Part shown: piece after piece, positions 1 to 64,000 of the stretch
Layout of the letters: each line of letters begins with the position of its first letter
Position numbering within the stretch: position 1 is the stretch's first letter
NCBI GenBank assembly: GCA_000238815.2
Contig: AFXB01000001.1
Span: 1 to 64,000 of the forward strand
DNA length: 64,000 bases
Direction: 5' to 3'
DNA from: SAR116 cluster alpha proteobacterium HIMB100
GTDB lineage: Bacteria; Pseudomonadota; Alphaproteobacteria; Puniceispirillales; Puniceispirillaceae
Translations under genes and position numbers: made by a program
The notes under the pieces: model-generated
Databases searched by the model: none
The model's input: the letters and a program-made list of their open reading frames with translations, nothing else
What the model was told of the DNA's origin: nothing

Positions 1-1
1 A

Positions 2-2092
2 TCTGTAGCTGCCAATGCCTTTAGCGATGGCGCAGCAAACGGCAATGCGGCTTCAGCCACCTTCAGCTGGAGTTATAACAGCCAGCCCTCTGTCAGCTTT
101 GCGAGTGCCAGCTCATCTGCGGTTGAGGCCAGCTCATCTGCCAGTGTTGCGCTCACCCTGTCACACAGCTATTTTCAGCCTGTCAGCGTCAGCTATGCCC
201 TCTCAGGCACGGCCACCGGTGGCGGCCTTGATTTTACGCATACGGGCAATTCTGTGACCATCCCTGCGGGCAGCACATCTGCAAGCATTACCATCAGCCC
301 GATTGTGGATGACAGCCTGGCAGAAGGGGATGAAACCCTTATTCTTACACTGTCTTCTCCTGTGAATGCCAGCTTCGGCGCGACCACCAGCCATACTTAC
401 ACCATCACTGACAATGATGGCACGCCGTCTTTCTCTATTGCTGATGCCACCACGCCGGATGAAAACGCGGCCGCACAGACCCTGACCGTTTCTTTGTCAC
501 CAGCCTCATCTGCCACAGTAACTGTTGATTATGCACTTGGTGGCGGAACGGCCACATCTGGGACTGATTTCACCTTTACGTCTGGCACCCTCAGCTTTGC
601 CGCAGGCGATACCAGCAAAACCATTTCTGTGTCGGTTCTTGCGGATTCTGATGTGGAAGGTGACGAGACAGTAATTATCTCTTTGTCTAACCCCACTGGC
701 GGAGCAACGATATCTGATAATTCCGGAACGCTGACAATTACCGATGATGATACAGCGCCAACCATTGATCCGAATCAGGCCATTGTGGATGACGCGATTT
801 TGGATACCCAGACCATCATTGCCAAACATGTCAGCAGTCAGGGCAAAAGCCTGCTTCATGCGTCCCAGAATTTGATCCAGACCAGTATTGACCATCTGAT
901 TGTCCGCACCCAGCTTCAGGCAAAACGCAGAAAATCAGGCGGCACAAGCACACAAACAGCCTCTCGTGCACCTTCTGCGGGCAGCCCAACATCTGGCAAT
1001 CAAAGCTCTGCCAATCAAAGCTCTGTTGGTCAAAGCTCTGGGGGGGCAGCATCTGGCAGCCCGCAACCCGCACCAGTACCATCAGCCAGCTTTACAGAAC
1101 AGGCCTCTCTTGCTCATCGTCTGGCCGATGCGGTGAAACTGCTCAGGGTCGATACGGATGATAAAGGTTATACAGGCGCACTTGATTTTGATTTATATGA
1201 GCCGCTTTTGGGCCAGAATTCTGCGCTGATCACAAAAATCACCGCCGCGTTCAGCGACCAGGATAACGGGCCAGAAACCAGTAATCTGTTGGCCAGCTTT
1301 GCTCTAGAGACAGAAAGTTCAGATGGCGACTCTGTTTATGGCCGGTTCCTGCATCTGTCTCAGACCAAGGCAGATTTCCGTTTCTCTCAGTCCGGCACAC
1401 AGGACAGCAAGGGCATTTCTGCAGGCGTCTACACGGTTTACAGCCCGAAGGTTGATCACTTGGTGACGGCCTTTATCTCGTTTGGTACCGCCCAGACAGA
1501 TCTTGATCTCACCGTATCCTCCGCTGCGGTAAAAGACAGCTTTACCAGCTTAAATGCACAAGCTGGCGTGTCTCTGGCCCGCACAATACATCGCCCGGGT
1601 ATGATGATGGTCTGGGAAATGGCTGCTGAAAGTCTGGTCAGCCGCCAGCAAAGCCGCTATGCCAGCGTTCTTGTCGGGGGCTCAAGCTACCGTGCACAAA
1701 TCAGTTCCCGCACAGTGACTGACACATCCGCCATTTTTACCCCGAAATTTATCTTTGATCTGCAGGATGCAGAAGATAAACAACCATCGAATCTTCAGCT
1801 GGCTCCCTCTGTCCGCTGTGGTTCGGGTACAGGCAGCTCCAGCTGTGGTTATGGTGTATCAGCCAGCCTCAGCCAGATGATGGCAGACAATGAAGGCCAT
1901 ACCTCATTTGGCCTGTCCGTTGACCGCTACCGTAACACAGATACGATCTCTTATTTCATTGATATCAACCGGTCTCTTTTGGGGCATAAGGGCATCCGGT
2001 TTGACACCCATTTAAAACAGCTTGTTACCGGCGGCGGATCTGGTGGCCGGCCGGAATATGCGATTAACTCAGTCGTCAGGCTGCCCTTATGA
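2..2092 (+). CDS. Calx-beta repeat surface protein, C-terminal part (5' end outside window)
   Basis: The reading frame is open from the first bases, so the gene starts upstream; 696 codons are visible. The first ~30 residues look like the end of a bacterial Ig-like repeat. Two Calx-beta-type repeats follow, each ending in the acidic EGDET...TITDND/TITDDD signature (about residues 40-140 and 150-250). Next come a helical stretch, a Ser/Gln/Gly-rich linker with a small repeat, and ~330 residues rich in alternating polar/hydrophobic segments that could form an outer-membrane beta-barrel or a secreted beta-solenoid. There is no typical C-terminal Phe/Trp. Calx-beta domains usually bind calcium in extracellular adhesins. 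Its TGA overlaps the next gene's ATG, so the two are probably co-translated. Adhesin or autotransporter function is inference. Confidence 0.7.
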   Translation, partial: SVAANAFSDGAANGNAASATFSWSYNSQPSVSFASASSSAVEASSSASVALTLSHSYFQPVSVSYALSGTATGGGLDFTHTGNSVTIPAGSTSASITISPIVDDSLAEGDETLILTLSSPVNASFGATTSHTYTITDNDGTPSFSIADATTPDENAAAQTLTVSLSPASSATVTVDYALGGGTATSGTDFTFTSGTLSFAAGDTSKTISVSVLADSDVEGDETVIISLSNPTGGATISDNSGTLTITDDDTAPTIDPNQAIVDDAILDTQTIIAKHVSSQGKSLLHASQNLIQTSIDHLIVRTQLQAKRRKSGGTSTQTASRAPSAGSPTSGNQSSANQSSVGQSSGGAASGSPQPAPVPSASFTEQASLAHRLADAVKLLRVDTDDKGYTGALDFDLYEPLLGQNSALITKITAAFSDQDNGPETSNLLASFALETESSDGDSVYGRFLHLSQTKADFRFSQSGTQDSKGISAGVYTVYSPKVDHLVTAFISFGTAQTDLDLTVSSAAVKDSFTSLNAQAGVSLARTIHRPGMMMVWEMAAESLVSRQQSRYASVLVGGSSYRAQISSRTVTDTSAIFTPKFIFDLQDAEDKQPSNLQLAPSVRCGSGTGSSSCGYGVSASLSQMMADNEGHTSFGLSVDRYRNTDTISYFIDINRSLLGHKGIRFDTHLKQLVTGGGSGGRPEYAINSVVRLPL
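995..1039 (+). repeat. three 15-bp tandem units in the linker of the Calx-beta protein
   Basis: Three in-frame 15-base units (995-1009, 1010-1024, 1025-1039) share the core CAAAGCTCT and encode a five-residue N/G-Q-S-S type repeat. The first two units differ at one base. This is a coding microsatellite in a flexible linker and could vary in copy number between strains. Confidence 0.7.
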
Positions 2093-2682
2093 TGACCTTA
2101 AGACGCACCGGACAAACTGCGGCAAAGATGGGCCTTGCAGGGCTGGTTGGGGTGGTCCTTCTGCTAGTAATTCTGGGGCAGGGCACTGTGCATCCGGTAC
2201 AGGCATGTTGCTATGATCCCCCCGATGATGACAGCATGTCAGACACTGATTCTGCGCCGCCAGCCGATGACGCGGATGATGCAGGTGACACAGAAGAGGC
2301 CATGGCGCCGGCAACAGCCGCTTCAGCAAATCAATCTGTTGCGACCGGCGCACCCACAGAAGGGGACGGGGCCTTTGTGTCGTCTGCGCCGTCCTTTGCC
2401 ATGGTCAGACAGATGATGGCTGAAGGGCGCTATCTGCGGGCCAGGCAGATTGCAGAATCAAGGCTGAAAACGCGGCCTTATGATCACAATCTCTGGGCAT
2501 TATTGGAACAAATTTATGAAAAATTAGGGCTTCAGGGGCGGACTGCTGATGCGGCATATCAGGCAAAAATTTCTGACCCTGACGGGCAGCCGCCCGCCCC
2601 GCCACCGCCGGCTGTCTCAGCACAGAAACGTTATGTCACCAAATTGCTGCAAGCGGTAAGAGAGTTTAAACCGATTGACTGA
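2089..2682 (+). CDS. secreted protein with acidic linker and TPR-like C-terminus, unknown function
   Basis: 197 residues. The N-terminus is a signal peptide: RR at residues 5-6, a hydrophobic core at about 15-32, then a VQAC/C site that could be a lipobox, though the Gln at -2 is unusual. A ~45-residue Asp/Ala-rich disordered stretch follows. Residues ~100-160 contain a TPR-like helical hairpin (M-A-E-G-R-Y-L-R-A-R-Q-I-A and D-H-N-L-W-A-L-L) ahead of a Pro-rich segment. The ATG overlaps the stop of the upstream Calx-beta gene (ATGA), suggesting translational coupling and a shared envelope role. It may assist export or assembly of that protein, but this is only inferred from position. Confidence 0.6.
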   Translation: MMTLRRTGQTAAKMGLAGLVGVVLLLVILGQGTVHPVQACCYDPPDDDSMSDTDSAPPADDADDAGDTEEAMAPATAASANQSVATGAPTEGDGAFVSSAPSFAMVRQMMAEGRYLRARQIAESRLKTRPYDHNLWALLEQIYEKLGLQGRTADAAYQAKISDPDGQPPAPPPPAVSAQKRYVTKLLQAVREFKPID

Positions 2683-2794
2683 CCCTGCTTTATTATGCTG
2701 ACACTCAGGCTGACAGGGGCGTGCGGACCGGGTGCATTTTGTACCGCAAGCCTGTTCAGACAGGACGTAAGGAATAAAGAGGATATCTCTTCTG

Positions 2795-3244
2795 ATGGAC
2801 ACATCGCCAGCTGTTGCGGCCAAAATTACGGCGGCCAAAATCACTGCTGCCACCGCTCGGCTGTTTCACCAGATGGGCGATGCCAGCTTATCTGAATTCA
2901 CCCTCAAATCAGGACGGCGGGTTGATCTGATTACCCTCAGCCGCGATCAGCATATTTGTGTGATTGAGGTGAAATCATCTCTGGCGGATTTCACCAGCGA
3001 CAAAAAGTGGCCAGAATATCTGGAATGGGCAGACCGGTTCTATTTTGCTGTTGCAGATGACTTTCCCTTGGACAGGCTGCCAGATGAAACGGTTTGCGGG
3101 CTGATCATCACAGATGGGTTTGATGCGCATATTCTGCGCGAAGCGCCAATCCGCAGACTGGCTGGCCAGAGGCGGTCTCATCTTATCCGGCGACTGGCCT
3201 ATGCCGCCATGATGCGCTTATCTTTTGATCAGGTTAATCCCTAG
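2795..3244 (+). CDS. mmcB: MmcB family DNA repair protein (PD-(D/E)XK nuclease fold)
   Basis: 149 residues. The family was named from a Caulobacter mitomycin-sensitivity gene and is widespread in alphaproteobacteria. A restriction-endonuclease-like core is visible: E34, D44 and the E58-x-K60 pair (in IEVKSS), matching the E-D-ExK metal site of PD-(D/E)XK nucleases. The C-terminal half is Arg-rich (RRLAGQRRSHLIRR), fitting DNA contact. An AGAGGA ribosome-binding site lies 11 bases before the ATG, within a small potential hairpin (AAGAG 2777-2781 with CTCTT 2787-2791) that might limit initiation. Monocistronic by spacing. Family assignment is firm; the substrate is not known. Confidence 0.8.
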   Translation: MDTSPAVAAKITAAKITAATARLFHQMGDASLSEFTLKSGRRVDLITLSRDQHICVIEVKSSLADFTSDKKWPEYLEWADRFYFAVADDFPLDRLPDETVCGLIITDGFDAHILREAPIRRLAGQRRSHLIRRLAYAAMMRLSFDQVNP

Positions 3245-3292
3245 GGTGGTTCTGCGCAGATGAAAAGGCCAGTGAAAAGGAAGGCGCGTAAT

Positions 3293-4192
3293 TCAGGCTG
3301 TGTTTTGCAGATGTTCACGATGCAGACAATATAAACCAGCTGCGATCACCAATGCCGTGCCGATTAAGGACAAAAGGTCAGGCAGATGACCTGTCATCAC
3401 GCTGGATAAAATAGTGGCAAATACAATCGCTGTATATCTGAACGGGGTGACAAAGCTGACATCACCAACACGCATGGTTGCAATGCTCAACACATAAGCA
3501 GCCGGTATCGCCAGTGCGGCTCCGCCCATCAACAGCCAGCTTGTTACCGAAGGGGGATGCCAGCCACTTTGTGTTGTCGCCAGCCCGCCGGCAATTGTGA
3601 TCGCTGCTGCGGTGACCAGTCCGACAAATAATGAGGGGGTCTGTGTGCTTAACCGGCGGGTCAGGATATCACGCACGGCAATAAAGGCTGCCGCGGCCAG
3701 GACGGATAATGAAAAGATCGAAAAACCGTCCAGTCCGGGTTTAATCACAAACATCACCCCGATAAATCCGGCGCAAACTGCCGCCCATCGCCGCAAGCCA
3801 ACCTGTTCATTGAGCACCAGTGCGGCAATCGCCGTCAGAATCAGCGGTACCGCCTGCAGAACCGCGGTTACATGTGCCAGCGATAATTTGGATAATGCCA
3901 GCAAAAACAAAAAGGTAATGGCGATTTCCAGCACCGTGCGCCAGAACACTAACCCGCGATCTTGTGCAGACAAGCGGACAACAAGCTGCTGGTTATACCA
4001 GCAGACCACCACCAGAAGCGGACAGACCATCATCCCCCGCACAAACACACCCTGAACAACTGACAGCTCGTCAAACACCAGCTTCATTAAAAAATCATTC
4101 AGCACAAAGGCCAGCGCGGCACCGCTCATCAGGGCTGCTCCGGTGGTGTTGTCACTGAACGACATGCGGCGCGTCATCTGGGGCTTGCTCAT
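3293..4192 (-). CDS. DMT/EamA family transporter
   Basis: 299 residues with about ten hydrophobic helices arranged as two EamA repeats. The first repeat ends in the typical LNEQVGLRRWAAVCAGFIGV stretch around residue 135; the second spans about 160-290. Such proteins export or exchange small metabolites across the inner membrane, and the substrate cannot be read from sequence. It is the last gene of a three-gene minus-strand set: its start codon overlaps the methyltransferase stop by 4 bases (ATGA), which implies coupled translation. Export of a methylated or oxidised product of the two upstream genes is a guess from this arrangement. Confidence 0.8.
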   Translation of the reverse strand: MSKPQMTRRMSFSDNTTGAALMSGAALAFVLNDFLMKLVFDELSVVQGVFVRGMMVCPLLVVVCWYNQQLVVRLSAQDRGLVFWRTVLEIAITFLFLLALSKLSLAHVTAVLQAVPLILTAIAALVLNEQVGLRRWAAVCAGFIGVMFVIKPGLDGFSIFSLSVLAAAAFIAVRDILTRRLSTQTPSLFVGLVTAAAITIAGGLATTQSGWHPPSVTSWLLMGGAALAIPAAYVLSIATMRVGDVSFVTPFRYTAIVFATILSSVMTGHLPDLLSLIGTALVIAAGLYCLHREHLQNTA

Positions 4193-4839
4193 GATGTCTC
4201 CTTGCTGATTACATAGGTCACATCCTGATCGACATACCGGGTGGGACAGGCAGCTGTTGGTCCGAACGCCGCCGCCAGCTTGTCGGCGAACGCATCTGGT
4301 TGCACATAAAAGATATGATTATTGATGCGGGCCTCTGGCTGGCTGGTGATATTCAGTACCATCCCGGTTTTGACCTGTTCCCAGCTGAAGGCCAGCTGGC
4401 GCAAAATATAATCCTCCCATAACGTGTAATCATCTGTATGGCATAAATTGAAAGTGCCGACAAAAACCGCAAAATTAACCCGGCTGTGCGGCCGCCGTCC
4501 TGTTCTGAAGCGGTGTTTATGCGGGGCATGTTCGCGCTGGCAATATCCGATCATATCTTTGTTAATATCTACACCAAAATAATCTATATCGCGCCAGGCT
4601 TTTGTACGGCGGATATAATCAAATAAGGCGCCATAGCCACATCCGATATCAGCCAGGCTGAAACGGGCTGAGCCTTGTTCTGATTTCATATCCTGCAGAA
4701 CCTGCTCAAATCTTGCCTGCTGGCTGAGGCGCGATGCCCAGAATACGCCTTTTGCCTGTGCGCCTTTTTCCTGAAAGCGGCGGCTGTAGGCTGAACGGAT
4801 GGACGCTTCAAACAGGGACTGGCTTAAACGGGTGAACAT
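4189..4839 (-). CDS. class I SAM-dependent methyltransferase
   Basis: 216 residues. SAM-binding motif I is clear (LADIGCGYGALFDYI, about residues 62-76), followed by a motif II-like acidic strand end (YFGVDINKDM). The rest has no subfamily-specific motif I recognise, so the acceptor is unknown. It lies 29 bases downstream of the HD-domain gene and overlaps the transporter by ATGA, so the three are probably one transcript. The N-terminal ~45 residues are helical and precede the Rossmann core, which is common for small-molecule methyltransferases. Confidence 0.8.
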   Translation of the reverse strand: MFTRLSQSLFEASIRSAYSRRFQEKGAQAKGVFWASRLSQQARFEQVLQDMKSEQGSARFSLADIGCGYGALFDYIRRTKAWRDIDYFGVDINKDMIGYCQREHAPHKHRFRTGRRPHSRVNFAVFVGTFNLCHTDDYTLWEDYILRQLAFSWEQVKTGMVLNITSQPEARINNHIFYVQPDAFADKLAAAFGPTAACPTRYVDQDVTYVISKETS

Positions 4840-4868
4840 AGGAATGATCTGTATTTAGTCCGGTCCGG

Positions 4869-5456
4869 TCAGTCCTGTTCACGCAAGATGGCGGGATCAA
4901 ACGGCGCCCGGCTGAAAATTTCACGCACCATCGGCTCAAAATGGTGCAAAGGTTTGGTCGGATAATCTGGGTCAAATGACATCTGATCCCAATCTTCGCA
5001 AAACCGCACTGTCGCATCAAACCATTTATGATCACGATAAGCCTCTCTGCCATTTTTATCCAGACCCATCTTATCGGCATAATAATACATCTGAAATAGC
5101 CCGTGCATTTCCAGAATCCAGGTCACTTCCGCACGCACATACGGGCGGATAATGGCCGCGGCCATTTGGGAATGGTTTTCCGGGGCCAGCGCGTCTCCGA
5201 CATCATGCACCAGGGCTGCAACAATCAGCTCAATATCAGCACCATCTTCTTCGGCTCGTGTTGCGGACTGCAGGGAATGCTCAAGACGGGTGACCTGATA
5301 GCCTGAAAGGCTGTCATCCAATTCTTTCAGCGCAGCTAAAATCCGGTCTGGCAGGCCGCGCACATAGTCCTGCTCAAGCTTGTGCAAAAATTCATAATCC
5401 GCAACAGTGCCTTCATCCATCCGCCGGAAGGCGACTGCAGTCATGGTCTGTGTCAT
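4869..5456 (-). CDS. HD-domain protein resembling PhnZ/TmpB mixed-valence di-iron oxygenases
   Basis: 195 residues. The predicted metal ligands are H60 (in RLEHSLQSA), H84-D85 (VHDVGD), H95, H118 and D155 or D157, the spacing of a six-ligand di-iron HD site. The LEHSLQ start of the core and the overall size recall PhnZ, which oxidatively cleaves hydroxyphosphonates rather than hydrolysing phosphate esters. A Tyr (Y53) lies upstream of the first ligand, as in the oxygenase branch. No PhnY-like 2-oxoglutarate dioxygenase is adjacent, so the substrate is open. It is the first gene of a set with a methyltransferase and a DMT transporter. The alternative is an ordinary HD phosphohydrolase. Confidence 0.65.
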   Translation of the reverse strand: MTQTMTAVAFRRMDEGTVADYEFLHKLEQDYVRGLPDRILAALKELDDSLSGYQVTRLEHSLQSATRAEEDGADIELIVAALVHDVGDALAPENHSQMAAAIIRPYVRAEVTWILEMHGLFQMYYYADKMGLDKNGREAYRDHKWFDATVRFCEDWDQMSFDPDYPTKPLHHFEPMVREIFSRAPFDPAILREQD

Positions 5457-5667
5457 GGGGTGGACCTCTTTAATTCATCGTTGCTCAGCATTCATATAAA
5501 GCGTCTACCTAGCCGTCAATTCAGCAGGTCTGTCAATTGAAAAAAAGACCACAGGCAATTTGTCACTGGCCCTTCGCTGATGTGGGCGATGATAGGGGCC
5601 TGCAAGAGTCTGAGATGTGGTGGATTCACAGTTGAATTTTGATAAAGATTGATGCACAAACAAAGGC

Positions 5668-6204
5668 ATGACTGACATCCAGCTTCCAGATTCGATACGT
5701 GATTTATTTGCTGCCTTCGATATTGCGGATTCGGCACAGATTTTGGTGTTGTTGCTTGGTGCTGTTCTGGCCTTGCTTCTGGTTCTGATCATTCTGATTG
5801 CTGTGCGTGGCCGGTCTGCACCTGCAGCTGCAACCGTTCCTGCATCCGCATCTGTGCCTGACAAGACAGAACCGCCTGTTCTTTCCTCGTCTGAGCCGGC
5901 GTTTGATAAGCTGGCTTCTGCTGCGCCTGCTGTTGAGGCCAGCCCGGCCTTGCCGGAAACTGAACAGCTGGAAGATTTCCGGATTTTCAAACGTCCCAAA
6001 GCGGCTTCTGCCAAACCAGTACGAACTGCTCCTGTTGCCTCTGCAGATGAAAATCTGTCAACAACAGAACATTTGCAGCTGATTGAAAAAAATATGATCA
6101 GGTTGCGGGATCTGTATCAGGGCGGGCATATCACCCGGGATATGTATGTTGATGAAACCCGGTCACTTTATCATCAGGCGCGCGGCCTGTCTTCAATCTC
6201 CTGA
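5668..6204 (+). CDS. single-pass membrane protein with SHOCT-like C-terminal segment
   Basis: 178 residues. A short N-terminal amphipathic part is followed by one strong transmembrane helix (about residues 25-48, Leu/Ile/Val only), an Ala/Pro/Ser-rich cytoplasmic or periplasmic linker, and a final ~40-residue helical pair of the SHOCT type (L-R-D-L-Y-Q-G-G-H-I-T-R-D-M-Y). SHOCT segments are short C-terminal oligomerisation or regulatory modules. AAAGG lies 3 bases before the ATG. No function is recognised. It is followed by another one-helix membrane protein, and the two may be cotranscribed. Confidence 0.55.
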   Translation: MTDIQLPDSIRDLFAAFDIADSAQILVLLLGAVLALLLVLIILIAVRGRSAPAAATVPASASVPDKTEPPVLSSSEPAFDKLASAAPAVEASPALPETEQLEDFRIFKRPKAASAKPVRTAPVASADENLSTTEHLQLIEKNMIRLRDLYQGGHITRDMYVDETRSLYHQARGLSSIS

Positions 6205-6320
6205 CCCTCGTCAAATTACCGACAGTGGCCTTTATGGTCATTATCATCTGATCGCGCTATGGTCGGGCGATAATCCTTTTTCTGTAATTATCATGTTATT
6301 GTTGTTTGCCTGTCCCTGTT

Positions 6321-6941
6321 ATGAGCCTTTCGCCGCTATCTCCTGTTAACAAAACGCCGTCATCTGAACAGGCTGCACCTGACCGCCGCTTATCTGTGGC
6401 AGAAGTATGGGTGCTGGTGATTCTGCTGATCTGCGGTGTCATTTTTGCTGTTATCTTTTTACAGAACAGGCTGACGCAGAACAGAACAGATCAGCTGCAC
6501 AGCACGGCCCAGGCGGTATCTGTTTGGGTGTCTGCCGCCCATCAGGCCCGTTTGCGGGGTGCGGTTCTGGAACCCGAACGCTGCAGCATCACCCAGCATC
6601 AGCCCTTATCCTTTTGTTTTTCTGATATGGTTTCACCAGGCCAGCCCTTTGCAGGGCTGAAAAACAGCATCAGCCGTGATGACGCTGCGCCGGCCTTTGC
6701 GTTTATTGCTGCTGGCCAGCCTGTCCGGCAGGGCCAGCCCTGTACCACATTTTCAGATAATCTGTATCTGTCTGCCGCTCACGGGACCAGCCGCCAGCAA
6801 CCAGCCAGCTGGGCAGGGATGGTGATCATACAGACCGCTTCATTTGTGGATGATTTATCCGTTCCGGTGAACAAGCTGCATATTGGCTATTGTGATTCTG
6901 ACCAGATGGTCAGCTGGCTGAACCGGTCTGTGGCCTTTTAG
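6321..6941 (+). CDS. single-pass membrane protein of unknown function
   Basis: About 206 residues from the ATG at 6321; a TTG at 6306 is an alternative start and neither has a good ribosome-binding site. A Pro/Ser-rich N-terminus precedes one transmembrane helix (about residues 29-48). The remainder is predicted to lie outside the cytoplasm, with four Cys that could form disulfides. The pattern (N-terminal helix, then a ~150-residue globular domain) is pilin- or secretion-accessory-like, but there is no prepilin cleavage motif. The family is not recognised. Confidence 0.5.
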   Translation: MSLSPLSPVNKTPSSEQAAPDRRLSVAEVWVLVILLICGVIFAVIFLQNRLTQNRTDQLHSTAQAVSVWVSAAHQARLRGAVLEPERCSITQHQPLSFCFSDMVSPGQPFAGLKNSISRDDAAPAFAFIAAGQPVRQGQPCTTFSDNLYLSAAHGTSRQQPASWAGMVIIQTASFVDDLSVPVNKLHIGYCDSDQMVSWLNRSVAF

Positions 6942-7048
6942 CCAAAGCACAGAGCAGGGGTTTGCGCTGTCCCTTATCAGGCGGATGTGCTATATTGGCA
7001 ATAATTTTGCAAGATGATGAGTTCAGCAATCTAGTGACGGGACGATAA

Positions 7049-7774
7049 ATGGAACAAGGACAGTCCATTTTTGTAGGCAATATCAAGGGCGGTGTGGGCA
7101 AAAGTACCATCACAGCCTTTTTGTATGATTATTTCCGCACGCACTATCCCGATCGCCCTATTCAGATGCTGGATACAGACCGCCAGGGCACGTCTTACGA
7201 GCTGCTTGGCGCGGTAGCCAGTGAGCGCGATATCCGCCATGTGCCTGTCAGCGACAGGTTTGACGGTCTGTCTTTGGTTACACTGGACAGCATTTTGCGC
7301 CGGATGCGCTCTGACCCGAAATCATTGACCATTGTGGATACCGGTGCGGGCTGGCCTGGCAATATCTGGCAAATTGCGATGATGTGTGAATGTATCATCA
7401 TCCCAACCTCATTATCCTGGGCTGATCTGCGCCCCACAGTAGAATTTGTGCGCGAAATGGATGACCGCAAAGACGGCCAGGATTCTGTTCTGCCACATTT
7501 GATTATTGTGCCGAACCGTATTCCGCCGTCACAGCGTGATTTATCCGCTATTTCGGAAATTCTGGAAGGGCTGAATGTAGTGCTGGCCCCGCCCTTGTCT
7601 GATTTATCTTTGGTGCGCCAGATGTCAGGTGAATTCAAAGGCCTTGAGGCGGCCAAAGGCACCCGCTTTCATGATGAATTCGGCCGGCTTGGCGATTTTA
7701 TTCGTGATTATGTGCTGTCTGGCAAGCTCAGCCAGATGTACGAAGATGAACTTCAGAACACCCATTCTGTGTAA
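7049..7774 (+). CDS. ParA/MinD-like P-loop ATPase, orphan
   Basis: 241 residues. A deviant Walker A motif KGGVGKST lies at residues 13-20, the switch I-like LDTDRQG at 41-47 and the Walker B-like LTIVDTG around 93-98. This places it in the SIMIBI ParA/MinD/CobQ class, which forms ATP-dependent dimers for positioning cargo or plasmids. No ParB partner and no obvious parS repeats are nearby, so it is probably not a segregation ParA. It may position a chemoreceptor, carboxysome-like or cell-pole cargo. The gene is isolated: the next gene downstream is convergent and only 17 bases away. ATPase assignment is firm; its role is unknown. Confidence 0.75.
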   Translation: MEQGQSIFVGNIKGGVGKSTITAFLYDYFRTHYPDRPIQMLDTDRQGTSYELLGAVASERDIRHVPVSDRFDGLSLVTLDSILRRMRSDPKSLTIVDTGAGWPGNIWQIAMMCECIIIPTSLSWADLRPTVEFVREMDDRKDGQDSVLPHLIIVPNRIPPSQRDLSAISEILEGLNVVLAPPLSDLSLVRQMSGEFKGLEAAKGTRFHDEFGRLGDFIRDYVLSGKLSQMYEDELQNTHSV

Positions 7775-7791
7775 CAGATAACACAGCTGAC

Positions 7792-8922
7792 CTATCTTAA
7801 CCTGCTGGCAACCCATTGATGGAAATGATGTGTGGGATGATCCATGATGGCTGAAAATTTGCCGCCATCATAAGACGGGGCCATGCGGCCGGCCTGCATA
7901 CCTTCGACAACACCGATATCCTCAACAAAAACTTGCTTCCACATTGCTGCATTTTTTGCCCGCATCTCAGCATAATGCGCGCCTTGTGCGGTTTCATCAG
8001 CATAATATAACGCGATCCGCTCCCTGGTTGTTTTCTGGCCTGTCGGGACCAGCACAATTGCAAAGGCATGATCTTTATGCACACCATACAAAACATTCGG
8101 GAAAAAGGCGCAATATTCAGCTGCTTTGTCCCATTTTTCGCTGAGCCCGTCAAAGGCAGGAAATTGCTGCCCGTCGGCTGATATTTGCGGCGCATATACG
8201 TGGCTGCCCTGACCGGCATAGCTGTCATCATCTAGAATATTATAATGATCCTCCAGCCTGGAATAGCTGTTCAGGTCGGGATGCACAAAAGGCAAGTGAT
8301 AAGCCTCACAATAATTTTCCACCGCCAATTTCCAGTTGCATGCGACCTCCAGTTCAAAATAGGAATCAGCCCCGCCAAAATGCACCTTTGATTCAAATTC
8401 AGCCCATCTGTGTTTCAGCGCGGCGGCCTTCTCGGCAAAGGCGGCAGCCGTTCCGGACAGATTTACATATACAACATCCCGCCAGACCGCAGATCTCACC
8501 TCATTCAGGGATAAAGCAGAACAATCAACAGACCCATGTTCATGGATATCGGGCCCACCCACATGCGGGGTGGCGCGCAAACGGCCATCAAAATCATAAG
8601 CCCAGGCATGATACGGGCATGTTATCGGCCCGTTCAGCCGTTTTGGCTCATTGACCAGAATCATGCCGCGGTGACGGCACACATTTTCAAATACTTTAAT
8701 TTCGCCTGACCGGTCACGCACCATCACCAGCGGAATACCTAAAAATGTGACCGGATACACACAGCCCGGCTGCGGGGCATCAAAACCAAATCCGATTGCT
8801 GCCCAGTCAGATATGAACAGACGGTCTGATTCATGGGTGAACATGGCCGGGTCTGTGTAACAGGCATTTGGCAGACCTTGTGCGGTTTCAATCGGCTTTA
8901 AAACAGTGTCAAATCCGTCCAT
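7792..8922 (-). CDS. Rieske non-heme iron oxygenase, alpha (catalytic) subunit
   Basis: 376 residues. The N-terminal Rieske [2Fe-2S] ligands are C82-x-H84 and C102-x2-H105. The C-terminal catalytic domain has the mononuclear iron motif ENYCEAYHLPFVHPDL with H209 and H214, and a likely third carboxylate near residue 345 (in VEDIGVVEG). Such enzymes hydroxylate aromatic rings or demethylate quaternary amines and need an electron-transfer reductase, which is not encoded nearby. The start at 8922 is chosen because GGAGG lies 8 bases upstream; a longer frame begins 57 bases earlier without a site. Substrate unknown. It runs divergently from selO. Confidence 0.85.
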   Translation of the reverse strand: MDGFDTVLKPIETAQGLPNACYTDPAMFTHESDRLFISDWAAIGFGFDAPQPGCVYPVTFLGIPLVMVRDRSGEIKVFENVCRHRGMILVNEPKRLNGPITCPYHAWAYDFDGRLRATPHVGGPDIHEHGSVDCSALSLNEVRSAVWRDVVYVNLSGTAAAFAEKAAALKHRWAEFESKVHFGGADSYFELEVACNWKLAVENYCEAYHLPFVHPDLNSYSRLEDHYNILDDDSYAGQGSHVYAPQISADGQQFPAFDGLSEKWDKAAEYCAFFPNVLYGVHKDHAFAIVLVPTGQKTTRERIALYYADETAQGAHYAEMRAKNAAMWKQVFVEDIGVVEGMQAGRMAPSYDGGKFSAIMDHPTHHFHQWVASRLR

Positions 8923-9076
8923 CTCTGGACCTCCTTCATACAGAAAACGGCAGCCCGGCCACCTTTTTATCTGCTGCAAAGGCTAGGCAGGCGCGGACCG
9001 CTTGTCTATTCTGACCCCGCCGCTCAGGTCGAATTTTGGAAAAGTCTGTTTAAAAAATGCCTGCTGTTGTTTTATC

Positions 9077-10489
9077 ATGACCCTTTCTGCACCTCAGATC
9101 ATCCATAGACAGCTTGGTCCAGCATTCTATGATGTTGTGACGCCGGCCCGTTTTCCGCAGCATATTTTGCGCTACCGCAATCAGACAGCTGCAGAACAAA
9201 TTGGTCTGGCTGGGCTGTCTGATGATGATTTTATTAATCATTTTGGGCGGTTTACACCTCTGCCAGGCAGTTTGACGGCGCCGCTGGCACTGCGTTATCA
9301 CGGGCATCAGTTTGGCAGCTATAATCCGGAACTGGGTGACGGGCGAGGCTTTTTGTTTGCCCAATATACCGAATCCCGGACCGGCCGGCTGCTTGATTTG
9401 GGAACCAAAGGGTCTGGGCGCACCCCTTATGCGCGGACGGCCGATGGCCGCCTGACCTTAAAAGGCGGCGTCAGAGAGGTTCTGGCCACCGAATTGCTCA
9501 GTGCGCTGGATGTGCCCACCTCTCAGACCTTCAGCCTGATCGAAACGGGTGAGGCTTTGCAGCGGCATGATGAACCCTCACCAACCCGATCTGCTGTGCT
9601 TGTGCGCCTGTTGCACAGCCATATCCGGATTGGCAGCTTTCAGCGCCTGTCCTATCTCGGCCAGACGGATAATCTGGAAATATTACTGCGTCATACAGTG
9701 CGTCATTACTATCCAGATATTGACCCGGATCAGGACTATATTGACCTGATCCAGGCGTTTTTACCTGCCTTTGCCCTGCGGGTCTCGGACATGGTTGCGG
9801 GCTGGATGGTGGCCGGATTTGTGCATGGCGTTCTGAACACAGATAATTTTAACATCACTGGTGAAAGCTTTGATTACGGGCCGTGGCGGTTTTTGCCGCA
9901 TTTAGACCCGGGCTTTACGGCTGCCTATTTTGATCAAGCCGGCCGTTACGCTTATGGCCGCCAGCCTTCTGCGGCGATGTGGGCCTTGTGCCGTCTGGCA
10001 GACTGCTTTGTGCCGTTGCTTGACCCCGACCTGCTGGCCGAAAGTCTTTCTGGCTTTTATCCGGCGATGGAGCGTCATCTGTCTCGTCGTTTGTGCTGGC
10101 GTTTGGGTGTGGACAGCCCGGATGACGCCACTGCAGCCGAGATGTCAGGCCAGTTATTTGAAGCGGCAAAAACCAGCCAGATCAGCTGGGATCGCCTGTT
10201 TTATGATTTGTATGGTGGACGTTTATCTGCGCCTGATGAAGGCGAGGGGCCAGACCCGGCCTGGCATCACTCTGCTGAACTGGGCCGTCTGGCCGACAAG
10301 CTGGCCGGCTTTGTCCCGCGTCAGTCCGTTGCCGCTGTGCAGGCGCTGAAGGCTGGGCCGTTTGTCAGTCTGGAAATTTCAAAAGTAGAGGGGCTTTGGG
10401 CGCCCATAGCCGAGGCTGATGACTGGGCGCCACTGAATGCGGCAATTGGTGATATCCGCCGCTTTGGCGCACATTTACGTGATGAATAG
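9077..10489 (+). CDS. selO: SelO family protein adenylyltransferase (YdiU)
   Basis: 470 residues from the ATG at 9077. SelO is a pseudokinase-fold enzyme that transfers AMP from ATP to Ser/Thr/Tyr of target proteins and links to redox stress. Family motifs are present: ALRYHGHQFG, GTKGSGRTPYAR (nucleotide-binding Lys) and HGVLNTDNFNI...DYGPWRFL, which carries the metal-binding Asn/Asp. The length is close to the usual ~480. The C-terminus lacks a Cys- or Sec-containing tail, so redox gating by a terminal CxxU/C is not expected. A TTG start at 9002 would add 25 residues; neither start has a convincing ribosome-binding site. Confidence 0.88.
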   Translation: MTLSAPQIIHRQLGPAFYDVVTPARFPQHILRYRNQTAAEQIGLAGLSDDDFINHFGRFTPLPGSLTAPLALRYHGHQFGSYNPELGDGRGFLFAQYTESRTGRLLDLGTKGSGRTPYARTADGRLTLKGGVREVLATELLSALDVPTSQTFSLIETGEALQRHDEPSPTRSAVLVRLLHSHIRIGSFQRLSYLGQTDNLEILLRHTVRHYYPDIDPDQDYIDLIQAFLPAFALRVSDMVAGWMVAGFVHGVLNTDNFNITGESFDYGPWRFLPHLDPGFTAAYFDQAGRYAYGRQPSAAMWALCRLADCFVPLLDPDLLAESLSGFYPAMERHLSRRLCWRLGVDSPDDATAAEMSGQLFEAAKTSQISWDRLFYDLYGGRLSAPDEGEGPDPAWHHSAELGRLADKLAGFVPRQSVAAVQALKAGPFVSLEISKVEGLWAPIAEADDWAPLNAAIGDIRRFGAHLRDE

Positions 10490-10507
10490 CCTTTGATGGC
10501 GCTGATC

Positions 10508-10966
10508 TTACAGCCCGTCGACAGACAGCCCGCGATTGGTCACCTCGCGCAGCACAAAATTACTTTCCATGCGTAATACATGCGGCAGCGCAGCCAGATA
10601 ATCTGAATGAATGCGGCCAAAATCATTTACATCCTTTGCGGCGACCCGAAGCAGGTAATCACTCTCCCCAGCCAGTAAAAAACAGGCCAGAACCTGCGGT
10701 ATGTTGCTGACGGCAGCTTCAAAGTCACTCAGCATTTCCTTCGATTGACCCTGCAGGGTAATATGCACCAGAACCAACACAGAATGGCCCAGCTTCTCAA
10801 GACTCAGATTGGCGTGATAACCAGTGATCAAGCCTTCTTTTTCCAGCTGCGCCACGCGCCGCAGACAGGCAGAGGCAGACAAACCAATCCGTTCAGACAG
10901 TTCAACATTAGAAATCCGGGCATTTTCCTGCAGGATTGACAGAATCGATTTGTCCAGCCGGTCCAT
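10508..10966 (-). CDS. Lrp/AsnC family regulator, probable alanine-responsive activator of ald
   Basis: 152 residues. The N-terminal winged HTH (about 4-50) has the recognition stretch LSERIGLSASACLRRVAQLE; residues ~65-145 form the RAM/AsnC ligand-binding and oligomerisation domain. Its start faces the alanine dehydrogenase start across 216 bases of AT-rich DNA that carries inverted repeats. In several bacteria an AldR/Lrp protein encoded divergently controls ald in response to alanine; the arrangement here fits that model. Family certain, effector inferred. Confidence 0.85.
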   Translation of the reverse strand: MDRLDKSILSILQENARISNVELSERIGLSASACLRRVAQLEKEGLITGYHANLSLEKLGHSVLVLVHITLQGQSKEMLSDFEAAVSNIPQVLACFLLAGESDYLLRVAAKDVNDFGRIHSDYLAALPHVLRMESNFVLREVTNRGLSVDGL

Positions 10967-11013
10967 TACACTCTCCTGATGTGTGTGAGATATGTTTAAT
11001 TTTCTCTAATGTC

Positions 11014-11027
11014 TGCAATAATAATTG
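11014..11027. promoter_or_regulatory. candidate Lrp-type operator between the regulator and ald
   Basis: The inverted repeat GCAAT-AATA-ATTGC lies 47 bases upstream of the Lrp-type regulator start, in an AT-rich gap. Size and position suit an Lrp/AsnC autoregulatory site. Binding is inference. Confidence 0.4.
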
Positions 11028-11072
11028 CAAAAATATAGCAGGTTTAAATAATTATTCAACAATTACTTTTCT

Positions 11073-11090
11073 TTGCGCATATATTTGCAA
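11073..11090. promoter_or_regulatory. second candidate Lrp-type operator, ald side
   Basis: TTGC...GCAA ends bracket an AT-rich centre within TTGCGCATATATTTGCAA, ~92 bases before the ald start. The TTGC/GCAA ends resemble the upstream site at 11014, about three helical turns or more away, as expected for octameric Lrp-family binding. Confidence 0.35.
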
Positions 11091-11182
11091 TCCTCTTTCT
11101 GGCTGTTTCAGCTACACTTAGAGACTGTTGAACAGTATCAACAGAACGGAATTCATAACCTAATCGGATAAAGGGGGCAGCT

Positions 11183-12280
11183 ATGCGTGTCGGTGTACCA
11201 GCAGAGATAAAAGCAAATGAACACAGAGTCGGTTTGGTGCCGGCATCAGTGACAGAATTGACAGCAAAGGGCCATCAGGTGCTCGTTGAATCAGGTGCGG
11301 GGCGCGGGATTGCTGCAACGGACGCAGATTATGAAGCTGCTGGCGCACAGATTCTTGCGTCTGCTGAGGCTGTGTTTGAACAGGCCCAGATGATTGTGAA
11401 GGTAAAAGAACCGCAAGCCGCTGAATGGGCGCAACTGTCTTCTGATCAGATTCTGTTTACCTATCTTCACCTTGCAGCTGATCCGGATCAGGCTGCCGGG
11501 CTGATGGCATCTGGCTGTAGTGCGATTGCCTATGAGACCATTACAGATGATCATGGCGGGCTGCCATTGCTGGCACCAATGTCTGAAGTGGCGGGTCGTT
11601 TGTCTGTTATTGAAGGGGCTGCGCATTTGAAAGCACATGAAGGGGGGCGCGGCATTTTGGTCTCTGGTGTTCCCGGGACAAAACCAGCTGATGTGGTGAT
11701 TATCGGCGGCGGTGTGGTGGGCACAAATGCGGCCCGTCTGGCTGTTGGCATGGGGGCGCGGGTGACAATTTTTGATCGCTCTCTGCCACGCCTGCGGTAT
11801 CTTTCAGATATTTTTGGCGCCTCTGTGTCTACCCGCTATTCAACTGCCGGGGCATTGGCTGAGGCGGTGCGGGAAGCAGATATGGTGATCGGGGCAGTGC
11901 TTATTCCGGGGGCATCAGCACCACAGCTGGTTACCCGTGCAATGCTGAAAGACATGAAGCCTGGCGCGGTTCTGGTTGATGTGGCGATTGATCAGGGGGG
12001 CTGTTTTGAAACCTCACGCCCGACCACGCATCAGGAACCCACATATGTGGTTGATGATATTGTGCATTATTGTGTGGCAAATATGCCGGGTGCGGTTCCG
12101 CTCACCTCATCTGAAGCGTTGAATAACGCAACTTTGCCTCATGTGCTGGCACTGGCGGATAACGGCATGGCCGCTCTCGAGGCGAACCCGCATCTGGCAG
12201 CCGGTCTGAATGTGCATCAGGGCAAGTTGGTTCACCCCGCCGTAATTGATGCGCTTGGCCAGCTCAGCGCTGCTGAATAG
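11183..12280 (+). CDS. ald: alanine dehydrogenase
   Basis: 365 residues, near the family's 370. It interconverts L-alanine and pyruvate plus ammonia with NAD. The N-terminus has MRVGVPAEIKANEHRVGLVP, bearing the substrate Arg and catalytic Lys region. The NAD-binding Rossmann motif is VVIIGGGVVGTNAARLAVGMG (about residues 171-190). The late segment YVVDDIVHYCVANMPGAVP is typical of Ald. GGGGG lies before the ATG at a good distance. It is divergent from the Lrp-type regulator. In a marine heterotroph it probably serves alanine use as carbon and nitrogen source. Confidence 0.95.
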   Translation: MRVGVPAEIKANEHRVGLVPASVTELTAKGHQVLVESGAGRGIAATDADYEAAGAQILASAEAVFEQAQMIVKVKEPQAAEWAQLSSDQILFTYLHLAADPDQAAGLMASGCSAIAYETITDDHGGLPLLAPMSEVAGRLSVIEGAAHLKAHEGGRGILVSGVPGTKPADVVIIGGGVVGTNAARLAVGMGARVTIFDRSLPRLRYLSDIFGASVSTRYSTAGALAEAVREADMVIGAVLIPGASAPQLVTRAMLKDMKPGAVLVDVAIDQGGCFETSRPTTHQEPTYVVDDIVHYCVANMPGAVPLTSSEALNNATLPHVLALADNGMAALEANPHLAAGLNVHQGKLVHPAVIDALGQLSAAE

Positions 12281-12285
12281 GGCTG

Positions 12286-12313
12286 TTCAGGTTAAAAACC
12301 AAAAAAACCTGAA
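12286..12313 (+). terminator. weak hairpin after ald
   Basis: TTCAGGTT pairs perfectly with AACCTGAA across a 12-base A-rich loop, 6 bases after the ald stop. The stem is AT-rich and no T-run follows on the + strand, so termination would be weak or protein-assisted. Confidence 0.35.
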
Positions 12314-12330
12314 GAAGGGTGAAAATTTGC

Positions 12331-12361
12331 TTGACCTTATGCGGCATTTCACCCATATAAA
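12331..12361 (+). promoter_or_regulatory. candidate sigma-70 promoter for tRNA-Ala
   Basis: TTGACC (12331-12336) and TATAAA (12356-12361), 19 bases apart, lie about 50 bases before the tRNA 5' end. The boxes are close to consensus but the spacing is slightly long. Confidence 0.45.
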
Positions 12362-12410
12362 CGTCTCCGTACCACCCTGCTTTTGGCGGGGCGGTGTGAT
12401 AAAGGGGTAA

Positions 12411-12486
12411 GGGGCCATAGCTCAGCTGGGAGAGCGCGTGCTTTGCAAGCATGAGGTCGTCGGTTCGATCCCGTCTGGCTCCACCA
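12411..12486 (+). tRNA. tRNA-Ala (anticodon TGC)
   Basis: A 76-base cloverleaf with encoded CCA. Acceptor GGGGCCA pairs with TGGCTCC (one G-T); D stem GCTC/GAGC; anticodon stem CGTGC/GCATG with loop TTTGCAA giving TGC; T-loop TTCGATC. The T stem GTCGG/CCGTC has one T-T opposition. It is a free-standing gene rather than part of an rRNA spacer. Confidence 0.95.
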
Positions 12487-12588
12487 CTTTTATCACTCCC
12501 AATGCTGGCTCTGGCCACAGGGGAAGCGGCGACCAGGCTGTATGTGTGATACAGCGCAGGACAAACAAATACCCAGGGAAACGAGACT

Positions 12589-12774
12589 ATGGCTGTTCCA
12601 AAGAGTAAAATCAGCAAATCCAAGCGTGATATGCGCCGCGCCCATGACGCGCTGAAAAGCGACGCCTATGTTGAAGATAAGGTGACAGGCGAACTGCACC
12701 GCCCGCATCATATTGACCTGAAGACAGGCATGTATGGTGGCAAGCAGGTGCTGAAAGTCAAAGACAGATTCTGA
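12589..12774 (+). CDS. rpmF: 50S ribosomal protein bL32
   Basis: 61 residues. [22 protein letters not shown] is the conserved bL32 start and binds 23S rRNA in the large subunit. The zinc-type Cys pairs found in some bL32 are absent, so this is the Cys-free form. AGGGA lies 9-10 bases before the ATG. hspQ follows 17 bases downstream. Confidence 0.96.
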
Positions 12775-12791
12775 GCCGGTCAGGCCGACTC

Positions 12792-13133
12792 ATGTCCGTG
12801 ACAAAACCAACTCAACTTCCACTTTTTTGTATTGGCGATATCGTCCGCCACCGGCTCTATCCGTTCCGGGGCGTGATTGTTGACGTTGATCCGGAATTTG
12901 ACAATACTGAAGAATGGTATGCGTCAATCCCCGAAGATGTGCGTCCTGACCGTGAACAGCCGTTCTATCATCTGCTGGCTGAAAATGCGGACAGCTATTA
13001 TTCAGCTTATGTCTCGCAGCAGAATTTGCTGTCTGATGATGAAAATGGTCCGGTTGGCCATCCCGATATTGAGGATGTGTTCACAGGTCTTGAAGAAGGC
13101 CGGTACCAGCTGCGTCCCGAAGCCTATAACTAG
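12792..13133 (+). CDS. hspQ: HspQ / YccV-like hemimethylated-DNA-binding heat-shock protein
   Basis: 113 residues. The motifs GDIVRHRLYPFRGVIVDVDPEF and PFYHLLAENADSYYSAYVSQQNL define the family. In enterobacteria HspQ modulates Lon specificity and binds hemimethylated oriC DNA (as YccV). It is placed 17 bases after rpmF and probably cotranscribed. In this lineage the DNA methylation role would involve CcrM-type GANTC sites, but no evidence for that is in the gene itself. Confidence 0.88.
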   Translation: MSVTKPTQLPLFCIGDIVRHRLYPFRGVIVDVDPEFDNTEEWYASIPEDVRPDREQPFYHLLAENADSYYSAYVSQQNLLSDDENGPVGHPDIEDVFTGLEEGRYQLRPEAYN

Positions 13134-13257
13134 CCCGGCTGCCGCACGGGTAGAGCCGGTCTGCCACCATCTGGAAAAACCTCTTTAATTCTGTCCATAC
13201 AGGCTGAAATAGTGCTGTGCAGACTTGTTTTTTGTGCGGCAGTCCTTATCTTCAGGT

Positions 13258-13282
13258 AAACAAGACTAATATAGTCCTGTTT
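13258..13282. promoter_or_regulatory. IscR type-1-like palindrome upstream of the suf operon
   Basis: A 25-base near-perfect palindrome with core GACTA-ATA-TAGTC (13264-13276) and flanks AAACA / TGTTT. The core matches the GACTR-WWW-YAGTC centre of the E. coli IscR type-1 site. It lies 61 bases before the first gene, an Rrf2/IscR-family regulator, and just upstream of a TATGAT/GATAAT -10-like box (13282-13290), so bound protein would cover the -35 region. Autoregulation of the suf operon by Fe-S-loaded regulator is the natural reading. Confidence 0.7.
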
Positions 13283-13297
13283 ATGATAATCATTCGC
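13279..13297. promoter_or_regulatory. Fur-box-like site overlapping the suf promoter
   Basis: GTTTATGATAATCATTCGC matches 15 of 19 positions of the classical Fur consensus, with an uninterrupted ATGATAATCATT core. It overlaps the right arm of the IscR-like palindrome and the likely -10 region. Iron-dependent repression of suf is inferred; many alphaproteobacterial Fur homologues sense manganese instead, which would change the interpretation. Confidence 0.55.
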
Positions 13298-13343
13298 AAT
13301 TACAGATGCTTGTGGTTGCCGGGCAGCATGGTGAAAAGAAGAT

Positions 13344-13799
13344 ATGCTTCGGTTAAACCGGATGACAGATTACGCCATTTTGGTGCTGGGCGTTCTGCAC
13401 AGCCGCCAGGGGGTGTGGTTGTCCAGCAGCCAGATTGCCGAAACAGCGCAACTGACGCAAGCGACCGCTGCAAAGCTGGTTAAGGCGTTGGTTGCAGCGG
13501 GTCTGGTGGAAACCCACCGCGGCACCCATGGCGGCTCTCAGCTGGCTCGTCCGGTCAGCCAGATCAGCATTGCTGAGGTGGTTGAGGCGATTGAAGGTCC
13601 GATTGCCCTGACCGCCTGTGTGGATGGTGCCGAAGAGCCCTGTTCGGTTCAGCAGGGTTGTTTTATGGGCGGGAATTGGAACCGGGTGAATAACGCGCTG
13701 CGCGGCGCGTTGTCATCTGTCAGCCTGGCAGATTTATTTGATCCGGCCAGCCTGTTTCCCGAACCATCATCCGGGCAACAGAGCAGATCAGACATATAA
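13344..13799 (+). CDS. Rrf2/IscR-family regulator of the SUF operon
   Basis: 151 residues. The N-terminal winged HTH (TDYAILVLGVLHS...SSSQIAETAQLTQATAAKLVKAL) is that of Rrf2 proteins. Three Cys (C-x7-C-x5-C at about 93-107) are placed to ligate an Fe-S cluster, as in IscR. The closest named group is the SUF-system assembly regulator. It is the first gene of the suf cluster and sits under the IscR-like palindrome, so feedback control by cluster status is expected. The start fits the family pattern MLRLNRMTDYA. Confidence 0.88.
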   Translation: MLRLNRMTDYAILVLGVLHSRQGVWLSSSQIAETAQLTQATAAKLVKALVAAGLVETHRGTHGGSQLARPVSQISIAEVVEAIEGPIALTACVDGAEEPCSVQQGCFMGGNWNRVNNALRGALSSVSLADLFDPASLFPEPSSGQQSRSDI

Positions 13800-13841
13800 T
13801 CGCGGGCAAACGCATAAAAGAAGATAAAAAGGTGAAAGCAT

Positions 13842-15293
13842 ATGGCAGCGACAGTTGAGACTATTGAAGCGGTTGAACAGGCGACCGGTGTCTATAAATA
13901 TGGCTTTGTGACCGATATTGAGACCGAAAAGGCCCCAAAAGGCTTGTCGGAAGATATCATTCGTTTCATCTCGGCAAAGAAAGACGAGCCTGAATGGATG
14001 CTGGACTGGCGGCTGAAGGCGTATCGTTATTGGCTGAAGATGGAGTCGCCGGATTGGGCCAAGCTGAATATTCCGCCGATTGACTATAATGATATCTATT
14101 ATTATGCCGCGCCGAAAACAGCTGAAGCTCCTAAATCACTTGATGAGGTGGATCCAGAGCTGCTGCGGACATATGAAAAGCTGGGCATTCCGCTGAATGA
14201 ACAAAAAATGCTGGCCGGTGTGGCTGTTGACGCAGTGTTTGATTCAGTGTCTGTTGCGACCACCTTTCGCGAGGAGCTGGCCAAGGTCGGGGTGATTTTC
14301 TGCCCGATCTCAGAAGCGATCCGTGAATATCCTGATTTGGTGCGCAAATATATGGGGTCTGTTGTACCAGTCTCGGATAATTATTTTTCAGCGCTGAATT
14401 CGGCTGTGTTTACCGATGGTTCATTTGTCTATATCCCGAAAGGGGTGCGCTGCCCGATGGAGCTGTCCACTTACTTCCGGATTAATGAAAAAAATACGGG
14501 CCAGTTTGAACGCACGCTGATCATTGCCGAAGACAGCTCTTATGTCTCTTATCTCGAAGGCTGTACCGCGCCTCAGCGTGATGAAAACCAGCTGCATGCC
14601 GCGGTGGTTGAGCTGGTCGCGCAAACAGATGCAGAGATTAAATATTCCACCGTCCAGAACTGGTATCCTGGTGATGAAACCGGCAAGGGCGGGATTTATA
14701 ATTTCGTAACCAAGCGCGGGGCCTGCCGTGGCGATCGGTCAAAAATTTCCTGGACCCAGGTGGAAACAGGCTCAGCCATCACCTGGAAATATCCGTCTTG
14801 TGTGCTGAAAGGCAAAGATTCGGTTGGCGAATTTTATTCCGTGGCGGTCACCAACGGAGCTCAGCAGGCAGATACCGGAACCAAAATGATCCATTTGGGT
14901 GAGGGCTCACGCTCGACCATTATTTCCAAGGGGATTTCGGCGGGTAAGTCAAATAACACTTATCGCGGCCTTGTCGAAATGAATAAGGGGGCGGGAAACG
15001 CCCGCAACTTTACCCAGTGTGATTCGCTTCTGGTGGGTGATACCTGCGGGGCGCATACAGTGCCATATATGGTCTCGCGCAATCCGTCTGCAAAAATTGA
15101 ACATGAAGCAACCACCTCGCGGATTTCAGAAGATCAGCTGTTTTACTGTCTGCAGCGGGGTCTGGATGAAGAAGAGGCCGTCTCCCTGATTGTGAATGGC
15201 TTCTGTAAAGAAGTGATGAAAGAACTGCCTATGGAATTCGCTGTAGAGGCGCAAAAGCTGATTGGAATCAGCCTTGAAGGCTCAGTCGGTTAA
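13842..15293 (+). CDS. sufB: Fe-S cluster scaffold SufB
   Basis: 483 residues, normal for SufB. SufB forms the SufBC2D scaffold on which [4Fe-4S] clusters are built from SufS sulfur. Characteristic segments are [30 protein letters not shown] and [28 protein letters not shown], with the C-terminal [33 protein letters not shown] positions a ribosome-binding site 9 bases before the ATG. Second gene of the suf operon. Confidence 0.97.
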
Positions 15294-15313
15294 GAAGAAG
15301 GAATCATAACGAA

Positions 15314-16055
<742 letters not shown>

Positions 16056-16066
<11 letters not shown>

Positions 16067-17267
16067 TACACATTACAGCAGCTGGGCTGACCGACAGGCG
16101 GCAGCCCGGTCTTATCTTGACGATGTGAACTGGCCAGAGGGCAAGACTGAGGCCTGGACATTCACATCTCTGTCACATTTATCTCAAACCACGCTTCAGG
16201 CACCTGCTGCTGCACCAGTCAGTGATCCTGTATCTGGTCTTGCGGGCGCATCGGTTCACTTTACCGCTGGCCTGGCTCCTGATCTGGCCAGCCTGTCTCT
16301 GGCTGACGGAATTGTGGCCAGCGATATTTCTGCTGATGATGAGGCCTGCCGGCACGCCTTTGACTTACTGCCGGACCGTCATCATCTGACCGCGCTGTCT
16401 GCCAGCCGCCAGACCTCAGCTGTCCGGATCAGCATTGCGGCAGATACAAAGGTTGATACCCCGCTTATTCTTCACTTTGCCGGGGGAAAGGCGGGCGAGG
16501 CCACACACCCGTTTGTGTTTATTGATCTGGCTGATGGGGCACATCTTAACCTTGCTGAACTTCATCAGGGGGCGGCCAGCTTGTCACAGCCGTTGATCCT
16601 TGTCCGGTTGGGTGCAGATGCGCGCCTGGACCACATCAAATTTCAGGATGAGGGTGAACAGACGACACATTTAGGGCTGACGTTGTTCCGGCTTGATCAC
16701 CAGGCAAATATAAACAGCTTTGCTGTCTCCAAAGGGGGCCAGATGGCGCGGATGGAAACACATTGTTTCTTTGCTGCCTCTGATGCTGAAGCGGCAATGT
16801 CCGCTGTTTATCTGGGCCAGGGCAGCCAGCATCATGACATCACCACTGTGGTCAGTCACGAGATGCGCGATTGTGCCTCTCGCCAGTTGATTCGCGGCGT
16901 ACTTGATGACAAAGCGCGTGGCGTGTTTCAGGGGCGTGTGCGTGTGGCCCCTGATGCCCAGAAAACAGACGGTCAGCAGATGAGCCGGGCCTTGCTTTTG
17001 TCCCGCGATGCAGAGGCAGATGCCAAGCCAGAGCTTGAAATCTTCGCTGATGATGTGGTCTGCAGCCATGGTGCAACCGTGGGTGAACTTGATGAAACGC
17101 TGCTGTTTTACCTGAAAAGCCGTGGCATTGGCGAAAAACAGGCACGGACCATGCTGATTGATGCCTTTCTTGTCGATACGCTGGAGGAAATCAGCTACCC
17201 GCCTTTTGCCGAATTTTTGCGTGATAAGGTCTCTGGCTGGACCGCCAGCCAGACCGGCGCAAAATAA
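16056..17267 (+). CDS. sufD: Fe-S assembly protein SufD
   Basis: 403 residues from the ATG at 16056, which overlaps sufC by 11 bases. A longer frame from 16002 would lie wholly inside sufC coding sequence. It is a right-handed beta-helix paralogue of SufB: GKTEAWTFTSL near the start, EMRDCASRQLIRGVLDDKARGVFQGRV in the core and CSHGATVGELDETLLFYLKSRG with the conserved His near the end. It pairs with SufB in the scaffold. Confidence 0.95.
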
Positions 17268-17294
17268 CCGGGGCATCCCGGGCAGCCTAACTGA

Positions 17295-18554
17295 ATGAGC
17301 ATTGAGATGACAGATACGGCCCTACACCAGACACCAGGCTTTGATGCTGCTGAAATCCGGGCCCAGTTTCCGATCCTGAACCAACAGGTCAATGGCAAGC
17401 CACTGGTCTATCTGGATTCAGCGGCCTCTGCCCAGAAACCGCAACTGGTTCTGGATACGCTGGCCTCTGCCTACAGCCAGACCTATGCAAATGTGCATCG
17501 TGGTCTGCATTATTTGTCTGAAGCGTCAACAGACGCTTATGAAGCGGTACGGGGCAAGGTGGCCCGACTTATCGGCGCGCGGTCTGAATCAGAAGTGGTC
17601 TTTACCTCTGGCGCGACAATGGCCTTGAACCTGATTGCGCAGTGTTATGGCAACACCTATTTGTCTGAAGGGGACGAGGTTTTGATCTCGGTGGCTGATC
17701 ATCACGCCAATATTGTGCCCTGGCATCTTTTGGGCGGGCGTGTGGGGGCAAAGACCATTGCCGCTCCGGTTGATGCTGACGGCAGCTTTAATATGGACAG
17801 CTTTAAAGCGCATATTTCGCCGCGCACAAAGATCATCTCCATTCCGCATGTCTCTAATGTGTTGGGCACTGTATTTCCGGTTGCTGAAATTGCGGCTGTT
17901 GCGCATGAAAATGGGGCGGTCTGTGTTGTTGATGGCTGTCAGGGGGTCACGCATCTGCCTGTTGATGTGGCTGAACTGGGCTGTGATTTTTATGTCTTCT
18001 CAGGCCACAAACTCTATGGGCCGAGCGGCATTGGTGTATGCTGGGGCCGGGCAGAGATTTGGGCAGAACTGCCGCCATTCCTGGGTGGCGGGGATATGAT
18101 CGATGATGTGGATGCTGACCGGTCAACCTATGCTGAACCGCCCTTGCGGTTTGAAGCAGGTACACCGCCAATTGCTGAATGTATCGGCCTTGGCGCGGCG
18201 GTTGATTTTGTCCAGCAGATCGGTATGGCCAATTTGCGGGATCATGAAATGGATATGCTACGCTATGGGCACCAGCGTCTGGCATCTGTCAAGGGGCTGA
18301 ACTTCATTGGCACGGCCGCGGGTAAATCAGGGGTGATTTCCTTTACGCTTGACGCTGCACATCCGCATGATATTTCCACGCTGATTGATCAGGATGGCGT
18401 GGCCATTCGTGCTGGCCATCACTGTGCGCAGCCCCTGATGAAATTTTACGGGCTGAGCTCTACCGCCCGCGCCTCTGTCGGGGTCTATACGCAAACCTCT
18501 GATTTTGACGCATTGGCAGACGCGCTTGAAAAAGTTAACCGGATTTTCAGCTGA
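17295..18554 (+). CDS. sufS: SufS-type cysteine desulfurase
   Basis: 419 residues, PLP-dependent class V fold. The PLP Lys is in FYVFSGHKLYGPSGIG and the persulfide-forming Cys in RAGHHCAQPLMKFYG, marking group II (SufS). It removes sulfur from cysteine for cluster assembly. No SufE or SufU gene is in the window, so the sulfur relay partner is elsewhere, unless SufT or another protein substitutes. An internal ATG at 17310 is an alternative start. Confidence 0.96.
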   Translation: MSIEMTDTALHQTPGFDAAEIRAQFPILNQQVNGKPLVYLDSAASAQKPQLVLDTLASAYSQTYANVHRGLHYLSEASTDAYEAVRGKVARLIGARSESEVVFTSGATMALNLIAQCYGNTYLSEGDEVLISVADHHANIVPWHLLGGRVGAKTIAAPVDADGSFNMDSFKAHISPRTKIISIPHVSNVLGTVFPVAEIAAVAHENGAVCVVDGCQGVTHLPVDVAELGCDFYVFSGHKLYGPSGIGVCWGRAEIWAELPPFLGGGDMIDDVDADRSTYAEPPLRFEAGTPPIAECIGLGAAVDFVQQIGMANLRDHEMDMLRYGHQRLASVKGLNFIGTAAGKSGVISFTLDAAHPHDISTLIDQDGVAIRAGHHCAQPLMKFYGLSSTARASVGVYTQTSDFDALADALEKVNRIFS

Positions 18555-18572
18555 CCAAAAGCGAGACCAGAT

Positions 18573-19010
18573 ATGACCGGCACATCCTCATCTCCTGGCA
18601 AGGCTTTCGCCGAAGACGGGCCGTCTTTAGCCGATTTCCTGCCTGACACCTCATCTGGCTACACCGCCTATGCAGGTACAGCTCACGGCGAAGGGACGGG
18701 CGCGACCCTTTCAGAAGACGCGGTCGTCACCGCCTTGAAAACGGTGAAGGATCCTGAAATTCCGGTCAATATCTATGATTTGGGACTGATCTATGAGGTT
18801 CTGCGGCATGAAGATGGTAATGTTGATATCAGCATGTCCTTAACCGCACCTGGCTGTCCTGTTGCTGGCGAGATGCCGGCACAGGTCGCAGAAGCTGTGG
18901 CGGCTGTGGAGGGGGCGGGCCGCATTGCGGTTACGCTGGTCTGGGAGCCGGCCTGGACACCAGATCGGATGAGCGAAGATGCCAAACTGGCTCTTGATTA
19001 CGGGTTTTAA
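18573..19010 (+). CDS. sufT: SufT (DUF59/MIP18-type Fe-S maturation factor)
   Basis: 145 residues. A ~45-residue Ser/Gly-rich N-terminal extension precedes the MIP18 domain with VKDPEIPVNIYDLGLIYEV and the Cys motif SLTAPGCPVAGEMP. The domain ends in VTLVWEPAWTPDRMSEDAKLALDYGF, typical of SufT. The family aids [4Fe-4S] insertion, notably into aconitase and lipoate synthase. It is 18 bases after sufS. Confidence 0.93.
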   Translation: MTGTSSSPGKAFAEDGPSLADFLPDTSSGYTAYAGTAHGEGTGATLSEDAVVTALKTVKDPEIPVNIYDLGLIYEVLRHEDGNVDISMSLTAPGCPVAGEMPAQVAEAVAAVEGAGRIAVTLVWEPAWTPDRMSEDAKLALDYGF

Positions 19011-19046
19011 TCAGCGCAGGATAGACAAGAACAGGAGTGTGATGAG

Positions 19047-19424
19047 ATGACACAGACTGACCAGAATACAACAACGCCTTTCGGCACAGGCCAGCCTATC
19101 CTGACCTTAACGGATGCGGCAGCAGCACAGGCGCGTAAATTAATGGGCAAGGCAGATAGCGAGGCAATTGGCCTTCGTGTCGGCATTAAAACAGCTGGCT
19201 GTTCCGGCTTGCAATATCAGGTAGAATTCGCCAAAGACCAAAAGCCTTTCGAAGATAAAATCGAAGATAAAGGCGTGACCATTTTTATCGATCCTGCCGC
19301 GGTGATGTTCATTATCGGCTCTGAAATGGATTGGGCAGAAGATAAATTTGCCTCATCTTTCACCTTTACCAACCCCAATGAAACCGCGCGTTGCGGCTGT
19401 GGGGAGAGCTTTACAGTCTCCTAG
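19047..19424 (+). CDS. sufA: A-type Fe-S carrier SufA/ErpA
   Basis: 125 residues of the HesB/IscA family. The three ligand Cys are in KTAGCSGLQYQVEF and the C-terminal RCGCGESF. It accepts clusters from SufBCD and delivers them to targets. AGGAG lies 9 bases before the ATG. Its stop is directly followed by the exporter's ATG, with no gap. Confidence 0.93.
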   Translation: MTQTDQNTTTPFGTGQPILTLTDAAAAQARKLMGKADSEAIGLRVGIKTAGCSGLQYQVEFAKDQKPFEDKIEDKGVTIFIDPAAVMFIIGSEMDWAEDKFASSFTFTNPNETARCGCGESFTVS

Positions 19425-21272
19425 ATGACAAACCACGCACCACAGCCGCCAGACCGGGCCCGGACCCGGACTATGGCCGGGCTGCTCTGGGAAATTGCCC
19501 GTTATGCCGCCCCGCGCGGCAACCGCTCTATCCGGAACCGGATCATCGGTGCCTTCTTGTGTCTTGTGCTGGCCAAAGCTTCAAATATCATCACCCCTCT
19601 TTTATATGGCTGGTCTGTTGATCTGGTGAATGGCGATAACGGCTTTTCCATGATGATCCTCTGGTATCTTTTAGGGGGCTATGCCTTATCCCGCCTTGGC
19701 CAGCAGATTTTCTCAGAAGCCAAGGAATATCTGTTCAGCCGGGTCGCCCAGCGGGCGGTCAGGGCAGCCGCAATGACTGCCTTTACCCATCTTCATGGGT
19801 TGTCGATGCGGTTTCATCTGGACCGCCAGACAGGCGGGCTGACCCGGGCGATTGAACGCGGGGCAAAAGGCATGGAATTCCTGATGACCAGCGCGGCGTT
19901 TGAAGTTGTGCCTCTTCTGATTGAAGTGATTTTTGTCAGCGCCTTGTTATGGGGCTTATTTGGCTTTGAATATGCGGTGATTACCTTTGTAACTGTCTGT
20001 TTATATGCGCTCTTTACTTTGAAAGTAACGGAATGGCGGATGAAATTCCGCCGCCAGATGAACAGCGCAGATGAACAGGCCGCCACCAAGGCTGTGGACA
20101 GCCTCATAAATTACGAAACGGTGAAATATTTCAACGCTGAAGCTGCTGAAGCAGATCGCTATAATCAGTCCATGCGGGCTTATGAAGATGCCGCAGTTCT
20201 GTCACGCACCTCACTGGCGGCAGTGAATATCGGACAAGGGGCGATTATCGCGCTGGGGCTGGTTCTGATTATGGGGATAGCCGGACATGACATCCAGCAG
20301 GGCAATCTGTCTGTTGGTGATTTTGTCACGGTAAACACCTATCTGTTACAGCTCTATCTGCCGTTGAATTTTCTGGGCTGGGTGTATCGTGAAATTCGCC
20401 AGTCCCTGATTGATCTTGAACGTATGTTCTCGCTGCTGGATGAACATCCAGATGTACGCGACCCTGACGGCGCATCGGCCCTTGACCTTGGTCAGGGAGA
20501 GGTGTGTTTTGAGGATGTGCATTTCGCCTATAAAGACAGGCCGATTTTGCAAGGGGTCAGCTTTACTGTGCCGGCGGGCAGGCGTGTCGCCATTGTCGGG
20601 CCTAGCGGGGCAGGCAAATCCACCATCTCTCGGCTGCTGTTTCGCTTTTATGACCCTGATCAGGGCCGGGTCTTGATTGATGGTCAGGATGTCCGCTCTG
20701 TACAACAGGCCTCTGTGCGGGGCGCGATTGGTGTTGTCCCCCAGGATAGTGTGATGTTTAACGCCACTATCGGCTATAATATCGGCTATGGCCGGCAGAG
20801 GGCCAGCCAGGCTGAAATTGAACAGGCCGCGTCTCTGGCCGCGATTGACGGACTTATCAGCCGCCTGCCAGAAGGCTATAACGCGTTGGTGGGCGAGCGC
20901 GGCCTGAAACTCTCTGGTGGTGAGAAACAACGTGTGGCAATCGCCCGGGCAATCCTGAAGCAACCGACTATTTTCCTGTTTGATGAGGCCACATCTGCGC
21001 TGGACAGCCAGACTGAAAAAGAAATTCAGGCCGCCTTGAACCAGGTCTCTGCCAGCCGCACCACCTTGGTGATTGCGCACCGGCTTTCGACCATTGTTGA
21101 TGCGGATGAAATTCTGGTGATGCAGGAGGGCCGGGTTGCTGAACGCGGCACGCATCAGGATTTGCTGGAAAAAGACGGGCTCTATGCAGCGATGTGGGAG
21201 CGCCAGTCCAAAGGCTTTGAGACAGACAGAGGAGAGGCAGCCCTTGATGTGGCTGCCCGCCAGGCAACATGA
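19425..21272 (+). CDS. Atm1/HMT1-type ABC exporter
   Basis: 615 residues: a six-helix transmembrane domain (about 40-330) fused to an ABC ATPase with Walker [10 protein letters not shown], signature [15 protein letters not shown] and Walker [11 protein letters not shown]. Residues resembling Atm1 glutathione sites ([13 protein letters not shown]) are present. Atm1-like exporters move glutathione persulfide or metal-thiol species and link to cytosolic Fe-S supply or metal tolerance. The start is immediately after sufA, so it belongs to the suf operon, which supports an Fe-S/sulfur-export role. Confidence 0.9.
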
Positions 21273-22240
21273 CGGTCTGGGCCTCAGTGGCGGTGGCCGC
21301 GGCGCAGCTCGATGCTGCTGCTCTTGTCGGCCAGCTTGGCGGGCGGGATATTCTGCTGCCTGCCAATGATAAACGGGCCTGGCCTGTGCGCGCGCATCTC
21401 TGGTCAGCTGGCCCGTCTGCACGGGGCAATGTCCTTATTCTGCCTGGCTTTACCGAATTTTGTGAAAAATATGCGCTGTTTGCCCGGGGTTTGGTTACAG
21501 CAGGTTATGACTGTCTCATCATTGACTGGCCGGGTCAGGGGCGCTCCGGCCAGCTTGGCGCGCATCAGCTGATTGTCCATCTTGACCATTTTTCTGCCTA
21601 TTATGATGCGCTGGATGAGGTGCTGGCTGAGGCAGGCTGGCAAGCGGAACGATTTTTTGTTTTTGGCCATTCTCTTGGCGGACATTTGGCTTTGAATATT
21701 GCCAGATCTAACCCGCATCTGGTCAGACGGCTGGTGTTATCTGCGCCAATGATTGTGCCCAAAGCCCCGCCGGTTTGGCTGACCCGCATCTTGGCGGGCT
21801 TGCTGGTCCGTTCAGGCTTTCGTTATCGGGCGCTGCCTTTTGTCACAATGCCCAGCCTTGAACAGCGGCGGAAATTCCGGCTGAATAATCTGCTGACCCG
21901 CTGTTCTGAAGGTTATGACCGGCAATACCAAATTTTTGAAACCCGTCCAGATCTCAGGCGTGTGCATGCCTCTGTGGGCTGGATCGCAGCTGCCTTTGCC
22001 TCTTGTGCGGAAACCACGCTCAACCCTGCCTTCATGGCTGCTGTTGATGTGCCCACACTTGCGTTCATGGCAGGTGATGAAGGTGTGGTTGACCCTGCCG
22101 CCAGCCGCCATATGCTGGCCTATCTGCCTGACTGTCGTCTGGTCTGGTTTGCTGAAGCACGGCATGAGCTGCTCTCTGAGCTGCCTGAGGTGACGTCCCG
22201 GCTATATGCTGAACTGGATCAGTTTCTGGCTGCAGATTAA
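21269..22240 (+). CDS. alpha/beta-hydrolase (lysophospholipase-like)
   Basis: 323 residues. The nucleophile elbow is FVFGHSLGGHLALN (about residues 128-141). The oxyanion motif precedes it (LILPGFTEFCEKYALFARGL), and a late catalytic His lies in ARHELLSEL. The sequence resembles the PldB/monoglyceride-lipase group. It overlaps the exporter gene by ATGA, so it is translationally coupled to the end of the suf operon, an odd position for a lipase. The substrate is unknown. Confidence 0.85.
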   Translation: MTVWASVAVAAAQLDAAALVGQLGGRDILLPANDKRAWPVRAHLWSAGPSARGNVLILPGFTEFCEKYALFARGLVTAGYDCLIIDWPGQGRSGQLGAHQLIVHLDHFSAYYDALDEVLAEAGWQAERFFVFGHSLGGHLALNIARSNPHLVRRLVLSAPMIVPKAPPVWLTRILAGLLVRSGFRYRALPFVTMPSLEQRRKFRLNNLLTRCSEGYDRQYQIFETRPDLRRVHASVGWIAAAFASCAETTLNPAFMAAVDVPTLAFMAGDEGVVDPAASRHMLAYLPDCRLVWFAEARHELLSELPEVTSRLYAELDQFLAAD

Positions 22241-22272
22241 ACAGACCAGAGAACAACCGAAATGGGCTCTGC

Positions 22273-23031
22273 TTAAGGGGCGAATTGTTCTGAGATAATC
22301 CGCTCTGGCAGGCCGCGCCCGGGATCATATAACAGCGGGATAGAGATATCCTGACGCTGCCAGATATCCACAGCAGTGATATGTCTGAACTCCACATTAT
22401 CCGCCGTAACCGATTGCGGCCTGAAATCAGGCTCCCGTACCTCAATATGCACCCGGCTTTTTGCGGGCAGCAAAGCCCCGCGCCAGCGTCTGGGCCGGAA
22501 GGCGGAAATCGGTGTCAGTGCCAAAAGCTCGGCCCCGATCGGCAAAATAGGGCCATGTGCAGACAGATTATAGGCGGTTGATCCGGCAGGGGTGGCCACC
22601 AGAACCCCGTCACAGACCAGCATCTCCATTTCCCGTTTGCCATTGATATCAATCGCACAATGCGCCGCGTTATGGGTCTGGCGCAACAGCGCCACCTCAT
22701 TCATTGCCAGCGCTTCATGGGTTTCCCCTGTAATGGTGGTGGCGGCCATCTGCAGCGGGTGTAATTCAGCCCGGTCAGCAGCGGCGATCCGCTCGGGCAG
22801 GGCGTCATCTCCATACTCATTCATTAAAAACCCAATGCGCCCGCAATTCAGCCCGAATAAAGGCAGGTTATGGCGGATGGAATCACGCATCGCCTGCAGC
22901 ATCTGTCCATCACCGCCCAGAACCACAATCACATCTGCGTTTTCAATCTCTGTCTGGCCGTATTTGCCGGTCAGCTGGGCCAGCCGCGCTTGTGAATCTG
23001 CATGGGTTGACGCGGCAAAATGAAGCTTCAT
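22273..23031 (-). CDS. nadK: NAD kinase
   Basis: 252 residues from the ATG at 23031; a longer frame to 23091 has no ribosome-binding site. It phosphorylates NAD to NADP. The GGDG motif is in VIVVLGGDGQMLQAMRDS, the NE motif in MNEVALLRQTHNAA, and CDGVLVATPAGSTAYNLSAHGPILP is the conserved substrate loop. Convergent with the hydrolase gene. Confidence 0.95.
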   Translation of the reverse strand: MKLHFAASTHADSQARLAQLTGKYGQTEIENADVIVVLGGDGQMLQAMRDSIRHNLPLFGLNCGRIGFLMNEYGDDALPERIAAADRAELHPLQMAATTITGETHEALAMNEVALLRQTHNAAHCAIDINGKREMEMLVCDGVLVATPAGSTAYNLSAHGPILPIGAELLALTPISAFRPRRWRGALLPAKSRVHIEVREPDFRPQSVTADNVEFRHITAVDIWQRQDISIPLLYDPGRGLPERIISEQFAP

Positions 23032-23219
23032 GTCAGCACCTGTCTTTATCTTGGCTATCGCTGTATCTTCTTCTATACAGCAAAACCACACCGTCAGACC
23101 AGTGCTTCATGCACAGCCGCTTGACGGAATAGTCACTGTTTTCACCTTGCTCTTCACGGGGGACTGGTTCTAAATCTGCAGTCAGCATATCTGGATCAAC
23201 GTCAAAAGAAGCGAAAACC

Positions 23220-24110
23220 ATGTCAGATTTTGATATCGCCCCAGACCCGCACGCGCCGGGGCTGACCACATCCTTATCGGGCGTGGATGCAACTGGACAG
23301 CAGGTTGATTTGCCTGTGGTCACGGAAAAACCCCTGACCATTTATCTGAACCGCCAGGAAATTGTCACGGCGATGACTCTTGGCGACCGGCCTGAACAGA
23401 TGGCGGTCGGGTTTTTATATAACCAGAATATGCTGCAGCACGGCGATCAGATTACCGGCATTGATTATGATGATGATCTGTCTGTGGTGATTGTCCGCAC
23501 CGCGCATGAAACAGATTATGAAGCCAGGCTGCAGAAGAAAATCCGCACTTCCGGCTGTGCTCAGGGAACGGTTTTTGGTGATATCATGGATCGGTTTGAC
23601 CAGGTGGAGCTCAACCCGGATATGCGGATTTCCACGCGCCAGCTGATGCATTTGTCCAAACAGATAAACACCGCCCCCAGCCTGTATCTTACCGCCGGGG
23701 CGATCCATGGCTGCGTGCTTTGTACAGCAGATAAACCCCTGATTTATGTCGAAGATATCGGCCGTCACAACGCGGTTGATAAAATTGCCGGATTTATGTT
23801 TATGGAACAGATTTCAGCTGATGATAAATTGTTCTACACCACTGGCCGGCTGACCTCTGAAATGGTGATTAAAACAGTTCTGATGGGGATTTCTGTGCTG
23901 GTTTCCCGCTCCGGCTTTACAGAAGCAGGTGTTCGGCTGGCCCGTCAGGCAGGGCTGACCCTTATTGGCCGGGCCAAGGGATCACGCTTTGTTGCCTTAT
24001 CTGGTCAGCAGCGGATCATTTTTGACGCGGATGAGGCAGACAGACAAGCTGCAGCGGCTGCGGACAAGCCGTCTGCCCAGCGGGCCAGCCAGCAGGACAG
24101 TTCCCGATGA
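23220..24110 (+). CDS. fdhD: formate dehydrogenase accessory sulfurtransferase FdhD
   Basis: 296 residues. FdhD moves sulfur to the molybdenum cofactor of formate dehydrogenase. The family stretches VEDIGRHNAVDKIAGFMF, FYTTGRLTSEMVIKTVLMGISVLVSRS and GLTLIGRAKGSRF are all visible. The sulfur-carrying loop here holds a single Cys (RTSGCAQGT) where many members have CxxC. It overlaps mobA by ATGA. The client enzyme lies about 18 kb away in this window. Confidence 0.94.
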   Translation: MSDFDIAPDPHAPGLTTSLSGVDATGQQVDLPVVTEKPLTIYLNRQEIVTAMTLGDRPEQMAVGFLYNQNMLQHGDQITGIDYDDDLSVVIVRTAHETDYEARLQKKIRTSGCAQGTVFGDIMDRFDQVELNPDMRISTRQLMHLSKQINTAPSLYLTAGAIHGCVLCTADKPLIYVEDIGRHNAVDKIAGFMFMEQISADDKLFYTTGRLTSEMVIKTVLMGISVLVSRSGFTEAGVRLARQAGLTLIGRAKGSRFVALSGQQRIIFDADEADRQAAAAADKPSAQRASQQDSSR

Positions 24111-24718
24111 TCTCTGCTGTGGATATTGCGGTCGGGTTTCTGGCCGGCGGTCAGGCCCGGCGTATGGGGGGGCAGGATAAACCCTTTATCTCGGTCGGCG
24201 GCCAGACCATTTTGGATCGCCAGCTGGCGGTCACCGCCCAGCATTCTGTTCGTCTGATTAATGCCAATGGGGATCTGAGCCGCTTTTCTGGCTATGGTCT
24301 GCCGGTTGTCGCTGATAATATTGCCGACTGGCCCGGGCCTCTTGCCGGCATTTTGGCCTGTCTTGACTGGTTGGCAGAAACCCATCCCAAATGCGATCTG
24401 ATGCTGTCTTGTGCGACGGACGCGCCCTTTATCCCGTCTGATCTGGCTGCGCGATTGCTGGCAGAACGTAACGCACAGGGTGCGGTTCTGGCACAGGCCC
24501 GCTCTTCTGGCCGTCGCCATCCTGTATTTGGCCTCTGGCCTGTGGCGTTAAGAGCTGAGCTGCGCAGTGCTTTGCTGGATGACGGTATCCGCAAGATTGA
24601 CGATTTCTCAAATCGTTTTTCGGTGGCCATAGTCGAATTTTCCGGTGAGCCTGATCCGTTTTCCAATGTTAATCGCCCTGAAGATGTTACCGCTGCTCAG
24701 GCAGCATTTGACCGGTAA
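24107..24718 (+). CDS. mobA: molybdenum cofactor guanylyltransferase MobA
   Basis: 203 residues. It adds GMP to Mo-molybdopterin to form the guanine-dinucleotide cofactor used by DMSO-reductase-family enzymes such as formate dehydrogenase. The nucleotide-binding start FLAGGQARRMGGQDKPFISVGG and the SCATDAPFIPSDLAARL metal motif are diagnostic. Coupled to fdhD by a 4-base overlap, giving a two-gene FDH cofactor module. Confidence 0.93.
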   Translation: MISAVDIAVGFLAGGQARRMGGQDKPFISVGGQTILDRQLAVTAQHSVRLINANGDLSRFSGYGLPVVADNIADWPGPLAGILACLDWLAETHPKCDLMLSCATDAPFIPSDLAARLLAERNAQGAVLAQARSSGRRHPVFGLWPVALRAELRSALLDDGIRKIDDFSNRFSVAIVEFSGEPDPFSNVNRPEDVTAAQAAFDR

Positions 24719-24809
24719 GTGGTGAAAATTCGTCGCTTTTTGCCGGATATCCTGCTACACAGACTTCAACTGTATATCTTGACTGACCTAATCATAAAGG
24801 CTGGCTGTC

Positions 24810-25742
24810 ATGACCACACCTGATGTTGTCACACAAATGTTTTCGGCTTACCAGACCGCGCTGCGGACACTGGAATTGCGCCAGGGCGCGGCTTTTAACA
24901 ATGCGCTTGACCTTCTGGCCGGGACAACAGGCAATGTGATTGTTTGCGGTATGGGCAAATCAGGGCTTGTCGGGGCAAAAATTGCGGCGACTCTGACCTC
25001 TACCGGTACACCGGCTGTGGTTTTGCATCCTGCTGAGGCGATGCATGGCGATCTGGGTATTGTGCGCGGCACTGATGTGGTCATTCTGATCTCAAATTCA
25101 GGAGAAACAGAAGAAATCACGCGGCTTCTGCCAGCTTTGAAACGCCTGTCTGTGCCCTTGATCGCGCTGGTTGGCAATACAGAATCCACCATGGCCCGTG
25201 CGGCTGATATCTGCCTGGATGCGGCAATTGACCGCGAAGCCTGTCCGCTTAACCTGGCGCCGACCACCTCTACTTTGGCTGCACTTGTGCTTGGCGATGC
25301 GCTGGCAGTGGCGCTGATGGACAGGCGTGGCTTTCGTCCGGCTGATTTTGCCGCCACCCATCCCGGTGGCAAGCTGGGTAAACAGCTTTTGCACACTGCA
25401 AAAGATCATATGCGCAGTCATGATTTGCCCTTTGTTGCGCCAGGCACACTGATGTCAGAGGTTGTGGCGGTGATGACTGAAGGGCGGTTGGGTCTGGCTC
25501 TTGTCGGGACTTCAGATGATCTGCGCGGCATTATCACTGATGGGGATTTGCGCCGGACCTTGCTAGAAGCACCAGATCTGACCAGCCGTTCAGCAGAACA
25601 GGTAATGAACCCCGCCCCGCAGACCATCTCTGCTGATGCACCTTATGGTCAGGCTGAAGAGGTGATGCTGGATGCCCGGATTCAGGCACTCGTAGTGATG
25701 TCTGAAGACCAGCATGTCGCGGGTGTAATCCAGATATTCTAA
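24810..25742 (+). CDS. kdsD: KpsF/GutQ-type arabinose-5-phosphate isomerase
   Basis: 310 residues. The SIS domain (about 30-170) has VIVCGMGKSGLVGAKIAATL and HPAEAMHGDLG; two CBS domains (about 205-310) follow. It converts ribulose-5-phosphate to arabinose-5-phosphate for Kdo and lipopolysaccharide synthesis. AAAGG lies 10 bases before the ATG. It is followed closely by queA but is functionally separate. Confidence 0.92.
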   Translation: MTTPDVVTQMFSAYQTALRTLELRQGAAFNNALDLLAGTTGNVIVCGMGKSGLVGAKIAATLTSTGTPAVVLHPAEAMHGDLGIVRGTDVVILISNSGETEEITRLLPALKRLSVPLIALVGNTESTMARAADICLDAAIDREACPLNLAPTTSTLAALVLGDALAVALMDRRGFRPADFAATHPGGKLGKQLLHTAKDHMRSHDLPFVAPGTLMSEVVAVMTEGRLGLALVGTSDDLRGIITDGDLRRTLLEAPDLTSRSAEQVMNPAPQTISADAPYGQAEEVMLDARIQALVVMSEDQHVAGVIQIF

Positions 25743-25765
25743 CCTTTCTTCTGCAGGGCCGCCAC

Positions 25766-26857
25766 ATGACTGAGCATCCCAGCCTGTTGGCTGACTTTGA
25801 TTATCATCTGCCTGAAGAGTTGATTGCACAGGAACCTGCCCGCCCGCGCGAGGCAGCACGGTTACTGGATGCGACTGGTCCGGCTTTATCTGACCATATT
25901 ATCGCTGATCTGCCGCGTCTGTTGCGCGCTGGTGATTTGCTGGTGGTTAATAATACCTCTGTTCTGCCTGCTGCTCTGATTGGCCAGCGCGGTGCAGGGC
26001 GGGCCCGGATTAATCTGCATCGCCGCCTGTCTGCTGACACCTGGCTTGCCTTTGCCAAACCGGCCAAGAAATGCCCGCCCGGAACAGAGATTACTTTTGC
26101 TGACGGGTTTTCGGCTGTGGTGACAGACCGGGCAGATGGCGGCGAGGTCACCTTGCGGTTCTCTGTGGCCGGAGAGGCACTTGATGCATGTTTGCACCAG
26201 CATGGCCAGATGCCGCTGCCGCCCTATATCCGGCGTCCTGACGGGGCTGGTGAGGCGGATAAGCACGATTATCAGACTATGTTTGCTACCCATGCTGGGG
26301 CTGTGGCTGCCCCCACCGCGGGTCTGCATTTCACAGACGGGCTAAGGGACCAGCTGCTGGCGGCCGGGGTGAAATTTGCCGAAGTCACTTTACATGTTGG
26401 CGCCGGGACTTTTCTGCCGGTCAAGGTTGATAAGATCAGCGATCACAAAATGCATACAGAATGGGGCAGCCTGTCAACAGAAACGGTTCAGGCGATCCAG
26501 AACACCAAGGCCTCAGGGGGACGGGTTATTGCGGTTGGCACAACCTGTTTGCGTATTTTGGAAGCTGCCTTCAGCCATCATGGTCATCTGGCCCCCTTTA
26601 CCGGAGAGACGGATATTTTCATCACGCCAGGATATCAATTTGGCGTGATAGATATGTTATTGACCAATTTTCATCTGCCGAAATCGACATTGCTGATGTT
26701 GGTCTCTGCTTTTTCCGGTTATGATTTTATCAAATCAGCCTATGCCCACGCGTTTGTTTCCGGTTACCGGTTTTTCAGCTATGGTGATGCGTGCCTGCTG
26801 GCATGCCGGAACCAGCTTGCCGCTGACAACATACAGATGAGAGAAGGTGATGGCTAA
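25766..26857 (+). CDS. queA: tRNA S-adenosylmethionine ribosyltransferase-isomerase QueA
   Basis: 363 residues. It transfers ribose from SAM to 7-aminomethyl-7-deazaguanine in tRNA, giving epoxyqueuosine. [24 protein letters not shown] is the family start; [11 protein letters not shown] and [13 protein letters not shown] are core motifs. It overlaps tgt and begins the queA-tgt-queG operon. Confidence 0.96.
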
Positions 26858-27998
26858 TCATTCAGATTCACGTCCTGACTTTGGCTTTACCCTGTTGGGC
26901 ACGGACGGGGCAGCGCGTCGCGGCCGCGTGACCACCGGTTTTGGCGTGGTTGAAACGCCTGCTTTCATGCCTGTGGGTACAGCAGCCTCTGTAAAAGCGA
27001 TGATGCCTAATCAGGTTGCGTCTACCGGGGCCCAGATTATTTTGTCCAACACCTATCATCTTATGTTGCGGCCTGGTCCGGAAAGGGTGGAACGGTTGGG
27101 TGGTGTGCGTGCCCTGATGGGCTGGGATGGTCCGCTGCTGACCGATTCTGGTGGCTTTCAGGTCATGTCGCTTGGCCCGCTGCGCAAAATCACTGAACAA
27201 GGGGTCAGCTTTAAATCTCATCTCGACGGCACAGTTTATGACTTAACCCCTGAACGCTCTATCCAGATTCAGCATATGCTGGATGCGACCATCACTATGG
27301 CGTTTGATGAATGTACACCTTTTCCTGCCACCCATGACGAGGCTGCCGCCAGCATGCAGCTGTCTATGCGCTGGGCTGAACGTTCACGTGCTGCCTTCGT
27401 GGTGCGCACAGGATATGGCCAGTTCGGCATTGTTCAGGGCTCTGTTTATGAAGATTTGCGGCATGGATCGATTAAGGCGCTGACCGATATCGGCTTTGAA
27501 GGCTATGCGATTGGCGGTCTGGCTGTGGGCGAGGGGCAGAAAGCGATGTTTGACACGCTTGATGTGACTTGTCCTGCGATGCCGGATGATAAGCCGCGTT
27601 ACCTGATGGGTGTGGGCAAACCAGCTGATATTGTCGGTGCGGTCCGGCGCGGTGTGGATATGTTTGATTGTGTGATGCCAACCCGTTCAGGGCGCACCGC
27701 CCAGGGCTTTACCCGCTGGGGTCCGGTCAATATCCGGAATGCCCGTCATGCTGAAGATTTGCGCCCGCTGGATGAAACCTGTTCGTGTCCGGCCTGCACC
27801 CGTTTTTCCCGCGCCTATCTGCATCATTTGTTCAAGGCTGATGAAATTCAGGGACTGATGCTGCTGACCTGGCATAATCTGCAGCATTATCAGGATTTGA
27901 TGGCCGGATTGCGTAGCGCGATAGACGCAGGCAGGCTGGATGATTTTGCAGCTGCCTTTGACGCGGAGCAGGCGCGCGGCGATATTCCGCCGCTATAG
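26850..27998 (+). CDS. tgt: queuine tRNA-ribosyltransferase
   Basis: About 382 residues. It swaps guanine-34 of tRNAs with GUN anticodons for preQ1. The general acid Asp is in [11 protein letters not shown], the nucleophile Asp in [13 protein letters not shown], and zinc is bound by CSCPACTRF plus a later His (YLHHLF). It overlaps queA by 8 bases from the ATG at 26850; a GTG one codon earlier is also possible. Confidence 0.96.
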
Positions 27999-28002
27999 GG
28001 TT

Positions 28003-29136
28003 ATGGCTGACCACACCCCCCAGAAAACAAGGGACTGGCTGGCCACTGCAGGGGCAGCTGAAGGCTTTGATATCTGTGCCGTCACCACAGCGGATCTGCC
28101 CTCATCTGTTGCCGCCGGGCTGGATGACTATATCGGGGCTGGGCATCATGGGGATATGGGCTGGCTGGCCGAAACCCGGGACAGGCGCATCACCCCGTCT
28201 GCGATGTGGCCGGACGCCCGCAGCGCGGTGATTTTCGGCTGTAATTACGGACCTGATCATGATCCGATGGAAAATCTGGATGCGGCCTCATCTGCCAATA
28301 TTTCTGTTTATGCCCGCGGGCGTGATTATCATGATGTGCTGAAAGGCCGCCTGAAACAGCTGGCTGGCCGTCTGGCGGCACGTACTGGCTGGCAGGTCAA
28401 AATATTTGTGGATACAGCCCCTTTGATGGAAAAGCCGCTGGCTGCCCGGGCGGGGCTGGGCTGGCAGGGCAAACATACCAATCTGGTGTCACGCCGTTAT
28501 GGCTCCTGGCTGTTTTTAGGCACCATTTTAACAGACGGGCTGCTGCCAGCGGATACGCCTGCATCTGATTTCTGCGGGTCATGCACATCTTGTCTTGATA
28601 TTTGTCCGACAGACGCCTTTCCTGCCCCGTATCAGCTGGATGCACGGCGCTGTATTTCCTATCTCACCATTGAATTTGACGGGCATATCCCGCGTGAATT
28701 CAGAACGGCCACGGGCAACCGGGTATTTGGCTGTGATGATTGTCTTGCGGTCTGCCCGTGGAATAAATTTGCCAGCGCCTCTGCGGATCTGAAACTGGCC
28801 GCCCAGGATGGGCGCAGCCTGCCGTCATTACAGGATATGCTCAGCCTTGATGAGCCTGCGTTCAGGCAATATTTTTCGGCCTCTCCTGTAAAACGGACAG
28901 GCTATATCCGCTTTATGCGCAATTGCCTGATTGCAGCCGGTAATGCGGGCGATGCGGCGCTTATCGGTGTGATCAGGCCCTATCTTGATCATAAAGATGC
29001 CCGCCTGCGGGCAATGGCGGTCTGGGGCTTATCGCATTATATGAACCGGTGCGAGCTGGCCGCCCTTTATCCTGCCGGTGAAACAGATGAAACGGTCAGG
29101 GCAGAATGGCAAACCGCCCTCAATCAGACTGACTGA
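28003..29136 (+). CDS. queG: epoxyqueuosine reductase QueG
   Basis: 377 residues from the ATG at 28003, 4 bases after the tgt stop. It reduces epoxyqueuosine to queuosine with cobalamin and two [4Fe-4S] clusters; the cluster Cys are in CGSCTSCLDICPTDAF and CDDCLAVCPWN. A C-terminal HEAT-like segment (LDHKDARLRAMAVWGLSHY) contacts tRNA. Its presence implies the cell makes queuosine and takes up or makes cobalamin. Confidence 0.94.
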   Translation: MADHTPQKTRDWLATAGAAEGFDICAVTTADLPSSVAAGLDDYIGAGHHGDMGWLAETRDRRITPSAMWPDARSAVIFGCNYGPDHDPMENLDAASSANISVYARGRDYHDVLKGRLKQLAGRLAARTGWQVKIFVDTAPLMEKPLAARAGLGWQGKHTNLVSRRYGSWLFLGTILTDGLLPADTPASDFCGSCTSCLDICPTDAFPAPYQLDARRCISYLTIEFDGHIPREFRTATGNRVFGCDDCLAVCPWNKFASASADLKLAAQDGRSLPSLQDMLSLDEPAFRQYFSASPVKRTGYIRFMRNCLIAAGNAGDAALIGVIRPYLDHKDARLRAMAVWGLSHYMNRCELAALYPAGETDETVRAEWQTALNQTD

Positions 29137-29142
29137 GGGCGG
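29114..29142 (-). terminator. hairpin at the convergent queG/amt ends
   Basis: CCGCCCTCA pairs perfectly with TGAGGGCGG across 11 bases, overlapping the queG stop. On the minus strand it lies 36 bases after the amt stop and is followed by TTTGCC, a short T-run. It may end amt transcripts or act on both strands. Confidence 0.5.
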
Positions 29143-29177
29143 CAGAACAAGTCAAAAAATCAGGTGCCAACAGGCCT

Positions 29178-30458
29178 TTAATTGGAATGATAGCCGCGCT
29201 CACCATGTTGCGAGAGATCAAGGCCTTCCAGCTCTGCATCTTCATCCACGCGAAGCCCGCCAAACATGGCCGCAAGTTTCAGGATGATATAGCTGGCAAC
29301 AGCTGTCCAGAGGACCGTAATCACCACTGACTGGGCCTGAACCATAAACTGGCTGCCGACAGTCATGCCCTCTGCCAGCCCCATGCCGGAGAACGTGTCT
29401 GTGGCCAGAACCGCAACCAGCAAAGAGCCCAGAATACCGCCGACACCATGGACGGCGAACACATCCAGACTGTCATCAATGCCCATTTTGTTGCGGATGA
29501 CATCGACCGCCACATAACAGATATAACCGCCGGCAAGACCTAAAATAATACCACCGGGAACGCCGATGAAGCCTGACGCTGGTGTGACTGTGGCCAGGCC
29601 CGCCACCATACCTGTTGCGATGCCGACAACAGACGGCCGGCCGAATTTCTTCCATTCGATCACCATCCACACCAGCGAGGCAACCGCAGCCGAAATATGG
29701 GTGACCAGCAAAGCCATTGCCGCGTTCTGACCGGCGGCCAGGGCTGAACCACCATTAAAGCCGAACCAGCCGACCCACAGCATGCAGGCCCCGATCATTG
29801 TCAGGATTGGACTGTGTGGTGGCTGTGTTGACGGAAAGTTGCGGCGTCTGCCAATAACAAGGGCAGCCACAATCGCCGCTGTGCCAGCAGTGGCATGTAC
29901 CACAATCCCGCCGGCGAAATCCATCACGCCCCATCCGGCCATAATGCCGCCGCCCCAGACCCAGTGTGTGACCGGCGCATAGACCGCCAGAAGCCACAGG
30001 CCAGAGAAAATCAGCACAGCTGAAAATTTAATCCGCTCGACATAGGCCCCAATAATCAGGGCTGGTGTGATCACTGCAAAGGTCATCTGAAATGCGGCAA
30101 ACAGGCTTTCTGGAATCGTCCCTGATTCAGATGTGACGGTCACCGCCCCCATAAACAGATTGGACAAATCACCAAACCAGGCCCCGTCACCGGAAAAGGC
30201 CAGTGAATAACCGGCCACCACCCATAATACAGACATCAGACACGCCACGGCAAAATGATGCATCAGCACAGACACAATATTCTTGGACTGGACCAGCCCG
30301 GCATAAAACAATGCCAGTCCGGGCAGGGTCATAAATAACACCAGCGCGGTGGCGGTCAAAATCCAAGCTGTATCGCCGCTGTCAACAGCAGCAAACGCGG
30401 CTGTCGGCGTCAGCATCGCGAAGGACACAGCCAACAGCTGAGATAAAAAACGCGGCAT
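29178..30458 (-). CDS. amt: ammonium transporter Amt
   Basis: 426 residues from the ATG at 30458, with GGGGAG 10 bases upstream; a TTG three codons earlier is too close to that site. A signal-like N-terminus and eleven helices fit AmtB. Pore and gating residues are in GFNGGSALAAGQNAAMALLVTHIS (first pore His) and DVFAVHGVGGILGSLL (second). No glnK gene is adjacent, which is unusual because amtB-glnK pairs are the rule; nitrogen control must come from elsewhere. Confidence 0.94.
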   Translation of the reverse strand: MPRFLSQLLAVSFAMLTPTAAFAAVDSGDTAWILTATALVLFMTLPGLALFYAGLVQSKNIVSVLMHHFAVACLMSVLWVVAGYSLAFSGDGAWFGDLSNLFMGAVTVTSESGTIPESLFAAFQMTFAVITPALIIGAYVERIKFSAVLIFSGLWLLAVYAPVTHWVWGGGIMAGWGVMDFAGGIVVHATAGTAAIVAALVIGRRRNFPSTQPPHSPILTMIGACMLWVGWFGFNGGSALAAGQNAAMALLVTHISAAVASLVWMVIEWKKFGRPSVVGIATGMVAGLATVTPASGFIGVPGGIILGLAGGYICYVAVDVIRNKMGIDDSLDVFAVHGVGGILGSLLVAVLATDTFSGMGLAEGMTVGSQFMVQAQSVVITVLWTAVASYIILKLAAMFGGLRVDEDAELEGLDLSQHGERGYHSN

Positions 30459-30593
30459 CGTGAACAAACTCCCCTAAACACGAACGAAAACAGATAATGC
30501 CGCGCAGCATAGACAGCAAAGCTGATTCAAAGGAACAGAAATCAAAAACACAGCGCTGAAAGAGTCATTCTGCCAAAAAAATAATCAAAATAA

Positions 30594-30626
30594 CTCAAAT
30601 ATGATGAAATATTAGACATATTTGAG
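30594..30626. promoter_or_regulatory. perfect 10-bp inverted repeat between the DMSP lyase and amt
   Basis: CTCAAATATG (30594-30603) and CATATTTGAG (30617-30626) are separated by 13 bases in AT-rich DNA. It is 37 bases downstream of the DMSP-lyase stop and about 136 bases upstream of amt. On the minus strand a T-rich stretch follows, so it could be an AT-rich terminator for the lyase or an operator for amt. Confidence 0.45.
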
Positions 30627-30662
30627 GAATATTCAGAAGGCGGCGTATGAAATGCCTATAAT

Positions 30663-31319
30663 TTAACTAGGCTGTGGGCTGGTGCTGAGGTCACCAACCC
30701 AGTTCCACAAGGCGAGTACAGCTTCATGATGGGTGGTCATGGCATGCGGCTTATTTGGCTGGTGAAACAGGGTGGCTGGCGGGGTTCGCGGCAAGGCGGG
30801 CTGATTGCCCTGGGCCCATTGACCGGTTCCGCTTAAGACATGATACCATTCTGTTGCCGGGTGATGATGGGCGGGATAAACCAGGTTCGGCCCCATTATC
30901 AACAGGCCAATTCTGATCTCCTCACTGACAATCAGGCCAGACGGGCCGATCAGCTCGGACCAGGCCTCCTGCTCAAAAAAATGGTCTTCAAAATGGCCCC
31001 GGTAAGTTTCTGTGATCTGCCATTTGGCCTGAGCAGCAAAGCGCGATAACAGGCCGCGCAGATCGCTCGGACAGGTCAGCGCATCTGCCAGCGCTTGGTC
31101 AACATAACGTGCGGCTGGCTTATTTTGTTTCTGATAGGCGGGGTTCAGCCGTCTGGCCGTTGTCTGGATGTGGCTTAACGCACTCAATATATGGGATTTA
31201 TGGGCAATAAAACGCTCCCCCGACAGCTGCCAACAGGCTATTGGGCTAGCATAAAAGGCCAACAAGGCCTCACATATGGCATCAATGTCTTTATCACTCA
31301 GCGGGGCAGGGCCAGACAT
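30663..31319 (-). CDS. dddL: DMSP lyase, DddL/DMSP_lyase cupin family
   Basis: 218 residues from the ATG at 31319, which has AAGGA 4-5 bases upstream; in-frame ATGs at 31331-31334 are alternatives. The C-terminal cupin carries H151-x-H153-x3-E157-x-Y159 and H192 (in NKPHAM), matching the metal-binding and catalytic set of DddL/DddQ/DddW lyases. These split dimethylsulfoniopropionate into DMS and acrylate. The long N-terminal helical region points to DddL rather than the smaller DddW. No dddT/betaine transporter or acrylate genes are adjacent. Confidence 0.75.
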   Translation of the reverse strand: MSGPAPLSDKDIDAICEALLAFYASPIACWQLSGERFIAHKSHILSALSHIQTTARRLNPAYQKQNKPAARYVDQALADALTCPSDLRGLLSRFAAQAKWQITETYRGHFEDHFFEQEAWSELIGPSGLIVSEEIRIGLLIMGPNLVYPAHHHPATEWYHVLSGTGQWAQGNQPALPRTPPATLFHQPNKPHAMTTHHEAVLALWNWVGDLSTSPQPS

Positions 31320-31458
31320 TTTTTCCTTCATCATCGCCAAGGGCTGGTCTGGTAAGACAGCTTCTGCCAGACTGGACTGGCTACCAGCCTATCATGATTA
31401 AAGCTTTGCCCGAAATAAAATCGCTGACCAGCTTATCCCACAGAAAGGTTCCGATCAG

Positions 31459-32400
31459 GTGACAAATTTTTTCACACATCATCCCAGCGCAGGCGCCCAC
31501 CAGACCCCAAATGGTCATCCTGAACAACAGGCGCGTTACCGCGCAGTAATGACGGCCTGTCAGCCTCATATTGACCAGCACTGGCACACAGAACTGGCTC
31601 CTGAAGCCAGCTATGAACAGCTCTGCTCTGTCCATACACCGACCTATATTGACGGCATATTGTCTGAATTGGCTCCGGCGGGCCTGTCCGCACAGACGCT
31701 GCATCAAATTGACGCCGATACCTATGCCGGACCAGACAGCCTAGAGGCCGCCTTGCGCGGGGCAGGCGGGGCCTGTTATCTGGTTGATCGTGTGATGACA
31801 GAAGGGGGCAAGGGCTTTTCGGCGATGCGCCCGCCAGGTCATCATGCAGAACCGGATCGGGCGATGGGGTTTTGCCTGTTTTCGTCTGCCGCAATTGCAG
31901 CACGTCATGCTCAGCTGACCTATGGTGCAGGGCGGGTTGCTGTGCTTGATTTTGATGTGCATCACGGCAATGGGACTCAGGCTGCGTTTTGGGATCAGTC
32001 AGACCTTATTTATGCCTCCAGCCACCAGATGCCGCTTTATCCGGGGACAGGCGCAGCTGACGAGGCTGGCGCTCATGGCAATATTTTTAACCTTTCCTTT
32101 GCCGCAGAGACGAGCGGGGCGGATATTCTGAAGGGTTGGCGCCAACATCTGTTGCCCGCAGTGGCAAAGACACAGCCTGATCTCATCATCATCTCTGCTG
32201 GTTTTGATGCGCATGAAGATGATCCGCTTGGCGGGCTGAATATGACCACTGCTGATTTTGCCGCGCTGACAGCAGATATTGCGGGGCTGGCGGCGGATTG
32301 CTGTGACGGGCGCCTGATTTCTGTGCTTGAAGGGGGCTATAATCTGGACGCGCTGGGCGCATCTGTCTTGGCTCATCTGTCTGTTCTGGCTGAAGCCTGA
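31459..32400 (+). CDS. histone deacetylase / acetylpolyamine amidohydrolase family protein
   Basis: 313 residues, GTG start. The zinc-hydrolase signature is complete: His pair in RPPGHHAEPDRAMGFC, zinc ligands in VAVLDFDVHHGNGTQ and ISAGFDAHEDDPLGG, and the transition-state Tyr in LEGGYNLDAL. Bacterial members deacetylate polyamines, acetoin-related proteins or small amides. The substrate is not readable. It faces the DMSP lyase divergently; nothing links the two beyond position. Confidence 0.9.
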   Translation: MTNFFTHHPSAGAHQTPNGHPEQQARYRAVMTACQPHIDQHWHTELAPEASYEQLCSVHTPTYIDGILSELAPAGLSAQTLHQIDADTYAGPDSLEAALRGAGGACYLVDRVMTEGGKGFSAMRPPGHHAEPDRAMGFCLFSSAAIAARHAQLTYGAGRVAVLDFDVHHGNGTQAAFWDQSDLIYASSHQMPLYPGTGAADEAGAHGNIFNLSFAAETSGADILKGWRQHLLPAVAKTQPDLIIISAGFDAHEDDPLGGLNMTTADFAALTADIAGLAADCCDGRLISVLEGGYNLDALGASVLAHLSVLAEA

Positions 32401-32418
32401 CAAGCGGTTTATCTATGT

Positions 32419-32850
32419 TTATCTGTTTTGTTTTGCAGCTTTAATCTGCTGTTTAAACGGCGCACATTGATACCGGCAGACAGCGATAAAATCAGCCTCT
32501 GCCTGGCCAGCCTTTTCATGCTGGCCTCGCTGCAGGTAAAACAAGCTCAGATAGCCTAACACGCGGGCTTTATTCTGGCTGACCTCCAGCGCATTCAGAT
32601 ACAGCTGCTCTGTGCGTCTGTCTGCAGCTTTGCCCAAATCAGCGGCTCTGGCCATCACCAGGGCCGCGGCAGGTGGGTTTGTGCCAGCCAGCAAAGCCTG
32701 TTCAGCCAGATACAGGGCCGTCAGATAGCGTCCATCTGCCAGCGCTGCTCTGCTGCGCCGCAAATCATCCTCACTGGCCAGGCCCGAGGGCGGGGCCAGG
32801 CTGAACAGGCCAAACCATAAACATGAAACCAAAATAAAACGACTGATCAT
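32419..32850 (-). CDS. secreted TPR/Sel1-like protein of unknown function
   Basis: About 143 residues. A signal peptide (hydrophobic core about 4-18, cleavage near GLAS/E) precedes helical repeats with TPR character: ALADGRYLTALYLAEQALL, LYLNALEVSQNKARVLGYLSLFYLQRGQHEKA. A terminal Cys pair (CRYQC) may be oxidised in the periplasm. Two to three degenerate repeats suggest a small binding adaptor. It resembles, only in style, the TPR protein at 2.1 kb. An upstream GTG at 32859 is also possible. Confidence 0.55.
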   Translation of the reverse strand: MISRFILVSCLWFGLFSLAPPSGLASEDDLRRSRAALADGRYLTALYLAEQALLAGTNPPAAALVMARAADLGKAADRRTEQLYLNALEVSQNKARVLGYLSLFYLQRGQHEKAGQAEADFIAVCRYQCAPFKQQIKAAKQNR

Positions 32851-32922
32851 ATGTCCCACAACGGCAGAAACACAGGCTTGCTTACCTGTAGGGGATCACA
32901 AATAACACATTGAGGAAAAAAT

Positions 32923-32996
32923 TGGAGCGGCTGACCAGGTTCGAACTGGCCCTAAGAGCTTGGAAGGCTCTTGTGCTACCACTACACCACAGCCGC
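32923..32996 (-). tRNA. tRNA-Gly (anticodon TCC)
   Basis: A 74-base cloverleaf on the minus strand with encoded CCA. Acceptor GCGGCTG pairs with CAGCCGC; the anticodon loop CTTCCAA gives TCC; the T arm contains TTCGAAC. It lies between the TPR-like gene and the leucine-degradation operon. Confidence 0.94.
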
Positions 32997-33054
32997 TCAA
33001 CACTGCGCACAAACAACGCCCAGTGCATTTTCTATATCACTATTTTCACAGAAA

Positions 33055-33870
33055 TCAAAGCCGTGTTGTTCTGTTCTGGTCTGTCTTCACCCAGGGTGGC
33101 GGGGTTTTGGCAAAAAAGGCAGCAATGCCGTCTTTTGCGCCATCTGTGTCCCAAATTGCGGCCAGCGCATCTATGGCGGCGTCATTCTGCGCAGTATGTC
33201 CAGGGGTTTGGCTGAAATGCGCGATAAGGGCTTTGGCCGCGGCCATGGCTTCTGGTCCGGCTTTCAGCGCCGCCTCTATCTCCGCTTCCACCGCTTCATC
33301 CAGCCGGTCTAGTGCCACCGCCCCTGCGATCAGACCATAGCGCAGGGCATCTTCGCTGGTAAATAATTTTGCTGTGATAAATAACCGCCTCAGCCCCGCT
33401 TCACCCAGGCGTCGCCAAACAAACGGGCCGATTGTGGCGGGAATTAACCCCAGCCGTGTCTCAGAAAAGCAAAATTTTGCCTCGGCTGAGCTCAGCACGA
33501 TATCTGCAGCACTCATCAGCCCCAGCCCGCCGCCAAAACTATTGCCCTGAACGCGCATAATCACCGGTTTGGGCACACTATTCAGGGCGGCCAGCATATC
33601 TGACAAGGTTTTGGCTTCTTTGCGGCGTCCGGCGGCGTCTTTTTGCTGTTGGTCCTGCATCCAGCGCAAATCGCCGCCTGCACAGAAAACAGGCCCGTCA
33701 GACCCGATAACCACCACACGAACCGCATCATCCCGGCCTAACTGCAGCGCCGCTTCATGCAGCTCTGCAATCATCTCGGCATTCAGCGCGTGATGTTTGT
33801 CCGGCCGGTTCAGCCATAACCGCGCCACACCGCGCAGATCAGTATCAATTTGCACTGTTCTAAATTTCAT
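33055..33870 (-). CDS. liuC: methylglutaconyl-CoA hydratase (enoyl-CoA hydratase family)
   Basis: 271 residues from the ATG at 33870, whose ATGA overlaps the HMG-CoA lyase stop. The crotonase oxyanion hole is in SDGPVFCAGGDL and the catalytic Glu lies in AKFCFSETRLGLIPATIGPF. Final member of a five-gene leucine/isovalerate operon, which points to hydration of 3-methylglutaconyl-CoA rather than general beta-oxidation. By sequence alone it could be another crotonase. Confidence 0.88.
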   Translation of the reverse strand: MKFRTVQIDTDLRGVARLWLNRPDKHHALNAEMIAELHEAALQLGRDDAVRVVVIGSDGPVFCAGGDLRWMQDQQQKDAAGRRKEAKTLSDMLAALNSVPKPVIMRVQGNSFGGGLGLMSAADIVLSSAEAKFCFSETRLGLIPATIGPFVWRRLGEAGLRRLFITAKLFTSEDALRYGLIAGAVALDRLDEAVEAEIEAALKAGPEAMAAAKALIAHFSQTPGHTAQNDAAIDALAAIWDTDGAKDGIAAFFAKTPPPWVKTDQNRTTRL

Positions 33871-34733
33871 CTGCATTCTACCTTATTCAGCCCCATAGCG
33901 GTGACAATCTGTTCTGCATCTGTCAGCTTGTCGCGGTCCAGGCCTGTTTGCCAGTCCGCCTCAGCCAGCGCGTCATGCAGGGCCTTTGTGTTCACATTGC
34001 CTTTTGCCCCGGGCGCATACGGACAGCCGCCCAGGCCGGAAATCGCCGAATCAAACCGCCTCAGCCCATAGTCAAGAGCATGCATAACATTGGCGATCGC
34101 CTGATGATTAGTATCATGAAAATGGCCTGCCAGCCTGTCTGCAGGCAGCTCTGCACACAGCCTGTCTAACAGGCTGCACACGGTGTCTGCTGTGCCCTGG
34201 CCTGTGGTATCCCCCAGCGAGACTTCATAACAGCCCATCGCCAAAAGCGCTTCTGCCAGCCTCAGTACCGGTTCTGGGGCAACCGCCCCTTCATAAGGGC
34301 AATGGACCACGACTGAAATATAGCCTCTGACCTGCACACCTGCGGCCAGCGCGTCAGCGACCACAGGCCGGAACCGATCCAGGCTTTCTGCTACAGAACA
34401 ATTGATATTATGCTGGCTGAACCCTTCTGTTGCGGCCCCAAACACGGCGATCTCATCTATCCCTGCAGCCAGCGCGTCATCCAGCCCTCTTTTGTTCGGC
34501 GTCAGCACGATATAGCGCACGTCTTCTTTCCGCTGAATACCGGCCATCACCTCTGCTGCATCACCTAATTGCGGAACCCATTTGGGCGAGACAAAGCTGG
34601 TCGCTTCAATCAGGCTGAAACCAGCTTCAGACAGGCTGTCCACCAGCTTTATTTTCTGTGCTGTCGGGATCAGGCTCTTTTCATTCTGCAGCCCGTCTCT
34701 GGGGCCCACTTCGACCAGCTCAACTCTGCTCAT
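33867..34733 (-). CDS. liuE: hydroxymethylglutaryl-CoA lyase
   Basis: 288 residues; a TIM barrel that splits HMG-CoA into acetoacetate and acetyl-CoA. VEVGPRDGLQNEK begins the metal site, and the active-site Cys loop ISGLGGCPYAPGAKGNVNT is the family signature. It follows the carboxylase alpha gene by 6 bases and overlaps the hydratase gene. Confidence 0.94.
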   Translation of the reverse strand: MSRVELVEVGPRDGLQNEKSLIPTAQKIKLVDSLSEAGFSLIEATSFVSPKWVPQLGDAAEVMAGIQRKEDVRYIVLTPNKRGLDDALAAGIDEIAVFGAATEGFSQHNINCSVAESLDRFRPVVADALAAGVQVRGYISVVVHCPYEGAVAPEPVLRLAEALLAMGCYEVSLGDTTGQGTADTVCSLLDRLCAELPADRLAGHFHDTNHQAIANVMHALDYGLRRFDSAISGLGGCPYAPGAKGNVNTKALHDALAEADWQTGLDRDKLTDAEQIVTAMGLNKVECR

Positions 34734-34739
34734 GATGCA

Positions 34740-36713
34740 TCATCCCTCATCTTCAGGGGTCAGGCGGCATAATATCTGACCGGCACTGACCGCATCTCCG
34801 GCCTGTACCGGAATATCGTCAATCTGGCCAGCGACCGGGGCCAGGATGGGCTGTTCCATTTTCATGGCCTCCAGTATCATCAGCCTGTCTCCTGCCGCCA
34901 CCTGATCACCATCTTTCACCGAAATCTGGCTGATGGTTGCGCTCATCACTGCACAGACAACCCCGTCTGACTGCTCCTGGCTGTCAGATTTTGTGCTGTC
35001 AGCCAAATCAAAGAGCCAGCCGGTCTGTCTGTCACTGACCCAGATGGTATGGCCCTGGCTGACAGAAATCAGCTCAACACATCCATCAGGCCCGGTTAAT
35101 GTCCAGCCGGTAAGGGGGGCATCAGCACATCTTACAACGTCAAAATGAATGCGCCGCCCGTCTGTCTCCAGCTCGATATGTCCTGCCTCATATATATACA
35201 GGCTCACCCGCTGCAGCCCGGCTGCAGACTGCACCAGCAAGGGCAGATGTCCTGGTCCCCATTGCCGCCAGCCAGAAAGGGGGGCGTTAGCTGGTATTTG
35301 GCTGAGGCAGGCTGTTGCCAGCACGGCATCAGGCGGCGGGCCATCTTCTGTCAGCTCATCCAGATGCTGGTCCAGAAAGGCTGTTGTCAACTCGCCTGCA
35401 CGGACCACCTGATGACGGCACAGCCGGGCCAGAAACCCCAGATTGCTGGTCAGCCCCATCAGACAGGTCCGGCCCAGCGCTGCGCCCAGACGCGTCAGCG
35501 CTTCATCTCTGTGCGCAGCTGTGACGATCAGCTTGGCCACCATCGGATCATAATAGCCTGACACCTCATCTCCGGCTTCAACGCCTGTATCTGCCCTGAC
35601 CCCTTTTAAAGCCGGAAAGATCAGCTGGTCAATCCGGCCCGGGCTGGGCAGAAAACCATGCGCCGGATCTTCTGCATAGATACGTGCTTCTATGGCATGG
35701 CCCTTCAGCTGGATATCCTGCTGGCGCAGGCTCAACGCCTCGCCGGCGGCAATGCGCAACTGCCAGTCGACCAGATCAAGTCCGGTGACCTGTTCAGTGA
35801 CCGGATGTTCAACCTGCAGACGGGTATTCATCTCCATAAACCAGAAACCATCTGTTCGCAAAGCGCCGCTGCCATCTGCAATAAACTCAACTGTTCCGGC
35901 CCCTTCATAGCCAATCGCATGTGCAGCGGTGACAGCGGCATCTGTCATTGCGGCACGGACCTCATCTGGCATATTCGGGGCCGGGGCTTCTTCAATAATT
36001 TTCTGATGCCGTCTCTGCACCGAACAGTCTCGTTCAAACAGATGCAGATGGGTGCCCTGGCGGTCAGACAGCAGCTGCACTTCAATATGGCGGGGGGCAG
36101 TGATGTATTTTTCAATGATCACATGCCCGTCACCAAAGGCGGCAATGGCCTCACGTACTGCACTCATCAGAAGCTCAGCAAATCTGTCTTCGGTGTCCAC
36201 TTTCCGCATGCCTTTGCCGCCGCCACCGGCCCGCGCCTTGATCAGCACCGGATAGCCGATATCTGCGGCCTTTCTGGCCAGCACATCCGGGCTTTGGTCA
36301 GCACCGTCATAGCCAGGGACAACCGGAACACCTGCCGCTGCCATCAGCCGCTTGGCTTCATCTTTCAGCCCCATTGCCCGCACGGCTTCTGCGGGTGGCC
36401 CGACAAAAATCAATCCTGCTGCACGGACCGCTTCGGCAAAGTCAGGGTTTTCGGATAAAAACCCATACCCTGGATGGATGGCATCAGCCCCTGTATTCAG
36501 GGCCGCATCCAGAACCGCCTTCTGGTTGAGGTATGACTGGCTGGCTTCTGCCGGACCAATACAGACCGCTTCATCTGCCAGCCGCACATGACGGGCCTGC
36601 CGGTCAGCCTCAGAACAGAGCGCAATGGTATGAATGCCGCGCTGGAGCGCCGTATCGATGATCCGACAGGCAATTTCCCCGCGATTGGCAATCAGAAGGC
36701 GCTGGATAGTCAT
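34740..36713 (-). CDS. liuD: methylcrotonoyl-CoA carboxylase, biotin-containing alpha subunit
   Basis: 657 residues from the ATG at 36713, with AAAGG 8 bases upstream. Biotin carboxylase domain (about 1-450: LIANRGEIACRI, KARAGGGGKGMRKV, FLEMNTRLQVEHPVTE-like EMNTRLQVEHP) and a C-terminal biotin-carrier domain with LEAMKMEQPI. It carboxylates biotin for transfer to 3-methylcrotonyl-CoA. Adjacent beta subunit and isovaleryl-CoA dehydrogenase set the substrate. Confidence 0.94.
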   Translation of the reverse strand: MTIQRLLIANRGEIACRIIDTALQRGIHTIALCSEADRQARHVRLADEAVCIGPAEASQSYLNQKAVLDAALNTGADAIHPGYGFLSENPDFAEAVRAAGLIFVGPPAEAVRAMGLKDEAKRLMAAAGVPVVPGYDGADQSPDVLARKAADIGYPVLIKARAGGGGKGMRKVDTEDRFAELLMSAVREAIAAFGDGHVIIEKYITAPRHIEVQLLSDRQGTHLHLFERDCSVQRRHQKIIEEAPAPNMPDEVRAAMTDAAVTAAHAIGYEGAGTVEFIADGSGALRTDGFWFMEMNTRLQVEHPVTEQVTGLDLVDWQLRIAAGEALSLRQQDIQLKGHAIEARIYAEDPAHGFLPSPGRIDQLIFPALKGVRADTGVEAGDEVSGYYDPMVAKLIVTAAHRDEALTRLGAALGRTCLMGLTSNLGFLARLCRHQVVRAGELTTAFLDQHLDELTEDGPPPDAVLATACLSQIPANAPLSGWRQWGPGHLPLLVQSAAGLQRVSLYIYEAGHIELETDGRRIHFDVVRCADAPLTGWTLTGPDGCVELISVSQGHTIWVSDRQTGWLFDLADSTKSDSQEQSDGVVCAVMSATISQISVKDGDQVAAGDRLMILEAMKMEQPILAPVAGQIDDIPVQAGDAVSAGQILCRLTPEDEG

Positions 36714-36738
36714 GTGTTTCACCTTTACTGAACCGTCT

Positions 36739-38343
36739 TCAGAACCGGAATACCGGGAAGCTTGTTTCTGTTGCGGGGGCCTGCGCCGCAGCAGCTAATG
36801 ACAGCGCCAGAACCTGTCTTGTTTTGCGCGGATCAATAATCCCGTCATCCCACAGCCGGGCAGAGGCATAAAAGGGATCAGACTGTTCGGCAAACTGGTC
36901 AAGAACAGGCTGGCGGATCGCGACTGCCGCTTCATCAGACAGCTGCTCCCCCCTTTTGGCCAGAGCCTCTTTGCGCACACGTACCAGGACACCGGCGGCC
37001 TGTTCGCCGCCCATCACCGCAATTTTTGCATTTGGCCACATCCAGACAAAATTAGGCCCAAAAGCCCGCCCGCACATGCCATAATTGCCTGCCCCATAAG
37101 ACCCGCCAATAATCAGCGTCACTTTAGGCACGGCGGCGGTGGACACAGCGGCGACCAGCTTCGCCCCATCTTTGGCAATGCCGCCTGCCTCATAGGCAGA
37201 CCCGACCATAAAGCCCGTAATATTCTGCAGGAAAATCAGAGGGGTGCCGCGCTGACAGCACAGCTCAATAAAATGGGCCCCTTTTTGCGCACTGTCCGAA
37301 AACAGCACCCCGTTATTGCCAATCAGCCCCACCGGACGACCGTCTATATGGGCAAAACCGCAAACCAGGCTGGGTCCGTAACGGGCTTTGAACTCCTCAA
37401 ATACAGACCCGTCAACCAGCCGGGCGATGACCTCGCGCACATCATAGGGCTGTTTGGGATCTGCCGGGATCACAGATAATAACTCTTCTGCATCACAGGC
37501 GGGCGGGGCAGGGGGGCGCAAGCCTGTCTCTTCTCTGCCCGGGCCCAGATTATAGATTATCTGGCGGGCCAGCATCAGCGCGTGATCATCATCCTTGGCC
37601 AGATAATCAGCCACACCGGACAGACGGGTATGGGTATCACCGCCGCCCAGGCGTTCGGCATCCACATCCTCACCTGTCGCTTCTTTGACCAGAGGCGGTC
37701 CGGCCAGGAAAATCGTGCCCTGATTTTCAACGATAATGGTCTGATCAGACATCGCCGGAACATAGGCCCCGCCTGCGGTACAGGATCCCATCACCACTGC
37801 AATCTGGGCGATGCCTTTCGCGCTCATCCGCGCCTGATTATAAAATATCCGTCCAAAATGATCGCGGTCTGGAAACACCTCATCCTGGTTCGGCAGATTG
37901 GCACCGCCACTGTCCACCAGATACACACAAGGCAGATGATTTTGTTCGGCAATTTCCTGCGCACGCAGATGTTTTTTCACAGACAGCGCAAAATACGTCC
38001 CGCCTTTGACTGTCGCATCATTACAGATGATCATACATTGCCGGCCTGATATCTGGCCAATGCCGGCAATCAGGCCTGCTGACGGCACGGCCCCTTCATA
38101 CATTCCATAAGCTGCAAACAGCCCGACTTCCAGAAACGGCGTGCCCGGGTCCAGCAGCCTGTCTATGCGTGTGCGCGGCAGTAATTTGCCTCTGTCTTCA
38201 TGGCGTGCGCGTGCGGTCTCGCTGCCGCCCTTCATCACTTCTGCGGCGATTTCCTCAGCCCGCGTGATATGGCCCAGCATCGCGGCCCGGTTTGTCTGCG
38301 CCTCATCAGATGCCGGCGATAAGGAAGAGGTGAGGGTCTGCAT
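36739..38343 (-). CDS. liuB: methylcrotonoyl-CoA carboxylase, carboxyltransferase beta subunit
   Basis: 534 residues. Two crotonase-like carboxyltransferase halves are present, with [28 protein letters not shown] in the N-half and [42 protein letters not shown] in the C-half at the CoA/biotin pocket. It is 25 bases upstream of the alpha-subunit gene and 16 bases after the dehydrogenase. Confidence 0.94.
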
Positions 38344-38359
38344 AATGCGAAGCGTCTTT

Positions 38360-39523
38360 CTATGCGGTTTCGGCGAATAATTCGCGTCCGATCAGCATGC
38401 GTCTTATCTCTGATGTGCCTGCGCCGATTTCATACAGCTTGGCATCCCGCAACAGACGGCCTGTGGGGTAATCATTGATATAGCCGTTGCCGCCCAGACA
38501 TTGGATCGCCTCCAGAGCGATTTTCGTGGCTTTTTCGGCTGCATATAAAATACAGCCTGCTGAATCTTTGCGTGTGGTCTCGCCGCGGTCACAGGCTGCG
38601 GCCACCGCATAGACATAGGCCCGGCAGGCATTCATTTCTGTATACATATCTGCCAGCTTGCCCTGCATCAGCTGGAACGTGCCAATCGGCTGACCGAATT
38701 GTTCGCGATCATGTACATAAGGGACCACCACATCCATTGCCGCAGCCATAATCCCCAATGGCCCGGCGGCCAGCACTACCCGCTCATAATCAAGCCCGGA
38801 CATCAGCACATTAACGCCTTTGCCGTCTTCGCCCAGCACATTTTCAAACGGGACTTCACAATCCTCGAAAATCAGCTCAGCTGTGTTGGACCCGCGCATG
38901 CCCAGCTTATCCAGCTTGGTTCCGACACTGAAACCGGCCATCTCTTTTTCAATGATAAACGCGGTGATGCCTTTCGGCCCAGCCTGCATATCTGTCTTGG
39001 CATAAACCACCAATGTTGACGCATCAGGTGAATTGGTGATCCACATTTTGCCACCATTGAGCACATATCTGTCATTCCGCTTTTCAGCCGCCAGCTTCAT
39101 CGACACCACATCAGACCCGGATCCGTGCTCACTCATCGCCAGCGATCCGACATGCTGACCTGAAATCAGCCCCGGCAGATATCGGCTTTTCTGTTCAGCC
39201 GTGCCCCATCTGGCGATTTGATTCACACATAAATTGGAATGCGCCCCATAAGATAAGCCAACAGATGCGGATGCCCGGCTGATCTCCTCAATCGCCACAG
39301 CATGCGCCAGATAGCCCATATTTGCCCCGCCATCTGTTTCATCAACGGTAATGCCATGCAGGCCCAGCGCGCCCATTTTTTCCCATAAATCAGGCGGAAA
39401 CTGATTGCTAGCGTCAATGTCTGCGGCACGCGGGGCAATCTCATCTGCTGCAAACCGCCGCACTGTCTCACGCAAACGGTCTATTTCTTCGCCAAGGCCA
39501 AAATTCATCGAAGCATCAAACAT
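38360..39523 (-). CDS. liuA: isovaleryl-CoA dehydrogenase
   Basis: 387 residues from the ATG at 39523, matching the family's usual MF...F-LGE start; a frame 33 bases longer is open. Acyl-CoA dehydrogenase fold: [11 protein letters not shown] and [10 protein letters not shown] bind FAD; the catalytic Glu in [16 protein letters not shown] is at the isovaleryl-type position in helix G. It oxidises isovaleryl-CoA to 3-methylcrotonyl-CoA and heads the operon; electrons pass to ETF. Confidence 0.92.
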
Positions 39524-39652
39524 CTGTCTAAGCGCCGCCCTTTTCCTGATCTGCATATCGTGCTGACCAGTTTAACCAGACATCTGCCCTGCCGCCAATA
39601 GCTCATCTGACGGGGGCGATCAGAAAAAATAAGAGTAAAGAAACCGGGGCGC

Positions 39653-39949
39653 TTATAACAGCTTGATCAGGGTGACCACCAGACCAGTCTGTGCCACCAA
39701 CAGCCCCACCATCCATTTCAAAAGGCGGGTTTCCAGCTCAGCCAGTTTTTTCAGCAAGCCAGCTTCAACTTCTGATATGCGGGCAGACAGGCGCATATCC
39801 ACTTCTGTCAGCTGAAATTTGGTCGCAAGATTGCTGTTCAGCAGGCTGATCTGTTCTTCGGCCAGAACTTCTGCTGTGCGTTCATCCATACCGGTTTCCA
39901 CAAGCCGTTTGATAAACCGGTGGGTGTCAAAGACAATCCCGTCATCCAT
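39653..39949 (-). CDS. DUF1640/CCDC90-like coiled-coil membrane protein
   Basis: 98 residues. FDTHRFIKRLVETGMDERTAEVLAE is the DUF1640 head, followed by a coiled coil (about 45-80) and one C-terminal transmembrane helix (about 78-96). Mitochondrial relatives (CCDC90/MCUR1) anchor the inner membrane; the bacterial role is unknown. The similar-style protein at 49.3 kb is topologically reversed (helix first). Confidence 0.75.
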   Translation of the reverse strand: MDDGIVFDTHRFIKRLVETGMDERTAEVLAEEQISLLNSNLATKFQLTEVDMRLSARISEVEAGLLKKLAELETRLLKWMVGLLVAQTGLVVTLIKLL

Positions 39950-39995
39950 AAAGACACAATAGGACGGTTAAGATTTACAGGCAAATACCTCTGTC

Positions 39996-41033
39996 TTACT
40001 CCACCCAACCGGCCAGATTTTCTTTTGTGATTTGCCGGATTACAGCCATGCCGGGTTCAGACGCGTTCAGACAGGGCACATAGTCAAATTCGCCGCCGCC
40101 ATGTTCTTCAAAGCTCTCCCGGCCTTCCATCGCCAGCTCCTCCAGCGTTTCCAGACAATCAGCTGAAAATCCAGGCGCCATAATCGCCAGCGATTGAACA
40201 CCTTCGCCCCCGAGCTTTTCCAGGGTTTCATCTGTATAAGGCTGCAACCATGGCTCAGACCCGAACCGTGACTGGAAGGTGACATGAAATTTATCATCTG
40301 CCCAGCCCAGCTCTTCTCTGACCAGACGGGCTGTTTTCATACAATGACAATGATAGGGATCGCCCTGCACAAAATAGCGTTGCGGAATGCCATGAAAAGA
40401 CAGCATCAGATGTTCCGGCTTCTTCCGGCCTTTGAAATGCGCATCCAGCGACTGGGTCAGGGCCTTGATATAAAGCGGGTGATCATGCCAGGGCGGTGCG
40501 GTGCGGATGGCGGGTTGCCAGCGTAAAGACAACGCCCATTTAAACACCTCATCATTCACAGTGGCTGTGGTTGATGCGGCATATTGCGGATATAAAGGGA
40601 TGATCACAAACCGGTTGCATCCTGCCTGACGCAGGGCCTCCAGCCGATCCGGGATAGATGGCTGGCCATAGCGCATTGCCCAATCCACCATCAGATCATC
40701 GCGTTCGCCATATTCAGCTTTCAGCATTTCTGCCTGCTCACGTGTATATTTGCGCAACGGGCTGCCATCGGGGTCGTTCTGCAGCCAGATTTTATCATAA
40801 GCCGCGCCTGATTTTTTGGGCCGTATATTTAAAATGATCAAATTCAAAATCAGCCACCAGAGCAGCCGCGGGACTTCGATTACCCGTTTGTCCGATAAAA
40901 ACTGCTTCAAATACCGCCGCATGGATGTTTTGTCTGTGGCATCAGGCGTGCCCAGATTCACCAGCAATAAGCCGGTTTTGGCATGGCGGGGCCAGGTGGG
41001 GTGATCACCGGGTAAGGGTTTAACGCTCATCAA
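39996..41033 (-). CDS. hemH: ferrochelatase
   Basis: 345 residues. It inserts ferrous iron into protoporphyrin IX. TGLLLVNLGTPDAT starts the fold, the metal His is in LSFHGIPQRYFVQGDPYHCHC and the catalytic Glu in PGFSADCLETLEELAMEG. C-terminal Cys for a [2Fe-2S] cluster are not evident. It is encoded just downstream of hemA (ALAS), so first and last steps of heme synthesis are adjacent. Confidence 0.95.
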   Translation of the reverse strand: MMSVKPLPGDHPTWPRHAKTGLLLVNLGTPDATDKTSMRRYLKQFLSDKRVIEVPRLLWWLILNLIILNIRPKKSGAAYDKIWLQNDPDGSPLRKYTREQAEMLKAEYGERDDLMVDWAMRYGQPSIPDRLEALRQAGCNRFVIIPLYPQYAASTTATVNDEVFKWALSLRWQPAIRTAPPWHDHPLYIKALTQSLDAHFKGRKKPEHLMLSFHGIPQRYFVQGDPYHCHCMKTARLVREELGWADDKFHVTFQSRFGSEPWLQPYTDETLEKLGGEGVQSLAIMAPGFSADCLETLEELAMEGRESFEEHGGGEFDYVPCLNASEPGMAVIRQITKENLAGWVE

Positions 41034-41104
41034 AACACCTCAAACATCGTTTGATTACATCAGGGCGTGATGACCTGATAAGTAAGGATATAGGACGCAC
41101 CAGC

Positions 41105-41120
41105 CGGGCTGACCAGCCCG
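41105..41120 (-). terminator. short GC hairpin after hemA
   Basis: CGGGCT and AGCCCG pair around a GACC loop, 8 bases past the hemA stop on the minus strand. No T-run follows, so it may only protect the 3' end or be a weak terminator ahead of hemH. Confidence 0.3.
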
Positions 41121-41127
41121 TTGGTGA

Positions 41128-42414
41128 TTATCCGGCTAATGTATGTGGTTTGCCCTGTCCGGCGGTATAGGCGGGCGGCTGAACCGCATCAAAAACGCGA
41201 GCCAGACTGTCAACCAGCTGGTCGGCCATCTCTTGGGTATGCAGCGGGCCTGGCGTGATCCGCAGCCGCTCTGTACCGCGCGGCACAGTTGGATAATTAA
41301 TCGGCTGGATATACAGCCCGTGATCAGCCAGCAAGGTCCAGCTGATCTCGGAACATTTGGTCGCATCCCCGACCATCACCGGCACGATATGGGTCGTGCT
41401 GGGCAGGGCGGGCAGCAGCCGGTCTGCCAGCCTGTCTTTCAGATATTGCGCCATATCCTGTTGTTTCTGACGCTCAACGGATGAGCTGCGCAAATACCGA
41501 ATAGAGGCCAGCGCGCCTTCAGCAAGGGCAGGTGGCATCGCCGTGGTGAAAATAAAGCCTGAACCATAACCGCGAATGGCATCACACAGCGCATCACTGC
41601 CGGCAATATACCCGCCCATCGCGCCATATGCTTTGCCCAATGTGCCTTGTATAAGGTCAATTTGATCAGCAACGCCGTCACGTTGTGCAATCCCGCCACC
41701 GGTTGGGCCATACATGCCTACCGCGTGAACTTCATCCAGATAGGTCATGGCGTTATATTTGCGCGCCAATGCGGCAATCTCGGCAATAGGCGACGTATCA
41801 CCATCCATAGAATAAACTGATTCAAACACGATGATTTTATGGCGTGAAGCCGGAATACCTTTCAGCAACTCTTCCAAATGGGCCAGATCATTATGCCTGA
41901 AAATGGCTTTTTCTGCCCGCCCATAGCGGATCCCTGAAATGATAGAAGCGTGGTTCATCGAATCAGACAGGATAATCGGATTATCCAGCAGCGCGATCAG
42001 CGCTGATAATGACGCTTCATTCGCCACATAGCCAGAGGTGAAAACCAAGGCCCGTTCTTTGTTATGCAGGCTGGCCAGCTCGTCTTCCAGCGCCACAATT
42101 GATGAAGATGTGCCTGAGATGTTGCGGGTACCGCCGGCGCCTGTGCCATGGGCTTTGACCGCCTCAGACATTGCTGTAATCGCGTGTTCTGACTGGCCCA
42201 TGCCCAGATAATCATTTGAACACCAGATGATCACGTCACGCGGGCCTTTATCCGTATGCCACAGGGCATGCGGATGGCGGCCGGTCAGCCGCTCAAGCTC
42301 TACAAAGTGACGATAGCGGTTCTCCAGCCTTAACCGGTCAACCTTATCTTGCAATAGGCTCTGGTAATCCAACAGATCCCCCGATGCTCCCCGTGGCTGT
42401 CCCTGAACAATCAC
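41128..42414 (-). CDS. hemA: 5-aminolevulinate synthase
   Basis: 428 residues. The C4-pathway enzyme, condensing glycine with succinyl-CoA. [28 protein letters not shown] and the PLP Lys in [18 protein letters not shown] are diagnostic against related AONS/KBL enzymes. A ~30-residue N-terminal lead precedes the core. ALAS is an alphaproteobacterial marker. Confidence 0.95.
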
Positions 42415-42543
42415 GTGCTCTCGTCGCCAGTCCGAGCCCTAATATAAGGCCTTTGCCTATGCGAAACAACCGCAAAACCCACGGTGCGACAATCAGACTG
42501 ATTCTGATTGCCAGATACAGCGTCTCTGCTGTCCTTTACCTGG

Positions 42544-45312
42544 TCAGCTGATAGCGCTCAGCCGGGCAGCTGAAAATTTCAGCTCTGGGATCTTGCCAAA
42601 CGGGTCCAGGGCCGGATTGGTCAGCTGGTTGGCCGGTGCTTCGGTAAAACAGAACGGCACAAAAATCATCCCTTTCGGCAGCTTCGGGTCAACCCGGGCA
42701 GCCAGCTGAATTTGGCCGCGCCGTGTTTCCACCTGCACCTGCTGGCCAGCTGAAATCTGCAACGCCTCCAGATCAGCCGGGCTGACATGTACTTCTGCCA
42801 CAGGCTCCAGCGCATCCAGAACCGATGCCCGCCGGGTCATCGAACCGGTATGCCAATGTTCCAGCAAACGTCCGGTTGACATCACTAACGGATAGGTCTC
42901 ATCCGGCACTTCATCTGGCGGCAAAACGTCAGCCGGGGTCAGCCGGCCGCGGCCCGAAACAGTGGGAAAGCTGTCAGAAAAAATCACATCCTGCCCGTCA
43001 CTATGCTCATCTGCGCAAGGATAGGTGACCGCATCTTCAGCCTCTAGCCTGTCCCAGGTGATCCCGGTCAGTGACGGCATCACCAGCCGCATTTCCGCAA
43101 ATATATCACGCGGGTGTTTATAGGCCCACTCCTGGCCCATCCGGCGGGCCAGTGCGGTGATGATCCACCAATCCTGACGCGCGTCTCCTGGCATAGGCAC
43201 CGCAATCCGGCCCAATTGTACCCGCCTGTCTGTATTGGTCACAGTACCGGTTTTTTCCGGAAAGGCTGATGCCGGCAGAATCACATCCGCATAGGCGGCG
43301 GTTTCGGTCATGAAAATATCCTGCACCACCAGATGCTCAAGCCGGGCAAAGGCGGCTTTGGCATGGTTCTGATCAGGATCAGACATAATCGGGTTTTCGC
43401 CCATCACATAAATACCTTTGATGGTGCGCTCATATGCGGCATCTGCAATTTCAACAACAGTCAGGCCGCGGGCTGTATCCAACTCAACATTCCATACAGA
43501 TTCATATTTTGAGCGGATATCCTCATCTGTTACTGATTTATAATCAGGATAGAACATCGGAATCAGCCCGGCATCAGACGCGCCTTGCACATTATTCTGC
43601 CCGCGTAAGGGATGCAGTCCTGCACCTTCACGTCCGACATGCCCGCAAATCAGCGCCAGCGAAATCAGGCACCGCGCATTATCTGTTCCATGCGTATGCT
43701 GCGATACCCCCATGCCCCAGAAAATCATGCCTGCCTTTGCCCGCGCGAACCGTCTGGCCACATCACGGATGACGTCAGCCTCAATGCCGCAAACCGGGGC
43801 CATTGCTTCTGGTGTCATAGCGGCCGTCTGTTCTGCCAGGCTGGCAAAACCTTCTGTATGTGCCTCAACATAGGCTGTGTCATACAGCTCTTCTGTGATG
43901 ATGGTGTTGATCATCCCGTTCAGCAGCGCCACATCTGTGCCTGGCGTAAATCTCAGGCTGGCCGTGGCATGACGATCAAGAGCCTGTCCGCGCGGATCAA
44001 GCACAAACAGCTCAGCCCCCCTCTGCGCGGCGTTTTTAATAAAGGTTGCCGCAACCGGGTGGTTCACCGTTGGGTTTGCCCCGATAACGATAATGGCATC
44101 TGAATGCTGACATTGCGAAAAGGACGCTGTCACGGCCCCGGACCCGATATTTTCCAGCAGGGCCGCCACTGATGAGGCATGGCACAGCCTTGTGCAATGA
44201 TCCACATTATTGGTCTGGAAACAGGTGCGGACAAATTTCTGCACCAGATATGCTTCTTCATTAGTGCCTTTTGCAGACCCGAACCCTGCCAGTGCTGCAG
44301 AACCATGTTCTGACTTAATCGTGGCGAAGCCGGCTGCGGCCACATTCAGGGCTTCTTCCCATGTGGCTTCACGGAAATGGGTGTGGGGGGCGGCGGGATC
44401 AAACGTATCCCCGGCTGATTTAGGCACATCTGCTCTTCGGATCATCGGGACGGTCAGCCGTTCTTGGTGATGAATATAATCAAAACCATAACGGCCTTTC
44501 ACACATAACCGGCTCTGGTTGGCCGGGCCGTCTCGCCCGGACACAGATACGATTTTTTCATCTTTCACATGAAAGGTCAGCTGGCAGCCAACCCCGCAAT
44601 AGGGGCATACAGAATCAATCTGACTGTCAGGGGTGATGGCCAGCTTCTGGGTCTCATCCAGAACCGTTTTCGGCATCAGCGCGCCGGTTGGACAGGCCTG
44701 GACACATTCCCCGCAGCCCACACAGGTTGACGCGCCCATCTCATCATCAAAATCAAAGATGATATGCGCATCTGCACCGCGTCCGGCCAGGCCGATCACA
44801 TCATTGACCTGCACTTCGCGGCAGGCCCGCACACATAAATTACACTGAATACAGGCATCCATATTCACTGCAATCGCCGGGTGGCTGCTGTCTGACTGCG
44901 GTCCGTCCAGCTTGTCAAACCGGCTGCTGGTCACCTGCTGGCTGTCGGCATAGGTCCATAACTGGGACGAGGGTGAGGGGGCAACATCACGTTCAGGCTG
45001 GTCAGCAACCAGCAACTCCATCACCATCTTGCGGGCTGTCTCAGCCCGTGCTGACGCTGTGCTCACCACTATCCCATCTGCGATTTTGCGCTGACAGCTG
45101 GCGGCCAGCACACGCTCGCCTTCAATTTCCACCATACAGGCCCGGCAGTTCCCATCGGCGCGATAGCCCTTATCATCTTTGTAACACAGATGCGGGATAT
45201 CTGTGCCGGTCTGCCTGGCCACCTGCCAGATGGTCTGGCCGGCATCAGCAGTCACTTCTTTTCCATCCAGCACGAAGCGGACAGTCTGTTGCTTTGGTGT
45301 CATGTCATCCAT
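42544..45312 (-). CDS. fdsA: NAD-dependent formate dehydrogenase, molybdopterin alpha subunit
   Basis: 922 residues. N-terminal [2Fe-2S] (C43, C56, C59, C73), two ferredoxin-type clusters (C154/157/160/164 and C197/200/203/207), then the molybdopterin [4Fe-4S] (C236, C239, C243, C270). The metal ligand is C377 in CTRLCHASSVAAL, so this is the Cys, not selenocysteine, form. It oxidises formate to CO2, passing electrons to the flavin subunit. Its start and the beta-subunit stop share one base. FdhD and MobA at 23-24 kb are the expected maturation factors. Confidence 0.93.
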   Translation of the reverse strand: MDDMTPKQQTVRFVLDGKEVTADAGQTIWQVARQTGTDIPHLCYKDDKGYRADGNCRACMVEIEGERVLAASCQRKIADGIVVSTASARAETARKMVMELLVADQPERDVAPSPSSQLWTYADSQQVTSSRFDKLDGPQSDSSHPAIAVNMDACIQCNLCVRACREVQVNDVIGLAGRGADAHIIFDFDDEMGASTCVGCGECVQACPTGALMPKTVLDETQKLAITPDSQIDSVCPYCGVGCQLTFHVKDEKIVSVSGRDGPANQSRLCVKGRYGFDYIHHQERLTVPMIRRADVPKSAGDTFDPAAPHTHFREATWEEALNVAAAGFATIKSEHGSAALAGFGSAKGTNEEAYLVQKFVRTCFQTNNVDHCTRLCHASSVAALLENIGSGAVTASFSQCQHSDAIIVIGANPTVNHPVAATFIKNAAQRGAELFVLDPRGQALDRHATASLRFTPGTDVALLNGMINTIITEELYDTAYVEAHTEGFASLAEQTAAMTPEAMAPVCGIEADVIRDVARRFARAKAGMIFWGMGVSQHTHGTDNARCLISLALICGHVGREGAGLHPLRGQNNVQGASDAGLIPMFYPDYKSVTDEDIRSKYESVWNVELDTARGLTVVEIADAAYERTIKGIYVMGENPIMSDPDQNHAKAAFARLEHLVVQDIFMTETAAYADVILPASAFPEKTGTVTNTDRRVQLGRIAVPMPGDARQDWWIITALARRMGQEWAYKHPRDIFAEMRLVMPSLTGITWDRLEAEDAVTYPCADEHSDGQDVIFSDSFPTVSGRGRLTPADVLPPDEVPDETYPLVMSTGRLLEHWHTGSMTRRASVLDALEPVAEVHVSPADLEALQISAGQQVQVETRRGQIQLAARVDPKLPKGMIFVPFCFTEAPANQLTNPALDPFGKIPELKFSAARLSAIS

Positions 45313-47045
45313 TATTCACCTGCCTGTTCGGGTGCGTTGCTGTCCTGGTCGATATCTTGCGGAAAATGCCTCATTGCACTGACCAGCGGATTCGGTGCGG
45401 CCTGACCTAGACCACAGATGCTGGCATCTGTCATCACCACAGCCAGCTCGGCTAACAGTTCTGTATCCGGGGCAGGGCTGGCCATCATTTCTGCTGCTTT
45501 GCGTGTGCCGGAACGACAAGGGGTGCATTGTCCGCAGCTTTCATGGGCGAAAAACCGCATTAAATTCTGCGCGGCGTCCCAGATATTATCCTTGTCTGAC
45601 AGCACAACCACCGCATGGGACCCCACAAAACAGCCTTCCTCGGCCAATGCCCCGCCAAAATCGAGCGGGATATCTGCTTTATCTGAAGGTAAAATCCCGC
45701 CTGACGCCCCCCCGGGCAGATAGGCTTTAAACCTGTGCCCTTCGGCCATTCCGCCACAGGCGGCAATCAGCTCTTCTGCTGTGCTTCCTGCTGCTGCGGT
45801 TACCAGGCCGGGGCGCTTGACCCGGCCAGACACAGAATAGGTCCGGAAGCCCGGATGTTCGGCTTTGCCCTGTTCATTATACCATGCCGCCCCACGCTCC
45901 AGAATATCGCGTATCCAGAACAGGGTTTCCACATTATTGACCAATGTCGGACGACCGAAAATACCGGCCTCTGCAACATAAGGGGGGCGGTGACGCGGCA
46001 ATCCGCGCTTGCCTTCGATACTTTCGATCATGGCTGATTCTTCGCCGCAGATATAAGCGCCAGCCCCGCGCCGCAGCTCTATCTCAACATGTCCGGCCAG
46101 CCCGGCTGAACGGACTCTGCTCAGCTCGTCTTTCAGCATGTCAATAATCTCAGGATATTCATCCCGCATATAAATATAGGCTTTTTCAATGCCCACAATA
46201 TGGGCGGCGATCAGTACGCCTTCGATCATCCGGTGTGGGTCAGTCGACAGATAATGCCTGTCTTTGAATGTCCCGGGTTCTCCTTCATCCCCATTCACAG
46301 CCAGATAGCGCGGCCCGTCATAGCAGGACACAATCCGCCATTTCCGGCCGGTGGGAAATCCGGCTCCGCCCAGCCCTCGCAGGGCAGAGGCTTCCAGCAC
46401 CTCCAGCAGCTCATTTTTGTCGGCAGTCCCTGCAGCAAGGCGTTTGACCAGCACATATCCGCCTGTCTGGCAATAGGCATCAAACCCTGTATAGCCGCTC
46501 AGCGGCTGGCGTGCCGGGCCAGCCTCTGCCAGCTGTTGCAGGCTGTCTTTTGTTGCATATTCACGTAAATGATGCCCATCTGCTGCTGCCGGGGCCTTGT
46601 CACATGCGCCCAGGCAGGGGGCTGCAACATAGCGCACATCCTCTCCGGCTTCGGCCTGCAGCTGTGCCAGCATATCCTCTGCACCGGCCAGCGCACAGGA
46701 CAGCGAAGTACAGACCCGAATCGTACGCTGTGGCGGCGGTGTATCTGTGTCGCGGACCAGCTCAAAATGATCATAAAAACTGGCCACTTCCCAGATTTCG
46801 GCCATCGGCAGCCGCATCAATACTGCCAGAGCCGCCAGGTCAGCTGCGGCCAGATAGCCGGCCTCATCCTGCAGAATATGCAGATATTCAATCAGCTTGT
46901 CCCGCTGTGGGGGCTGACCTGCCAGATACGGGGCCAGACTGGCTCCTACGGCGGCGAGTCGCTGTGGGTCAACCTGGCGGCCTTTGGGTTTGAACCGGCC
47001 TTTACGTTGGGGCAGGCTGTCTGAGCTGATATGTGTATCTGGCAT
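45312..47045 (-). CDS. fdsB: formate dehydrogenase NADH-binding subunit, NuoE-NuoF fusion
   Basis: 577 residues from the ATG at 47045, with AAGGAA upstream. Residues ~25-165 are a NuoE/FdsG-like thioredoxin-fold domain with [2Fe-2S] Cys C112, C117, C144 and C148. The rest is NuoF/FdsB-like: GLRGLGGAGFPTGRKW and GDEGEPGTFKDRH bind FMN/NADH, and ESCGQCTPCRSGT holds a [4Fe-4S]. The fusion replaces the separate fdsG and fdsB genes seen in Rhodobacter or Cupriavidus; fdsC and fdsD are not adjacent. Confidence 0.92.
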   Translation of the reverse strand: MPDTHISSDSLPQRKGRFKPKGRQVDPQRLAAVGASLAPYLAGQPPQRDKLIEYLHILQDEAGYLAAADLAALAVLMRLPMAEIWEVASFYDHFELVRDTDTPPPQRTIRVCTSLSCALAGAEDMLAQLQAEAGEDVRYVAAPCLGACDKAPAAADGHHLREYATKDSLQQLAEAGPARQPLSGYTGFDAYCQTGGYVLVKRLAAGTADKNELLEVLEASALRGLGGAGFPTGRKWRIVSCYDGPRYLAVNGDEGEPGTFKDRHYLSTDPHRMIEGVLIAAHIVGIEKAYIYMRDEYPEIIDMLKDELSRVRSAGLAGHVEIELRRGAGAYICGEESAMIESIEGKRGLPRHRPPYVAEAGIFGRPTLVNNVETLFWIRDILERGAAWYNEQGKAEHPGFRTYSVSGRVKRPGLVTAAAGSTAEELIAACGGMAEGHRFKAYLPGGASGGILPSDKADIPLDFGGALAEEGCFVGSHAVVVLSDKDNIWDAAQNLMRFFAHESCGQCTPCRSGTRKAAEMMASPAPDTELLAELAVVMTDASICGLGQAAPNPLVSAMRHFPQDIDQDSNAPEQAGE

Positions 47046-47135
47046 CTTTAGCGGTTCCTTAAGACTTTTCGGTCGTCTGGACATGTAACAGCGTAATTAC
47101 GTCAGACCACTGTGACCAGAAACAGCCATTCTCTT

Positions 47136-47330
47136 TTATCGATTTCTGGCCTGTTCTGTCTTCTCTGCGACAAGCTCCAGCGCGATATGCTCTGCATGGA
47201 TGACTTGCTTTCCGGCCTCTTCAAAACTGACGGTCACCACCTGACCAATGATGGACTGAACCTGACCGTCTCCCCAGTCAGGACGGGCGGGATGGCGGAC
47301 AAAGTCACCAACTTCAAAATCGAAAATCAT
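47136..47330 (-). CDS. DUF3553 small protein
   Basis: 64 residues. FEVGDFVRHPARPDWGDGQVQSI is the DUF3553 signature, an SH3-like fold also found at the end of some UvrD/RecQ-type helicases and as a stand-alone alphaproteobacterial protein. Function unknown; nucleic-acid association is suspected from fusions. It lies between formate dehydrogenase and ctrA. Confidence 0.75.
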   Translation of the reverse strand: MIFDFEVGDFVRHPARPDWGDGQVQSIIGQVVTVSFEEAGKQVIHAEHIALELVAEKTEQARNR

Positions 47331-47490
47331 CTTGTCCCGCCCCCCTTTAAAATCAGCTCTGCACAGCCTGACTTTTCGGGGCAGAGTTTACGGCAAAACC
47401 GGTCCTCTGTCTAACTTTGTGGCCGGCGAAGCTGACACCGGCAACACCTCACTGATTCTGTTGTCTTCCAGACGCTGTTCAGGCCAGAAA

Positions 47491-47521
47491 AGACCGCCGG
47501 AACGGGGCTGTCCGGCGGTCT
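47491..47521 (-). terminator. rho-independent terminator of ctrA
   Basis: AGACCGCCGGA pairs perfectly with TCCGGCGGTCT across a 9-base loop. Read on the minus strand, the stem runs into CTTTTC, about 100 bases after the ctrA stop. The 290-base gap between ctrA and the DUF3553 gene holds nothing else I can support. Confidence 0.75.
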
Positions 47522-47620
47522 GTCGGTCAGGGCTTATCCTGCTTTTTAGGTCGGATTTACCTGTTTTTTTATCTGTCATTCGTGTCTGTGGCTGTGCGTT
47601 GACGGGGCAGGACAGGCAGC

Positions 47621-48361
47621 TCAGCTGGCAATCGCCAGATCATCACGCAACACATAGCCCGGACCCCAGACGGTATCAATGCTGGCCCGTTTTAGACCAG
47701 ATGATTCCAGCTTGCGGCGCAGCTTGCAGATGAACACATCAATAATTTTCGAATCAGGCTCATCAATGCCGCCATACAGATGTGCAATGAAGCTTTCCTT
47801 GCTCAGCACGGCGCCCTTGCGCATACACAGCAAATGCACGATCTGATATTCTTTTTGGGTCAGCGCCACAAAATCTCCATCAATGGTGTTCACATTGCGG
47901 GATAAATCGATCATCATATTGCCGGCCTCAATCTGCGCAGAGGAATGCCCGTTAGACCGCCGGATAATGGCTTCTAATGTGGCGATCAGCTCATGCCGGT
48001 TAAATGGTTTGGTCAGATAGCCATCTGCACCTGCGCCAAGGGCTGTGATACGGTTATCCACACGGCTGTTCCCGGAAATCACCAACATCGGGACCGGCAT
48101 ATGGCTTTTCCGGATCAGACGGGTTAAGCGGGTTCCTTCACCATCAGGCAGATTAATGTCCAGAAGCACCGCATTAACCGGGTTATGCTCCAGCTCATTC
48201 AAGGCCCCTTCAATGGTCTGGGCATGGACATGGTGATAACCGGCCTGAGACAGGGTGATCCCTATCGCATCAGCTATCATGGAATCATCTTCAACAATCA
48301 GAATATTTACAAATTTGCTCCTTTTTTGCTGCCGTTTCAGCTCTGCTGCGAAACAAGACAT
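47621..48361 (-). CDS. ctrA: CtrA family cell-cycle response regulator
   Basis: 246 residues from the ATG at 48361. Receiver domain: acidic pair D25-D26, phospho-acceptor D68 (VLLDINLPDGEG), K118. The winged-helix output has LTQKEYQIVHLLCMRKGAVLSKESFIAHLYGGIDEPD...KIIDVFICKLRRKL, nearly the Caulobacter CtrA recognition region. CtrA controls replication, division, motility or gene transfer in alphaproteobacteria. The N-terminus carries ~17 residues before VNILIVEDD; usual CtrA begins at that point, but the Val there is GTA, and AAGGAG precedes an in-frame ATT, so the start is uncertain. Confidence 0.9.
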   Translation of the reverse strand: MSCFAAELKRQQKRSKFVNILIVEDDSMIADAIGITLSQAGYHHVHAQTIEGALNELEHNPVNAVLLDINLPDGEGTRLTRLIRKSHMPVPMLVISGNSRVDNRITALGAGADGYLTKPFNRHELIATLEAIIRRSNGHSSAQIEAGNMMIDLSRNVNTIDGDFVALTQKEYQIVHLLCMRKGAVLSKESFIAHLYGGIDEPDSKIIDVFICKLRRKLESSGLKRASIDTVWGPGYVLRDDLAIAS

Positions 48362-48536
48362 GCGCCCTAATTTTACCAACGGGGGTCTGGATGCACCGAA
48401 ATGAAGGTGGTTTCTGTGACCCCGTCACCTTTGGGGGCTGTATCTGGTCAACAAAACAAAATACCGGACCCACCAGAACAACTCCACTGTTCAGCATTTT
48501 TCAATTGGATGGGCAGGGCAAATCACATTCGCGTGA

Positions 48537-48551
48537 TTAAAGCAAAATTAA
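48537..48551. promoter_or_regulatory. perfect CtrA-box TTAA-N7-TTAA
   Basis: TTAA (48537-48540), seven bases, then TTAA (48548-48551), followed by C: an exact full CtrA recognition motif. It lies about 176 bases upstream of the ctrA start and about 200 bases upstream of dksA, so it may serve autoregulation, dksA control or both. Confidence 0.65.
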
Positions 48552-48672
48552 CAAATAACCGGCAATACAGGGGTATCGGGCGCATCGCTATGCCTTCGAG
48601 CATCTGTTCCGTCTTTTGGGCATGGCAACAGGGGTTGAAACGCAATCGGGAATCAAGTAACAGAAGGTCCAG

Positions 48673-48713
48673 TCACGACACTGAACATATATATGTGTGT
48701 TCTGGTGTCGTGA
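48673..48713 (+). promoter_or_regulatory. extended hairpin in the dksA leader
   Basis: TCACGACAC (48673-48681) pairs with GTGTCGTGA (48705-48713); after a small T/TG bulge GAACA (48683-48687) pairs with TGTTC (48698-48702) around a 10-base TATATATGTG loop. It ends 37 bases before the dksA ATG with no T-run after it, so it is a leader structure or a large operator rather than a terminator. Confidence 0.5.
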
Positions 48714-48750
48714 TGATGTGCGCTTTTGTGACAGCAAAGGATATCGTATT

Positions 48751-49203
48751 ATGGGCACACCAACCTCATCTGCGTCTGTTGATACACCGATTACGGTTTT
48801 GCCTGAAGGGTACAAGCCCTCTGCCAATGAAGAGTTCATGAATGACCGCCAGCGTGAATATTTCCGCCAGAAGCTTCTGGCCTGGCGGGCTGAGCTGCTG
48901 GATGAAGCCAACCAGACGATCGCAAATTTATCTACCGAAAGCCTGCATAAACCTGATCAGATGGATCGGGCGCAGATTGAAAGCGCGGCTGCTCTTGACC
49001 TGCGAACCCGTGACCGCGAGCGTAAATTGCTGCAGAAAATCGAATCAGCCCTGCGCCGGATCGAAGATGGCACCTTCGGCTATTGTGCCGAAACTGACGA
49101 GCCGATCAGCCTTGCCCGTCTCGAAGCCCGCCCGATTGCCTCTATGTCTCTTGCTGCCCAGGAACAGCATGAACGCATGGAACGTGTGCATCGCGACGAT
49201 TAA
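48751..49203 (+). CDS. dksA: DksA-family RNA polymerase-binding protein with degenerate zinc finger
   Basis: 150 residues from the ATG at 48751; AAAGGA lies 9 bases before. The coiled-coil tip (LDLRTRDRERKLLQKIESAL with preceding acidic DRAQIES) is DksA-like and inserts into the polymerase secondary channel with ppGpp. The finger is GYCAETDEPISLARLEARP: only one of four zinc Cys remains, as reported for other alphaproteobacterial single-Cys DksA. It therefore probably folds without zinc. Confidence 0.9.
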   Translation: MGTPTSSASVDTPITVLPEGYKPSANEEFMNDRQREYFRQKLLAWRAELLDEANQTIANLSTESLHKPDQMDRAQIESAAALDLRTRDRERKLLQKIESALRRIEDGTFGYCAETDEPISLARLEARPIASMSLAAQEQHERMERVHRDD

Positions 49204-49251
49204 GCCCTGACAGGATAGTATGGCCGGGTGGGGGGCATCCGCAGCTCAGCC

Positions 49252-49677
49252 TCATCCTGCATTTTTGCTGGCTTCTGTGGTGGTGGCAATAACCGCTTCT
49301 CTTAATTGAAACAGCTTCATCAGCCGGTCAATGGTCACTTCCGGTATCTCTGCCATTCTGACATCCAGATGGCTGACCTTTTCCTCCAGATGGCTAACCC
49401 GTTCTTCCAGCCTGGCGATTCGGGTCTCAAGGCTGTCTATGCGTTGATGAACCGCGGCGAACCCTTCAGTCATCCGCAGGTTTACATCATCAAACCGCTG
49501 GTTCACATCATTGAACCGGCGGTCCACGTCATCAAACCGGCGGTCCATCGAACGCTGCTTCTCCTCAATACGCGCGATCCACCGCCCGCCAATAAACAGC
49601 ACAACACCAATACTGCCGGCCATCCCCAACAGGGTGAACAGCGCGGAAAATAAAATATTGATATCGATGCCAAGCAT
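49252..49677 (-). CDS. N-terminally anchored coiled-coil protein
   Basis: 141 residues. One transmembrane helix (about residues 8-32) then a long heptad coiled coil (about 33-115) with imperfect R-F-x-D-V-x-R/L repeats encoded by near-identical ~21-base units. The C-terminal ~25 residues are short and helical. Function unknown; coiled-coil membrane proteins of this size often scaffold envelope complexes. It is convergent with dksA. Confidence 0.6.
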   Translation of the reverse strand: MLGIDINILFSALFTLLGMAGSIGVVLFIGGRWIARIEEKQRSMDRRFDDVDRRFNDVNQRFDDVNLRMTEGFAAVHQRIDSLETRIARLEERVSHLEEKVSHLDVRMAEIPEVTIDRLMKLFQLREAVIATTTEASKNAG

Positions 49678-50048
49678 AATATCTGATCCCGAATATGACC
49701 GGTTCTCTGACTCTTCAGTCTGGCCTGATCAACACCCTTCAGAAACAATCCTAAAGTTGCAAAATAATCACCCGTCACTTGCCTCAGGCGCGAAAATGCC
49801 GACTGAACGCATTGAAATTGCGCCTGAATTATAAAAAAAGAACAAAAGGTGAATATTTATGTTGACTAATGGAACAAATACAGTACATATTGGGGTTATG
49901 ATCGGCAGATGGTCAGGTCAGGCGGCATAAGACCTCACCAAAACAGCCGGTTTCATCAAATCGCCGTGAATAAGCGGAAACAGCCAGCTTGGCCTGCTCA
50001 GATTAGCGCTGGGCAAGCTGGGTAAAATATGCAAGATGGAGGCTTCAA
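49678..50048. other. 371-base recA leader and promoter region
   Basis: It holds a promoter-like pair, TTGACT (49862-49867) and CATATT 18 bases later, with GAAC-N7-GAAT (49840-49854) and GAAC-N7-GTAC (49872-49886) around it, each one base off a GAAC-N7-GAAC/GTTC type LexA site. Nearer the gene, CCAGCTTG (49984-49991) and CAAGCTGG (50014-50021) form an 8-bp inverted repeat. No gene is supported. Confidence 0.4.
49840..49891 (+). promoter_or_regulatory. candidate recA promoter with LexA-like half sites
   Basis: TTGACT and CATATT are spaced 18 bases. The flanking GAAC-N7-GAAT and overlapping GAAC-N7-GTAC resemble the alphaproteobacterial SOS direct repeat GTTC-N7-GTTC read on the other strand, each with one mismatch. 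Position about 160-200 bases before recA is long for a leader. Confidence 0.35.
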
Positions 50049-51122
50049 ATGGGTGCTGAACTTGTGGAATTGAAGATGAACGAAACAGATAAGTCCAAGG
50101 CGCTTGAAGCGGCGATTGGCCAGATTGAAAAAGCTTTTGGTAAAGGTTCGGTAATGAAACTGGGCCAAAGAGACAGTGTTGTGGATATTCAGGCAGTCTC
50201 TACCGGGTCCCTGGGGTTGGATATCGCGCTGGGGATTGGCGGCTTTCCAAAAGGCCGCATCATCGAAATTTATGGTCCCGAATCATCTGGTAAGACCACT
50301 CTGGCCTTGCATGCTGTTGCCGAAGCACAGGCAGCAGGCGGAAATTGTGCTTTTGTTGATGCTGAACATGCACTTGACCCGACCTATGCCCGCAAGCTGG
50401 GTGTGAATCTGGATGATCTGCTGATCTCTCAGCCTGACGCAGGCGAACAGGCTCTGGAAATTGCCGATACGCTGGTGCGCTCTGGTGCGATTGATGTGTT
50501 GGTGATCGATTCGGTCGCTGCGCTGGTGCCGCGGGCTGAACTCGAGGGCGAGATGGGCGATACCCATGTTGGTCTGCATGCCCGTCTGATGAGTCAGGCG
50601 CTGCGTAAGCTGACTTCGTCAATCGCGCGGTCAAACTGTCTGGTGATTTTCATCAATCAAATCCGGCTGAAAATCGGCGTGATGTTCGGCAATCCGGAAA
50701 CCACCACAGGCGGCAATGCGCTGAAATTCTATGCCTCTGTCCGTCTGGATATCCGCCGGATTGGTGCAATTAAGGATAAAGATGATGTGGTGGGGAACCA
50801 GACCAGGGTGAAAATTGTCAAAAACAAGGTGGCGGCGCCGTTCCGTACAGTTGAATTTGACATCATGTATGGCGAGGGGATCTCCAAAACAGGAGAACTG
50901 CTTGACCTTGGCGTGGCTGCCGGGCTGGTGGAAAAATCCGGTGCCTGGTTCTCTTATGGCACACAACGGATTGGCCAGGGGCGGGAAAATGCCAAGAATT
51001 TCATGCGGGAAAATCCGGATATCTCGAACGAGCTGGAAACGGCCATCCGGGCAAATGCTGGCCTGGTACAAGAACAGATGATGGATGCGTCAATCGCTAA
51101 TGATGAGGAAGCTGAGTCTTAA
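50049..51122 (+). CDS. recA: recombinase RecA
   Basis: 357 residues from the ATG at 50049, with GGAGG 7 bases upstream; an ATG 36 bases later is weaker. Walker [10 protein letters not shown], the LSLRQP-type [10 protein letters not shown]1 loop [20 protein letters not shown] and L2 [28 protein letters not shown] are all standard. It catalyses homologous pairing and LexA self-cleavage. The acidic C-tail (DEEAES) is normal. Confidence 0.98.
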
Positions 51123-51203
51123 TACCGGCATCTGTCAGTCATGATGAGGGCATTTGCCTGCCCTGCCAAAGGGATGGACAGCCGCTATTGATCACAACGG
51201 GCG

Positions 51204-51247
51204 GGCCGCGGCGGACGGGGCATTTTATGTGCAGTCAAACCGCGGCC
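51204..51247 (+). terminator. possible recA terminator hairpin
   Basis: GGCCGCGG (51204-51211) and CCGCGGCC (51240-51247) form an 8-bp GC stem with a 28-base loop, followed by TTTG. The large loop makes it a weak candidate. The gap before alaS also has CTGGCA/TGCCAG (51313-51335) ahead of a T-run at 51349-51357. Confidence 0.35.
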
Positions 51248-51380
51248 TTTGCTGTTGTAGCACTGGACAATTGCGGGCGGTTTTGCGTAAAACGGAACAG
51301 GGGCCGGTTAGTCTGGCAATTCAGATATCTGCCAGGCTGGCTGCGCCGTTTTTTTTTGCCCTTACTGACAAGATCCGATT

Positions 51381-54017
51381 ATGACCTCTGTTACTGATAT
51401 CCGTTCCAGCTTTTTGTCCTTTTTTGCCGGGCGTGACCATGAAATTGTCGCCTCCAGCCCTCTGGTTCCGCAAAATGACCCGACGCTGATGTTTGCCAAT
51501 TCTGGCATGGTGCAGTTCAAAAATGTGTTTACCGGGCTTGAACGCCGGCCCTACAGCCGGGCCACAACCTCGCAAAAATGTGTGCGGGCTGGCGGCAAAC
51601 ATAATGATCTGGAAAATGTGGGTTACACCGCGCGGCATCACACGTTTTTTGAAATGCTGGGGAATTTCTCCTTTGGTGATTATTTCAAGGAAGTTGCGAT
51701 TGAACAGGCCTGGTCTCTGGTCACAGGTGAATTTGGCCTCAATAAGGACAAGTTGCTGGTCACGGTTTATTCTGAGGATGAAGAAGCAGCTGCCTTATGG
51801 CGGAAAATTGCGGGCCTGTCTGATGACCGGATTATCCGCATCGCCACAACTGATAATTTCTGGTCAATGGGCCCGACCGGGCCCTGCGGACCATGCTCTG
51901 AAATTTTCTATGATCATGGCGAACATATTCCCGGTGGTCCGCCCGGTTCACCTGATGAAGATGGCGACAGGTTTATCGAAATTTGGAATTTGGTGTTCAT
52001 GCAATATGAACAGACCGAAACTGAACGCCTGAATTTGCCGCGCCCGTCTATTGATACCGGCATGGGGCTTGAACGTATTGCTGCTGTTTTGCAGGGCAAA
52101 CACGATAATTACGATATTGATCTGATGCGGGCGCTGATTGAGGCCTCTGCGGATGTCTCATACACTGATCCGGACGGGCCACAAAATACCTCTCATCGGG
52201 TGGTGGCGGATCATCTGCGTTCTGCAGGATTTTTGATTTCGGATGGGGTATTGCCCTCAAACGAAGGGCGGGGGTATGTGCTGCGGCGGATCATGCGTCG
52301 GGCCATGCGTCATCTGCATCAGCTGGGCTGTGCAGAACCGGTGATGTATCGCCTTGTCTCCTCACTGGTCCGGGAAATGGGTGGTCATTACCCTGAACTG
52401 GTGCGTGCAGAGCCCTTGATCACAGAAACCCTGCGACTGGAAGAAACCCGCTTTAAAGAAGCGCTGGCAAGGGGGCTGAAGCTGCTGACGACAGAAGTGG
52501 ACGGCAAAGCATCAGGTGGCGTGCTGGATGGCCAGACAGCGTTCCGGCTTTATGATACGTATGGCTTCCCGCTTGATCTGACCGAAGATTTTATGCGTGG
52601 CTATGGCTGGACTGTTGATTCGGACGGGTTTGATGCGGCGATGCAGGCGCAAAAACAGGCGGCACGTGCGGCCTGGGCCGGCTCTGGAGAGACTGCAGAT
52701 GCAAAAATCTTCTTAGAGCTTGCTGATCAGCATGGCCCGACTGAATTTCTGGGCTATACCCGCCTTTCATCAGAAGCTGTGGTGACCAGTCTTGTTCAGG
52801 ATGGGGTGACGGTACCTGCTGCTCAGGCGGGTGATGAGATTATCCTCATGGTCAATCAGACCCCATTTTACGGAGAGTCAGGTGGCCAGGTTGGCGATAC
52901 AGGCACCATCAGCTGGGTAGAGGGCAGTGCCAGCGTGACCGCCACCACCAAGACAGCGGGGCTGTTTTTACATCAGGCCCGGATTGAAACCGGCAGCCTC
53001 AGCCCGGACCAGCCCGTAACGCTTGTTGTTGACGGGGTGCGGCGGGACGCGTTGAAAGCCCATCACAGCGCTACCCATCTGTTGCATGAGGCCCTGCGTC
53101 AGGTATTAGGTGATCATGTGGCGCAGAAGGGCTCTCTTGTGACGGACACACGGTTGCGGTTTGATTTTTCGCATCCGAAGGCGATGACAGCTGACGAGCT
53201 TGGGTCTGTTGAACAGATTGTGAATGCCCGCATCCGCATGAACAGCCAGGTATCGACGCGCATTATGACTCCTGATGAGGCGATTGCAGAAGGTGCATTG
53301 GCCCTGTTTGGCGAAAAATATGGTGATGAGGTTCGGGTTGTGTCTATGGGGGGACCAGCTGATGTGGCGGGGCGCTCTGCCTGGTCAGTTGAATTATGTG
53401 GCGGTACCCATGTTGACCAGACAGGTGATATTGCCTTACTGAAAATTATTTCTGAATCAGCTGTAGCAGGCGGGGTCCGCCGGATAGAGGCAGTGACACA
53501 TGCAGCAGGTCTGGCCTTTCTTGATCAGCGGAACGCGGTGGTGGGGGCGCTGGCTGAACAGCTGAAAACGGCGCCTGATCAGCTGGCGACCCGGGTCGGC
53601 CAGATTCTGGAGGACAGGCGGCGTCTGGAACGTGAGGTGAGCGAGCTGCGCCAGAAGCTGGCGACAGGCGGCGGTGCGGCAGCAGCTGAACAGATTGGTA
53701 ACCTGTCTTATATCGCCCAGCTGTTGCCGGATACACCTGCAAAGGATTTGAAAGCAACTGCTGATCAGCTGCGCCAGGGCGCCAGCGCAACAGTGATTTG
53801 TCTGGTGGCCACTGACGAGGCGAAAGCGTCATGCGTGGTATCGGTGACTGATGATTTAACCGCAACGCATAATGCGGTTGACCTTGTGCGTCTGGCCTCT
53901 GCGGCTTTGGGGGGCAAGGGCGGCGGTGGCCGGCCGGATATGGCCCAGGCAGGTGGGCCAGACACAGCGCAGGCAGAAGCCGCGCTGGCAGCCGTCCGCA
54001 CCGCTATTGGTGGCTGA
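51381..54017 (+). CDS. alaS: alanyl-tRNA synthetase
   Basis: 878 residues. Class II catalytic core ([48 protein letters not shown]), tRNA-binding middle domain, editing domain with [13 protein letters not shown] and [12 protein letters not shown] zinc motifs, and a C-terminal C-Ala domain with a Gly-rich stretch near the end. The N-terminus is complete and the length is normal. Confidence 0.98.
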
Positions 54018-54044
54018 CAGGCCTCAGGCTGATGGTTAAAAAAA

Positions 54045-54069
54045 CCAGCCGGAACAGGATCCCGGCTGG
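54045..54069 (-). terminator. terminator between convergent alaS and icd
   Basis: CCAGCCGG and CCGGCTGG form a perfect 8-bp stem with a 9-base loop. On the minus strand the stem is followed by seven T residues, giving a strong rho-independent terminator for icd 37 bases after its stop; the + side has only scattered T. Confidence 0.8.
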
Positions 54070-54105
54070 TCTGTGTTAAAAATGGTGATGTGAAATGGGC
54101 TGGGC

Positions 54106-55323
54106 TCAGCCGGCCATCGCTTTCTGCAGGTTTTCGTCTAGCTCATCCAGAAACTCATCTGTGCTCAGATAGCTTTGGTCAGGGTTGATCAAAATGGCCA
54201 GGTCTTTGGTCATTTTACCCTTTTCCACTGTCTGGATACAGACCTGCTCCAGCGTTTCGGCAAAACGGGCCACTTCCGGTGTGTCGTCAAATTTCGCCCG
54301 ATAGGCCAGCCCGCGGGTCCAGGCAAAGATAGAGGCGATTGGGTTGGTTGAGGTTGGTTTGCCTTGCTGATGCTGGCGGTAATGACGGGTCACCGTGCCA
54401 TGCGCGGCTTCTGCTTCAACTGTTTTGCCATCTGGTGTCATCAGCACAGATGTCATCAACCCTAATGAGCCAAATCCCTGGGCGACCGTGTCAGATTGCA
54501 CATCGCCATCATAATTTTTACAGGCCCAGACGAAGCCGCCATCCCATTTCATGGCACAGGCGACCATATCATCAATCAGGCGGTGCTCATATGTAATACC
54601 GGCAGCTTCAAATTTGTCCTTATATTCAGTGTCAAACACCTCCTGGAACAAATCTTTAAAGCGGCCATCATATACTTTCATGATGGTGTTTTTGGTGGAC
54701 AGATAAACTGGCCAGCCCAAATCAAGACCGTAATTCATACAGGCCCGTGCAAACCCTTTGATTGATTCATCCAGGTTGTACATGGCCATGGCCACACCGC
54801 CATCCGGGAAATCGTAAACCGTTTCTGTGGTTGCCGGGCTGCCATCTGCTGGCTGGAAGGTCAGGGTCAATGTGCCCGGACCTGATACTTTCATGTCTGT
54901 GGCGCGGTACTGGTCGCCAAAAGCGTGTCGGCCGATGACGATTGGTCTGGTCCATCCGGGCACCAGACGTGGCACGTTGCTGCAGATAATCGGCTGGCGA
55001 AAGACGGTACCCCCCAAAATGTTTCGGATGGTTCCGTTTGGTGATTTATACATTTTTTTTAAGGAGAATTCCTCAACCCGGGCTTCATCAGGTGTAATGG
55101 TCGCACATTTTACCCCGACACCATATTGTTTGATGGCATTGGCAGCATCAATTGTGATTTGGTCGTCTGTGGCGTCTCTGGCTTCCATACCAAGGTCGAA
55201 ATATTTCAGATCAATATCCAGATAGGGATGGATTAACTTGTCTTTAATCTTCTGCCAGATGATCCGGGTCATCTCATCGCCGTCCATCTCAACAATAGGA
55301 TTTTTTACCTTGATTTTGCTCAT
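54106..55323 (-). CDS. icd: NADP-dependent isocitrate dehydrogenase, eukaryote-like homodimeric type
   Basis: 405 residues from [23 protein letters not shown] at 55323, with GGGGAAAAG upstream; a longer frame has no site. It is the subfamily II form (with mitochondrial IDH2), not the E. coli type. Metal and substrate residues lie in [16 protein letters not shown] and [30 protein letters not shown]-cycle step yielding 2-oxoglutarate and NADPH. Residues in [11 protein letters not shown] contact NADP. Confidence 0.96.
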
Positions 55324-55504
55324 GTCTTTTCCCCGTTTAATCTCACAATTATCCCGCAACAAATAAATGACAGGCCTGCCGGACGGAACTGCCGGTCTGG
55401 TCTGTCAAACTCTTCTGCCACACCATCATTATTGGTCTGGCCAGTGAGGGATGTTTACTGCGAAATCAGCGGACGCGCAAGCCTTTGCGCTGCTGGTGGC
55501 TGTA

Positions 55505-56059
55505 TCAGCCTGTTGCGCGCTTCTGGCCGTCAATCAGGTCAATCAACTGATCAGGAGTCGCCCCGATATAGAGCTCAAACACACCTTTGGAATGGATGAA
55601 GCCTGTTTTGTTTGCATGTTCAAGCATATCCAGCAAGGCTTGCCAGTAGCCGTCTGTGTTCAAAACGAAAACAGGTGCATTCAACAGGCCCAGCTGATTC
55701 CAGGTCATGACCTCCATCCATTCATCCATGGTCCCCAGACCGCCGGGCAGAACGATAAAGCCATCTGCTTGTCCATACATTTTAGCTTTTCGTTCATGCA
55801 TATTCTCAACAACCTCCAGCTCCTGCACTTTGTGGTTGCCGACTTCCAGGCTTTCCAGGAAATGGGGAATGATGCCGTGAACATGACCGCCAGCGTCCAA
55901 TGCGCCGCCAGATACCGCACCCATCAGCCCGGTGCGTCCGCCGCCATAGGTCAGCTTATGGCCCCTTGCGGCCAGCATCCGCCCGATGGTCTCAGCATCT
56001 GCCACGAACTGATCTGAAGTGCCTTTTGCTGCACCACCAAATACACAGAAATTTGCCAT
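55505..56059 (-). CDS. LOG family protein (nucleotide phosphoribohydrolase)
   Basis: 184 residues. The family motifs GGGRTGLMGAVSGGAL and VLPGGLGTMDEWMEVMTW (about 90-110) define LOG/TIGR00730 proteins that cleave N-glycosidic bonds of nucleoside 5'-monophosphates, in plants activating cytokinins. Bacterial members often act on AMP. Its own short transcription unit upstream of icd. Confidence 0.9.
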   Translation of the reverse strand: MANFCVFGGAAKGTSDQFVADAETIGRMLAARGHKLTYGGGRTGLMGAVSGGALDAGGHVHGIIPHFLESLEVGNHKVQELEVVENMHERKAKMYGQADGFIVLPGGLGTMDEWMEVMTWNQLGLLNAPVFVLNTDGYWQALLDMLEHANKTGFIHSKGVFELYIGATPDQLIDLIDGQKRATG

Positions 56060-56201
56060 GTCTGTCCCCTTAAGCTGAACCTAACATAATCTTTTGGACA
56101 GACCTTGTACCTTCACAACTCTGCCTCATTCTAGGGTAATTGAATTCATAAATTGCTGCCACATCAAAAACAGAAAGGCCTGAATCATCTGCTGTTCAGC
56201 A

Positions 56202-56240
56202 GGGCGTGCCGCCAATTCTGCCGGGCGTGCCGCCAATTCT
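56202..56240. repeat. 21-bp tandem duplication upstream of the LysM gene
   Basis: The same 18-base segment (GGGCGTGCCGCCAATTCT) occurs at 56202-56219 and 56223-56240, a period of 21 bases, ~80 bases before the LysM start. It is in the likely 5' leader and may be a recent slippage duplication. Confidence 0.75.
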
Positions 56241-56319
56241 ATTTGTCTTCACCATCTTTCAGCGATACCATATTCACAAACCAGGTTTTAACGAGAAAAA
56301 CAGGACGGGGGATCGGTAT

Positions 56320-57519
56320 ATGCGGCTGTTCATCGCCGGGTTATTGGTGACAGGAGGGGGGCTTGCGGCATTGGCTCTTGTGTGGGCCTTTTACAGCACA
56401 CAAAGCCCGACATCTCCGTCAACCGCATCCATAGTCTCCGGCCAAGCCCCGGCTGTCTCTGCTGAACAGGCTGCTGCCCCTGCCGCAACAGAGGGTCCGG
56501 CAACTATCCCTGAGACCCCGACAGAGGCCACATCACAGACTGTTGCTCCTGCCGCTGATGCTGCGCCAACAGACAGCCAGGCCGAGGCTGAAGAAACAGA
56601 AGCTGACCTGCAGATTGAAGTTGTGCGTATTGGTCCGGATGGCTCGGCGGTGTTTGCCGGCCGCGGCAGTGCAGCAGCTGATATTCATATTTTCGAACAG
56701 GACAACATTCTGGCGCAGACAAAAGTGTCACCTTCAGGGGAATGGGTGGCAATAGCAGACACCCCGCTCAGCCCTGGCAACCATCTGATCATTGTGGAAA
56801 TGCACACTGTTGATGGCCAGGTTATCAGAGCTGACCGTGCTGTGGTGGTCGAGCTGGCTGCCTCTGGCGCGGACAAGCCATTGGTGGCGTTGGTGCCAAT
56901 GACAGAGCAGGCTGAGGCTGAATTAATCCAGGCTCCTGATGAGCTGGTTGCTGAACCAGAACAAGTCATTGCTGGCGAAGGGACGGAAGCACAAGCTGAA
57001 GATCTTTCTCCTGAGGTGGCTGCCTTACTTGTTGAGCCAGTCCGGCTTCAGCTGCTCACGTTAAGCTGGGCAGATGACAGGATTCTGCAGATTAACGGCA
57101 ACTCTGCAGGTGGCCAGTCGGTTCGCGGGGCACTGAACAGCAGACCTTTTGTTGCCCGGGTTGACGCTGAAACAGGTAACTGGACCGCACAGATTGACAC
57201 CACAGGGCTGAACGCCAGTGCTGCACAACTGCTCAGCCAGCTTTTGGATGAAACAGGCGAGGTTGTTGCCGCACGCCAGATTGATTTTGATTTTGCACAA
57301 TTGGATATCGGGCGCGACGGCAGTGAAATGGTGGTCATCGAAAAAGGGGATATGCTCTGGCGCATCGCCTACCGGACTTATGGTGATGGCATTCGTTATC
57401 TGGATATTGTGAAACGGAATCAAGGCCGGATTTCAGACCCGGACTTGATTTACCCTGCCCAGATTTTTGCGCTGCCAGACGCAGCCACTGCGGGCGCTGA
57501 GACCAAGGAGGCACAGTGA
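56320..57519 (+). CDS. membrane-anchored protein with C-terminal LysM domain
   Basis: 399 residues from the ATG at 56320. One N-terminal transmembrane helix (about 3-27), then a Pro/Ala/Thr/Glu-rich linker (~30-105), Ig-like or bacterial immunoglobulin-type repeats (about 105-180 and 240-330) and a C-terminal LysM (VIEKGDMLWRIAYRTYG...YPAQIFALP). LysM binds peptidoglycan, so it likely bridges membrane and wall. The stop overlaps the next gene's GTG start (GTGA), coupling it to a lipid-type enzyme. Confidence 0.85.
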   Translation: MRLFIAGLLVTGGGLAALALVWAFYSTQSPTSPSTASIVSGQAPAVSAEQAAAPAATEGPATIPETPTEATSQTVAPAADAAPTDSQAEAEETEADLQIEVVRIGPDGSAVFAGRGSAAADIHIFEQDNILAQTKVSPSGEWVAIADTPLSPGNHLIIVEMHTVDGQVIRADRAVVVELAASGADKPLVALVPMTEQAEAELIQAPDELVAEPEQVIAGEGTEAQAEDLSPEVAALLVEPVRLQLLTLSWADDRILQINGNSAGGQSVRGALNSRPFVARVDAETGNWTAQIDTTGLNASAAQLLSQLLDETGEVVAARQIDFDFAQLDIGRDGSEMVVIEKGDMLWRIAYRTYGDGIRYLDIVKRNQGRISDPDLIYPAQIFALPDAATAGAETKEAQ

Positions 57520-58190
57520 AGGACGAGCCACATGTGACAGATTTTCTTCAATCCCCCGCACAGGTGCCTGGCTGGCCGATAAAGGCGTGCGCAGGTCTGT
57601 TATGTGTGGCAGGATTGGCCTTGGCCTTACCCCTGGGCGTGCTGGGGCTGTGTCTGCTGGTCTATATCTTGTTGATTTTGCGGGTGCGGATCGCCGCTGC
57701 CGGCCCGCTGGAAAATACAGCCTTATCATCTGATCATATTGCAGATATATATGCGCCGATTGATGGCCGGGTGGTGCATATTGATACCGATGCCGAAAAC
57801 CGCAACCGGGTATTTTTGGCGCCTGACCTGTTTGACAGCCACCTGCATTATGTGCCGGTTACAGGAAAGACAGAAGACATTACATGGATTGACGGCAGTT
57901 TTGCTCATGCTGGCCTTGATTTTCCACCAGATGACCACAGAGTGCGGCGCGAGATCACCTTTTCAACAGCAGCCGGACATCAGGTTGTGGTGAGTCAATA
58001 TGGGGCACGCGGCTGTCGTCTGATTCAGTGTTTTCTGCGTGAGGGCAGGGATGTTCGCCCTTCAGATCAGCTTGGGCTGGCCTTATTTGGCGGTGTTGTT
58101 GCGATCAGCTTTAACGGGACATTGGCCCCGTCACTGGTACCTGGTCGGCGGTGTCTTGCCGCACAAACACGTCTTGGTCACATCGGCTAA
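57516..58190 (+). CDS. phosphatidylserine decarboxylase-like protein lacking the pyruvoyl Ser
   Basis: 224 residues. Two or three N-terminal hydrophobic helices (about 25-58), then the short-class PSD fold: IYAPIDGRVVHI (77-90), DSHLHYVPVTG (107-117, like DVHVNR-x-PVSG), HAGLD at 131-135, and GLALFGGVVAISF (187-199) followed by PGRRCLAAQTRLG. In true enzymes the corresponding stretch is GLIRFGSRVDVY, and its Ser becomes the catalytic pyruvoyl group; here it is G193. It should therefore not self-process. Next to a CDP-alcohol phosphotransferase. Confidence 0.72.
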   Translation: MKDEPHVTDFLQSPAQVPGWPIKACAGLLCVAGLALALPLGVLGLCLLVYILLILRVRIAAAGPLENTALSSDHIADIYAPIDGRVVHIDTDAENRNRVFLAPDLFDSHLHYVPVTGKTEDITWIDGSFAHAGLDFPPDDHRVRREITFSTAAGHQVVVSQYGARGCRLIQCFLREGRDVRPSDQLGLALFGGVVAISFNGTLAPSLVPGRRCLAAQTRLGHIG

Positions 58191-58220
58191 GTCGGTAAGA
58201 GTCGCAACTGCGGCGGGCGG

Positions 58221-58892
58221 ATGCGTGCTGAATTCCCTGGCTGGAGCACAGAACAGATGTTTGATGCAAAGTTAAGACCTGTCATTGATCCGGTTCTGCA
58301 CCGGATAGCCAGGCTGTGTCTGGCGGCTGGTCTCAGTGCCAACAGCCTGACGATCATGGGGTTTGGCGTGGGGCTGGTCTGTGGCCTTCTGATTTGCTTT
58401 GAAGCCTATCTCTGGGCGCTTTTGGCCTTGTTTGTCAGCCGGATACTGGATGGGCTGGACGGGGCTGTGGCCCGGCTCACCCGGCCAACGGATTTTGGCG
58501 GCTTTTTGGATATTGTCTGCGATTTCTTATTCTACGCTTTTGTGCCGTTCTGTTTTGCGGTCAGCCAGCCTGAACAGGCTGTCGCAGCGGCGTTCTTAAT
58601 GCTCAGCTTTGCAGGGACAGGAACCAGCTTTCTGGCTTATGCAATTTTGGATGCGAAACATCAGCATACCGCATCCAAACGACAGTCAAATCAAAAGGAA
58701 CGGGCGAAAAATAAGAGCTTTGCCTATCTGGGCGGGCTGACCGAAGGGGCAGAGACGATTGCGGTTTTGGCACTATTTATAGTATTTCCTGATTGGTTTG
58801 TGCCGCTTGCCATCGGCTTCGGCCTTTTGTGCTGGGTGACCACCATCTACCGGGTTTATATAAGCTGGGTTGAATTTGGAAAAGATGGTTGA
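58221..58892 (+). CDS. CDP-alcohol phosphatidyltransferase family protein
   Basis: 223 residues with about six transmembrane helices. The family motif is DGAVAR-x7-G-x3-D-x3-D (about 78-105), with seven rather than the usual eight residues in the first spacer, so it belongs to a divergent subgroup rather than standard PgsA or PssA. It transfers a phosphatidyl or similar group from a CDP-linked donor; the acceptor is not known. An ATG 36 bases later is an alternative start. Follows the PSD-like gene by 30 bases. Confidence 0.82.
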   Translation: MRAEFPGWSTEQMFDAKLRPVIDPVLHRIARLCLAAGLSANSLTIMGFGVGLVCGLLICFEAYLWALLALFVSRILDGLDGAVARLTRPTDFGGFLDIVCDFLFYAFVPFCFAVSQPEQAVAAAFLMLSFAGTGTSFLAYAILDAKHQHTASKRQSNQKERAKNKSFAYLGGLTEGAETIAVLALFIVFPDWFVPLAIGFGLLCWVTTIYRVYISWVEFGKDG

Positions 58893-58996
58893 AAACGCGC
58901 CTAAACCTTTTATTTTCAAGTATGAGGCTTTTTTGCGGGTGCAAAAAGGGTCATCCTGCCTAACGTAAATCAAGTGATATTCAGGAAAAGACGATT

Positions 58997-61309
58997 ATGA
59001 AATTCGGTGTAGGACAGACGGTAAAGCGGCTTGAAGATGCCAATCTTTTGGTGGGCAAAGGGCGGTATACAGATGATCAAATGCCCGGTACAGGCCTGGC
59101 GGTGGCATTTTTACGGTCTCCTTTTGCGCATGCGCGCCTGACCCATCTTGACCTTGCCGCAGCGCGAACCGCAGACGGGGTGCATCTGGTTGCAGCGCAA
59201 GCTGATATGGATGCTGATAAGGTTGGTGATATTCATTGCCAGCATTATGTGGATAACAGAGACGGCAGCCAGGTTCCGCGGACCACAAAACCCGCCATGG
59301 CCCGCGATATTATTCGGCATGCAGGGGATTTGGTGGCGATGGTCGTCGCTGAAACCCGCCAGCAGGCGCTGGATGCGCTGGAGATGATTGATGTTGATTA
59401 CGAACCCCTGGATGCGGTGTGCGATGTGTATGACGCAACCGCGCCTGTTGCACCACAATTGTATGACTGTTATCCCAACAATACCGTGTTCAGCTGGGAG
59501 GCTGGCACAATTGACGCTGCCCGGGCAGAGATAGACAAGGCTGTTGCTGCAGGCGCAACATTGGTTGAAGTAGATGTGATCAACAGCCGGGTGATGCCAA
59601 ATGCAATGGAAACCCGCCCGATGGTCGCCCAGCCCTCTGAAGAGGGAGGTGGCCTGCGGATGTGGTGCGGCACACAAGGGCCTGTGGGCCTGTCTGCCCA
59701 GATTGCCAAGGCCCTGAACATGGAAAAAGAGCACATTCAGCTGCTCACCGGGGATGTTGGCGGTGGCTTCGGCTATAAAATTTTTCTGCACCCCGAACAG
59801 CTTTGCATTGCCTGGGCTGCCAGAACGCTGGGGAAGACGGTGCGCTGGCAACAAGACAGGTCAGACAGCTATTTGTCTGACCTTCATGGCCGTGACAACC
59901 GGACCAAGGCACGTGCTGCGGTGGATAAGACAGGCAAAATTCTGGCCCTTGACGTGTTGGTGCATGCCAATATGGGCGCCTGGCTGTCAAATTTCAGCAT
60001 TTATATCCCGACTTTGTCTGCCTGCCGGACCTTGACCGGACCATATGATATTTCTGTTGCCGGTATGGAGGTGCGAGGCGTTGTGACAAACACCCCGGCT
60101 GTTGATGCGTTTCGCGGGGCTGGCCGGCCAGAGGCGAATTACCTGCTGGAACGGCTGATTGATCATATCGCTGCCGAGATGGGTATGGACAGAGTCGCTG
60201 TTCGTCAGGTCAATCTGATTAAGCCAGAGCAAATCCCTTATCCGATGGTTGAGGGTGGCACAGTTGATTCAGGTGATATGCCTGGCCTGTTGGCAGATGC
60301 CCTGCAAAAGGCTGACTGGTCTGGATTTGACGCACGGCGCAAAGCCAGTATGGAACAGGGCAGGTTGCGCGGTATCGGGCTGGCAATGTATTTAGAACAA
60401 TGTGGTGGTGGCGGTGATTCCGGTGTTGACATTGAATTCAACAAGGATGGAAGCGTTACCATATATGCAGCGCAACAGGATAATGGCCAGGCACACAGAA
60501 CCACGCTGACACTGATTTTCTCTTCTCGGCTGGGATATGATGCTGAACTGATTAACGTGGTTCAGGGAGACAGCCTGCGCACACCTGCAGGTACAACTGG
60601 TGGCGCGCGGATGTCAGCTGTATTGGGCTCAACCTTGATGCAGGCTGCGGGCCTGATCGCTGATGCGGCCCTGCCGTTTGCAGCAGACCATCTGCAGGCT
60701 GACCAAAGCGATATCCAGTTTGCCGAAGGGATATTCACCGCTGCAGGAACGAACCAGTCGGTCACGATTGAAGATTTGGTCAGGCTGATTGCAACTGATG
60801 ATGCGGCCAACCATCCGCTGAACCGGCTGCATAAATATACAACAGACGGGGCAACCTACCCTTATGGATGTCATGTGGTTGAAATCGAGGTTGATCAGCA
60901 GACACTGCGTCCCGAAATTGTCACCTATACCGTAGTAGATGATTTTGGCGAGGTGATTAACCCGCTGACACTGGAAGGTCAGATTCATGGCGGGATAGCA
61001 CAAGGGATAGGTCAGGCCTTATATGAACATGTTGCCTATGATGAGGATGGCCAGCTGCTGGCCGGATCATTGATGGATTATGCCTTGCCGCGGGCAGATC
61101 ATATGCCGTCTTTTTCAATCTCCCGCCGCGGAACCCGCTGCCAGAATAACCTGTTGGGGGTAAAAGGAGCTGGCGAGGCGGGGGCGATTGGTGCCCCGCC
61201 TGCGGTGATCTCTGCGCTTTGTGATGCGTTGGGGATTGTGCATATCGATATGCCTGCAACACTGCAGAATATCTGGCAGCTTATGAAAGCAAAACAGGAC
61301 GCCGCATGA
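58997..61309 (+). CDS. xanthine-dehydrogenase-family molybdenum hydroxylase large subunit (CoxL form II-like)
   Basis: 770 residues. N-terminal aldehyde-oxidase/XDH a/b hammerhead (about 18-125), then the molybdopterin domains with [29 protein letters not shown] and the active Glu in [18 protein letters not shown]. The AFRGAGR loop has no Cys, so it is not a form I CO dehydrogenase (AYRCSFR); a form II or other substrate is likely. The FAD and [2Fe-2S] subunits are absent from the neighbourhood. AGGA lies 9 bases before the ATG. Confidence 0.88.
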
Positions 61310-61713
61310 GCCTGAAAATTGTCAAAACAGATCAGGAATGGCAGGAACAGCTGACCCCTGAACAATATCATATTACCCGCAAACATGGCACAGAGCGGGC
61401 TTTTACTGGTCGTTATAATGACTGCAAGCTGTCCGGTACCTATCACTGTATCTGTTGTGGTGCGGCATTGTTTGACAGCGAAGATAAATTTGATTCTGGC
61501 TCTGGTTGGCCCTCTTTCACCGCGCCATGTGATGAGGCAGCGATTGGCACCCGGTCTGACCGCAGCTTTTTCATGGTCCGAACAGAAGTGCATTGCCAGC
61601 AATGTGAAGCCCATTTGGGGCATGTGTTTGAAGATGGGCCTGTTGATGCTGGCGGGTTGCGCTACTGCATCAATTCTGTTGCGCTTGACCTAGAGGCTGA
61701 AGACGAGGCGTAG
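61306..61713 (+). CDS. msrB: peptide-methionine (R)-S-oxide reductase MsrB
   Basis: 135 residues. Zinc Cys in CICCGAALF and [17 protein letters not shown]; the catalytic Cys lies in [26 protein letters not shown] is the substrate pocket. It repairs methionine sulfoxide in proteins. Coupled by ATGA to the molybdenum hydroxylase gene, which is an unusual partner and may reflect shared oxidative-stress expression. Confidence 0.94.
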
Positions 61714-61855
61714 GGACCCTGTTTTTTGCCAAGCCCGATGCTGGCAATAGCTGCGCAGCTGTCGGGAGAGGAGAAAACCGGTGCGCTTCACGCTATTGCC
61801 AGTCAGGGCTGCCACCTGGCCGACCGTGCGGTCAGGGCAGAAATCAAGGCTGTTG

Positions 61856-62242
61856 TTACTGATAGCTTGTCAGCTGTAACAGCCCGCTATTTTGTCTGTG
61901 TGAACGGACCTCAGCCGGGGTCAGGCTGCTGTTCTGGTCTTGATCAATTTGACTGAACAGCCGCAGATGCCGCCCTGCATATTCATCACGGTCAATCAGC
62001 CCGTTGCTGTCTGTATCCAGACGGGCAAAACGCCCTTCCAGCATGTGTTTGACCTCGATAAGGGTAATGGCCTGGTCCTGGTCAGTGTCTGCAGCCAGCA
62101 GGGCATGCGGCTGAAGGCTGGTCTTGTTATAATCTGAAGCAGGCTCATCCAGATGGGCAACAGAGACCAGAAAACTGGCCATGCATGTTACGCTGAGGCC
62201 GGCAAAGCCTGCCAGCCACACGGCTTGTTGTGTTTTGCCCAT
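61856..62242 (-). CDS. secreted EF-hand protein
   Basis: 128 residues. A signal-like N-terminus (about 7-28) precedes three EF-hand-type calcium loops: DTDQDQAITLIE (about 52-63), DTDSNGLIDRDE (75-86) and DQDQNSSLTPAE (98-109). These suggest a periplasmic or extracellular calcium-binding protein of the calmodulin-like type found in many marine alphaproteobacteria. Partner unknown. Convergent with msrB. Confidence 0.75.
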   Translation of the reverse strand: MGKTQQAVWLAGFAGLSVTCMASFLVSVAHLDEPASDYNKTSLQPHALLAADTDQDQAITLIEVKHMLEGRFARLDTDSNGLIDRDEYAGRHLRLFSQIDQDQNSSLTPAEVRSHRQNSGLLQLTSYQ

Positions 62243-62401
62243 AATGCCTCTCCTGAAGTCGTTTTGGCTGTCCTTTAAAGGTGATTTTTCACGCTATATA
62301 AGATAAGAGTAAGGGCAATTCAGGCTGAATTTAGGCAGCAGTGTGGCAAGAGTCTGATAGCTGATGCTTTGACGCTCTTTTCCGCACAAAACGTACAGAG
62401 G

Positions 62402-63274
62402 ATGACAATAAACGTGTCTCAATCACAATATCAACCCATAGCCCCTGTTACCGGAACCACCCGTTTGTTCGGCTGTATTGCCAGCCCGACAGCTCATGTC
62501 CGTGCGCCGATGATTTTTAACCAGATCTTCACAGAGCGGGGCATTGATGCGGTAATGGTGCCGGTGAATATACCGCCTGCGCAACTGCAACAGGGAATAG
62601 CTGGCTTGCAGGCCATGGAAAATTTTTATGGTGCAGCAGTCACCATTCCGCACAAGCTGACCCTCGCTGACTTATGTGACGAGCTTGGCCCGGGCGCACA
62701 GGCAGCAGCAGCGGTAAACGCAGTTCGTTTTGATCCCGATGGCCGCCTTTATGGCGATAATTTTGATGGTCATGGGTTTGTGGCTGGCCTGCTAGGTGAA
62801 AATCCGGCGGATGAGGCCCCTGATGCCATCGTCAATGGCAAATCTATTTTAATTGTTGGCGCTGGTGGGGCGGCCCGGGCCATCGCTTTGTCCTTGTCTG
62901 AACATCGCGTGGGCTGTGTGGATGTTATGAACCGGACCCACAGCCGGGCAGAAGAGGCCGTTCAGCTGGTCCACCGTCTGCGTGAGGATGCGCCTGTAAC
63001 CGCTTTGCCTGCAGAAAAGGTAGCTTTTGACAGCTATGATATTGTGATTAACGCCACGCCGCTTGGCTTGCATGAAGATGATGCGTTGCCGCTGGAGATT
63101 GAACGGCTGGGCCCGGAATGTCTGGTCTGTGATATCATTATGATCCCAGAGCGAACCAATTTGATTGAGGCTGCCGAACAGTCTGGTCGGCCAGTTCATA
63201 TTGGTCGTCACATGCTGGATTATCAGATTGATTTGATCGGCTCATTCATTGGGGCATATCAGAAAAACCCCTAA
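62402..63274 (+). CDS. shikimate dehydrogenase-like (AroE-family) oxidoreductase
   Basis: 290 residues from the ATG at 62402; a TTG at 62369 would add 11. The substrate domain has catalytic Lys in AAVTIPHKLTLAD and Asp in YGDNFDGHGF, and the NADP domain has SILIVGAGGAARAIAL with NRTHSRAEE. But the shikimate-binding Ser-x-Ser of the AroE start (as in G-x-P-x-x-H-S-L-S-P) is replaced by SPTAHVRAPMIFN. This marks an AroE-like group that likely uses another hydroxy acid. A true AroE is not otherwise seen here. Confidence 0.82.
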   Translation: MTINVSQSQYQPIAPVTGTTRLFGCIASPTAHVRAPMIFNQIFTERGIDAVMVPVNIPPAQLQQGIAGLQAMENFYGAAVTIPHKLTLADLCDELGPGAQAAAAVNAVRFDPDGRLYGDNFDGHGFVAGLLGENPADEAPDAIVNGKSILIVGAGGAARAIALSLSEHRVGCVDVMNRTHSRAEEAVQLVHRLREDAPVTALPAEKVAFDSYDIVINATPLGLHEDDALPLEIERLGPECLVCDIIMIPERTNLIEAAEQSGRPVHIGRHMLDYQIDLIGSFIGAYQKNP

Positions 63275-63350
63275 GTCTGCTTGATTTCATATTGAAAACT
63301 GACGGCTGGCAGATTAAATAGACCACAGAAGAACGGAATGAGGACGGCTG

Positions 63351-63737
63351 ATGGCTGAAGAAACAAGCTGGACCGAAGAGCGTCTTGAAAAGCTGAAAAC
63401 CTTGTGGGATTCAGGCTTGTCTATTTCGCAAATAGGTGAACAACTCGGAGTGACCCGAAACGCTGTTGCTGGTAAGGCGCACAGGTTGAAGCTGCCAAAA
63501 CGCCAGTCGCCGATATCCAAAGGTGAACGCCAGCAAAAACAACAGGAAAAGCAGCGCGACCTGCCACTGCGTCTGGTTTTACGGGATATCAAATGGTCAC
63601 GATCAAAATGTGTCTGGCCGTCCGGAGACCCGAAGACCGTTGAATTTGATTTCTGCGGCGCGCCGATTGTGCCGGGCAAGCCATATTGCTCTGAGCATTG
63701 TGAGATAGCCTATACGACGTCCAGAGATGGAAGCTAG
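63351..63737 (+). CDS. gcrA: GcrA cell-cycle regulator
   Basis: 128 residues. The N-terminal HTH (WTEERLEKLKTLWDSGLSISQIGEQLGVTRNAVAGKAHRL) and the C-terminal Cys-containing CVWPSGDPK...FDFCGAPIVPGKPYCSEHC are both complete. GcrA binds sigma-70 holoenzyme at promoters with GANTC methylation and opposes CtrA in the Caulobacter cycle. Its stop overlaps the start of pepN. Confidence 0.95.
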   Translation: MAEETSWTEERLEKLKTLWDSGLSISQIGEQLGVTRNAVAGKAHRLKLPKRQSPISKGERQQKQQEKQRDLPLRLVLRDIKWSRSKCVWPSGDPKTVEFDFCGAPIVPGKPYCSEHCEIAYTTSRDGS

Positions 63738-64000
63738 ACAGACACCGGTCCGCATTCACCGTCAAGATTATGCCCCGTTTCCCTGGTTAGTGCGTGAGAC
63801 CCGCCTTGATGTCAGCATCAATGAGCCGGACACAACCGTTGCTGTAACCTTGAGGATTGAAGCAAACCCCGCTGCAGAGGCAACCGATACGCTGGTGCTG
63901 AATGGGCGGAGCTTATCTTTAGTATCTGTCGCGCTGGATGGTCAGATTCTGGCCGCAGATCAGTATCGTCTGGATGAGGATACGCTGCAGATCACCGGCC
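63727..64000 (+). CDS. pepN: aminopeptidase N, N-terminal part (runs past window end)
   Basis: 91 codons visible, starting at an ATG that overlaps gcrA by 11 bases. MEARQTPVRIHRQDYAPFPW and LVRETRLDVSIN match the first beta-domain of the M1 alanyl aminopeptidases, and TLVLNGRSLSLVSVALDG continues it. The catalytic zinc domain is outside the window. Partial only because of the window end. Confidence 0.85.
   Translation, partial: MEARQTPVRIHRQDYAPFPWLVRETRLDVSINEPDTTVAVTLRIEANPAAEATDTLVLNGRSLSLVSVALDGQILAADQYRLDEDTLQITG

Follow-up and report, generated by a model that had tools for sequence, protein, structure and literature searches.

The stretch 13258-13297 of the SAR116 bacterium HIMB100, located between an hspQ-like gene and the gene of a 151-aa Rrf2 protein, carries two conserved sites upstream of the suf operon, and their reading as regulatory elements, the first serving an Fe-S regulator of the Rrf2 type and the second serving Fur, is well supported by sequence comparison. 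Dual repression of suf by these two proteins, with probable exclusion of one by the other, appears to be the best explanation of the whole, and we consider it likely. The palindrome and the box at suf are beyond chance: their conservation over 39 upstream regions in 11 genera settles this point.

Results

Organization of the suf operon

In the window, that is, the whole 64-kb stretch of DNA analysed, the operon runs in the order Rrf2 regulator gene, sufB, sufC, sufD, sufS, SufT-like gene and A-type carrier gene (Table 1). A reading of this DNA made from its letters alone, referred to below as the sequence-only reading, had named the first gene as that of an Rrf2 regulator, and this is correct. 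The protein passes the TIGR02944 model of SUF system regulators (123.2 bits, cut-off 110.65) and its gene context agrees with that type, the regulator gene standing first, before sufB. The models of IscR proper are failed (TIGR02010, 58.2 vs 207.55; PRK10857, 37.3 vs 275). The suf regulator is the only PF02082 match found in the 2.46-Mb genome.

Table 1. Coordinates of the suf locus in the window and, in the numbering of its own locus, of the fbpA-type locus of the same genome
Feature	Position	Strand	Remark
hspQ-like gene	12792-13133		precedes the stretch 13258-13297
Probable -35 CTTGTT	13224..13229	+	by conservation
Probable -10 TATCTT	13247..13252	+	17 bp after the -35
25-bp palindrome AAACAAGACTA-ATA-TAGTCCTGTTT	13258..13282	no strand	proposed operator of the Rrf2 regulator
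Palindrome core GACTAATATAGTC (GAC-N7-GTC; GACTA-ATA-TAGTC)	13264..13276	no strand	
Possible longer Fur site, TGTTTAT-G-ATAATCA + TGATAAT-C-ATTCGCA	13278..13298		two overlapping 7-1-7 sites 6 bp apart
Fur box TGATAATCATTCGCA = TGATAAT-C-ATTCGCA (7-1-7)	13284..13298	no strand	
Rrf2 regulator, SUF system regulator type (TIGR02944)	13344..13799	+	Cys92, Cys100, Cys106
sufB	13842..15293	+	
sufC	15314..16066	+	
sufD	16002..17267	+	open frame; true start probably later
sufS	17295..18554	+	
SUF-associated, SufT-like protein	18573..19010	+	TIGR02945 134.2 bits, below the cut-off of 143.4
A-type carrier (SufA/IscA family)	19047..19424	+	TIGR00049 above cut-off; SufA and IscA models below theirs
fbpA-type locus L033 (C10), own genome	gene 339-1361	-	Fur boxes and palindrome at about 1469-1545

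The palindrome

The palindrome GACTA-ATA-TAGTC of the sequence-only reading is present letter for letter as the core given in Table 1. Its arms extend to the 25-mer AAACAAGACTAATATAGTCCTGTTT, in which 10 of the 11 arm positions are paired, and the variant AATCAgGACTAAATTGGTCtTGATT is found in some relatives. Left and right outer arms agree at 119 of 174 positions in 29 distinct rows, against a shuffle mean of 109.6 (p 0.013, a value which, like the column information scores below, ignores kinship among the rows). The exact palindrome GACTANNNTAGTC occurs only once in the genome, against 15 occurrences of the reversed pattern; it is thus rare, not enriched.

The GAC-N7-GTC core with AT-rich flanks is that of E. 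coli type I IscR sites and, lying upstream of suf, also that of RisR-type operators. The term 'IscR type-1-like' used in the sequence-only reading is consequently justified for the core. It does not extend to membership, because the regulator fails TIGR02010 and the half-sites are AAGAC/AGGAC instead of the E. coli TTGAC/CCGAC. Nor is this a type II IscR site at a -35: CCxYA halves are lacking, and the GAC-N7-GTC site lies downstream of the probable -10. An RNA hairpin formed by the palindrome was set aside, since a C stands opposite an A at core positions 4 and 10 (for example in GACCAATATAGTC, L003), so that the DNA half-sites are kept and the RNA pair is not.

The Fur box

The 19-bp sequence GTTTATGATAATCATTCGC (13279-13297) matches the Fur consensus at 15 of 19 positions, exactly as first read, and is the best such match in the window. 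When 64-kb sequences were simulated with a first-order Markov model, 2 of 12 contained an equally good match, and the match alone is therefore weak evidence. The four bases said to be shared by the two elements are indeed common to the 25-mer palindrome and the 19-bp match (GTTT, 13279-13282). The 15-bp box, which starts at 13284 with a spacing of 7 bp from the core (13264-13276), fits a TGATAAT-N-ATTATCA-like inverted repeat at 12 of 14 arm letters and is asymmetric in its TTCGCA half. A longer, two-site Fur element, weaker than the 15-mer, may possibly be present (Table 1); its left heptamer, TGATTAT or TGTTTAT, is found in 22 of the 35 box-bearing upstreams.

Among the proteins encoded by the genome are a Fur-like one, whose best match of solved structure is the ferric uptake regulation protein 5fd5 (E=2e-46), and Irr-like and Zur-like ones, the Irr-like protein scoring 142.2 bits against a cut-off of 150. 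The Irr box differs from the suf Fur box, and Irr was rejected as its reader for this reason.

Position of the probable promoter

The sequence-only reading had placed both sites over a TATGAT-like -10. These letters are present (13282-13287), but they are kept in only 26 of the 35 box-bearing upstreams and replaced in 9, no -35 partner is evident, and their role as the working -10 is probably wrong. TATGAT was set aside in favour of a better-conserved promoter further upstream (13224-13252): the conserved suf promoter is probably CTTGTT-17-TATCTT, which precedes both sites. Family f1, to which HIMB100 belongs, has 37 palindrome-bearing upstreams that are long enough to show the promoter columns. 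Counted back from the palindrome core, 36 of them have CTTG or TTGA at -39 to -42 (exception L016), and likewise 36 have a hexamer starting with TA at -16 to -18 (exception L008, CATCTA). These are column counts; in some rows a search with a fixed consensus settled on different hexamers. In family f2 the pair recurs before suf with a small shift, CTTGA or CTTGC standing at -36 to -41 in 9/9 upstreams. Information amounts to 0.7 to 2 bits in the columns covering both elements (-6 to 35) and to 0.02 to 0.18 in those of the spacer between -35 and -10 (-30 to -20). An E. coli-type promoter scan reported neither CTTGTT-17-TATCTT nor TATGAT, so that the promoter call rests on conservation. With the promoter in its upstream position, palindrome and Fur box would surround the transcription start and not lie on the -10.

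Conservation of the two sites

The regulator protein was searched in 151 genomes, including that of HIMB100, and matches were obtained in 101. Upstream regions were read for 70 of the matches, those left out being mostly weak or from family f4; one (L109, 49 bp) was dropped as too short, leaving 69. Conservation upstream of suf in relatives, the point on which the sequence-only reading had been ready to be refuted, was confirmed, a GACY-N5-RGTC palindrome being present in 38 of the 39 readable upstreams of family f1. The pattern also recovered the palindrome in 9/9 upstreams of family f2, where the promoter is kept and the Fur box is absent. The exact 15-mer was found in 35 of the 39 f1 upstreams; the remaining four have no box (G016, G036) or a degenerate one (G057, G009). 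On the regulator tree, rooted by midpoint only and with the degenerate boxes of G057 and G009 scored as present, the distribution of the box requires three changes; in our reading it was gained once and lost twice, in G036 and G016.

Within family f1 the gap between palindrome and box is 7 bp, genus g3 with 6 bp being the exception, which corresponds to a centre-to-centre distance of 21 bp (20 in g3). A combined, slightly looser pattern gave 36 matches in 35 of the 151 genomes (own included) and none for the reversed control; 35 of the matches are at suf and one is at another locus of the HIMB100 genome. Across 84,980 GTDB species the combined pattern was found in 41 stretches, 31 of them apparently in family f1. 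A wider taxonomic spread of the composite was rejected, as 9 of the 10 stretches from outside SAR116 lie inside open reading frames, several of these in one shared frame reading PNDYQVGQTGKV, and one lies between frames (L242). The relatives carrying the pair are SAR116 bacteria.

Assignment of the palindrome to the Rrf2 regulator

Three lines of evidence, namely joint loss, a joint change of recognition helix and half-site, and kept cysteines, indicate that the palindrome is the putative operator of the Rrf2 gene product. Among the 69 aligned regulator proteins, Cys92 and Cys106 are kept in all 69 and Cys100 in 67, as expected of putative Fe-S ligands. In genus g8, a regulator match is absent from 9/10 genomes. 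Neither palindrome nor box was found in the 903 bp before sufB in the 6/6 regulator-less g8 genomes that could be read; of the other three, two (G043, G046) yielded no sufB and in one (G052) the sequence begins at the end of a contig. The remaining g8 genome, G036, keeps both the regulator gene and the palindrome. In family f4, AGTAC-N7-GTACT was detected in 14/16 upstreams, exactly the 14 whose regulator has the helix LYTVQK (L115, L117, L118, L122, L124, L126-L128, L130 and L133-L137), all of one genus and hence not independent. This rule is weakened by G017 (L017/L180), which has GTAC-N7-GTAC at suf with an f1-type and not an f4-like helix; its Fur box is kept and its fbpA site remains GAC-N7-GTC.

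Several further observations were made on these loci. The half-site GTAC for GGAC in f4, found 28-40 bp before the regulator gene, is a natural change of Rrf2 specificity. In family f3, TTAGA-N5-TCTAA is present in 3/3 upstreams; all three (L110, L119, L123) carry TTTAGA-N5-TCTAAA in the promoter region, which we take to be reminiscent of an Irr box rather than of an Rrf2 site. The middle cysteine, Cys100, is lost in L105 and L131, which would be expected to affect cluster binding. Finally, L182-L187 of genus g8 lack the Rrf2 gene ahead of sufB, together with the palindrome and the Fur box, and L183 retains a weak 16-residue match to the end of the regulator (E=0.006), perhaps a remnant.

The two sites at fbpA and other iron-transport genes

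Assignment of the suf box to Fur is well supported by its recurrence at iron-uptake genes in this lineage. A count over 61 genomes gave 30 exact copies of the 15-mer, spread over 28 of them; 26 are at suf, and all 4 copies outside suf lie beside ferric-transporter-type genes (G067, G013, G015, G033). In G067 it lies upstream of fbpA. In G033 and G013 it precedes the gene of a 547-aa permease, in a space common with a divergent TerC gene, and in G015 it is found where a contig ends, ahead of the first part of a permease gene that seems to be the same one. The best solved match of the G033 permease is the iron ABC transporter permease 9j4r (E=9.4e-29), and FbpA was identified through the solved ferric-binding protein 1q35 (E=2e-77); the curated NCBIfam models named neither fbpA nor the permease above cut-off. 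Among 30 fbpA loci, the best-scoring from 56 genomes with a match (one of them, L263, only 60 bp long), 22 have Fur boxes upstream with at most one mismatch to the half-site set. The exact suf-type Fur box between an iron-permease-type gene and a divergent TerC-family gene occurs in genera g9 and g7 (position 1967 in L277, 2032 in L278 and 53 in L276), L278 having a second Fur-like box nearby.

In HIMB100 itself, the upstream region of fbpA reads GACTAAAACAGTC, 16 bp, TGATAATCATTCTCA, then TGAGAATGATTCGCA. Mismatch-free TGMKAATNATTMKCA boxes number three in the genome, one at suf and two at fbpA; seven sites have one mismatch, against three for the control. The genome search for the palindrome that the sequence-only reading had proposed was run: the exact form has its single copy at suf, and the looser form GACYRNNNYRGTC gave 36 palindromes, of which 32 lie in frames of at least 200 aa and 2 in short frames. 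The two others, at suf and fbpA, are the only ones that are clearly intergenic. A larger palindrome regulon in this genome was rejected on account of the 32 in long frames. The short frames (96 aa in L086 and 74 aa in L096) are maybe not genes, and a further target among them is possible; under a loose frame rule the suf site itself falls in an 88-aa frame, taken as spurious.

The strict palindrome is present at fbpA in 4/30 loci (own genome, G017, G011, G021) and degenerate forms occur in G006 and G007; between it and the Fur box lie 16 to 47 bp, depending on the locus. Judged by eye, the palindromes of G000 and G006 are located upstream of a TTGAC-like -35 of fbpA, a position that would suit activation.

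Discussion

Proposed mechanism

We propose that suf is transcribed from the promoter at 13224-13252, with a start near 13259 as suggested by the conserved spacing. The three-cysteine Rrf2 protein would bind GAC-N7-GTC at about -2 to +23 and block initiation; to judge from its family and from M. xanthus RisR, the form bound is most likely the Fe-S-loaded one. Iron-loaded Fur would bind TGATAATCATTCGCA at about +25 to +39 and block initiation or early elongation. With outer arms that touch and a centre spacing of 21 bp, the two dimers are unlikely to occupy their sites fully at the same time, and each regulator should be able to repress alone. A sufficient supply of iron or of Fe-S clusters would thus be enough to keep the operon silent, and a shortage of both would be needed to open it fully. 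Points that weigh against this mechanism are the asymmetry of the Fur box, the four f1 upstreams without its exact form, the lack of a promoter in the E. coli-type scan, the small number of fbpA loci with the palindrome and the related Caulobacter case described below.

We infer binding, ligand states, direction of regulation and exclusion alike. Dual repression is likely by analogy with holo-RisR, with promoters carrying type I IscR sites and with Fe-Fur of E. coli. Mutually exclusive binding, which the sequence-only reading had predicted, is plausible, given how near the sites are to each other: protection of about 30 bp around 13270 would extend to 13285, inside the Fur box, making exclusion probable. 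On the other hand, the cores are 7 bp apart and do not overlap, so that simultaneous binding is possible, and the 21-bp centre spacing equally allows contact between the two proteins.

Such contact is the basis of another explanation, in which the Rrf2 protein and Fur sit side by side across two helical turns and act as one joint repressor. The fixed centre distance, 21 bp or 20 bp in g3, suggests contact, even if the gap between the two kinds of site at fbpA is variable. We regard this explanation as unlikely without being far-fetched: a gap shorter by 1 bp is tolerated in g3, the outer arm TGATT/TGTTT would have to serve both sites, and a RisR-like protein, protecting about 30 bp, would cover part of the Fur site (PMC9973013). 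Slightly less probable still is a single composite operator, with Fur and the Rrf2 protein separated by two helical turns, bound to the same side of the DNA and interacting by cooperation or ordered displacement. If it were true, the suf promoter of a whole marine family would read iron and Fe-S supply as a single signal, and the same pair of regulators, with looser spacing, would tie iron import (fbpA) to Fe-S status.

The palindrome could instead be the sole repressing operator, the Fur box serving activation or anti-repression, if Fe-Fur drives the Rrf2 repressor off the DNA. There is precedent for activation of iron-using genes by Fe-Fur, as at acn of Caulobacter (PMC11475020), and competition with a repressor needs no contact with RNA polymerase. 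This alternative is nevertheless improbable, since iron-replete cells should need less suf and not more, and boxes of the same type lie in the promoter region of fbpA, as in ordinary Fur repression. A role of the Fur-like box in the core promoter, which would include the TATGAT -10 of the sequence-only reading, or as a leader signal could account for the 26 of 35 upstreams that keep TATGAT; it does not account for the conservation of the whole 15-mer, with letters outside the -10, for the f2 upstreams with palindrome and promoter and no box (9/9), or for the same 15-mer beside ferric-transporter-type genes in four genomes, and we hold it to be very improbable. An unremarkable palindrome next to an AT-rich Fur match, brought together by chance, is favoured by the 2 of 12 simulated sequences that contained as good a match. 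Against it stand the conserved upstreams, the loss of the sites with the regulator gene and the comparison of 35 of 151 genomes with zero matches for the reversed control, and chance was rejected as having practically no probability. We retain, as likely, repression of suf by both regulators, each at its own site.

Comparison with known systems

In E. coli, the suf promoter responds both to Fur and to an Fe-S regulator of the Rrf2 family (PMC8593673, PMC12594620), which is the likeness between E. coli sufA and the SAR116 operon, and Fe-Fur represses suf (PMC8593673). At sufA, apo-IscR activates from a type II site at the -35; the type I half-sites of E. coli IscR are TTGAC/CCGAC, and promoters with known type I sites are repressed (PMC8561392). 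In SAR116, by contrast, a GAC-N7-GTC site surrounds the probable start, and the first gene of the operon itself encodes the regulator, a protein of the TIGR02944 type. The type of the site, where it lies, the family of the regulator and the order of the genes all set the SAR116 arrangement apart from that of E. coli.

In M. xanthus, holo-RisR acts as repressor of suf at a GAC-N7-GTC operator, where it protects about 30 bp (PMC9973013). The RisR-sufBCDSUT system resembles that of SAR116 in having the Rrf2 gene first in the suf operon and GAC-N7-GTC with AT-rich flanks; the likeness is drawn from operator and gene order, and no Fur site is named in the excerpt of that paper (PMC9973013).

Caulobacter crescentus is likewise an alphaproteobacterium, and its IscR and Fur regulons overlap. 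Its ribD, which has a putative Fur site in the spacer of the -35 and -10 elements and an IscR motif further upstream (PMC11475020), is much like the fbpA promoter of HIMB100. Its isc-suf operon is reported not to be directly regulated by Fur (PMC11475020), whereas SAR116 suf has a predicted Fur box. Rhodobacter sphaeroides has an IscR box (Iron-Rhodo-box), GACTATTTCTGTCGG, near the start of the isc-suf promoter P3, and an IscR site near the afuA promoter; no Fur or Mur box is reported near P3, and the effect of Fur/Mur was judged indirect (PMC6956336, PMC4618611). Its IscR has a single cysteine, unlike the three-cysteine SAR116 regulator.

The SAR116 pair is a refinement of the known dual control of suf by Fur and an Rrf2 protein and not a new kind of control. 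Dual control of suf seems patchy in Alphaproteobacteria, and the SAR116 form seems to resemble that of E. coli in logic, not in parts. Among the papers listed on SAR116, Puniceispirillum, iron/Fur, IscR and suf, no title or beginning of an abstract describes the element; an earlier prediction is possible, and the main comparative study is Rodionov et al. 2006.

The half-site change that accompanies the helix, together with the near-fixed spacing, offers ready-made tests of DNA recognition by Rrf2 proteins. SAR116 bacteria occur throughout the surface sea water, and ferric transport by afuABC is predicted to be what they chiefly depend on (PMC12262181). In these organisms, the predicted switch, one operon read by two sensors, would tie Fe-S assembly to iron supply, with a further link to the ferric transporter.
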